44,553 nt of DNA from Patescibacteria group bacterium (GTDB taxonomy: Bacteria > Patescibacteriota > Patescibacteriia > Patescibacteriales > UBA12465), in NCBI GenBank assembly GCA_027858435.1, contig JAQICS010000015.1, forward strand, positions 1 to 44,553. The letters run 5' to 3'. A program made the translations under genes and the position numbers. Of the stretch, positions 1 through 44,553 are shown one piece after another; within the stretch, counting starts at the first letter, position 1; each line of letters starts with the position of its first letter. Under the pieces are notes generated by a model. That model did not search any database, was not told the origin of the DNA, and saw only the letters and a program-made list of their open reading frames with translations.

Positions 1-245
1 AAAGAAAATCATTCGGCTTCAAGAATGTGGAGACTTATGTCAGGAAGCTTATTCTAGGTCTTTTGCCCTTCGCTTTGCTCTGGAGCTATACACACTTTTC
101 AACGTAGAGCCTAGATTTAGGTAATGTGCTCACACATATTGCACTTTTTTGATAAACTAAAGGTATATAAAAAAAATTATTTTTAAAAATTTAGCGTATA
201 AACAACTAAAGATTAAAAATAATTAATATTATAAACTTGTTTTTA

Positions 246-1274
246 TTACTTTAATTTATAATAAGTTGCCTTTCCTTTGCCTAATTTTTCAATTATTCCC
301 AAAGATATTAACTTATTAAAATCTAAATTTCTAGTTGGTTTAGCTCTATTTGTTAAATTAGAATATTCTTGATCAGTAATATAACCCTTTCTTTTAATTA
401 GATTTAAAATTATTTGGTGATGTTTTTTTAAATCATTTTTAGGGGAAATAACTATTTTATTTAATTCCTTACCAACACGAAGTAATTCATCTATAATACC
501 ATCTGTAAAATATTCTAACCATGAAGTAAAATCAATTTCATCTTTAATATCGTAATAATCACCTAAAATACCAACCTCCTTAAAATATTTACTAACATTT
601 TGATTATAATAATTTTCAAAACTGAAAAGATTAAAAGTATCTAAGCCCATTTTTGCCAATAATAACTTAGTAGCTAATCTAGCTGTACGACCGTTACCAT
701 CAACAAATGGATGAATTACTACAAATTGTTTATGAAAAATTCCAGCTAATATCAAAGAGTCAATTTTATTTTCATTGTCAGATAAATACTTAAACAATTC
801 ATTTAATAAATCTTCTACCTCTTTCTCTTCAGGTGGTAAATAAATAGTTTGACCAGTTTTAGGATTATTAACAAAAACTGGTTCTTGTCTAATTTTTCCA
901 CATCTATATTTTTCAATTAAATCTTTAGTTACTGTTTCTTGTATATTTAAAATTAATTTATTGCCAAAAACAATATTCTCTTTTTTAATTAGATTGTCTA
1001 AATCTACCAACGCTTTATTATAATTTAAAATTTCTTTTTCACTATCACGAACATACTCTGGTTTATTCTTTAAAATTCTTTTAACATCTATTAATGGTAA
1101 AGGGTTACCTTCGATGCTTGTTGAAGAAAAGACTGACATCACCCTAGCTCTTATTTTTAATTCAGTTAAAACAACATCAGAAAATCTACGATTATTCAAA
1201 TCAACAATAAGTCCAGCAATTCTTTTAATGTTTGCCAGTAATTTATTAGAAATTGTATATTTTGGATTAAACAT
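246..1274 (-). CDS. Fic family protein (class II-like: N-terminal inhibitory motif, C-terminal winged helix)
   Basis: Fic motif HPFVDGNGRTAR; upstream SSTSIEGNPL resembles the (S/T)xxxE(G/N) inhibitory helix; C-terminal NLIKRKGYITDQEYSNLTNRAKPTRNLDFNKLISLGIIEKL looks like wHTH. Confidence 0.9.
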   Translation of the reverse strand: MFNPKYTISNKLLANIKRIAGLIVDLNNRRFSDVVLTELKIRARVMSVFSSTSIEGNPLPLIDVKRILKNKPEYVRDSEKEILNYNKALVDLDNLIKKENIVFGNKLILNIQETVTKDLIEKYRCGKIRQEPVFVNNPKTGQTIYLPPEEKEVEDLLNELFKYLSDNENKIDSLILAGIFHKQFVVIHPFVDGNGRTARLATKLLLAKMGLDTFNLFSFENYYNQNVSKYFKEVGILGDYYDIKDEIDFTSWLEYFTDGIIDELLRVGKELNKIVISPKNDLKKHHQIILNLIKRKGYITDQEYSNLTNRAKPTRNLDFNKLISLGIIEKLGKGKATYYKLK

Positions 1275-1276
1275 AT

Positions 1277-1320
1277 ATAGACGTATTATAGACGTATTAT
1301 AGACGAATAATAGACGAATG
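1277..1320. repeat. Four tandem 11-bp units (ATAGACGTATT x2, ATAGACGAATA, ATAGACGAATG) in the fic promoter
   Basis: Direct read; overlaps a minus-strand promoter TTGACA (1319-1324), 17-nt spacer, TATAAT (1296-1301). Confidence 0.8.
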
Positions 1321-1382
1321 TCAAATTTTTTGGCTACTATTTTTCTTAAAAAATACTTAATTATTAGCCAACATTTCTCTAT

Positions 1383-2660
1383 TTAACTAACTCTTCCTAA
1401 ATATGGGATATTTATTTTCTTTTTGCTAGTTTCTCCTTTAAAGCATTCTCTGCTAGCTTTAGCGTCTCTATGGGTTTTAGCTATATTGGAACTAGAAACA
1501 ATGGCTTTAAAACTTGATCCTAAAAAAATACTATGCTTTCCGTATTTCTTAGAAACCTTATCAAGTCCTGAAAAAATTCTTTCTAGCTTATCATTTTTTA
1601 GACTTTCTAAAAATATATCAGTTTGACAAAGATCGTTTTTAGTTAACTTAGAAAAAACTACTCCACTAGCTCTATACATTCTATATGGAGAATATATATT
1701 TCTAAACTTCTTATCAATTTCTTTAATAATCTCAATTGGATTATTACTAGCTCTTAAAAGTTTTATTTCAAATGAATGATAATTAAAGCTTTGTGTTTTT
1801 AGAAAAAAGAAGACAGATTTTACAGCTAAATTATATCTTCGAAGTTTTATACAAGCATTTTCTACATTCTTAGATAATTGAGAAAACACATAATCATAAT
1901 TATTAATAGCCGGAGTGAAAGTTTTAGTTTTAGAAATCGAATAGAAATTATCTTTTAAATTAGTATTTAGCTTATACACCATATTTCCTTGAAGTTCCTG
2001 CCAAATTTCATATTGTAGTTTATGAAGTCTTGTTTTTATATAATCATAGCTTTTATTAACATATTCATAGGCTGTTTTTATCCCTATTTCATTTAATTTC
2101 AAACTAGTTTGTGGTCCTATACCCCAAACATCAATTACCTCAAGATCTTTAAGATAATTATTTATCTCTTCTCTTTCTATAATAGTTAGACCAGATGGTT
2201 TATTCCACTTAGAAGCAATTTTAGCCAGTGTTTTAGTTGGAGCTAATCCAACAGAGAAATTAAATCCTAATTCTTTATCAAGCGTTTCTTTTATCTCCTT
2301 AGCTATTTGAGATAAGCTTTTGTTATATAGCTTATCTAAGCCTGTTAAATCAACAAAACACTCATCAATGCTGTATTCTTCTACTTCTGAGCTATATCGT
2401 CTTACAATGTTATACATTCTCTTAGAATACAGACTGTATGTTTCATAGTCTGAGGGGATAAAAATAATGTCTTTACAAACTCTTTTTGCTTCAATTATAC
2501 TCATCCCTCTTTTAATTCCCTTATATTTTGCCTCATAACTTAGGGCAGACACTATTCCTCTTTCCATTCCAGTGGCAACTGGCTTCCCTCTAAGTTTTGG
2601 CCACTTAGCTAGCTCACAGGAAACAAAGAAACAATCAGCGTCAATATGAAGTATTGTCAT
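1383..2660 (-). CDS. umuC: Y-family DNA polymerase (UmuC/DinB-like)
   Basis: MTILHIDADCFFVSCE, EYSIDECFVDLTG, FSVGLAPTKTLAKIASKWNKPSGL motifs; downstream of lexA/umuD-like gene. Confidence 0.9.
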   Translation of the reverse strand: MTILHIDADCFFVSCELAKWPKLRGKPVATGMERGIVSALSYEAKYKGIKRGMSIIEAKRVCKDIIFIPSDYETYSLYSKRMYNIVRRYSSEVEEYSIDECFVDLTGLDKLYNKSLSQIAKEIKETLDKELGFNFSVGLAPTKTLAKIASKWNKPSGLTIIEREEINNYLKDLEVIDVWGIGPQTSLKLNEIGIKTAYEYVNKSYDYIKTRLHKLQYEIWQELQGNMVYKLNTNLKDNFYSISKTKTFTPAINNYDYVFSQLSKNVENACIKLRRYNLAVKSVFFFLKTQSFNYHSFEIKLLRASNNPIEIIKEIDKKFRNIYSPYRMYRASGVVFSKLTKNDLCQTDIFLESLKNDKLERIFSGLDKVSKKYGKHSIFLGSSFKAIVSSSNIAKTHRDAKASRECFKGETSKKKINIPYLGRVS

Positions 2661-2671
2661 ATTTTAATATA

Positions 2672-3256
2672 TTAATATTTTCTAATAACCGCCCTTACCA
2701 CTGCTGCTATTTTTAATTCTTCCTGAGGATATATTCTTAAATACTTAGAATTAGCTGGTTCTAAAAAAACAATTTTTCCAGTTTTACGTAAGTACTTTAT
2801 CGTCCATTGATTATCTACTTGAGCGATAACGATATCACCACTGGTGGCGGTTAAACTACGATCAGCTAAAACCATGTCTCCTTCCATTATTCCAGCATCT
2901 TTCATGGAGTCTCCACTAACCTTTAACATATAGGTAGCATCCTTATTATTTATCAAATACTCATCTAAGCTCATAGTATCAGCTAGCTCCTCTTCAGCAG
3001 GAGATGGAAACCCAGCCACTACTTCCCCTAAAATCTTAAGCTTACCAAATATACTTTTAGGAATTAATCTTCCCTTCTCATCTTTTCCTAAAAAATCTTC
3101 CTCAATTAATTTATTGACAAGTTTAAAAACTGAGTTTTTAGATTTAAATTTTAAAATTTCCATTATCTCAGAATAGCTAGGCATTCTTTTATTTAATTTA
3201 TAGAAATTCTTAATTTGTTTTTTATACCTTTCGTTTATTTCTCCTACATTTGTCAT
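2672..3256 (-). CDS. lexA: LexA/UmuD-like S24 repressor-protease
   Basis: N-terminal wHTH (MPSYSEIMEILKFKSKNSVFKLVNKLIEEDFL), Ala-Gly cleavage region GEVVAGFPSP, VSGDSMKDAGIMEGDMVLAD. Confidence 0.85.
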   Translation of the reverse strand: MTNVGEINERYKKQIKNFYKLNKRMPSYSEIMEILKFKSKNSVFKLVNKLIEEDFLGKDEKGRLIPKSIFGKLKILGEVVAGFPSPAEEELADTMSLDEYLINNKDATYMLKVSGDSMKDAGIMEGDMVLADRSLTATSGDIVIAQVDNQWTIKYLRKTGKIVFLEPANSKYLRIYPQEELKIAAVVRAVIRKY

Positions 3257-3330
3257 ATGTTTGATAAATATTAATTTAACTTAATAAAAAATAGTTAAAA
3301 AAATAATAAATTAGATATATTTATATTATA

Positions 3331-3346
3331 GTAAACAATCGTTCAC
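3331..3346 (-). promoter_or_regulatory. Putative LexA (SOS) box GTGAACGATTGTTTAC within the lexA-umuC promoter
   Basis: GAAC-N4-GTTY core; flanked by TTTACA (-35, rc 3348-3353) and TATAAT (-10, rc 3325-3330), 17-nt spacer. Confidence 0.75.
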
Positions 3347-3358
3347 CTGTAAAGATAA

Positions 3359-3391
3359 TAAAAAAAATAGACTATATTTAATAATCTATTT
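3359..3391 (-). terminator. Rho-independent terminator downstream of tRNA-Thr
   Basis: AAATAGA...TCTATTT hairpin followed on the minus strand by a T-tract. Confidence 0.55.
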
Positions 3392-3398
3392 CTTCTTG

Positions 3399-3471
3399 AG
3401 CCGTTGACCGGGCTTGAACCGGTGACCTTCTCCTTACCATGGAGACGCTCTACCAACTGAGCTACAACGGC
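3399..3471 (-). tRNA. tRNA-Thr (anticodon GGT)
   Basis: Minus strand GCCGTTGTAGCTCAGTTGGTAGAGCGTCTCCATGGTAAGGAGAAGGTCACCGGTTCAAGCCCGGTCAACGGC: complete cloverleaf, loop ATGGTAA. Confidence 0.95.
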
Positions 3472-4290
3472 CTACTCTTCTCTTTCTTTTAACATTTCAA
3501 TCTCTTCTTTCCATACTTCTATTTTTTTATTTTCAGGATTATTTTCTACCAATCTTTCTAAATAGGAAATAGCTGATTTTTTATCATTTCTCATTATACT
3601 TAAATCCAATATTAAATCAAGAAATCTTGGATTGTTTTTTTCTATTTCTAACGCTTCAGCTGCTTCATCAAAAGAAAGCTCAATATTTTCAGCTTCTTTT
3701 AACATCTCAGCTAGAGAAAAATGAATTTCAGCTGTATTTATATCTCCAGAAAAAATATCTTCTTTTTTTCTTTTCTTAGCTAACTTTAAAGCATGACGAA
3801 ATACTTGTTCAGATTCTGTCCATTTTTTAGATTGTTGATATGCTTTTCCTAAATAGAAGAAAGCTTCTAAGTTTCTTTGCTCAAGTGAAATTATCTCAAG
3901 TAGTTTTTCTACGGCTAACTCACTTTTTTATTCAGCTAAGTCATTTTGAGCTTTAGAAAAAAGATCTTTAATTAATTTTTCTTTCTCAGACCAAGAAATC
4001 TTTTTCTTTTTATAATTACTCTTTACTTTTTTAAGTTTCTTTTCTGAAAAATCAACAAAGCTTAAAAACCTGTCTTTTATCTTTAACCAAAGATTAGCAA
4101 ATAATCCACTTAATTTACTAATATCTCTATCTACTCTTTTTTTAATAATTGCTTTTTTAGCACTTGCTTCCTTTTCACCAGGAATGTTTTCCACATTTAA
4201 AACCGCTAGTACCGGAAACTTCCTTACTATAATAATTATAATAATAAAAAGTGAAATTACTGCAATTATTAAAAATATATTATCTGACAT
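3472..4290 (-). pseudogene. TPR-repeat membrane-anchored protein split by one in-frame TAA (3928-3930); ORF pieces 3928-4290 and 3472-3705
   Basis: Both pieces are in the same frame; reading through TAA gives ...KAQNDLAE*KSELAVEKLLEIISLEQRNLEAFFYLGKAYQQSKKWTESEQVFRHALKLAKKRKKEDIF...FSLAEMLKEAENIE... with no other stop. Confidence 0.75.
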
Positions 4291-5017
4291 AATTTTTCTT
4301 AAAAATTTTAGAAAATTCTTGATAATTTAAACTAGCTCCACCAATTAATAATCCATCTATTTGTTTATACTTTAGAAATTCACTAGAATTACTGGCCTTA
4401 ATACTACCACCGTAGAAAACTTTTACTTTCTTTTTAAAATCATTATAGATTAGATCTTTAATATAAATTGATGTTTCATTAACTTTTTCTGCCTCAGGTG
4501 TTTTACCACTTCCAATTGCCCAAATTGGTTCATAGGCAATAGAAATATTTGTTAATTCTTTCTTTAACACATCTTTTAAAGCTCCTTTAAGTTGAGTCTT
4601 TAAAATACTTTTGGTTTTTTTATTCTTTTTCTCAGTTAAATTTTCCCCCACACATAGTATCACCTTTAAACCAACTTTTAAAGCCTGTTTAATTTTGTTG
4701 TTTATTATCTCATTATCTTCTTTTTGATACTTTCTTCTTTCGCTGTGTCCAATAATTACATATTTAGCCCCACTTTCTATAATACTTTGAGAAGCTACTT
4801 CTCCGGTGTATGAGCCATATGAATAAGCGGCACAATCTTGTGCTCCTAAATATATATCTTTTCTTTTAAGTTTTTGATTAATTAAATTTAAACTTAAAAA
4901 ATCTGGACATACTATTATTTCATTGTCTGTTTTAATCTTTGCTATTTTATTTGCCAATATCAATGATTCTTTAATTGAAAGATTCATCTTCCAATTAGCA
5001 ATAATTGTTTTACTCAT
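4280..5017 (-). CDS. tpiA: Triosephosphate isomerase
   Basis: ANWKMN, IIGHSERR, AYEPIWAIGSG, FYGGSIKASN, GLLIGGASL. Confidence 0.97.
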   Translation of the reverse strand: MSKTIIANWKMNLSIKESLILANKIAKIKTDNEIIVCPDFLSLNLINQKLKRKDIYLGAQDCAAYSYGSYTGEVASQSIIESGAKYVIIGHSERRKYQKEDNEIINNKIKQALKVGLKVILCVGENLTEKKNKKTKSILKTQLKGALKDVLKKELTNISIAYEPIWAIGSGKTPEAEKVNETSIYIKDLIYNDFKKKVKVFYGGSIKASNSSEFLKYKQIDGLLIGGASLNYQEFSKIFKKNYVR

Positions 5018-5078
5018 ACTTAATTAATTTACTTAATTAATAATTTATGTTTTTATCTTTCTTCTTTTTTGCTTGTCT

Positions 5079-5288
5079 TTATTCTACTTCTTGATATTTT
5101 AATCTGTATTCTTCATCACTCATGGTTAAATACATTATTGCCTCTATTACCCCAATTATTGAAGGAATAATTGTCCAGGAAAAAAGTAAATAAAGGAAAC
5201 CTTTACCAATTTTATTTTGATAAAATTTATGAGCTCCCATGCCTCCTAAAAATACAGCTAGGATAACCGCTATTGTTCTTGTTTTCAT
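5079..5288 (-). CDS. TM2 domain-containing small membrane protein
   Basis: AVILAVFLGGMGAHKFYQNKIGKGFLYLLFSWTIIPSIIGVIEAI. Confidence 0.85.
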   Translation of the reverse strand: MKTRTIAVILAVFLGGMGAHKFYQNKIGKGFLYLLFSWTIIPSIIGVIEAIMYLTMSDEEYRLKYQEVE

Positions 5289-5341
5289 ATAATTTATATT
5301 AATTATCTCTTCTTAGTATAGTTTAACGCATATTTAAAAAA

Positions 5342-5362
5342 AATCCCAGTTTTAAACTGGGA
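5342..5362. terminator. Hairpin terminator ATCCCAGTTTTAAACTGGGAT
   Basis: Perfect inverted repeat downstream of the M23 peptidase gene. Confidence 0.6.
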
Positions 5363-5383
5363 TATTTATTTTATATTATTGTA

Positions 5384-6625
5384 TTATTTTCTAAGTTTTT
5401 CTTGATAATCATTTATCTCATTAAAGAATCTTTCCTTGTTTTCTTCTTTTATCGGTTTACCCGGTGGAAGAACTTCATTTAAAGGATTAATTTTAGATCC
5501 ATTTTTTACCATTTCATAGTGAAGATGAGGTCCAGTTGAAAAACCAGTAGAACCAACATAGCCAATTACATCTCCTTGTTTAATCTTTTGACCAGTTCTA
5601 ACTGCTATCTTTGACATGTGGCCATAATTAGTTGAATAAGTACCATTATGTCTAACTTTTACCATATAGCCATAGGGACCATTCCAACCCGCAAAAGAGA
5701 TTGTACCATCACCAACTGTTCTAATTGGTGTTCCAGTAATAGCGGCGTAATCAATAGCTCTGTGTCCAGTTGAAACATTAAAGGCGGCTACATAACGAGA
5801 ACCAGTGGTAAAACCAGATGAAATATATTTAAAAGAAAGTGGGGCTTTTAGAAACATTTTTTGTACCGAATTTGCTTCCTTATCAAAATACCCTTTATTC
5901 TCCTCATTTTCTTCAAAGTAGTATAGCTCATAAGGTTCTCCGGCATTAACATATCTAGCTGCTAAAACTTTTCCTGGTCTTACATATTCTCCATCTAAAT
6001 AAAGTTTTTCGTATATAAACTTAAAGGTGTCACCTTTTCTTGGATCTTTAGCAAAATCTATACTCCATTGAAAAGCATCAGCCATAGCGATAATTGCTCT
6101 TTCATCAATATCTTGAGACATAGCCGCTTCGTATAAAGAACTTTCAACCTTACCCCCTGATGTTACTACTTTAGTTTCATAAGGGATTTTTCTGATTTTA
6201 ACTTCTAATGGATCTTTTTCAAAATTAACAAATAATTCTTCTTCACTGTCCATTTTATAGATCATCTCTTCTAACTTGTCTGTTTTTTTATCAAATTTAA
6301 ATTCTAAAAAATAACCAGCTCTAATTTTAGCTAAATCGTATATTTCTTTACTCTCGTTATAAATAGAATTACAGATTGTATTTAACACCCCTGCTCTTTT
6401 AGCTGCTTTTGAGAAAGTATCACCTGATTCAATCTCTATCATTTTCCTATAATAATCTGGCTCTTTAACCGCTATTTTTTCTTCTATTTCTTCTTCACCT
6501 ACTTTATTCTTTTGATTTAAATGATTATAAGCTTGTGATTTATTAGAAAAATAGAAAATGAAAAATATAATTATAAGAACTAATAATACTATTGACAAAA
6601 TTGTTATTCTCTTGTTTCTATTCAT
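5384..6625 (-). CDS. M23 family metallopeptidase (MepM-like murein endopeptidase)
   Basis: N-terminal TM; HRAIDYA and GPHLHYEM zinc motifs; LysM/OapA-like region before the peptidase domain. Confidence 0.92.
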   Translation of the reverse strand: MNRNKRITILSIVLLVLIIIFFIFYFSNKSQAYNHLNQKNKVGEEEIEEKIAVKEPDYYRKMIEIESGDTFSKAAKRAGVLNTICNSIYNESKEIYDLAKIRAGYFLEFKFDKKTDKLEEMIYKMDSEEELFVNFEKDPLEVKIRKIPYETKVVTSGGKVESSLYEAAMSQDIDERAIIAMADAFQWSIDFAKDPRKGDTFKFIYEKLYLDGEYVRPGKVLAARYVNAGEPYELYYFEENEENKGYFDKEANSVQKMFLKAPLSFKYISSGFTTGSRYVAAFNVSTGHRAIDYAAITGTPIRTVGDGTISFAGWNGPYGYMVKVRHNGTYSTNYGHMSKIAVRTGQKIKQGDVIGYVGSTGFSTGPHLHYEMVKNGSKINPLNEVLPPGKPIKEENKERFFNEINDYQEKLRK

Positions 6626-6702
6626 AAGTTTTTGTTTACTTATTAAGGTTAATACAAAATTAAAAAAATGCCAAATGCTTAAGACTAAACAGATTAATAT
6701 AG

Positions 6703-8856
<2,154 letters not shown>

Positions 8857-8861
8857 ACTAT

Positions 8862-9326
8862 ATGGAAAATTTTTTAAACCAATATTTAATTCTAATTTGC
8901 CCGATCATTGCTTTCATTATTGCTCAAGGAACTAAAGTGTTAATTAGGGCAACGAATGGTAAAATAACATTTAAGGATATATTTTCCTATTCTGATATGC
9001 CAAGTGGTCACACTGCTGTTGTAACCTCCTTAGCAGCAATTGTTGCTTTAAGAGAAGGAATGGACTCTAGTTTATTTGCTATTTCTTTCGTTTTTGCCAC
9101 TATCGTTATCGTTGATGCAATTGGCTTAAGAAATTATCTAGGCCAACATGGAAAAACTTTAAACATTTTAGTAAGAGATTTAAAGGATGATGAATTTCTT
9201 GATTTCTCATATCCAAGATTATTAGAAAAAATTGGCCACACTCCGATACAGGTTTTAGTTGGTGGCACAATCGGAATTATAACTAGTTTAATTGGTTTCT
9301 GGTTTTTTAGTAACTTTATTATTTAA
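8862..9326 (+). CDS. Divergent PAP2/DUF212 family membrane phosphatase-like protein
   Basis: DMPSGHTAVVTSLA ... DAIGLRNYLGQHGKTLN; TM segments. Confidence 0.85.
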   Translation: MENFLNQYLILICPIIAFIIAQGTKVLIRATNGKITFKDIFSYSDMPSGHTAVVTSLAAIVALREGMDSSLFAISFVFATIVIVDAIGLRNYLGQHGKTLNILVRDLKDDEFLDFSYPRLLEKIGHTPIQVLVGGTIGIITSLIGFWFFSNFII

Positions 9327-9388
9327 ACTAAAACAATAAACTACTAATTATTTTATATTATTAAACCTACAATTTATATATATAAAAC

Positions 9389-9418
9389 AAACCGCCTCTT
9401 TTTGAGACGGTTTTTTTG
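9389..9418 (+). terminator. Rho-independent terminator
   Basis: AACCGCCTC-TTTTT-GAGACGGTTTTTTT. Confidence 0.85.
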
Positions 9419-9586
9419 TTAGTCGTTTTGACTAAAACTAAAAATTAGGTGGTTAGTATCTTCCACAATGTTTTCCGGTGGATAATTAGCTACCACAAAA
9501 TCATTAATAAAATCCGGGTCAGACACTTGATAATTAAAACTTTCTTTGTTTCTCTCTTTTCTTTTTTCTCTTTCTTCTTTGTCCAT
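9419..9586 (-). CDS. Small hypothetical ORF (55 aa), below the supplied ORF-track cutoff
   Basis: MDKEEREKRKERNKESFNYQVSDPDFINDFVVANYPPENIVEDTNHLIFSFSQND*; directly downstream of 9593-9877. Confidence 0.5.
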   Translation of the reverse strand: MDKEEREKRKERNKESFNYQVSDPDFINDFVVANYPPENIVEDTNHLIFSFSQND

Positions 9587-9592
9587 AAATAT

Positions 9593-9877
9593 TTATTTTT
9601 TCAAATTCATCATTTCAACAATTTCTTCTTTAGGTATTTTTTCTCCTCCTCTTCTTTTTGTTTTTTTTAAAAGATAATTACCAGGATCAAATTCCCATAA
9701 TAATTTCTTCAAAGATCTTTGAGCAATTCCTTTATCATGCAATTCTTCAATGCTATTGTTTTTCAATGCATCTTCGATAAAAGCGATGACAATTTTTTTA
9801 GTATAATCTTGAAATCCTAAATCATCTAGTATCCGGACTTCCCTTCTTGTTAAATTTTTTAGTTCTTTCTTTTTCAT
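9593..9877 (-). CDS. Hypothetical charged 94-aa protein
   Basis: ORF only; no recognised motif. Confidence 0.6.
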   Translation of the reverse strand: MKKKELKNLTRREVRILDDLGFQDYTKKIVIAFIEDALKNNSIEELHDKGIAQRSLKKLLWEFDPGNYLLKKTKRRGGEKIPKEEIVEMMNLKK

Positions 9878-9966
9878 AGTATTCAGTTTTCAAAGTTCCA
9901 ATTTGTTAATATAAATTAACAAATAAAAAGACAAATGTCAATTAATATTTGTCTTAAATAGTTAAA

Positions 9967-10869
9967 CTATAGGTTAGAGAATAGATTTTTTCCAGTCATT
10001 GATGGAGACTTTTCAATATTAAAAAAGCTCAGTATACTTGGTGCTAAATCAGCTAAAGTACCTACTTTTTCCAGTAAGCTTAGGTCATAGCTATTTGAAT
10101 CATGAAATCCAATAGAAAGTCCTTCAAATTCTTCTGCAACTAAAATTAAAGGTAATGGATTGTTAGTAATTTTTTTATCAGGTAAATCAGTTCCTAAATC
10201 TATCATTTTTTCTGCATTACCAGATGCAGAAGATATTATTAATTTTCCTTTTTTCTCTAAAATATTTTCAACTAATTTTTTAATTCTTTTATCAACCTCA
10301 GTTATTGTTTTTTTAGTTCTCTCTAAATCTCCTTCTGAGGCACTTAAGTCAATAGCGGAAACTGAAACCGCGATAAAGTTAGATGTAATATCTTTATCTA
10401 ATTCTTTAAAAACTTCTTTAAATATTAAATCAGTAGCGGAATTTGAAAATCCTTTTTTATTATTATTTTCAGATGAAATTGTTTCCCAAACTTCATGACT
10501 ATGTTTTACATCCCTTCCTCCATTAAAAAAATTGGTTAAGGCAGCTAAACGAAGTGTTTCGGTTATTTTAACTTGTTTTAACCCTTTGTCTGCAATTAGA
10601 GATGATATTGTGGTATCTGCTACCAGGTTTTCATCTTTTATATCACAGCCAGCTCCTATGCTTAAATAGCGAGCGTTTATAGAGCTGGGAAGCGTTCTTA
10701 ATGAGGCGGCTGGATAGTTTTTAATTAACTCATTTATATTTGGAGTTTGGGCTAAGCTCAGAGCATTTCCTTCGTTATCAGGAGCAATACCAAAACCATC
10801 AAGAAGCAGGAGTACTACTGGCTTAATTTCGGGTAAGGGGTCATCTTCTTGTTCTTTTAAATCTTCCAT
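9967..10869 (-). CDS. Degenerate, domain-deleted 2,3-bisphosphoglycerate-independent phosphoglycerate mutase-like protein
   Basis: PVVLLLLDGFGIAPDNEGNALSLAQTPNI, VKITETLRLAALTNFFNGGRD, GNAEKMIDLGTDLP...NNPLPLILV, SMTGKNL align with iPGM; GQMGNSEVGH, DMVGH and TADHGNAE catalytic motifs are altered; transferase insert absent. Confidence 0.85.
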   Translation of the reverse strand: MEDLKEQEDDPLPEIKPVVLLLLDGFGIAPDNEGNALSLAQTPNINELIKNYPAASLRTLPSSINARYLSIGAGCDIKDENLVADTTISSLIADKGLKQVKITETLRLAALTNFFNGGRDVKHSHEVWETISSENNNKKGFSNSATDLIFKEVFKELDKDITSNFIAVSVSAIDLSASEGDLERTKKTITEVDKRIKKLVENILEKKGKLIISSASGNAEKMIDLGTDLPDKKITNNPLPLILVAEEFEGLSIGFHDSNSYDLSLLEKVGTLADLAPSILSFFNIEKSPSMTGKNLFSNL

Positions 10870-10875
10870 ATAAAA

Positions 10876-12165
10876 CTATTTTATTATTTCTTTTTCAATT
10901 TCCATTAATCTATTATACTTCTCTACTCTCTCTCCTCTTGATAATGAACCTGCTTTAATATAATCAGCTTCAATTGAAATAGCTAAATCAACGATAAAAG
11001 TGTCTACACTATCTTTGCTTCTAGCTGACATAATTGTCAGATATCCACGATCTTTGGCAAGTTTTACATAAGAAAAAACGTCTGTCAATGTACCAATTTG
11101 TCCTGGTTTAACTAAACTGGTATTAGCCGCTCCTTCATTAGAGGCTAGTCTTAGTCTATCAATATTTGAAGAAAAGAAGTCATCACCAGCAATAATAATT
11201 TTACTGCCTAAGTCTGTGTTAATTTTTTTATAAGATTCAAGATCTGCTACATTAAATGGATCTTCGAGATAGCTAATTGGGTAATTATTTAACCAATCAT
11301 TATATAGTGATAATAGATCACTAGTTTTAAAAGTATTTCTATCCAGTGAAAATATATATTTCTTTTCATTTTCATCGTATAAAATAGAAGAACCAATATC
11401 TAAACCTAAACTAAAGTCTTCCTCAATTTTATAGCCAGATCTAATTATAGCTGACATCATTAACTCTATTGCTTCAATACTTGAATCTATTTCTGGAGCA
11501 TAGCCACCTTCAACTCCAGTATCAGTATCATAATCTAGTTCTTGTAAAACTATGGCTAATTCTTTAAAAATTTCAGAACCTGCTCTTACAATATCTTCAA
11601 TTTTTTTTCTTTTAGGAATTAAAAGAAATTCTTGAAAATCTAAATTTGTATCCCCGCTATCACCACCATTGAAAAGACTAAATATTGGAAGGGGTAATTT
11701 TAGATCTTTAGATTTAGTGTTTAGTTTATTTAAATATGAATACAGCTCTTCTTTTCCTTGTTTAGCTGCTAACTTAGCTGCTAAAGATGAAATAGCAAAA
11801 ACTACTGCCTCTGGTAGTACTTTATTATCTTTATCTAAAAATGACTTTAACACCTTATCAATTTCTTTTTGGTTATTTATTTTCAAACCAATTAGTTTTT
11901 CTGAAACTAAATCTTTTATTTTAGTAACTAAAAGAAGAAGTCCTTTTCCTTTATATCTTTTTTCATCTTTATCATAACTAAATTCAGGTTCTGCAAAAGG
12001 TGCTTGATAATAATCAGAAGAAACAGTTGTTGTTTCACTTAATGAATTTTCTAAATCAATTTTAATTCTTAAACTAATCTCACCACTTGAATCTAGAACT
12101 TCATAAGCAGATAGTTTTTTTATTTTAGAATATATAGGCATAGTATTTAAATTAGTAACTAACAA
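10876..12165 (-). CDS. Degenerate enolase-like protein (likely start MPIYSKI at 12141)
   Basis: YEVLDSSGE, DFQEFLLIP, GVEGGYAPE, GLDIGSS, YLEDPF, AGDDFF, LVKPGQIGTL, YIKAGSLSRGERVEKYNRLMEIE align with enolase; SGASTG loop and both active-site His positions are lost. Confidence 0.87.
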   Translation of the reverse strand: MLVTNLNTMPIYSKIKKLSAYEVLDSSGEISLRIKIDLENSLSETTTVSSDYYQAPFAEPEFSYDKDEKRYKGKGLLLLVTKIKDLVSEKLIGLKINNQKEIDKVLKSFLDKDNKVLPEAVVFAISSLAAKLAAKQGKEELYSYLNKLNTKSKDLKLPLPIFSLFNGGDSGDTNLDFQEFLLIPKRKKIEDIVRAGSEIFKELAIVLQELDYDTDTGVEGGYAPEIDSSIEAIELMMSAIIRSGYKIEEDFSLGLDIGSSILYDENEKKYIFSLDRNTFKTSDLLSLYNDWLNNYPISYLEDPFNVADLESYKKINTDLGSKIIIAGDDFFSSNIDRLRLASNEGAANTSLVKPGQIGTLTDVFSYVKLAKDRGYLTIMSARSKDSVDTFIVDLAISIEADYIKAGSLSRGERVEKYNRLMEIEKEIIK

Positions 12166-13330
12166 TTTTATTTAATCCCGGTAATTCTTTTCCTCCCAAA
12201 AATGATAGCATTGCTCCTCCGGCAGTAGAGATAAAATCAATATACTCAGACATCTTTGTCATTTTAATCACCTCTATTGTCTCCCCTCCTCCCAAAACAC
12301 CAAATGATGGTCCTTTAGCGCGTGAGGCAATAGATCTAGCAATTGATAGACTTCCTTGCCTAAAGCTATGTTCTTCAAATTTTCCCATTGGTCCATTCCA
12401 AATCAAAGTATTAGCTTCTTTAATATGTTTAGCAAATAGACCAATTGTCTCTGGTCCAATATCTAAAATTGATTCATTCTTTTTGACACTTTCAGGAACA
12501 CATTGTCTAACAATACCTTTTTTGTTTTGTACAACTACATCAATTGGCAAAATAATTTTCTTTAAATATTTTTTGTTCTTCATTTTTTCTAAAATAGAGT
12601 CATCTACTTCATTTTCACAAAATGAATTACCCACTTCATAACCTAAAGTTTTAAAGAAAACCGTTGCTAGAGCACCACCAATTAAAATATTATCTGCTTT
12701 GTCGTGTAAATTAAAAATTAAAGGGGCTTTGGTAGATATTTTAGCTCCTCCCATAATTGCAACTAGTGGTTTTTTGGGATTAACTACCTTGTTTAATGCC
12801 TCTACTTCCTTTTCAATTAAGAACCCAGCATAGCTTGGTAGGTATTCTTTCACTCCACTAACTGAAGCTTGCTTACGATGACAAACTGAAAAAGCATCAT
12901 TTACATAAATCTCTGCTAAATTAGCTAACTCTTTAGAAAACTTTTTATCATCAGTTAATTCTCCTTTGTTAAAGCGAACATTTTCAATCATTGCTATCTC
13001 CCCTTCTTTTAAATTATCGGTTTCTTTTTTAGCTTTTTTAGGATCATGTTCTGATATAAATTTTAAATCACTGCTTAAATTTTCTTTTAAATAGAGGAAA
13101 ACAGGTTTAAGAGAATTACTTGAATCTACTTTTCCCTTAGCTCTTCCTAAATGACTTACAAGAATTATTTTTGCTCCCTTTTCTTGAAGATAATTAATAG
13201 TGTCATAGGAAGCTTTTATTCTAAAATCATCTTTAATCTTTTTTCCCTCAAGTGGAACATTATAGTCAACCCGAAGCAAAACTTTTTTGCCAGCTAAATT
13301 TTTTAAATTTTTAATTGAATTAATTTTCAT
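12152..13330 (-). CDS. pgk: Phosphoglycerate kinase
   Basis: KKVLLRVDYNVPLEG, LVSHLGRAKG, PLVAIMGGAKISTK, WNGPMGKFE, GVLGGGETIEV, ISTAGGAMLSFLGGKELPGL. Confidence 0.97.
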   Translation of the reverse strand: MKINSIKNLKNLAGKKVLLRVDYNVPLEGKKIKDDFRIKASYDTINYLQEKGAKIILVSHLGRAKGKVDSSNSLKPVFLYLKENLSSDLKFISEHDPKKAKKETDNLKEGEIAMIENVRFNKGELTDDKKFSKELANLAEIYVNDAFSVCHRKQASVSGVKEYLPSYAGFLIEKEVEALNKVVNPKKPLVAIMGGAKISTKAPLIFNLHDKADNILIGGALATVFFKTLGYEVGNSFCENEVDDSILEKMKNKKYLKKIILPIDVVVQNKKGIVRQCVPESVKKNESILDIGPETIGLFAKHIKEANTLIWNGPMGKFEEHSFRQGSLSIARSIASRAKGPSFGVLGGGETIEVIKMTKMSEYIDFISTAGGAMLSFLGGKELPGLNKIVSY

Positions 13331-13340
13331 ATAAATGAGT

Positions 13341-14570
13341 TTATTTTATTATATTCTCATTACTACTTATCTCTTTTAAAGAAAGACTAGTATTATATTC
13401 AACACCATCTCTTTCATAAATAACATCAAGTTTATCACCGGGATAATACATATTAACTACTTGAGCTAAATTATTATCTTTATCAATTTCAATATTGTTA
13501 ATCCAAGTAATAATATCTCCTTCTTTTAAACCAGCTAAATCAGCTGGGCTGTTTTTCTCTACTGCTGGTTTAAGACCACTGCTCCATATTAAAGCTCCTT
13601 TATCAAGACTGCTATATTCTGATACTATTTTATATTTACTTAAATCTAAATAATTAACTCCTAAATATGGACGACTAAGTTCATTTTTTTCTAAAAAATT
13701 TATCCAGTAATGGTTATAGGAAAAGGTTGGAACGATGTCTCCGTTGTAATTAACAAAAGCCATTAAATCTCCAGCTAAATTAAAGACAAAAGAAGTCTTA
13801 ATTTCTTCTTCGTTTAAATTAGTGTTTAAACTATAATTAATTAACTCACTACTTGAGATACCATTTACCTCTCTAAGAGATGTAATATTTCCGGGATAAA
13901 CTGTATTAGTATCTTTAATTGCTAAAATACTTTGTCCAAGTTTAATATCTTTTAAACTCGCATTTTTCTTAACGTTCATGTTTTTAGCACCATTAAGATG
14001 AAAAAATGCTAAATTATTACTCTTATCAATTAATATCTCATCAATGTTATATATCTCTTCACTATTATCAATTACTATATAACCTTCTTCATAGTTTTCT
14101 ACAAAATCAGTCATTAATCCTTCACTATAAGGTGTAAAGACCCAACCATCAGAGGTTATTAAAAGTCCATTAAACAGTGGGTCATTTAAATTATATTCTA
14201 CGAAAGAATCTGTCCAAGAACTACTTGTTGCCTCTGATGCTAACTTTGTCACAGCTATTTTTTTCTTATCAAACACAGACACCAAAGATGACTTAACCGA
14301 ATTAACGGTTTCTGACAATTTAACATCTTCATTTACAACTACTTTTTTGGCATCACGAATAATTAAGCCAGGATTAGCATTTAAACCAGATAGATCTAAA
14401 TTACTTTGGTAATTTTGTAGCACTTCTTCTGAAACATAGTAATTAGCCATTACTTGACCAAAAAAACCGGCTAGAAGTGCACAAATAACTATTAGCGGTA
14501 TTATTAACCAAAAATTCCTACCAGTAAATAATTCTTTATTATCTTTTTTATTGTCATTTTTCTTTTTCAT
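13341..14570 (-). CDS. HtrA/DegP-like PDZ protein with apparently inactive protease domain
   Basis: N-terminal TM; FNGLLITSDGWVFT and IDKSNNLAFFHL resemble HtrA core; PDZ SPADLAGLKEGDIITWINNIEI; GNSGGP replaced by FNLAGDL. Confidence 0.8.
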   Translation of the reverse strand: MKKKNDNKKDNKELFTGRNFWLIIPLIVICALLAGFFGQVMANYYVSEEVLQNYQSNLDLSGLNANPGLIIRDAKKVVVNEDVKLSETVNSVKSSLVSVFDKKKIAVTKLASEATSSSWTDSFVEYNLNDPLFNGLLITSDGWVFTPYSEGLMTDFVENYEEGYIVIDNSEEIYNIDEILIDKSNNLAFFHLNGAKNMNVKKNASLKDIKLGQSILAIKDTNTVYPGNITSLREVNGISSSELINYSLNTNLNEEEIKTSFVFNLAGDLMAFVNYNGDIVPTFSYNHYWINFLEKNELSRPYLGVNYLDLSKYKIVSEYSSLDKGALIWSSGLKPAVEKNSPADLAGLKEGDIITWINNIEIDKDNNLAQVVNMYYPGDKLDVIYERDGVEYNTSLSLKEISSNENIIK

Positions 14571-14595
14571 ATCTTATATATATTTTTTAATTTAA

Positions 14596-15354
14596 TTATA
14601 TCCATGGTGCACTAAATAGTACCAACACTATCATTATTATTGTTAAAACTAGCGGCCACTTTATAGTTGTTTTATTTAACTCACCTTTAATATTTAACCT
14701 TAACATAGTGGAAACAAAATAGAATATAAGTGCCATGATAAAACCTAGAATATTTGCCTTAAGAGGAAGCATAAATAACACCCAACTTAATTGCCCCAGT
14801 AGTATAGCAGAAATAAATGCTAAAATAACTTTAACTTGCCTATCACCTTTTAGAAAAAGAATTGTTTGCCAGAATAATAACAATAAAACTAAACCAAGTG
14901 CAAAAAAGAAAAGGGTGAAGTTAATATTAATAAACAAAGGTAGAGTATAAAAGGATGAGAAAAGAGTGAAAACTATTAAAAATGAATAGTTATAGGAAAA
15001 ATTATCTAAACTTTTTTCTTTTTCATTTTTTTTAGAAAATAAATAATAATATATATATTTAAAATATATAAAATTTAAAATAACCATTGATAAATGAAAC
15101 AATTGTATTAAAAACTGATTGGGTAAAAGATAGGCATATGAAGAAAAACCAATCCAAATAAAAGATGGTAATACTAAATAACTAGGCCAAAACTTTTCAT
15201 CATTATCTTTTGCTAAATATCTAATGCCAAATAGTATAAATATTAAACCAAGTGAAATTGAAACAAAGAAGAAACTAGGATAAATCAAAAACAGTTCACT
15301 TAAAACTAAGAGAATAAAAGGAATGATAAGTGGAACTATTCTTTTCTTATTCAT
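14596..15354 (-). CDS. Polytopic membrane protein, hypothetical
   Basis: Multiple hydrophobic segments across 252 aa. Confidence 0.7.
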   Translation of the reverse strand: MNKKRIVPLIIPFILLVLSELFLIYPSFFFVSISLGLIFILFGIRYLAKDNDEKFWPSYLVLPSFIWIGFSSYAYLLPNQFLIQLFHLSMVILNFIYFKYIYYYLFSKKNEKEKSLDNFSYNYSFLIVFTLFSSFYTLPLFININFTLFFFALGLVLLLLFWQTILFLKGDRQVKVILAFISAILLGQLSWVLFMLPLKANILGFIMALIFYFVSTMLRLNIKGELNKTTIKWPLVLTIIMIVLVLFSAPWI

Positions 15355-15378
15355 GTAAAAATATTATTAACTCTCTTA

Positions 15379-17730
15379 CTATATAATTTCTTCACTACTC
15401 GTTGAACTATCATTAAGTACTCCATCTTCAATTATTATCTCATTATCAGTTGAAGTAGTTAAATCATCTGGTAACGGAATTGTTTCAAATTGATCATACA
15501 TAAATTCCTCAGAATCAGGATTATTAGTATTATCAGCTACATCCTCTTCCATGTTTTCACTATCCTCACCCATATTTTCATTTTCATTATTAACATCATC
15601 AGTGCTAGTAGCACTTGTTTCAAGTCCTTCATTTTCAAAGTTTGGAATTAAAGAATCGTCAGGATTTTCAGATAGAGATAAATATAAAGAGTTTTCTATA
15701 TCATCTAAATTACCATGGGTTAAGTATTTAGAGGATACTGATATAACCTTATTATCTTTTTCTAAAAAATTAATAACGGTATTCTCTCTTCTCTCTATTT
15801 CTTGACTTTCATACTTTTGATTAAAGTATCCTCCAGCTGAATGATCTAGTCTTCCTTCAAATTCTAAACTATCATTTTTATAGGAAAAGAAGAAAGCTCC
15901 AGAAAATGACAACCTTCCTTCTTCATAGAAAGTAACTGGGAAAGAAATAATATTGTTTGAGTAATAAAAAGATTTTGGACTTTTAAAAGCAAATGATTCA
16001 GTAGAATTTTTACCAATTAAAAATCCATCTAATTCTTTAGGGTTCTTAAGATCACTAAAATCATAAAGTGAAAGTTTTATTTCATCTTCATCGTCATCAT
16101 TTTTATACTTAGATAAAGAAGCAAAGTAGTTTCCATTATCATCTAATACTTGTAAGTAGTTTTCTAAACCATTAAGCTTTACACTTCCTAGAAAATTCAT
16201 ATTATCCATTTCTGAACTATCTATTACATAAATAGAACCTTTCTCTTCTTCAGATAATAGAAATACCCTATCTCCTACAAAATTAACTTGAAAAATATTA
16301 TCTTTAGTTCCCAGTTTTTCCATTTTTCCTTTAACTTTCAGAGCATCATCTAAAATATATAAATTAGTATAATCACTTAATTCTTCCCCTTCCTCATCAA
16401 ATCTTTCAGAATGAGTAGAAAGATAAACTAGATTATCTTTTTCATATATTTTATCTATAGAATTAAAATATCCTCTTAAATTAACTTTTGCGAAGTAGAA
16501 AATAGACCTACCATCAAGAGTGAATCGGTGTAAAATTGTCTGATTATTTAAACTACCATTTTCATTAATTTTTTCATCTACTAAATCTGTAATATCAGCT
16601 TGAACAAGAATTCTTTCAGTTTCAAGTAGTGAATCTAAATAGCTATCTAAGACCTTTTCTATTTTCTCTTTTTTCTCTAATTGACTGAAAAGTTCTTCTG
16701 AAGAATTTTCAACATCAGTAACTATTTTTTGATCTTCATCATTTAAGCTTGTGAAAATAATTTCTTTTTTAGCTTGATATTCATACAACTCTCTGTCAGC
16801 TCTTATGTCATAGGCGATATAAAAACTATCGTTGGTTAGTATTGTTTTATGATCTTTGTTTAATAAATAGAATTGTCCATTCAAATCATTATCTAAATTG
16901 TTTAAATCAAGGTGACTTACTCCTAAAAACCTATAACTATCATAATTGCTATCAAAATAATAAGTATCCCAACAACTATTATTTTCCTCACATGAAGCAA
17001 AGATGTTTACTCCGTTATCTTCAATGTTTGGTAAATAATTCTTTTCCTCATAGCTATGGTCACTTTCAAATATAAAATATAGTTGTCCTTGTTTTTCAAT
17101 TAAGCCAACTGATTTACCAATAAACTTATAATCCTTAACTAAATTAAGTTGGTTTTCTTGATTAATTTCAAATACCTTTAAAATAGTATTAGTTGAGTCT
17201 TCTTCTTGTCCATAAATAACTATTAATGAATCATGAACAATTAGACTATTTGCTTTAAAATTAAAATCATTTTCAGTTTTTATTTCATAAGTTTCTTCCT
17301 CACCCTCTGCTATTACTTTTAATTTATTTTTATTTAAATAAAATACCTTATCACCAGCTTCTTCTAAAACATTAGCATTTTGATATACATTATCTCCTTC
17401 ATTTTTTATATCTAAATAGTTTAAACTTTCTCTTTTCTCTATTTCTTTATACGAAGATCTGTGCCTATTATCGTATAAAAAATTCTTCAAATTATTAATA
17501 TCTGAATATATTTTTAAACGATTGCTATAAATATCTTCTTCTATTTCTTTCTCTTTCTCTTTCTCTTTCGCTACTTCTTTCTCAGTATCTATTTCTTCGC
17601 TGTCGCTACCATTTAAGTTTAAATTAGAAATGAATTCCCCTTCTTGCCAAGGTAGAGAGCAAGCACTAGCAACTGTTGCTACTAAAAATAGCAAAAGAGC
17701 AAGAGAAAAAATGTTTTTATTGTTTTTCAT
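15379..17730 (-). CDS. Beta-propeller domain lipoprotein with acidic C-terminal tail
   Basis: Signal peptide/lipobox LLFLVATVASAC; propeller-like repeats; D/E/N/S/T-rich tail. Confidence 0.7.
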   Translation of the reverse strand: MKNNKNIFSLALLLFLVATVASACSLPWQEGEFISNLNLNGSDSEEIDTEKEVAKEKEKEKEIEEDIYSNRLKIYSDINNLKNFLYDNRHRSSYKEIEKRESLNYLDIKNEGDNVYQNANVLEEAGDKVFYLNKNKLKVIAEGEEETYEIKTENDFNFKANSLIVHDSLIVIYGQEEDSTNTILKVFEINQENQLNLVKDYKFIGKSVGLIEKQGQLYFIFESDHSYEEKNYLPNIEDNGVNIFASCEENNSCWDTYYFDSNYDSYRFLGVSHLDLNNLDNDLNGQFYLLNKDHKTILTNDSFYIAYDIRADRELYEYQAKKEIIFTSLNDEDQKIVTDVENSSEELFSQLEKKEKIEKVLDSYLDSLLETERILVQADITDLVDEKINENGSLNNQTILHRFTLDGRSIFYFAKVNLRGYFNSIDKIYEKDNLVYLSTHSERFDEEGEELSDYTNLYILDDALKVKGKMEKLGTKDNIFQVNFVGDRVFLLSEEEKGSIYVIDSSEMDNMNFLGSVKLNGLENYLQVLDDNGNYFASLSKYKNDDDEDEIKLSLYDFSDLKNPKELDGFLIGKNSTESFAFKSPKSFYYSNNIISFPVTFYEEGRLSFSGAFFFSYKNDSLEFEGRLDHSAGGYFNQKYESQEIERRENTVINFLEKDNKVISVSSKYLTHGNLDDIENSLYLSLSENPDDSLIPNFENEGLETSATSTDDVNNENENMGEDSENMEEDVADNTNNPDSEEFMYDQFETIPLPDDLTTSTDNEIIIEDGVLNDSSTSSEEII

Positions 17731-17806
17731 ATAAAAATAAAGTTTTAACTATATTATTAGTCATTATATCACTTAAAATGGATATTAACAAAGAGATTTA
17801 TTCTTT

Positions 17807-18574
17807 TCAGTAGATATCAACCGTGGTTCCCACATTAGTTCTTTCATACACATATTTAGCTGAATTAACACCTAATCTAATACAACCATGAGAAACTGGG
17901 GTTCCTAGATGATCCTCTCCCTCACGGTAGCCATTTGGCCAAACTGGTAACTCATGTATTCCAATTCTTCCCCGATCAAGTCCTAACCAATATGGCATCC
18001 AAAGACCATAGGAAGCTGACCAAGCATTTTCAAATTTATTAACCACCTCATAGACCCCTGGAGTGGTTGGAGTTGAAGGTTTTCCTGTTGAAACTGAAAA
18101 GTTTTTCCATCTATATCCTTCAACTAAAAAGTATAGCTCTTGATCTTCTAAATTAATCTCAATTTTAACATCAAGTTTTTCGTTTGAAGATGAGTTTAAA
18201 GGGCTATATAAATTATCTATTTCTATAAAATCATTATAGGAGTCACCATCACTGTCTTTTTCAAATGGATTTGTTTGAAAAACAATCTCCCAGTAATCAG
18301 ATAGACCATCATCATCTACGTCACTTTCATGAATATTAATCTTTTCCTTATTAAAAGGTGAATAGGCATTTCTAATCTCTAACCTATTACTATAGCCATC
18401 GCCATCAAAATCAAGACCAAAATTATACTCATCCTTGTTGTTATTATAAAAAGTGTCCCAGGCTTTCAGAAGAAATGGATCAAGTATTTTTTCTTCTGCT
18501 AAAACTGAATTAGAACTAGCAAACAGGAAAAACAAAACAAATATTGCTATCAATGTAAATTTATTTTTAATCAT
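17807..18574 (-). CDS. L,D-transpeptidase (YkuD) with thrombospondin type-3/dockerin-like Ca2+ motifs
   Basis: HLGTPVSHGCIRLG catalytic motif; DFDGDGYSNRLE, DVDDDGLSDYWE, DSDGDSYNDFIE repeats; signal peptide. Confidence 0.92.
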   Translation of the reverse strand: MIKNKFTLIAIFVLFFLFASSNSVLAEEKILDPFLLKAWDTFYNNNKDEYNFGLDFDGDGYSNRLEIRNAYSPFNKEKINIHESDVDDDGLSDYWEIVFQTNPFEKDSDGDSYNDFIEIDNLYSPLNSSSNEKLDVKIEINLEDQELYFLVEGYRWKNFSVSTGKPSTPTTPGVYEVVNKFENAWSASYGLWMPYWLGLDRGRIGIHELPVWPNGYREGEDHLGTPVSHGCIRLGVNSAKYVYERTNVGTTVDIY

Positions 18575-18586
18575 TTTTTTAAATTA

Positions 18587-20236
18587 TTACTTTTTATTTT
18601 CTTGGTTTTTCTTTTTCTTCTTCTTATAAATTGAAAACTCACAACCACAAAATTTTTGTCTATAAACTCCTAATTCTTTGGCATATTCTTGTGATTTTCT
18701 AAAAATTTCATTGGAGCGAATATTATCCTCAAGTACTTTAATATTATATTTTTTAGATAACATTCTATTTATATTATTTATACTCTCTCCATCTTTATAC
18801 GTACTAACAAGCAAACTAGTGCCAACATAATCAAAGTTTTTTAAACTAGCTAACTTAAAAGCTTTATCTAATCTGTCAAAATAGCAAACCTTACACCTTT
18901 TTCCTGTCTCGGGTTCTTTTTCTAAACCCTTAACTTTTTCAAGCCATTTTTCATGTAAATATGGCTCAACAATTAAAGGAATATTAAATTCTTTAGCCAT
19001 TTTCTTAACCTCGTTTAATCTTTTTTCATACTCTTCTTGTGAAGATAAGTTGGAGTTATAGAAATACCAAGTAATATTATATTTAGGTTTAAGAATTTCT
19101 TTTGTTACATATGAAGAACATGGAGCACAACAGATATGAAAAAGTAATGTTTTTAAATTATTTTTATTTCTTCTATTTCCAAGATAATAGAAAAATAAAA
19201 TGGTTAAAAACATTAGTATTGTTAAAACAAAAAGCGCTAAAAATTTACCTCTTGTTTGTAAAAAAAGTCCACTAAATCCAAAAATAAAAGAAAGAGATAC
19301 AAAGACCAAAACAGTTTTTGGCTGACTTAAACCAGCATCGAGTAAGCGGTGGTGAAGGTGTTGCCTGTCAGAGAATTTAAAAGGATTCTTTTTATTTATA
19401 ATCCGTCTAATTATCGTCCACATTACATCTAGTATTGGTATTCCCATAACAAGAAGAGCAATAGCAATTTTTGCTCCAGATATAATGGATAATACTCCTA
19501 GAATATAGCCAATTAAAAGTGAACCACCTTCTCCTAAAAATATTTTAGCTGGATGCCAATTAAAGACTAAAAATCCTAAAATTGCCCCACTAAATATAAT
19601 AGCAGCTAGTGAAATATCTGGTTGAAAATATGTAGTTGATAGGGTGAATAGGAATATGATAAAGGAAGCAATAAGGCCAACACCGGATACCAAACCATCT
19701 ACTCCATCAAGTAGTTTAGTGGTATACATCATACCAAGTAGCCAAGCAAAAATTATAATTTCTGAGATAAAAGGTATAATATTTATATTAATAATTCCTC
19801 CCATGGGATTACTAACCTTTTCTATTTCCACTCCACCTAAAATAATAGATACTATAGCTAATATTGGAAAAATAAATTGTTTTAAAGGAGATAAATTATA
19901 CCTATCATCAAGAAAACCACCTATAATCAAAAACAAGGCTCCTGCAAAAAAGCCTAAAAGATGATATATATTTAAATTACTACTTAAAAATCTATTGCTA
20001 AATATAAAAAGAATTGTGAAAAAAGAAATAAATATAGCTGATCCTCCTAAAAGTGGAGTGGATTTAGAATGAATTTTTCTCTCTCCTTCTTTTCCTTTAT
20101 CTGGTTTATCTAAAATATTAAAACGCCAAGCTATTTTTTTAATCGCAAGAGTAAAAACAATTGATAACAAAAAAGCAAGACCAAAGGGTATAATATAAAA
20201 AATATTTTCACTTTTTAGAAATTCAACAAATAACAT
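18587..20236 (-). CDS. Fusion: undecaprenyl-phosphate GlcNAc-1-P transferase family (WecA/TagO/MraY-like) + QueH epoxyqueuosine reductase
   Basis: N-terminal GGFLDDRYNLSP, KLLDGVDGL, DRQHLHHRLLDAGLS; C-terminal LLFHICCAPCSSYV, GKRCKVCYFDRLDKA, YRQKFCGCEFSIY in one uninterrupted ORF. Confidence 0.92.
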   Translation of the reverse strand: MLFVEFLKSENIFYIIPFGLAFLLSIVFTLAIKKIAWRFNILDKPDKGKEGERKIHSKSTPLLGGSAIFISFFTILFIFSNRFLSSNLNIYHLLGFFAGALFLIIGGFLDDRYNLSPLKQFIFPILAIVSIILGGVEIEKVSNPMGGIININIIPFISEIIIFAWLLGMMYTTKLLDGVDGLVSGVGLIASFIIFLFTLSTTYFQPDISLAAIIFSGAILGFLVFNWHPAKIFLGEGGSLLIGYILGVLSIISGAKIAIALLVMGIPILDVMWTIIRRIINKKNPFKFSDRQHLHHRLLDAGLSQPKTVLVFVSLSFIFGFSGLFLQTRGKFLALFVLTILMFLTILFFYYLGNRRNKNNLKTLLFHICCAPCSSYVTKEILKPKYNITWYFYNSNLSSQEEYEKRLNEVKKMAKEFNIPLIVEPYLHEKWLEKVKGLEKEPETGKRCKVCYFDRLDKAFKLASLKNFDYVGTSLLVSTYKDGESINNINRMLSKKYNIKVLEDNIRSNEIFRKSQEYAKELGVYRQKFCGCEFSIYKKKKKKNQENKK

Positions 20237-20245
20237 TCATTTTAA

Positions 20246-22930
20246 TTAAATTTGTAATCCTTTTTCTATTTCAATCTCTGCCTTATCGTTAATAACAATA
20301 ATATCACGTCGTTTAAGCTCACCTGATAATATTTTATTAGCAATAACATTTTCCACCTTTTCTTGAAGTAATCTTCGTAAAGGACGGGCACCAAATTTTG
20401 GATCATAGCCTTGTTTTGCTAAAATTTTCACCCCTCTTTTGTCAGCCTTTAAGCTAAAACCTTTTTTCTCCAAATTCTTCTTTATTTTCTTAAGCATTAA
20501 GGTGGTAATTGAAGTAACATCTTCTTCACTTAAAGTTTTAAAAACAATTATACCATCAAAACGATTGATAAGCTCCGGTCGCATGTGTTTATTTAAGTGA
20601 TCATCAATTAAACCTTGGGTGATAACATTTATATCAGTATCTTTCTTTATCTCATCTTGAATATAATTAGCACCAATGTTTGAAGTAGCAATTATAATTG
20701 ACTCAGAAAAACTAACTGTTCTTCCTTGTCCATCGGTTAATCTTCCATCATCTAGCATTTGTAAAAACAAATTTAAAATATCTGGATTAGCTTTTTCTAT
20801 CTCATCAAGTAAAATAAGAGAAAATGGTTTTTTACGGACTGCTTCGGTTAGGTAACCTTTAGTACCACTGGTATCACCGATCATTTTACTTAAGCTATCA
20901 CTTCCCTGATATTCACTCATGTCAATTCTAACCAAGTAATCTTCATCACCAAAATAAATATCAGATACTGATTTTGCTAATTCTGTCTTACCAACACCAG
21001 TTGGTCCTAAAAACAAAAAGCTAGCAATTGGTTTATTTCCGCTTTTAATTTGGGCTCTAGCTCTTCTTAAACTGGCTGACACTGCTTTTACTGCTTCTTC
21101 TTGTCCCACTAAGCGCTTATGTATTTCTTCTTCAAGGTTTAATAATTTTTGACTCTCTTCTTCACTAACTTTTTGGGCTGGAATTCCAGTTAACTCACTA
21201 ATAGCAACCGCCACATCTTCTTTGCCACAAAAAGAATCTTCTGGATTATTAGCCGCCCGACTAGCAGCCACTGAAGCCGCTTTTTGTAGAAGATTAATAG
21301 CTTTAAGTGGTAAATATTTATCATGAAAATACTTTTCAGACATATTAACCGCTGCCTCAAGCGCTCCATAGACTACAAACACTCCATATTTAGATTCAAT
21401 TTGTCCCACCTTGCTCTGAAGTATTTGAATGGCATTGTTTTTCTCTGGCTCCTTAACAGAGATTTTAGTCATAGCTTCTCCCAAAGCAGTTCTTTCAACA
21501 TATGAGGAATAATTTCTAGAAGAAGCAGAAGCAATAGCAAATATATGTTTTCTTCTAACTGATTCAGCTAACACTTCAGATAGATCTAAACTTTCTTGAC
21601 TACCAGCTGAGATTCCAATTAGATTTTCAACATTATCAATATATAATACAATATTTCCTGAACGACTTGCTTCTGATATACAAGCTAAAAGTCTTTCTTG
21701 AGCCAGTGAGGCATCTGCTCCTGAAACTAAAATAGAGGTATCAAGTTCAATTAAACGACGATCGCGCATAAACTTTGGCACATCTTCCTCAACCATTATT
21801 TGAGCCAAACCATTAATTATTGTAGTTTTTCCAACTCCATTATGACCAACTAGTAATAATCCATTATGACCACCATTAAAGGATTGAAATATTTGTCTAA
21901 ATTCTTTTTCTCTTCCAATACACATTTCTAAATTTCCAAATTTAGCTTGAATAGTTAAATCATGAGAAAACTTATCTAAAGTTGGAGTAGCAATAGCGGT
22001 ATATGATCTATTCATATTGCCCTCTGGCTTTAAAAGAGCGGAGCTATGAAATTTTTTATACTTCTTTTTCAATTTACGATTAATCCTAAACCAAGCAACT
22101 GTGTTTCTAATCCTATCAGCGTTTACCCCTACCTCTTCAAGTATTTCCGCTAGAACATCATCTCTTGCATAGCAATATGAAATAATATTTAAAGGATCAA
22201 CGTTGTCTTGACCTAAATTATATGCTTCCACAAGAGCACAAATCATAATTTCCTCTAAATCATTATCTTCTTCTTCCTTGTACTCTTCTCTGGCTAAGTT
22301 TCTATCAAGCAAAGAAATCATTTTTTTAGCATCAACATTTAATCTGATAAAAACATTTTGAATTTCCTTATTCTTTAAAAGTACTCTAAAGATATGTAAA
22401 CTATTGGCTTTTTTTAAATTTAAATCCTTGGCTAAAAAACAAGCTTCCTCTATTAACTCAATTGCTTCATCAGTACAAGCATCAACTATATTAAATCTTT
22501 TCCCTTCTTTCTTATTTTTCCCCTCATCATTATTAAAATCCTTTTTTTTAATCTTTTTAGTTTCTGCTTTTTTTTGACTAATTCTGTAAACAAAAAATAA
22601 ATCAAAGAAAAGACTAAGAAGAAATATAAGTATTAAAAAATCAAATTCTTGCCAAAAAAAGATAAGATTTAAAGGATTGGCAATTATTTTATCCAAATTT
22701 AAATATATCCAAAAAGCAAAAGAAAGCCATCCTGAAATAATTACTATTATTCCTAAAATGTTGGCAATTTTATAGAATCTATTCTTAAACTTTTTTAAAA
22801 GGGATATTGATTTTTTAACCGGATAATTCCAATACAGAAACCTGCCCAAAAACCAGCTACCATAAATTTTTCTGGTATCATCATAGACAAACTCTATATC
22901 TTCAGGATTTATACGTTCTTGTTCAGGCAT
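20246..22930 (-). CDS. Membrane-anchored Clp-family AAA+ ATPase (two N-terminal TM segments, Clp_N, D1, D2)
   Basis: GHNGVGKTT and GPTGVGKTE Walker A; LLDEIEKANPDILN; hydrophobic segments in first ~120 aa. Confidence 0.9.
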   Translation of the reverse strand: MPEQERINPEDIEFVYDDTRKIYGSWFLGRFLYWNYPVKKSISLLKKFKNRFYKIANILGIIVIISGWLSFAFWIYLNLDKIIANPLNLIFFWQEFDFLILIFLLSLFFDLFFVYRISQKKAETKKIKKKDFNNDEGKNKKEGKRFNIVDACTDEAIELIEEACFLAKDLNLKKANSLHIFRVLLKNKEIQNVFIRLNVDAKKMISLLDRNLAREEYKEEEDNDLEEIMICALVEAYNLGQDNVDPLNIISYCYARDDVLAEILEEVGVNADRIRNTVAWFRINRKLKKKYKKFHSSALLKPEGNMNRSYTAIATPTLDKFSHDLTIQAKFGNLEMCIGREKEFRQIFQSFNGGHNGLLLVGHNGVGKTTIINGLAQIMVEEDVPKFMRDRRLIELDTSILVSGADASLAQERLLACISEASRSGNIVLYIDNVENLIGISAGSQESLDLSEVLAESVRRKHIFAIASASSRNYSSYVERTALGEAMTKISVKEPEKNNAIQILQSKVGQIESKYGVFVVYGALEAAVNMSEKYFHDKYLPLKAINLLQKAASVAASRAANNPEDSFCGKEDVAVAISELTGIPAQKVSEEESQKLLNLEEEIHKRLVGQEEAVKAVSASLRRARAQIKSGNKPIASFLFLGPTGVGKTELAKSVSDIYFGDEDYLVRIDMSEYQGSDSLSKMIGDTSGTKGYLTEAVRKKPFSLILLDEIEKANPDILNLFLQMLDDGRLTDGQGRTVSFSESIIIATSNIGANYIQDEIKKDTDINVITQGLIDDHLNKHMRPELINRFDGIIVFKTLSEEDVTSITTLMLKKIKKNLEKKGFSLKADKRGVKILAKQGYDPKFGARPLRRLLQEKVENVIANKILSGELKRRDIIVINDKAEIEIEKGLQI

Positions 22931-22939
22931 ATAAAATAT

Positions 22940-23314
22940 TTAAAAAATTTGAAAAATTAAAGCAAAGACGATAAAGGCTGGAATTGCAATCCAAAAAAGA
23001 ACGGATATAATTGCCACAAATATCCAAAACAGCATAACAAAAGATCGGTAAAGTATTTGAAAAAATCTAATAAAAAAACTAATCATTCTTCCACTAAAAT
23101 CATATTGACCATACATCGGTACAAATATATTTTTCACCCAAACGCTAAGACCAATATTTTTTTCTCTGTCTTTTATCATTTTAAGTAATGACTTTATTTT
23201 TTTAAACAAGCCAACGGTGTACCACCAAACTGGAAAATATAGTATTTTCCCTAACATTTCGGCAATAATTACGGAAAAATAGCTAGCTGAGTTGTTAGAT
23301 ATAACATTTTTCAT
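22940..23314 (-). CDS. Small membrane protein, hypothetical; upstream of and co-oriented with the membrane Clp gene
   Basis: Hydrophobic segments; 9 bp from the Clp ORF. Confidence 0.65.
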   Translation of the reverse strand: MKNVISNNSASYFSVIIAEMLGKILYFPVWWYTVGLFKKIKSLLKMIKDREKNIGLSVWVKNIFVPMYGQYDFSGRMISFFIRFFQILYRSFVMLFWIFVAIISVLFWIAIPAFIVFALIFQIF

Positions 23315-23399
23315 TTTTTAAATTATTAATAGTAAAATATAGTAATTATATTTTCATATTTAGCTTATTTAATAATATAATAACATTAATTATAGGCAA

Positions 23400-23428
23400 T
23401 TGACAACTAAGAAAAGATATATTAACAT
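23400..23428 (+). promoter_or_regulatory. Putative sigma70 promoter of clpB
   Basis: TTGACA (23400-23405), 17 nt, TAACAT (23423-23428). Confidence 0.6.
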
Positions 23429-23432
23429 ACTA

Positions 23433-23459
23433 TTAGCACTCTTATCATAAGACTGCTAA
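23433..23459 (+). promoter_or_regulatory. CIRCE element (HrcA operator)
   Basis: TTAGCACTC-N9-GACTGCTAA; one mismatch to TTAGCACTC-N9-GAGTGCTAA. Confidence 0.9.
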
Positions 23460-23492
23460 GATAATTCCAATAAATTACTAAAATTTACACAT

Positions 23493-26138
23493 ATGTTCAA
23501 TAAATTTACCGATAAATCACAGGAAGTAATAATTAACTCTCAAGCAATTGCTACCAGCTTTGGTCAAGCAAATATTGAGGCTCTTCACATACTGCTTGCT
23601 CTTTCAGAGCAAAACGAAGGATTAACTAAACCAGTTTTAGAAAAATTAAAAATAGACCCCGATAGAATTGAAGAGCAAACTGTTAAAGAAATTGAAAAGC
23701 TTCCCCACTCTAAAACTGGAGCTTCAAATCCAAACGGACCGATTCAATCTGTATCTGGTACAGCTGAGACTGCTTTAGTATTAGAACGAGCTAAAAAAGA
23801 AGCTGATGGTATGAGCGATGAATTTATTTCTACCGAACACATTCTTCTAGCTTTAATTGGTATTAAATCAAAAGCTCAAGAAGTTCTTTTAAGCTTTAAA
23901 GTTGATTATAAAAAGGTTAAAGAAATTCTAAAAGAATTACGGGGCTCTCAACATGTGAATGATCCTTTTCCTGAAAATAAATACAAAGTACTAGAAAAAT
24001 ATACTAGCAATTTAACTGAACTTGCTAGAACTGAAAAACTAGATCCAGTTATCGGACGTGACCAAGAAATCAGACGTATTATGCAAGTACTACTCCGCCG
24101 TACTAAAAACAATCCTGTTTTAATCGGTGAACCTGGTACTGGTAAGACTGCTATTGTTGAAGGACTAGCGCAAAGAATTATCTCCGGTGACGTTCCAGAA
24201 AATTTAAAAGATAAAGAAATAGTAACTCTTGATTTAGGTTCTTTAGTAGCGGGAGCAAAATTTAGAGGTGAATTTGAAGATCGTTTAAAAGCAGTTATAA
24301 AAGAAGTTAAATCACAAAATGGAAAAATAATTCTTTTTATCGACGAACTCCACACTCTAGTTGGAACTGGCGCTTCCGATGGTGCAATGGATGCTTCAAA
24401 TATGTTAAAGCCAGCTTTAGCTAAAGGTGATCTTAGAACAATTGGAGCAACCACCACTAAAGAATATCAAAAATATATTGAAAAAGATGCCGCTCTTGAA
24501 AGACGTTTTCAACCAATTTTAACTGATGAACCAACTATTGAAGACACCGTTAGTATGTTAAGAGGGCTAAAGGAAAAATACGAAGTTCATCACGGCGTTA
24601 GAATTACTGACGATGCTTTAATAGCAGCTGCTAAACTCTCTAACCGCTATATCAGCGATAGATTTCTACCGGACAAAGCAGTAGATTTAATTGATGAAGC
24701 CACTTCTTCTCTGCGCATGGAAATTGATTCAATGCCAGAAGAACTTGATCAATTAAAAAGAAATATTAATCAATTAGAATTAAATAAAGCTGGTTTAAAA
24801 AATAGTGCTAAAAAAACTAATAACTCTAAAGGATTAAAATCTCTTAATTCTGAATTAGCTCAACTTAAAGAAAAAGCAAATCAATTAGAACTTCATTGGA
24901 AGAATGAAAAAAATATAATTTCTAAACTTCGCTCTTTAAAGAAAGAACTAGAAGATTTAAAAATTAAATCAGAAATACTACAAAGACAAGGAGCTGATTT
25001 AAATGAAGTAGCGGAAATTAAATATGGCTTAATTCCGGAAAAAGAGAGTGAAATAAAAAATAACCAACTTGAATTAACTAAAATACAAAAGAAAGGTCAA
25101 AGAATCCTAAAAGAAGAAGTTGATGAAGAAGATATTGCTAAAGTTGTAGCTCGCTGGACTGGTATTCCAACTAACAAAATGCTACAAGATGATATTAAAA
25201 AACTAGCTAACGCTGAAGATAATCTTGCTAAAAAGGTTATTGGTCAAAATGAAGCAATTGAAGCAATTTCTAATGCCTTACGTCGTAGCCGAGCCGGAAT
25301 TAATGAAGAGAAAAAACCAATTGGCTCATATTTATTTGTTGGACCAAGTGGTGTTGGAAAAACTGAATTAGCTAAATCACTAGCTCGCTTTATGTTTAAT
25401 GATGAAAAATCATTAATCAGATTAGACATGAGTGAGTTTATGGAAAAGCACTCTGTAGCTAAATTAATCGGTTCCCCTCCTGGATACGTTGGTCATGACG
25501 ATGGTGGTCAATTAACTGACAAAGTTAGACGTCATCCATATAGTGTAATTCTATTTGATGAAATTGAAAAAGCTCATCCAGATATGTTTAATATGCTGCT
25601 ACAAATTTTAGATGACGGTCGCTTAACTGACGCCAAAGGAAGAGTAGTTAATTTCAAAAATACTATTGTAATTATGACCTCAAATCTTGGCAATGAAATC
25701 ATTAAACAATATTCAATTGGCTTTAACACTGAAGAGGATAAAGAAAATGGTGGTCGTGATCAGGAAATGAAAGACAAGATTGATGGAATATTAAAACAAA
25801 ACTTTAAACTAGAATTTCTTAACCGTATTGATGAAATTGTTTTATTTAAGAGCTTAAATAAAAAGAGTTTAGAAAAGATTGTTGACCTTGAATTAGCTAA
25901 AGTTGAAAAAAGACTTAATAATAAGAATATTACCATTAAAGTTAGTGCTAAGGTTAAAAAACTACTGGCTGAAAAAGGCTATGACACTAGCTATGGTGCT
26001 CGTCCTCTTAAAAGATTAATCCAAACTATGATTCTAGATGAAATGGCAATGGATATTATTGAAGGTAAAATTAATGAAGGAGATAAGGTTAATATTGACT
26101 TGGGGAAAAAGTCAGAAATTGTGTTGGCTGTAAAATAA
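23493..26138 (+). CDS. clpB: ClpB-type disaggregase/AAA+ chaperone
   Basis: GEPGTGKTAIVEGLAQRI, GAKFRGEFEDRLKAV, AALERRFQP, coiled-coil M-domain-like region, GSPPGYVGHDDGGQLT, LDEIEKAHPD. Confidence 0.93.
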   Translation: MFNKFTDKSQEVIINSQAIATSFGQANIEALHILLALSEQNEGLTKPVLEKLKIDPDRIEEQTVKEIEKLPHSKTGASNPNGPIQSVSGTAETALVLERAKKEADGMSDEFISTEHILLALIGIKSKAQEVLLSFKVDYKKVKEILKELRGSQHVNDPFPENKYKVLEKYTSNLTELARTEKLDPVIGRDQEIRRIMQVLLRRTKNNPVLIGEPGTGKTAIVEGLAQRIISGDVPENLKDKEIVTLDLGSLVAGAKFRGEFEDRLKAVIKEVKSQNGKIILFIDELHTLVGTGASDGAMDASNMLKPALAKGDLRTIGATTTKEYQKYIEKDAALERRFQPILTDEPTIEDTVSMLRGLKEKYEVHHGVRITDDALIAAAKLSNRYISDRFLPDKAVDLIDEATSSLRMEIDSMPEELDQLKRNINQLELNKAGLKNSAKKTNNSKGLKSLNSELAQLKEKANQLELHWKNEKNIISKLRSLKKELEDLKIKSEILQRQGADLNEVAEIKYGLIPEKESEIKNNQLELTKIQKKGQRILKEEVDEEDIAKVVARWTGIPTNKMLQDDIKKLANAEDNLAKKVIGQNEAIEAISNALRRSRAGINEEKKPIGSYLFVGPSGVGKTELAKSLARFMFNDEKSLIRLDMSEFMEKHSVAKLIGSPPGYVGHDDGGQLTDKVRRHPYSVILFDEIEKAHPDMFNMLLQILDDGRLTDAKGRVVNFKNTIVIMTSNLGNEIIKQYSIGFNTEEDKENGGRDQEMKDKIDGILKQNFKLEFLNRIDEIVLFKSLNKKSLEKIVDLELAKVEKRLNNKNITIKVSAKVKKLLAEKGYDTSYGARPLKRLIQTMILDEMAMDIIEGKINEGDKVNIDLGKKSEIVLAVK

Positions 26139-26185
26139 ATTTTATAGTATAATAGGAATTGCTAAAAAATTAACAAACATAAAAA

Positions 26186-27742
26186 ATGAAATCTATCAAA
26201 ATATCCTACATAATAGCAATTACAATTATATTATTTACTGGACTTAGTCCGCTAAATGCCAAAGCTGAATTTGATCCCAATAGAATTATTGAAGATAACT
26301 TTTTCTTTAATACCAACTCAATGACAATTTCAGAAATTCAATCTTTTTTAGAAGAAAAGAATAGTTTTTTAGCTGGTTATGTCATTAAAAACGCCTATGG
26401 AACTTCAAAAACAGCCGCTCAAATAATTTGGGATGCTGCTAATAATAATTATGATTGTGATGGAGTAGAATTAAGAGATCACCCAAGTGAAGCAGAAAGA
26501 ATGGTGAAGTGTAAAAAAATAACAACCATTAATCCTCAGTTTCTATTAATTCTTCTACAAAAAGAGCAAAGTTTAATTACTAAAGCTAGTCCAAGTCAAA
26601 AAACTCTTGATGAAGCAACTGGTTATGGATGTCCAACCGGTGGCTACTGTAGTCCGTATTGGAAAGGTTTTGGCAAACAAGTAAACAGTGCATCACTGCA
26701 GTTTAAAGCATACTATAACAGTCCAGCTAATTATCGTTTTAGAAATGGTGGGACCTATATTGCTAAAGATAAATACTCAATGCTTAAAACTATAGCTCAA
26801 GCCATACAAGATGGGTCATATAATGAAATAGCTGATTCTCCGGAATTTACTACTATTACTATTAAAAACAAGGCTACAGCTGCCCTATATAATTACACTC
26901 CTCATGTATATAATGGAAACTATAATGTATACAAACTACTAAATAACTATTTCCCTGAAGTAGTAAATGGCAATAGTAATTTCCCAACAACAAACGAACC
27001 AGTTAGAGATTTAAGAAGTTTTCCAAATGGAACGCTAATTAAAGCAGAAACTCAACCAGAAATCTGGTTAATTGATAATGGTCAAAAAAGACATTTTGCT
27101 AACTGGTCAACCTTTGCTACTCGCTTTAGCCTAGATCAAGTAATTACCGCTACTGAAGCAGAAATAGAAAAGTATTCAAAAGGTCCAGCTATTAAATTCC
27201 CTAACTATTCTTTAGTTAAAACAGATAAAGAAAATATCTATCTTTTAGTTGATGATAAAAAAAGACCATTTGCTAGTGAAGAAGTGTATAAAAACTTTGG
27301 CTTTCACCCAAGTGAACTTGAAAGTGCTAAAGAAACTGATCTTTTAAGCTATGACATGGGAAAAGAAATTACCTTTAACTCAACTTATTTAACTGGTATC
27401 ATTGTTGAAGAAGTAGAAACAGGTAAATACTTTTACCTTGAAGATGATACTAAGGCCCCAATTGATAAACTAGTAATTGAAACAAGGTATAAAAATCAAT
27501 CTATATCTAAAAAAAGTCAGGCTGAATTAAATAAACTAGAAAAAGTTGATCCAATTTTATTTAAAGATAGTACTTTAGTTAGAACCTCAAATTATCCAAC
27601 AATATATCTAATATCTGATGAAAAAAAACGACCTTTTGCTAGCAAGGCTGTATTTAACAAATTAGGATATAGTGAAGATAATGTTATAACCGCTAGCTCA
27701 CAAGTCCTTTATTACTATGATAAAGGTGAAATAATTAAATAA
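26186..27742 (+). CDS. Secreted protein of CPR-type with C-terminal ~50-60-aa repeats
   Basis: Signal peptide; repeats such as SLVKTDKENIYLLVDDKKRPFASEEVYKNFGF and TLVRTSNYPTIYLISDEKKRPFASKAVFNKLGY. Confidence 0.75.
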   Translation: MKSIKISYIIAITIILFTGLSPLNAKAEFDPNRIIEDNFFFNTNSMTISEIQSFLEEKNSFLAGYVIKNAYGTSKTAAQIIWDAANNNYDCDGVELRDHPSEAERMVKCKKITTINPQFLLILLQKEQSLITKASPSQKTLDEATGYGCPTGGYCSPYWKGFGKQVNSASLQFKAYYNSPANYRFRNGGTYIAKDKYSMLKTIAQAIQDGSYNEIADSPEFTTITIKNKATAALYNYTPHVYNGNYNVYKLLNNYFPEVVNGNSNFPTTNEPVRDLRSFPNGTLIKAETQPEIWLIDNGQKRHFANWSTFATRFSLDQVITATEAEIEKYSKGPAIKFPNYSLVKTDKENIYLLVDDKKRPFASEEVYKNFGFHPSELESAKETDLLSYDMGKEITFNSTYLTGIIVEEVETGKYFYLEDDTKAPIDKLVIETRYKNQSISKKSQAELNKLEKVDPILFKDSTLVRTSNYPTIYLISDEKKRPFASKAVFNKLGYSEDNVITASSQVLYYYDKGEIIK

Positions 27743-27754
27743 ATAATAATATAT

Positions 27755-28630
27755 ATGTCCCTTTTAGTCGCCGGATTATTACCCCATTGTCCCCTTTTAA
27801 TTCCAGAAATAGGGCGATCAAATCAAAAGTTTTTAACAAAAAACATCACCGCCTATAACCAAATCTCTCAAGAGATTAAAGATAATGAAGTTGAAACACT
27901 TGTTATCATCAGTCCACACGCTTTAGACGCCGAAGGCTTAAAAATTAATGTTTCTCCAGAAATGATAATTGATTTTAAAGACTTTGGTTTAATTTCTGGA
28001 AAAGATAAAATTAAAGGTGACTCAACCTTAGCTGACAAATTATACTCAGCCTTAAAGGAAGAAATTGATCTTAAAATGGTGTCACATCCACTTCTTGATT
28101 ATGGTAGTGCTGTCCCCTCTTTTCTTTTAAAGAAAGACAATCCTAATTTAAAGATTGTTGTTATATCAGTTTCAAAAAACCATGATGCTAGTTTTCATAA
28201 TTTAGTAGGTAAAACCATTAAACAGGTTTTAAAAGATACTCCTAAGAAAACTGCTATTGTTGCCTCCGGTGATCTTTCTCATAGTCTAAAAAGAAAATCA
28301 CCAGCCGGCTTTAACCCAAAAGCTAATAAATTTGATAATAAAATAATTGAAATTCTAAGCAAAGAAGAAAGCGCTGAAGAAAATATTATCAAAGTTGATT
28401 TCAGCTTAGCAGAAGATGTTGGTCAATGCGCTCTTAGACCCTTAATTGTTCTCTTAGGAGCAATGTCGTCTCAATTTGAAGCCAAACAACTAGCCTATGA
28501 AACTGAATTTGGAATCGGTTATCTAAGTTTCATATTTAAACCATTTAATAAGATAGAAGAAGAAGAAGAAGAAGAAGAAGAAGAAGAAAATATAATAAAT
28601 GATGAAAATAATTTAAAAGAAATTAAATAA
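27755..28630 (+). CDS. MEMO/class III extradiol dioxygenase-like (AmmeMemoRadiSam system protein B-like)
   Basis: GLLPHCPLLIPEIG, LVIISPHAL, AIVASGDLSHSLK, FDNKIIEIL. Confidence 0.8.
   Translation: MSLLVAGLLPHCPLLIPEIGRSNQKFLTKNITAYNQISQEIKDNEVETLVIISPHALDAEGLKINVSPEMIIDFKDFGLISGKDKIKGDSTLADKLYSALKEEIDLKMVSHPLLDYGSAVPSFLLKKDNPNLKIVVISVSKNHDASFHNLVGKTIKQVLKDTPKKTAIVASGDLSHSLKRKSPAGFNPKANKFDNKIIEILSKEESAEENIIKVDFSLAEDVGQCALRPLIVLLGAMSSQFEAKQLAYETEFGIGYLSFIFKPFNKIEEEEEEEEEEENIINDENNLKEIK
28556..28588 (+). repeat. (GAA)11 microsatellite encoding Glu11
   Basis: Direct read. Confidence 0.95.
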
Positions 28631-28637
28631 TTAGCCT

Positions 28638-28949
28638 ATGCCTCTTGAATCTTTTTCAGATATATATAATAATAAAAAACCAACTAAAAAGGCTCCCGCC
28701 TATAGATGGCAAGATTTAGCCTTACAATTAATTAATGATCTTTCTGTTCCAAATAATAAAAAATCATCAATTTTTAAAGCTTGTCGAGATAATTCAGAAT
28801 CAAGAATAAGAACTGCTTTAAATGATACTAAGGAACTGTGTAAAGGTGGTTCAAAATGGCAATATTTTTTCAAAGTATTAAGCTCACTTAATCAAAAAGA
28901 AGCTGAAGGCAAGGAAGAGGAAAATAAAGATATAAAAGAAAATAAATAA
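28638..28949 (+). CDS. Hypothetical protein
   Basis: ORF between MEMO-like gene and def, tight spacing. Confidence 0.65.
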   Translation: MPLESFSDIYNNKKPTKKAPAYRWQDLALQLINDLSVPNNKKSSIFKACRDNSESRIRTALNDTKELCKGGSKWQYFFKVLSSLNQKEAEGKEEENKDIKENK

Positions 28950-28950
28950 A

Positions 28951-29490
28951 ATGAACAAAGAAAAAAATAACAATAAAGAAAATTTTTTAGATATAATACA
29001 TCATCCTGATGAAAGATTAAGGAAGATAAGTGATGAAGTTGACTTAAAGGATATAAAAAAACCTGAATTCCAAAATTGGCTTCAGGACTTAAAGTTAACT
29101 ATGATTAAAAAAGATGGAGCTGGTCTTGCTGCACCTCAGGTTGGTAAAAATATTAGAGTTTTTGTAGTAAATGATGAAAAAAATAATATTATATTAATTA
29201 ATCCCAAAATCACTAAAAAATCTTGGGCTAGAGAACTAGACGATGAAGGTTGTCTATCTGTTGTAAACACAAAAGGAGAACTAGTTTATGGTCCAGTTTC
29301 CAGACATAAAAAAATAAACTGCAGTTATATTGACGAAAATGGAAACCCAAAAAAAATAAAAGTAGATAAGTTCCTAGCTCGGGTTATTCAACATGAAAAT
29401 GATCACTTAAATGGAATCCTTTTTATCGACCACATTTCCTCTCCCCTTCCGGATCTTCCAGATAATGTAGAAGAGAGCCAAAATAACTAA
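28951..29490 (+). CDS. def: Peptide deformylase
   Basis: GAGLAAPQVG, DEGCLSV, VIQHENDHLNGILFIDHI. Confidence 0.96.
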   Translation: MNKEKNNNKENFLDIIHHPDERLRKISDEVDLKDIKKPEFQNWLQDLKLTMIKKDGAGLAAPQVGKNIRVFVVNDEKNNIILINPKITKKSWARELDDEGCLSVVNTKGELVYGPVSRHKKINCSYIDENGNPKKIKVDKFLARVIQHENDHLNGILFIDHISSPLPDLPDNVEESQNN

Positions 29491-30042
29491 AACCCAACTA
29501 AGTTCTTGATAATATCCATGAAATGATTCTGGGTTCGCACCGATAAAATAACCTAAAGCCGCTAATATACTAACCCAAATAAATGACCCCAAGGCAGTTA
29601 AAGAGACAAATGTTAAAAAATTCATTTTAGAAAAACCAGCTGGTATTGAAACAAGTTGACGAATAACTGGAATTAAGCGCCCCAAAAAAGTAGCAGATTT
29701 AGAGTTAGCTAAAAAGTACTTTTCCGCTCTAGCTATTTTTTCCGGACTGATAAATATAAATTTAGCTAAACGATGATTAGCTAATTTGTAAATAACATAT
29801 CTTCCCAAAGATAAAGATAGAAAATAATTAATTACCGCTCCTATCACACTTCCTAAAACACCAAACAAAACAACCAAATATATATTCATTTCTCCTTGAC
29901 TAGCTAAATAAGCGGCTGGTGGGACTATTATTTCTGAAGGAAAAGGTAAAAAAGAACTTTCAATTGCCATTAAAATAGTTACCCCTAAGTAACCTAAGTC
30001 AGCGGTTATTCCTAAAAAGAATTGAATAAAAGATGAGAACAT
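29407..30042 (-). CDS. DedA family membrane protein
   Basis: FLPFPSEIIVPPAAYLASQGEMN, GRLIPVIRQLVSIPAGFSKMNFLTF. Confidence 0.92.
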   Translation of the reverse strand: MFSSFIQFFLGITADLGYLGVTILMAIESSFLPFPSEIIVPPAAYLASQGEMNIYLVVLFGVLGSVIGAVINYFLSLSLGRYVIYKLANHRLAKFIFISPEKIARAEKYFLANSKSATFLGRLIPVIRQLVSIPAGFSKMNFLTFVSLTALGSFIWVSILAALGYFIGANPESFHGYYQELSWVLVILALFYIIWKIRKGRGNVVDKKDSI

Positions 30043-30095
30043 GTTTTAAAATATTAATAAATTACCTAATATAAATATAGATTATTACAGCTATT

Positions 30096-31040
30096 ATGTC
30101 CACCACAAAAAATAAAAAGAAAATATTATTCATGGGCACTCCAGAGTTTTCCTGCCCCGGTCTTAAATCTTTAATTGAAGAAGATGACTTTGAAGTAGTA
30201 GCTGTTTATACTCAAGCTGATAAAGCAGTTGGCAGAAAACAAGAAATACAAATGCCAGCCGTTAAAAAATTAGCACTAGAAAATAATATCTCCGTTTTTC
30301 AACCACAAAAAATTAAAGATGAGGTAGAAAACATCAAAAAACTTAATCCAGACTTAATTGTAGTTATCGCTTATGGAAAAATAATTCCACAAAGCATTTT
30401 AGATATTCCTAAATATTCCTGTATTAATGTTCATGCTTCCCTTCTTCCTAAATATCGCGGTGCTTCGTGTTTGAATGCTCCCATTATTAACGGTGATAAA
30501 GAAACCGGTATAACTATTATGAAAATGGAAGCTGGGTTAGACACAGGACCAATTTTAAAACAATTTAAAATAGATATTAAAAGTAATGAAAAACTAGAAA
30601 CCCTTCATGATAAATTATCTGACTTGGCTGCTAATAATTTAGTAGAAACTCTTAAAGATTGGATGATGGAAAAAATTGAAGCTCAAGAACAAGACGATAG
30701 TAGGTCAAGCTATGTTTCAATTATAAAAAAAGAAGATGGAAAAATAGACGTAAATAAACCAGCTAATGAGATTGAAAGAATGATTAGAGCTTTTAATCCT
30801 TGGCCAGGAACTTATGCCAATTTAAATGATAAACCACTTAAAATATTAGAAGCAGAAGTAGAAAAAGAAGAAAATAATAAAGAAATAGGTGAGTTTTACT
30901 TGCAAAACAAAGACTTATACCTTAAATGTGGACAAAATTCTCTACATATATTAAAATTGCAATTGCCTGGAAAAAGATCAATGACAACCACTGAGCTTTT
31001 AAACGGCAACAAGGATATTGTCGGCAACATCCTTAAATAA
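30096..31040 (+). CDS. fmt: Methionyl-tRNA formyltransferase
   Basis: FMGTPEFSCPGLKSL, INVHASLLPKYRGASCLNAPIINGDKETGITIMKMEAGLDTGPIL. Confidence 0.97.
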   Translation: MSTTKNKKKILFMGTPEFSCPGLKSLIEEDDFEVVAVYTQADKAVGRKQEIQMPAVKKLALENNISVFQPQKIKDEVENIKKLNPDLIVVIAYGKIIPQSILDIPKYSCINVHASLLPKYRGASCLNAPIINGDKETGITIMKMEAGLDTGPILKQFKIDIKSNEKLETLHDKLSDLAANNLVETLKDWMMEKIEAQEQDDSRSSYVSIIKKEDGKIDVNKPANEIERMIRAFNPWPGTYANLNDKPLKILEAEVEKEENNKEIGEFYLQNKDLYLKCGQNSLHILKLQLPGKRSMTTTELLNGNKDIVGNILK

Positions 31041-31044
31041 TCAA

Positions 31045-31116
31045 GGTCCCTTCGTCTAATGGTTAGGACATCAGATTCTCATTCTGAAAATAGGGGTTCG
31101 ATTCCCCTAGGGACTA
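31045..31116 (+). tRNA. tRNA-Glu (anticodon CTC)
   Basis: GGTCCCTTCGTCTAATGGTTAGGACATCAGATTCTCATTCTGAAAATAGGGGTTCGATTCCCCTAGGGACTA; loop TTCTCAT. Confidence 0.93.
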
Positions 31117-31127
31117 CGAAGTAAAAA
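31097..31127 (+). repeat. Left copy of 31-bp direct repeat TTCGATTCCCCTAGGGACTACGAAGTAAAAA (putative att site)
   Basis: Identical to 39863-39893; imperfect similarity extends upstream (31076-31127 vs 39842-39893, 48/52). Confidence 0.9.
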
Positions 31128-31155
31128 TAGACTCAATGAATGTTGGGTCTATTTT
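31122..31155 (+). terminator. Terminator after tRNA-Glu
   Basis: AAAAATAGACTCAA-tgaatg-TTGGGTCTATTTTT hairpin. Confidence 0.75.
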
Positions 31156-31247
31156 TATTAATGTGAGTAATCAAACATATATAAACTAAAAACCATGTGA
31201 TAACATTTTTTTGTTTTTTTAGCTGCTAATTTACTGTTTATATTATG

Positions 31248-31487
31248 CTAAGAAATTTTTTCTATTTCCTTAAAATCAGCCCATTTATAATTAATATGTC
31301 CGTTGCTTATTTTAATATCTCTAATTTTTATTAATCTACAAATATAAAATACTGAATACTTAGCTAGATTTTCAATACCAATATCAATAAAACGGTTAAT
31401 AACGTTCTGAGCACTAGCTCTAGTAAATCCAGTCCATTTCTGAATTACAGGAACATTTATAATCAGCTGACCATAAAGCTTCGGCAA
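31248..31487 (-). pseudogene. Possible remnant with winged-helix-like region (resembles Fic C-terminal wHTH)
   Basis: VPVIQKWTGFTRASAQNVINRFIDIGI; TTG start; similarity to parent family is a weak visual call. Confidence 0.35.
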
Positions 31488-31606
31488 GACTATGACTGCA
31501 CTTTCCGAAGCCCAAGTACCAAGTTTTTTCTTAAGAGTTGAAAAAATATTTCTGACCTTAATTATATTTCTATTATACTAAACGTCAAGTAGAAAAAAAG
31601 TGACAA

Positions 31607-31634
31607 AAAAGCGGACACTTTTATGTCCGCTTTT
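31607..31634 (-). terminator. Hairpin terminator after copA-like gene
   Basis: AAAAGCGGACA-cttttA-TGTCCGCTTTT. Confidence 0.8.
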
Positions 31635-31668
31635 AAAAATACTGCTTATATCGTGTCTGGTTCTTATG

Positions 31669-33903
31669 TTATAACCTCTTTGTCTTAAGAAGTAATGAAT
31701 TTGTAACGACACTTACAGAACTAAGAGCCATTGCTGATCCAGCAATAATAGGAGAAAGCAACCAGCCTGTCCAAAAATAGAATGCTCCGGCAGCAACCGG
31801 AATACCAATAATATTATAGAATAAAGCCCAAAACATATTTTGTTTAATTTTACTCATTGTCATTTTACTTAACTTAATTGCCCGAGAAATATCACGTAGA
31901 TCATTTTTCATTAAAACAATATTACCTGTTTCCATGGCCACATCTGTTCCTGATCCCATGGCAATCCCAATATCAGCCTGAGCTAATGCCGGTGAATCAT
32001 TTATTCCATCCCCAATCATTGCAACTTTACCCTTTTCTTGAAGCTTTTTAACATGGTTAACTTTATCCTCCGGTAACACTTCCGCAAAGAAGTTGGAAAT
32101 TCCAACCTGCTTTACAATCGCTTGTGCCGTTCTTTTATTATCACCAGTTATCATATAAACCTCCACTCCTAGTTTTAACAAACTAGAAACAGCTTCCTTA
32201 GAAGTTTCTCTTAACACATCCGCAACCGCGACAAGTCCAATACAATCATTATCTCTTGCTACTAGCATTACTGTTTTCCCTTCATTTTCTAATTTCTCCA
32301 TCTCCTTTCCTATGTTTTCTTTAGCATTTGTAACTAAAGAGTCTATTTCAATATTATTATCAATCATTAATTTTCTGGTACCTATAATGACTAGTTTATC
32401 ATCAAGTATTCCTCTAACACCTCCTCCAATAACCGCATGGAAATCAGTCACGTCTTGTAGTTTTATGTTTTGTTTTTTAGCTTCGCTTACTATTGCTTGT
32501 GCTAAAGGATGCTCCGATTTCTGTTCCACTGAAGCAATTACTTTAAGAAGCTCATCGCTTTTTATAATTTTCTGATTTTCTGAATCTATCTGTACAAGAT
32601 TTGTTACTTCTGGTTCACCTTTTGTAATAGTCCCCGTTTTATCAAACACAACATAATTAATCTTGTGAGCTATTTCTAAAGAATCAGCTCCTTTAATTAA
32701 TATTCCATTTTGAGCACCCTTACCCGAACCCACCATAATAGCTGTTGGTGTTGCTAGTCCTAAAGCACAAGGACAAGCGATTACTAATACTGCTACTGAC
32801 GTCATAAGGGCGAAAGAGAAACCTTGTCCTAATAGTAAAAACCAAATTAGAAAAGTGGAAACAGCAATAATAATAACTACGGCAACAAAGTAAGCTGACA
32901 CCTGATCGGCAAATCTTTGAATAGGCGCCTTTTTCCCCTGAGCTTCATCAATTAATTTAATAATTTTAGCCAAGGTGGTATTTGCGCCAATTTTAGTCGC
33001 CTTAAAAATAATTGAACCATTTTTATTAATTGTTGCACCGACGACAGGATCATTTATTTTTTTTTCAACTGGCACACTCTCCCCAGTTATCATACTTTCA
33101 TCAACATATGAATGTCCTTCAACAATTTCTCCGTCAACCGGAATGCTTTCACCTGGTTTAACAATAACCATGTCACCTAATTGAACCTCATCAACTGAAA
33201 CTTTTATTTCTTGTCCATTTTTTCGTATGGTTGCTATTTTGGGGCTCAAATCCATTAAAGACCTAATAGCATCGCCTGTTTTTCCTTTAGCAATTGCTTC
33301 AAGAAGTTTTCCTAAAACAACAAGAGTTATTAATATTGCGGATGTCTCAAAGTATTGACCGCCCATTGAATCAGACAAGATACTGTAGACACTAAAGAAA
33401 TAGGCAGCGCTTGTACCAAGTGCTATCAATGTGTCCATATTAGCACTCTTATTCTTCAAGGCAATCCAAGCACCTTGATAAAATTGCCAACCAACTACAA
33501 ATTGAACAGGTGTTGCTAGAAACCAAAGAATGTAATCTGCATAAGGAATTGTTATATTAAGCCACATAAAAACCATGCCCAATATAAAAGCTGGCGTAGC
33601 AAATATTAAACTGATTAAAAGTTTTCTTTTATATTTTTTTATTTCCCCGTGCTGCATGGCAAACTGTTTTTCAAAAGCATTTCCATAATCAGCCAGCTCA
33701 GCACCATAACCCACTTTTGTGATAGTAGAGATTAAATCTTTCGTCTTTAATTTATTATCATCATATTTAATAGACGCTTTATTTGATGATAAATTAACGT
33801 TTGATTTTTTTACTCCGTTCTTTTTTAAAAGAGTTTTATCAATCAAAGTTGAACACGAAGCACAATGCATCCCTGAAATTTGGAGCTCAATTTTTTTAAT
33901 CAT
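31669..33903 (-). CDS. copA: Heavy-metal (Cu+-type) P1B ATPase, CopA-like
   Basis: [61 protein letters not shown]. Confidence 0.95.
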
Positions 33904-33939
33904 AATTTTATTTCTTTAAACTTCTAAACTTCTTAACTA

Positions 33940-34920
33940 TTATTGTAACATTTCTTCAATTATTTGTTTTAGATTATCATATGAAACTGCCCCTCCTAAA
34001 GGTTTGCCATTGATAAAGTCTCCAGGAGTCCCGCTAACACCAAACTTTACGCCCTCTTGATAATCTGCTTCTACATTATTACTATATTTACCAGATGAGA
34101 CACATGAATCAAACTGGGCAACATCAAGCCCTATATTTTTGGCAAATGTTGAAAGTCTAGTCTCACTAATTGTTTGTTGATTTGTATACACCTCATCTGA
34201 AAACTCCCAAAATTTACCTTGTTCTGCAGCACACTCTGAAGCCTCGGCGGTTTTTCTAGCTAAAGGATGGATACTGTCTAATGGAAAGTGTTTAAAAACC
34301 CAGCTAACATCTTCTGGATATTCAGCAAGTATTTGATTCATAGTCTCATGAAAACGGGCACAATATGGACATTGAAAATCTGAATATTCAACAATTGTTA
34401 TTGGCGCATTTATATTACCTTTTATATTATCATCTTTTGATACGGGTATATCCAGCACATCTCCTTGAGCTGGTGCTTGATTACCAGCCGGGTTATTTGT
34501 TGGTACTACACTATCTTCTTTAGCAACATTATTATTACTTTTTACTATTACTCCTTTTTTTTCACCCTCACTACCCTGATTGATTAATATAAAAATAAGT
34601 ACTAAGACACCAATTCCTATCATAGTTAACATAACAGATAGATAAACACTATTTCCTTTTAATTTTTTATCATCTTTTTTAGTTACATGTTTCTCACTTT
34701 CTTCTTCATAATCCTCCGCGACATAATCACCGGCGCTAGCAATTATTTTTTTAATATTTGCAATACTTGTTTGATCCTCATCAAAAACAACTACCGCCTT
34801 ACCTGTTTCTTTATTAACCTTACTCATGGTAACACCTTTATGATCATTTAACTCATTTTCGATTAAACTAGAGCAGGAACCACAATGAATTCCTTTAATG
34901 TTTAACTTTAATTTTTTCAT
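33940..34920 (-). CDS. HMA domain - TM - DsbA/thioredoxin-like fusion protein
   Basis: KGIHCGSCSSLIE HMA; TM; PITIVEYSDFQCPYCARFHETMNQI ... GVSGTPGDFINGKPLGGAVSYD. Confidence 0.9.
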   Translation of the reverse strand: MKKLKLNIKGIHCGSCSSLIENELNDHKGVTMSKVNKETGKAVVVFDEDQTSIANIKKIIASAGDYVAEDYEEESEKHVTKKDDKKLKGNSVYLSVMLTMIGIGVLVLIFILINQGSEGEKKGVIVKSNNNVAKEDSVVPTNNPAGNQAPAQGDVLDIPVSKDDNIKGNINAPITIVEYSDFQCPYCARFHETMNQILAEYPEDVSWVFKHFPLDSIHPLARKTAEASECAAEQGKFWEFSDEVYTNQQTISETRLSTFAKNIGLDVAQFDSCVSSGKYSNNVEADYQEGVKFGVSGTPGDFINGKPLGGAVSYDNLKQIIEEMLQ

Positions 34921-34949
34921 ATATTTATAGTTAGATATTAATTAATGTA

Positions 34950-36713
34950 CTATTGCCCACAACTATCACTCTCACCTCCTCCACAACCGCAACCGGTAGC
35001 ACCCGAGGGGATGACTTCGGTTTCTGAAACTGCTAAAGCTGACAGGGTGCCACTTTGTGCAGATCCGGCTTTCTCATCTACAACTTCGATTGTCCCAGAA
35101 ACCATTCCCATCCAACAACTAAATTTATATATTCCTGGTTGTTCTGGTGTAAACTCTTTCACACTTGTCTTTCCAGGAGTCAGAGCAATTTGCCCATCAA
35201 AAAGACCACGCGACATAACAGCATTTGTACAACCGCTTGTTCCTTTATCTGTGATTTCCCATCTTACTGGTATCCCGGCTCTCACTTTTAGTCTATTTGG
35301 TGTATAACCAGTAGACTTTGCGTCCATTTTTAAAACCTGTATACCATTAACAACTTCTGGTAATCCATCATCTTTAAATTCAATTGCCTGACTTTTATTA
35401 ATTGTCACATCACTTAGACTAGTCCAGCCCAAAACATTTAACTGCGCGTTAATGTTAAATAGAGCAAAGAATAAAACTAACACACCAGCTACTTTCAAAA
35501 AACGATTAGCTAAATGTGGTTTCTTTGAAAATTTTACACTCGATATACCAATGAATAACATAATTGGAAGAGTCCCGAGAGCAAAAAATAGCATTATGAG
35601 CATACCCTGTATCATACTACCAGACGCTAATGCTAGGGTTTGAGCTGTTATAGTAAAACCACAAGGAAGAAAAAAAGTTAAAGCACCCATCACAAACGGC
35701 ATATAACGCCCTTTAAAGTTATCCTCATTTACAGCATAACGAGTAATGAATTTAGGAGCAGAAATTTGAAATTTTTGAAAATATTTTACTCCCAACATTT
35801 GCAAAGCTAAAAATAACATCATTAATGATACCAGTGCTATTAATATAGTATTAGCTGTTAAAGATAACTTAAAAAAACTACCAATCGCACCCAAAATACC
35901 TCCAAACAAAGCATAAGAAACTAATCTTCCAGAATTAAATATTAAATGAGGTTGTAATTTTTTAATACTTTTATCATCTTTTGCATATAGGCTTGACCAC
36001 TGTTTTGACATTGAGAGAATAACCCCACCTACAAGCGCAGCGCAGCTTGAAAGCCCAGCTAATAAACCAAAAACTAAAAACATCGGCAAGGCAGAAGTAG
36101 AATTAACACTAATTAATGCTGATATACCAGTTTTATTAATAAATGAAAAACCAATAATAAGAGCAATAGAAACAGCCACAATTATTAACAGATCATGAAA
36201 CTTTTGTTTGTTTATAATAAGCTCTCCTCTAGCAGTAGTAATTAACTTTTCTTCGTGTTTTTTCTTTGGATTATCTGAAAAAATGTAGTCATCACCTTTA
36301 AATAACTTATTTAACTCTTCAATCTTAGGATAATCCCCGGAATATCTAATTTCAACCTGCCCCTTACCAACGGAGGCATCAACCGATTTCACTTCATCTC
36401 TTTTTATTAGACTTTTTTCAGTAGTTATTTCACATGATGCGCAATGCATTCCTTCTACAAAGTAAACGTGTTTTTTTATCTTAGCACTTTCTCGATTCTC
36501 ATGTAATTTATAATCAAGTCCTAATTTATTTATTTTATCTAGAATCTTTTTTTCACTAATCTCTTCCTCATTAAATTCTACTTCACATTTATTTGTTTCG
36601 AAATCAACATTGACTTTTCTTACTCCAGTTAAAATTTCAATTTCTGCCTCAACTTGGTACTTGTCTTCTTGTTTCTTTTTATTCTGAAGTAAGATGCTTA
36701 AATTTTTTATCAT
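34950..36713 (-). CDS. HMA-HMA-TauE/SafE (DsbD-like)-cupredoxin membrane protein with Cys-rich tail
   Basis: VEGMHCASC; polytopic FLPCGFTITAQTLALASGS; cupredoxin-like YTPNRLKVRAGIPVRWEITDKGTSGC...YKFSCWMGMVSGTIEV; tail GCGCGGGESDSCGQ. Confidence 0.88.
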   Translation of the reverse strand: MIKNLSILLQNKKKQEDKYQVEAEIEILTGVRKVNVDFETNKCEVEFNEEEISEKKILDKINKLGLDYKLHENRESAKIKKHVYFVEGMHCASCEITTEKSLIKRDEVKSVDASVGKGQVEIRYSGDYPKIEELNKLFKGDDYIFSDNPKKKHEEKLITTARGELIINKQKFHDLLIIVAVSIALIIGFSFINKTGISALISVNSTSALPMFLVFGLLAGLSSCAALVGGVILSMSKQWSSLYAKDDKSIKKLQPHLIFNSGRLVSYALFGGILGAIGSFFKLSLTANTILIALVSLMMLFLALQMLGVKYFQKFQISAPKFITRYAVNEDNFKGRYMPFVMGALTFFLPCGFTITAQTLALASGSMIQGMLIMLFFALGTLPIMLFIGISSVKFSKKPHLANRFLKVAGVLVLFFALFNINAQLNVLGWTSLSDVTINKSQAIEFKDDGLPEVVNGIQVLKMDAKSTGYTPNRLKVRAGIPVRWEITDKGTSGCTNAVMSRGLFDGQIALTPGKTSVKEFTPEQPGIYKFSCWMGMVSGTIEVVDEKAGSAQSGTLSALAVSETEVIPSGATGCGCGGGESDSCGQ

Positions 36714-36825
36714 AAATTTATTAATATAAGCTATTACACATAACAGAGGGCTAGTAATAACTATTTTGTTCTCTTATTTTATTTTTAATTACTTTTAAAC
36801 AAACAATACTAAATCAAAAAACACA

Positions 36826-37464
36826 TTAGCAACCAAGCTCACCTTCAATCGGACAAATATCTAAATTATCATTACCTTCCTTTATCTCCATTTTTCCCGG
36901 TTCTGGGCCAGACACCACATATTGATTTACATCAGTTATATCCCATTCGTGTTCATGGTTCCATGAATTCCAATAATATCTCCATTCGTTCCAACCTACT
37001 CCTAAATGTTGAACATAAATACCATGATCAGCTAAAATTTTTCCTATTTTCCTTCCAGTCATACAAGGAATGCTGTAACAATAGATGATAATATCCTTAG
37101 ATTGGTCTAGCTTAGAAAATGCATTAACAATTCTATCTACATCACTATATGCCGAAGTATCGGGATCTTTATAGGCTGGAATGCTTACTGCTCCTACTAT
37201 ATGATCGTTCTCATACTCTTCCTGACTTCTTAAATCAACTAAAATAAAACTATCATCTCCCGCAGCAATACCCTTCCTTATACCATGTGGACTAACATGA
37301 ACAGCCGTTTCAACATCATAAAACTCTTTAATTAATTCCTGTTTTGTTTTAGTTTGGGGCAAATATTTTACCTTATTTTTACTAATAACTAAATAAGTAG
37401 TTAAACTACTGAAAATAACACTAACAATAATGGATAACGTTATAATTTTTAAAAGTTTTGTCAT
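36826..37464 (-). CDS. Membrane-anchored/secreted rhodanese-domain protein
   Basis: ILVDLRSQEEYENDHIVGAVSIP; active-site loop YCYSIPCMTGRK; C-terminal CPIEGELGC. Confidence 0.88.
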   Translation of the reverse strand: MTKLLKIITLSIIVSVIFSSLTTYLVISKNKVKYLPQTKTKQELIKEFYDVETAVHVSPHGIRKGIAAGDDSFILVDLRSQEEYENDHIVGAVSIPAYKDPDTSAYSDVDRIVNAFSKLDQSKDIIIYCYSIPCMTGRKIGKILADHGIYVQHLGVGWNEWRYYWNSWNHEHEWDITDVNQYVVSGPEPGKMEIKEGNDNLDICPIEGELGC

Positions 37465-37517
37465 AGATCGATTATGTTATTATTTAAAATTGTAATTAAA
37501 AAAGTAATTTAAAATGA

Positions 37518-38057
37518 TTAAAATAAGTTAGCTACACTTTCAACCTGTGCAACCTCAATAATTAACTTTTCATTTTCTACTTTTCCGTTTGAACTTATTG
37601 GACCAGGATTACACCCCCCTTTATCAAGCGCTATTCTATCTTTTGAATAGGTAACTCCACAATTATTACATTTAATTAAATCTCCAATCTGAGTAAAGCC
37701 TTTTTTTGCATCATAACAAACTTCACACGCATTGGCGGCAACTCGGTAAGTACCATCAGAGGCTTTAATAACAAAGAAATAAATAGTTTTATTTTTTGTT
37801 TTAGAAAAATAATTAAAATAATGAATATTATTATCATTAACTAAAGATTCATCTATCATAATTTTATTTCCTTCCGCTTTCATTTCTGTACCCCTCTCAC
37901 CAATAAAATTATCCGTAACCTTTTCTTCATTTGCTAAAACTTTGTTGTCTACCCCCACGCTACTACTCTCGCCATCTATCGTTGAGCCAATATTAGAACT
38001 ACACCCGGCAATAAGTAAAGGAAAAACTATTAGCAACCACGCAATCTTTTTTGACAT
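37518..38057 (-). CDS. DUF2318-like metal/Fe-S lipoprotein
   Basis: Lipobox LLIAGC; ACEVCYDAKKGFTQIGDLIKCNNCGVTYSKDRI. Confidence 0.85.
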   Translation of the reverse strand: MSKKIAWLLIVFPLLIAGCSSNIGSTIDGESSSVGVDNKVLANEEKVTDNFIGERGTEMKAEGNKIMIDESLVNDNNIHYFNYFSKTKNKTIYFFVIKASDGTYRVAANACEVCYDAKKGFTQIGDLIKCNNCGVTYSKDRIALDKGGCNPGPISSNGKVENEKLIIEVAQVESVANLF

Positions 38058-38091
38058 AAATATTTTAATTAATTTTAAAAAATAAACACCC

Positions 38092-38128
38092 TACTATACA
38101 TTGTAGTAGGGTGTAATAATTTTGTCAA
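38092..38128 (-). promoter_or_regulatory. Promoter of the DUF2318-rhodanese-...-copA operon with operator dyad
   Basis: Minus strand TTGACA (38123-38128) N17 TACAAT (38100-38105); operator TACTACAATGTATAGTA (38092-38108). Confidence 0.8.
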
Positions 38129-38144
38129 CTGTATTTAAAAAAGA

Positions 38145-39233
38145 CTAAAAATTTTGATTCATATTATTATAAAAAGGATACTTCTGCATTTTAATATTAC
38201 AGGACTCTTTTTTAAGTGACTCTTCGTTCCCTTCCATATTACAGAGCTGAGAACTCTCAGACATATTACAATCCTGATGCATACTATTATGATTCATTGC
38301 ACACACACCATTCTCTTGTTCAGCAATGGCTGTATTACTAGTTTGAAAAATAAAAATAAATATAAAAACAATAGCTAACATCACAAAGCTATTTAATAAG
38401 AAATTTGATTTAATAATATTTATTTTAATAACATAATTATCATCTGTAATCTTATTAATTCTTTCTTCAATTATTAAGCCAAAAGAAGCAACAACTAAAT
38501 TACTAGACTGACCAAGACCCTCTCTTAGTCTTAATACTTTGTACATTGCTCTCGCTAGATAAGATTTATTGGCAGAGTTTATAATCGCCCATTCATCAGC
38601 AGAAACTTCAGACAATTTATGGTACTGGTTAGAAAGCGCTTTTATGCCTGGTACAAAGAATAATGTGGTAGAAATAGTTTTAACAATAAACAACTTAATT
38701 GTTTCATTGTGAATTAAGTGGTGTTTTTCATGCAAAAGAACAGCTCTTAATTCCCTCTCACTTAATTTTTTTACTAAAACTGAGGATATACAAATTTTAG
38801 GACTTAAAAATCCATAACAAAAAACTATTGGACTATTATTTCTTGTTTCAAAGATTTTTTCTTCTAGATTTAAAGAAGTCGCCACCTTTCTTATTTTTTT
38901 TGAAATAAATTTCTTTTTGCTTCTAAGATTATTTTTAATAAATACTTTAGTTCTAAAATTTAAACTAATAACTTTAGCAATTACATATACCAAAAAGGCA
39001 AGCACTAGACTAGCGGCCAAAATTAAAAAAATAAACATCCAGGGATGACTACTAAAAGTCCAATGATTAGTACATCCACAAGCAGCTGCTAATTTTTCGC
39101 CCCAGACTGTCATGATGAATGATAGTCTACTTCGAAGTAAGATGTATATAAAGATAAAAACAAACAAAAAAAGAAAACTAATTAAATTAATTTTATAAAA
39201 AATTATATCAGCTTTTCTTCTCAGGTTTGTCAT
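38145..39233 (-). CDS. M56 (BlaR1/MecR1-type) peptidase with Cys/Met/His-rich C-terminal tail
   Basis: LLHEKHHLIHNE HEXXH; TM segments; tail CAMNHNSMHQDCNMSESSQLCNMEGNEESLKKESCNIKMQ. Confidence 0.88.
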   Translation of the reverse strand: MTNLRRKADIIFYKINLISFLFLFVFIFIYILLRSRLSFIMTVWGEKLAAACGCTNHWTFSSHPWMFIFLILAASLVLAFLVYVIAKVISLNFRTKVFIKNNLRSKKKFISKKIRKVATSLNLEEKIFETRNNSPIVFCYGFLSPKICISSVLVKKLSERELRAVLLHEKHHLIHNETIKLFIVKTISTTLFFVPGIKALSNQYHKLSEVSADEWAIINSANKSYLARAMYKVLRLREGLGQSSNLVVASFGLIIEERINKITDDNYVIKINIIKSNFLLNSFVMLAIVFIFIFIFQTSNTAIAEQENGVCAMNHNSMHQDCNMSESSQLCNMEGNEESLKKESCNIKMQKYPFYNNMNQNF

Positions 39234-39235
39234 GG

Positions 39236-39622
39236 CTATTTAATGATAGATTTTAGTTTTTTGCGCAATTCAACTGATTTTTTATTATTATTTACTTCCA
39301 TTACATCAATAAAACCGGCAACAGCTACATCTTCACCAAATTTTGCAATCAAATTGTTAATAATTTTCTTTGAAATGGAGGCACTAAAAGTCTTTTGATC
39401 TTGAACGGGGGCATAAATATAGGCATCATTTTTAAACTCTCGTTTTAAAATATTTTTATCATAAAGACGAGACATAACTGTCATAATTGTAGTATATGCT
39501 AACTGCTTTTGACTTTTTATATTGTTTAAAACATCACGTACTGAAGCTTTTCCAAGCTCCCAAACAGTCTCCATCACCTTGTTTTCTAACTCTCCTAAAC
39601 CGTTGATTTCCTTTTTTTTCAT
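39236..39622 (-). CDS. BlaI/MecI/CopY family transcriptional repressor
   Basis: LGELENKVMETVWELGKASVRDVLNNI...LAYTTIMTVMSRLYDKNILKREFKNDAYIYAP. Confidence 0.93.
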   Translation of the reverse strand: MKKKEINGLGELENKVMETVWELGKASVRDVLNNIKSQKQLAYTTIMTVMSRLYDKNILKREFKNDAYIYAPVQDQKTFSASISKKIINNLIAKFGEDVAVAGFIDVMEVNNNKKSVELRKKLKSIIK

Positions 39623-39636
39623 ATTTTTATTTTATC

Positions 39637-39678
39637 TACTATACTATGTAGTATACGGTATTCACTATTATATTGCAA
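39637..39678 (-). promoter_or_regulatory. Promoter of the repressor-M56 operon with operator dyad
   Basis: Minus strand TTGCAA (39673-39678) N17 TATACT (39650-39655); operator TACTACATAGTATAGTA (39637-39653), 15/17 identical to 38092-38108. Confidence 0.8.
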
Positions 39679-39718
39679 GTATGACAAAATGCTTAATTTA
39701 TAAAACCTAAAAACTCTT

Positions 39719-39764
39719 GCCAAAAAATAATCTTTTGATATTATCAAAATATAAATTATTTGGC
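39719..39764. repeat. 46-nt inverted repeat GCCAAA...TTTTGATATTATCAAAA...TTTGGC
   Basis: Direct read; nested perfect core palindrome. Confidence 0.7.
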
Positions 39765-39790
39765 TTAATATAAGCCTATGTTTGTTATGC

Positions 39791-39893
39791 GCCTATAGCT
39801 CATTTAGTAGAGCAACTCCCTTTTAAGGAGACGGTCCCAGGTTCTCATACTAAAAACAGGGATTCGATTCCCCTAGGGACTACGAAGTAAAAA
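39791..39893 (+). pseudogene. Chimeric tRNA pseudogene: 5' tRNA-Lys(TTT) body joined to 3' tRNA-Glu fragment
   Basis: GCCTATAGCTCATTTAGTAGAGCAACTCCCTTTTAAGGAGACGGTCCCAGGTTC then TCATACTAAAAACAGGGATTCGATTCCCCTAGGGACTACG; acceptor arms do not pair. Confidence 0.75.
39863..39893 (+). repeat. Right copy of 31-bp direct repeat (putative att site)
   Basis: Identical to 31097-31127. Confidence 0.9.
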
Positions 39894-40043
39894 GAGTTAG
39901 TATTATACTAGTTCTTTTTTTTAAATAATGTTTAGAGATATCTCATCTTTACCAAAATTCCTCTGAAAATCAATAAGTTTTTAACAAATATTGATCAAGG
40001 TAGGTATGAGCAGGCCAGATGCACAGTGTTATATTTATGTAAT

Positions 40044-40322
40044 TTAATCTAATTTTGTTTCAACTGCAATAACATCTGTCAGTGCTGTGAATTTGTGATA
40101 AATATTTGGGGGTATTGTAATTTTTTTTGGTGCCGTAACGTGGTGAGTTTCTGTACCAACGATTAGCTCCACTTCCCCTTTTATTACAAATACTACATCT
40201 GGATAATCGTGTTCATGATCAGAAGCAACGGCACCTTTTTCTCCACAAAAAAAATAAACATTGTCACAATCATATGCAACAAATCCTTTACCTTCATCAA
40301 TTTTTTCTATTTCTTCAAACAT
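40044..40322 (-). CDS. Cupin domain protein
   Basis: SDHEHDYPDVVFVIKGEVELIVG...ITIPPNIYHKFTAL. Confidence 0.85.
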   Translation of the reverse strand: MFEEIEKIDEGKGFVAYDCDNVYFFCGEKGAVASDHEHDYPDVVFVIKGEVELIVGTETHHVTAPKKITIPPNIYHKFTALTDVIAVETKLD

Positions 40323-40518
40323 ATTTATGTAGATAAAAATTAAATTAAATTACTTCAGTTAACACTTTCACATGATGCAAAGTTTTTATTTTTCTTCCTT
40401 ACTAATTATTGTAAAAAAAGAAATTTAGATGAAAGAAATTTATACTCCTTATTATTCTTTTTCTAAAATGATAGCGTAAGAGAAAGTTTATATTATCTAA
40501 ATTTCTAGAACCGCATAT

Positions 40519-41091
40519 TTAGGTGTTAGGCGTAGTTTTATTTTTTCTCGTAGCAAAATATAATTGCGCTTGTGTTAGAGTTGCGCTTACTTGGACTACA
40601 AACATTGTAAAAAATAGAATTTTAAATCCCCATTGATTTACTATTAATGTTCCAATAAATGAAGCAACTCCTACGGCTAAAAAAGCGCCTCCACCTTCAA
40701 ATCCCCATTGTTCACCTTCTTTACCTTTTTGAACATACTTAGCAAACAAAGCGGTTAACGGTGCTGATAAACAGGCTGTTCCGAGTGCAAATACTACTTG
40801 TAGAAAAAATAATTGCCATGGACTGGATATCATTAAATACAAAAGACTACCTAAAGCATAAAATCCGTATCCAAAAATTGTAATAAGTTCTTTGTTAAAC
40901 CTGTCAGACAATTTACCAACTATTATCATTAACACTCCTGTGCACACACTAAAAACCGTGACTGTAAAACCAATGTCTAATAAACTACCGCCAATTTTTT
41001 CAACAAACACGGCATAAAATGGTCCAATTAAGTTATCACCAAAATTTGCCATCAAACTGGCACTTAATAATATTTTGTATCCTTTTTTCAT
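40519..41091 (-). CDS. Half-size MFS transporter-like protein (about 6 TM)
   Basis: IGFTVTVFSVCTGVLMIIVGKLSDRFNKE; only 190 aa. Confidence 0.75.
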   Translation of the reverse strand: MKKGYKILLSASLMANFGDNLIGPFYAVFVEKIGGSLLDIGFTVTVFSVCTGVLMIIVGKLSDRFNKELITIFGYGFYALGSLLYLMISSPWQLFFLQVVFALGTACLSAPLTALFAKYVQKGKEGEQWGFEGGGAFLAVGVASFIGTLIVNQWGFKILFFTMFVVQVSATLTQAQLYFATRKNKTTPNT

Positions 41092-41134
41092 ATTAAGGAG
41101 ATTTAAAATTTTATTTTACTTTCCGAGAAAAAAA

Positions 41135-41770
41135 TTATTTCGTTAATAATTGGTAAATATTTTTTTTATTAAAATCTATTTGGAAAAATTTTTTAAATAA
41201 TATCTTAAATTCTTTTTCATTGATATTTTTCTTAAAACTTTTCACAAAATTTATAAAATTATTTTTGCCTTTATAGTTAATTAATTTATCTACCAATAAA
41301 TAGCTGTAGCTAAACAATGATCTGTCAAATTGATAATGACAGGAAATAAGCCTACCCACTTTATCTACATCAATAACTTCTTGGTATTTTTGCCCAGCAA
41401 GATAACAGGCAAGCCCTTCATTTATCCAAGATGGCAATGTACCACCCGTAGCCTGTAAAAAGAAAAAATGTGAGAGCTCATGTTTTAAAATTTTTTGAAA
41501 ATCTTTTTTTTGGAAAACGGATTCGGATTCAAATTTTTCTGGTTCAAGAATGAATAAAAATTTTTCTCTCCAGAACCAAGCAACTAATTTTTTATCAGTT
41601 TTTTGTTCTCTTATATAATCTATTTCACTTCTTGACTTTAACAAAAATAATAATGGTTTATATTTTATTTTATAATCCCAAAAAATTTCCAAATCTTTAA
41701 TGTGGTTATTTAAAATAACTTGAATTGACTTTTTACTATCATTAAATTTTTCAACTTTTAATACTGTCAT
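41135..41770 (-). CDS. Gluzincin-like putative metallopeptidase (MA-like)
   Basis: ILKHELSHFFFLQATGGTLPSWINEGLACYLAGQ. Confidence 0.7.
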   Translation of the reverse strand: MTVLKVEKFNDSKKSIQVILNNHIKDLEIFWDYKIKYKPLLFLLKSRSEIDYIREQKTDKKLVAWFWREKFLFILEPEKFESESVFQKKDFQKILKHELSHFFFLQATGGTLPSWINEGLACYLAGQKYQEVIDVDKVGRLISCHYQFDRSLFSYSYLLVDKLINYKGKNNFINFVKSFKKNINEKEFKILFKKFFQIDFNKKNIYQLLTK

Positions 41771-41936
41771 AAATAACTTTTTATTATTTAAGATAATGTC
41801 AGGGAGATACGAAGTTTTCTGAAGCGTAGTTGAAGAAAATTTGGGTGAGGTCTTTCAGAAAAGACCGAATCTGATACGCGCTGTTAGTTGATGTAAATAA
41901 ATTCGCGAGCGATAGCGAGCATCGTTCGAGCAAATT

Positions 41937-43412
41937 TTATATTTTAAATTCTGGAACAGAATTTGTTTTCATTATTTCTTGTTCTTTATTTTTAGTAATA
42001 TTATATAAATACAAACCATAACTATCTTTTTCTAATTGTTTAGAGTAGATCAAATAGTTATCATCTAAAAATTCTACATTATAAATCTGATCGTTGTGGT
42101 CATTTAGTTTTTCAATAGCGAAATAATTTTTATTATTTAAGTTTGCAATATCTACTTTATCTCCGAAATTAAATTCATCAACAAAATATTTTGTGTCTTC
42201 AAGTCTTTTATATGCACTATAGGCTATAATAAAATGGCCATTATCTTTTTTTATTATATCATCGATCAATATTTGTGTGTCATATTTTCTTGCTTCTTGT
42301 TTAAAGCTGTCAAAAATTTCCCATTGTTTATTTTGTTTTTCGTCAAAATAATAAATTGAGTTTCCTGCAATTGGCGCAGGAGCACTTTGTTCTAAAACAA
42401 AACCACCATCATCAAGCCAAAATATTTTCTCCGGTTGCCAATTTAACTTTTCTTGGTCCCAAGCTTGCATGTCAAGGTTAAAAGTATTTTGTTGTCTGAA
42501 TTTTTCGGTAAAAAAATCGGATTCATTAATCTCGGAAAAGCGAGGTGTTTCCCAAAGTCCCGAACATTCTGGTGCCCATCTTTTTTGCCAATAATTCATT
42601 ATAGCGCCATCAGAACTAATGCTTCTTATTCCAATTTTGGAGCTATCTATTTCTTCTTGTGTTATACAAAGATAATCACCTGTCCATTTTCCATTTTCAT
42701 CTATTATTTTATCCAGATCTGATTCTTTGATGAAAAATTCATCATTTGAGCCGAATAATTTTTTAGAACTTTCAGCGTCACCATCAACATTGATTGTCCA
42801 AATTTCTCCATCAGATAACTTTTTTGTTGTTGGATTATATATTCTCCTGACGTAAGCAATCTTGCTATTATCTGGGAAAATTATTGGATTAAACGAAGCC
42901 ATGTTATTCTTTTCTGTGAGCCTAACTATGTCTCCGCTCGCTATATTTTTTAAATATATATCTGAATTACCCTCAAAACCACCTTCTTTTAGTGTGTAGA
43001 CAATAAATTCTTGATCTTTAGACAAATCAAAATCTAAAATATCATTTGAGCTTAGAATAATATTTTTTTCAGTGGTACTTGGGGTATACAATATTAAATT
43101 ATTGTCGGTTTTGTATAATATTTTTTTCGTTATTTTTTCGATTGTGGTATGTATTTGTGGCTCGTCTTGTGTTTGAATTATTTCTTTATTACTGGTTTCA
43201 GAAATTATATTTTCCAAATTTTTAGGTTCTTGGTTTAAATTTTGCGAATTCCAAACATTTACACTAATAACAGTTGCAATAATTAAAAACAGAACTACAC
43301 CAATTAAAACCCACCAAAATGATTTTTTAGATTTTAGTTGTTTTTGTTGTTGATTATCTAGAGCGGAATCTAAGTCGTTTTTAGAATCGTTTTGATTTTT
43401 TTGTTCTTCCAT
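41937..43412 (-). CDS. TM-anchored TolB-like/beta-propeller protein
   Basis: N-terminal TM; SNDILDFDLSKDQEFIVYTLKEGG...FNPIIFPDNSKIAYVRRI repeats. Confidence 0.65.
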   Translation of the reverse strand: MEEQKNQNDSKNDLDSALDNQQQKQLKSKKSFWWVLIGVVLFLIIATVISVNVWNSQNLNQEPKNLENIISETSNKEIIQTQDEPQIHTTIEKITKKILYKTDNNLILYTPSTTEKNIILSSNDILDFDLSKDQEFIVYTLKEGGFEGNSDIYLKNIASGDIVRLTEKNNMASFNPIIFPDNSKIAYVRRIYNPTTKKLSDGEIWTINVDGDAESSKKLFGSNDEFFIKESDLDKIIDENGKWTGDYLCITQEEIDSSKIGIRSISSDGAIMNYWQKRWAPECSGLWETPRFSEINESDFFTEKFRQQNTFNLDMQAWDQEKLNWQPEKIFWLDDGGFVLEQSAPAPIAGNSIYYFDEKQNKQWEIFDSFKQEARKYDTQILIDDIIKKDNGHFIIAYSAYKRLEDTKYFVDEFNFGDKVDIANLNNKNYFAIEKLNDHNDQIYNVEFLDDNYLIYSKQLEKDSYGLYLYNITKNKEQEIMKTNSVPEFKI

Positions 43413-43634
43413 ATTGTTTGAATTTTAAAATATAAATTTTTTCTTATTAATTTTTCAGAATTAACCGAAAAGAATTTATTTATTTTAGCTAACTTTAAAA
43501 CATGTAATAAGTTGCGATTGTAAGGAGTGATTTAGACTGAGAGACTGTAAGACTTGAACCTCATATTTTTTGTTAGTGAGCGTGATTGAAGTACAAGCGA
43601 AAGTGTAACTTCCCCCCTGAGTTTGCTTAAGGTT

Positions 43635-44216
43635 TTATTCTTTTAATCCGGTTTTATAAATTTTTTCTAACCATTCTTTTCTTTGTTTTTCAGAAGACAT
43701 TTTTACAGATCCAAAATAGTTTTTGTAAACTGGTTTTATGCCACAAAAATTCATACTACCTTTCATCATTTTAAATCCTGGATCACCAATAAACCACTTA
43801 TAATACCAAGGAGGCGAATCCATAGTTACAATAACACGAGCAGATTTATCTGAAAGTAGCTTATCCCATTTTGGTAATATTCCTGTTGATTTTTGATATT
43901 TAAAAGCAAATCCAGAATGAAAAATAATTTCAAAAAATACTTTAAGTAATGCAGGAGGAGTTGCCCACCAAGTTGGATAGGCGAAAACTAAATGATTTGC
44001 CCAAGTAATTAACTTTTGAGCTTCCAATAAATCTGCAGATAACTTTGGATTTTCCTTATGTTCATATTTTATAAATTTCTCTAAATCTAAATCAGTTAAA
44101 GATAAAATCTCGGCTTCATTTTTAGATTTATTTACACCTTCAAGATATTTATCTGCAAGAGCATTGCAAAAACTATTTTCTTTAGGATGTGCTTTTATTA
44201 AAAGTATTTTTCTCAT
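43635..44216 (-). CDS. NAD(P)H:quinone oxidoreductase / flavodoxin-fold family protein
   Basis: ILLIKAHPKENSFCNALADKYLEG, HLVFAYPTWWATPPALLKVFFE. Confidence 0.9.
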   Translation of the reverse strand: MRKILLIKAHPKENSFCNALADKYLEGVNKSKNEAEILSLTDLDLEKFIKYEHKENPKLSADLLEAQKLITWANHLVFAYPTWWATPPALLKVFFEIIFHSGFAFKYQKSTGILPKWDKLLSDKSARVIVTMDSPPWYYKWFIGDPGFKMMKGSMNFCGIKPVYKNYFGSVKMSSEKQRKEWLEKIYKTGLKE

Positions 44217-44553
44217 AACAATTATTAATGATAAAATTTATAAAATTATCCTTTTTGCTCTTAAAAATCTCAAGTAAATTTCACATAACGTTAGTAATAA
44301 TTGGAGTTCAGAAGACTGAAGGTCAAGGAATTTGGGAAAATCATGAGTTGAAGGATTTTCCAATTATCACTTATTAGGCGAGGGTTTATTTCACTTACAT
44401 TACTAATTATAATTGATTTTAAAACAAAATAAAAGCGCAGCGTCCCCTTGAGTTGTGCTAATTCTTTCCTTTTAATCGATAAATTTAAAACTGTTGATTA
44501 TGGAATTAAAAATTGTTTCATAATCATTTTTTTTGTCATCAGAGTATGAAAAA

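Follow-up and report, generated by a model that had tools for sequence, protein, structure and literature searches.

The closest known counterpart of the C-terminal half of the protein discussed here is QueH of T. maritima (PF02677, PDB 7lc5), which is a solo protein. The N-terminal half has its described counterparts in the GT4 enzymes WecA (TIGR02380), MraY and DPAGT1; in MraY and WecA the catalytic loops lie in the cytoplasm. A third point of comparison is provided by proteins of sister families within the same order (PF04892+PF02677, e.g. L060 and L064), which likewise carry a membrane protein N-terminal to QueH, often within the same gene cluster. A literature search retrieved no paper on QueH fused to either VanZ or GT4; the architecture may be listed in UniProt or InterPro.

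In the window, by which we mean the whole stretch of 44,553 nucleotides analysed here (contig JAQICS010000015.1 of the Patescibacteria assembly GCA_027858435.1), the open reading frame listing contains a single ATG-started frame of 549 aa, 20236-18587 on the minus strand, that joins the two enzyme families. The gene, its parts and its conserved neighbours are the following:

18587..20236, minus strand: GT4-QueH fusion gene of 549 aa, starting with ATG; frame shared by 25 genomes of the family
19478..19957, minus strand: Glycos_transf_4 (PF00953) core, residues 94-253; from Pfam match and motif conservation
19187..19243, minus strand: final membrane-spanning helix of the GT4 half, at approximately residues 332-350; from hydropathy and a predicted helix 331-360
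19148..19186, minus strand: short basic linker, residues 351-363, without a start codon; from start codon scan and hydropathy
18629..19147, minus strand: QueH (PF02677) domain, residues 364-536, with HICCAPC, RCKVC and KFCGC; from Pfam and the fold match to T. maritima QueH
20246..22930, minus strand: gene for a Clp-type AAA protein with hydrophobic segments at its N-terminus, conserved neighbour upstream, 9 bases from the fusion; from gene-order comparison
17807..18574, minus strand: L,D-transpeptidase (YkuD) gene, downstream, conserved neighbour; from gene-order comparison
15379..17730, minus strand: beta-propeller protein gene, downstream, conserved neighbour; from gene-order comparison

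Each half scores on its own in Pfam, Glycos_transf_4 over residues 94-253 (E 6.8e-29, 101.4 bits against a cut-off of 27) and QueH over residues 364-536 (E 4.7e-57, 193.3 bits against a cut-off of 23.5, profile positions 1-173 of 175). When solved structures are searched with phmmer, the C-terminal half leads to T. maritima QueH (E 2.1e-26) and the N-terminal half to MraY proteins (E about 1e-7). A sequence-only reading of this stretch had described a continuous frame joining a polyprenyl-phosphate sugar-1-P transferase to QueH, with the motifs HICCAPC, CKVC and KFCGC and with no start codon near the junction, and all of this was borne out. The three motifs are present (CKVC as RCKVC), and the first start codon met on going upstream from HICC is an ATG at a distance of 25 codons, within the last transmembrane helix; neither GTG nor TTG occurs between this ATG and HICC. 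GT4-QueH is a new domain architecture of known families.

The genome itself is assembled in 70 contigs (916 kb) and holds a single QueH. Such fragmentation, and otherwise only the oddness of the architecture, could suggest that an assembly or sequencing artefact merged two genes, but the chance of this is practically negligible given that the identical in-frame junction occurs in 25 separate genomes, with protein identities to the query of 54-62% among the fused relatives. QueH is found in 30 of 39 family genomes, and both halves were verified in one frame in 25 of these 30 (G410 among them, via record L037), so that a frameshift or stop error at this one locus is ruled out. Among the others, G409 is fused going by frame length only, the QueH gene of G411 (probably L034) is truncated by a contig end, and three members of the window's own genus (G008, G012 and G015) encode GT4 and QueH as adjacent separate genes. 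The sequence-only reading had named a frameshift or stop at the junction, or two genes in all relatives, as grounds for giving the fusion up; what is found instead is 25 fused genes and three split pairs. The fusion is kept across 10 genera of the family, and the named records that bear it are labelled Patescibacteria or Parcubacteria group, the record cut by the contig end being Candidatus Falkowbacteria.

In all 25 fused frames the nearest ATG lies at least 19 codons before HxCC, in or near the last helix, and none has an ATG within the 18 codons before HxCC, on which grounds a separate internal start for QueH was rejected. TTG (Leu) codons do occur in this stretch in some fused frames, at positions that are not conserved, and weak internal initiation of QueH is therefore possible. 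Six close pairs of fused genes were compared: one was saturated, and the other five gave dN/dS values of 0.04-0.11 for both halves. The GT4 half and the QueH half are both under purifying selection. The fusion architecture is real and conserved, with each half stemming from a known enzyme family.

Outside the family this architecture was not encountered. QueH occurs in 158 of 382 class genomes and, among the matches listed, is nearly always about 180-220 aa long, with frames above 500 aa confined to the family; in 381 phylum genomes no QueH frame above 290 aa was found outside it. Several longer frames were inspected as candidates. QueH frames of 777-1540 aa in G003, G026 and G034 were rejected as triple fusions since their sequence contains runs of N; among the long frames of these genomes and G028, only that of G028 is readable through. 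There (L011, 712-3159, minus strand, G028:C4) GT4-QueH runs on, uninterrupted by a stop codon, into an L,D-transpeptidase that has a signal-like segment, giving a frame of 816 aa that is a possible triple fusion. A 492-aa QueH frame of G356 (L122, 1199-2674, minus strand, G356:C23) was set aside as a GT4-QueH candidate: it carries a C-terminal secreted-type domain rather than GT4, namely a signal-like segment followed by what by eye resembles a phosphodiester glycosidase domain.

The N-terminal half shares with WecA, MraY and DPAGT1 the fold, the DD motif, DG.DGL, the HLHHR loop and about 11 helices, and Foldseek matches the membrane part to MraY (8tlu) and to human DPAGT1. Its core contains DDRY, TTKLLDGVDGL and FLGEGGS, with the HLHHR loop downstream, and it differs from the described enzymes in having GEGGS for GDxGS and TTK for an Asn-containing stretch. 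By alignment to MraY, the Asp of GDxGS and the Asn before DG.DGL are replaced by Glu and Lys, respectively, and these replacements are conserved in the GT4 clade across the order. TTK.LDG.DGL is present in 42 of the 42 GT4 sequences of the tree set and [FY]LGE[GS]G(S) in 39 as judged by simple patterns, with GEGGA in two more in the alignment; FLGD occurs in none of the 42. The label of WecA/MraY family given by the sequence-only reading holds as far as PF00953 and a WecA-like character are concerned, whereas MraY has to be dropped: the NCBIfam score for TIGR00445 (MraY) is 60.9, below the model cut-off of 192.05, and a separate MraY is encoded elsewhere in the genome (L144, G000:C66), with the motifs NETDGLDGL and MGDTGS. 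The score for TIGR02380 (WecA), 116, is likewise far under the family cut-off of 326.05. Taken together, the divergent motifs and the separate MraY indicate that GT4 is a divergent enzyme in its own right next to MraY, preserved in this form throughout the order. By homology it is a member of PF00953, and family membership suggests a polyprenyl-phosphate sugar-1-P transferase; canonical catalysis is not assumed, as Glu in place of Asp and Lys in place of Asn may mean a different substrate or chemistry.

The QueH half resembles the T. maritima enzyme over the whole domain, in the conserved Cys motifs and in its fold (Foldseek match of the predicted model to 7lc5, E 6.2e-10, TM 0.90 normalised by target, rmsd 1.7). 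Two differences stand out: QueH of the window forms the C-terminal tail of a membrane protein, and the Asp of HVCCAPD is replaced by Cys (HICCAPC) in all 26 sequences aligned. Seven cysteines (C369, C370, C373, C448, C451, C530 and C532) are invariant in these 26 sequences. A look for tgt and queA in the genome, suggested along with the original observation, found both alongside QueH. The transporter QPTR was not found in this genome, nor was a full QueC; the partial matches to QueC cover short stretches within longer frames, which probably encode other ATP-pyrophosphatase-fold enzymes. PreQ1 is likely to be obtained by salvage through another transporter. Several other transporter families have also been reported (PMC11130926).

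Within the family, QueH follows the queuosine pathway. Both QueH and QueA are present in 27 genomes, QueH without QueA in none, QueA without QueH in two genomes that are 85-88% complete, and neither in five (Fisher p = 7.5e-5, uncorrected for kinship; G011 and G013 are omitted, their sequence being masked or cut off downstream of GT4). Four genomes (G002, G005, G014 and G017) retain GT4 and TGT and have neither QueH nor QueA. This co-loss with GT4 retained indicates that QueH tracks the queuosine pathway and that GT4 is independent of QueH; together with the three two-gene genomes, it shows that the two halves can be separated. A search for QueG that was positive in 9 of 14 control genomes gave no hit in any of 60 relatives, so that QueH is the only known oQ reductase there. 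The QueH half therefore appears to work in the normal queuosine pathway. It is highly improbable that this domain has given up its tRNA role and been recruited into the GT4 pathway, as the unusual GT4 motifs in the same protein might suggest, because every invariant QueH residue is kept, QueH is lost with QueA and the genomes have no other oQ reductase.

Hydropathy predicts 10 helices in the membrane part, one long stretch probably holding two, and an AlphaFold2 model built from a shallow alignment has 11 long helices (mean pLDDT 74). In this model the QueH domain is mostly at pLDDT 83-98, the middle of the GT4 part is weak at about 50-65, and an unbroken helix (331-360) runs into QueH. Eleven helices, a basic C-terminal linker and cytoplasmic catalytic loops would put QueH in the same compartment as its tRNA, the cytoplasm, and QueH is thus predicted to be tethered at the cytoplasmic face of the membrane. 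The sequence-only reading had considered an unexpected tethering of QueH to cell-wall lipid synthesis: the tethering fits the in-frame fusion in most relatives and the predicted membrane anchor, but a functional tie between the two processes is not supported, given the loss of QueH with QueA while GT4 stays, the three split pairs of the same genus and the VanZ partner of sister families. A coupling in which the synthesis of lipid-linked sugars is regulated by queuosine status, or queuosine status by that synthesis, could be read from the single polypeptide and from the conserved cell-envelope neighbour, the L,D-transpeptidase; it is nevertheless very unlikely, since GT4 remains without QueH where QueA is lost, QueH is solo elsewhere and the sequence of the linker varies among relatives.

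The gene neighbourhood gives an indication of how the fusion arose. Family members usually have these genes arranged as Clp, GT4-QueH, L,D-transpeptidase, beta-propeller, and in sister families the Clp-type AAA gene is often 5' of GT4 where the sequence reaches that far. The window itself holds two divergently oriented Clp-type AAA genes (20246-22930 and 23493-26138), the first of which belongs to the conserved cluster upstream of GT4. A probable copper cluster lies at 31669-36713. Its genes encode an HMA-bearing P-type ATPase, a protein that joins an HMA domain to a DsbA-like thioredoxin, and a DsbD-like protein in which HMA and cupredoxin domains occur. In sister families QueH is often joined to VanZ instead, and three arrangements are seen: GT4, VanZ and QueH as three genes (L068, L077 and L115), GT4 with a fused VanZ-QueH gene directly after it (L060, L064, L069 and L070), and VanZ-QueH apart from GT4 (L061, L062 and L065). 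VanZ-QueH proteins of about 300 aa were found in these last seven records and in L124, the VanZ domain being confirmed by Pfam in three; their membrane partner differs from that of the window in being VanZ-like, with about four helices and without a sugar-transferase domain.

VanZ was found in none of 36 family genomes searched, against 15 of 24 others. A role of VanZ as a required transporter of queuosine precursors is unlikely because family members with TGT, QueA and QueH have no VanZ. An operon Clp-GT4-VanZ-QueH is the likely source of the fusion, and the gene orders are most simply read as a loss of VanZ and a fusion of QueH to GT4. In the GT4 tree, the three split pairs are nested in the window's genus among fused genes, as are all but one of the four QueH-less genes (98/97, 95/91), and the remaining QueH-less gene is sister to a fused gene (100/100), which makes split and loss derived states. 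The deeper forks are weak (48/24), so a single origin of the fusion is a matter of parsimony and not of proof.

With VanZ as partner in sister families and GT4 here, QueH is membrane-anchored by two partners within one order, which is the single hint that the anchor might matter. A membrane anchor could help QueH through proximity to membrane-bound ribosomes, to an electron donor or to an unknown membrane step in the handling of queuosine precursors. Two different membrane partners N-terminal to a protein that, elsewhere in the class and phylum, nearly always stands alone (about 180-220 aa), and the persistence of the fusion across the 10 genera, would agree with such a benefit. We consider it unlikely: in G008, G012 and G015 QueH is a separate gene without a membrane part, some members of the order have solo QueH together with QueA, and operon adjacency alone explains the choice of fusion partners. 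The broader idea that, in this order of Patescibacteria, the last queuosine enzyme has repeatedly been anchored, via VanZ or GT4, because its reaction gains from a membrane site seems to us quite improbable.

We favour, at a probability of roughly three in four, that the gene encodes one bifunctional membrane protein that arose from a GT4-VanZ-QueH operon, with a tether that is tolerated and two active sites that are independent. Going by its family, the 11-helix, WecA-like (not MraY) N-terminal part would work at the cytoplasmic leaflet, loading polyprenyl phosphate with sugar-1-phosphate taken from a nucleotide sugar, and QueH would hang on the cytoplasmic side on a linker of about 13 residues. 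There it would reduce epoxyqueuosine to queuosine on tRNA-GUN after TGT and QueA have acted, in keeping with its co-loss with QueA. The fusion would have been born at or near the base of the family, when the intervening VanZ was lost and QueH joined to GT4, and since then would have been kept, split or lost depending on the family member. This fusion of neighbouring genes was probably opportunistic; most likely the cells tolerate the tether but do not need it, with QueH passively anchored.

Altogether, a tRNA-modifying enzyme is carried on a membrane protein throughout a family of tiny Patescibacteria and not in one odd assembly, and the locus exemplifies how an operon may evolve into a fusion that is later split or lost in a reduced genome. 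If the tether matters, this would be an unusual location for tRNA modification, and a true benefit of the membrane would mean that one step of tRNA wobble modification takes place at the membrane. If the tether has no importance, the family offers a clear warning that functional linkage inferred from gene fusion can fail.
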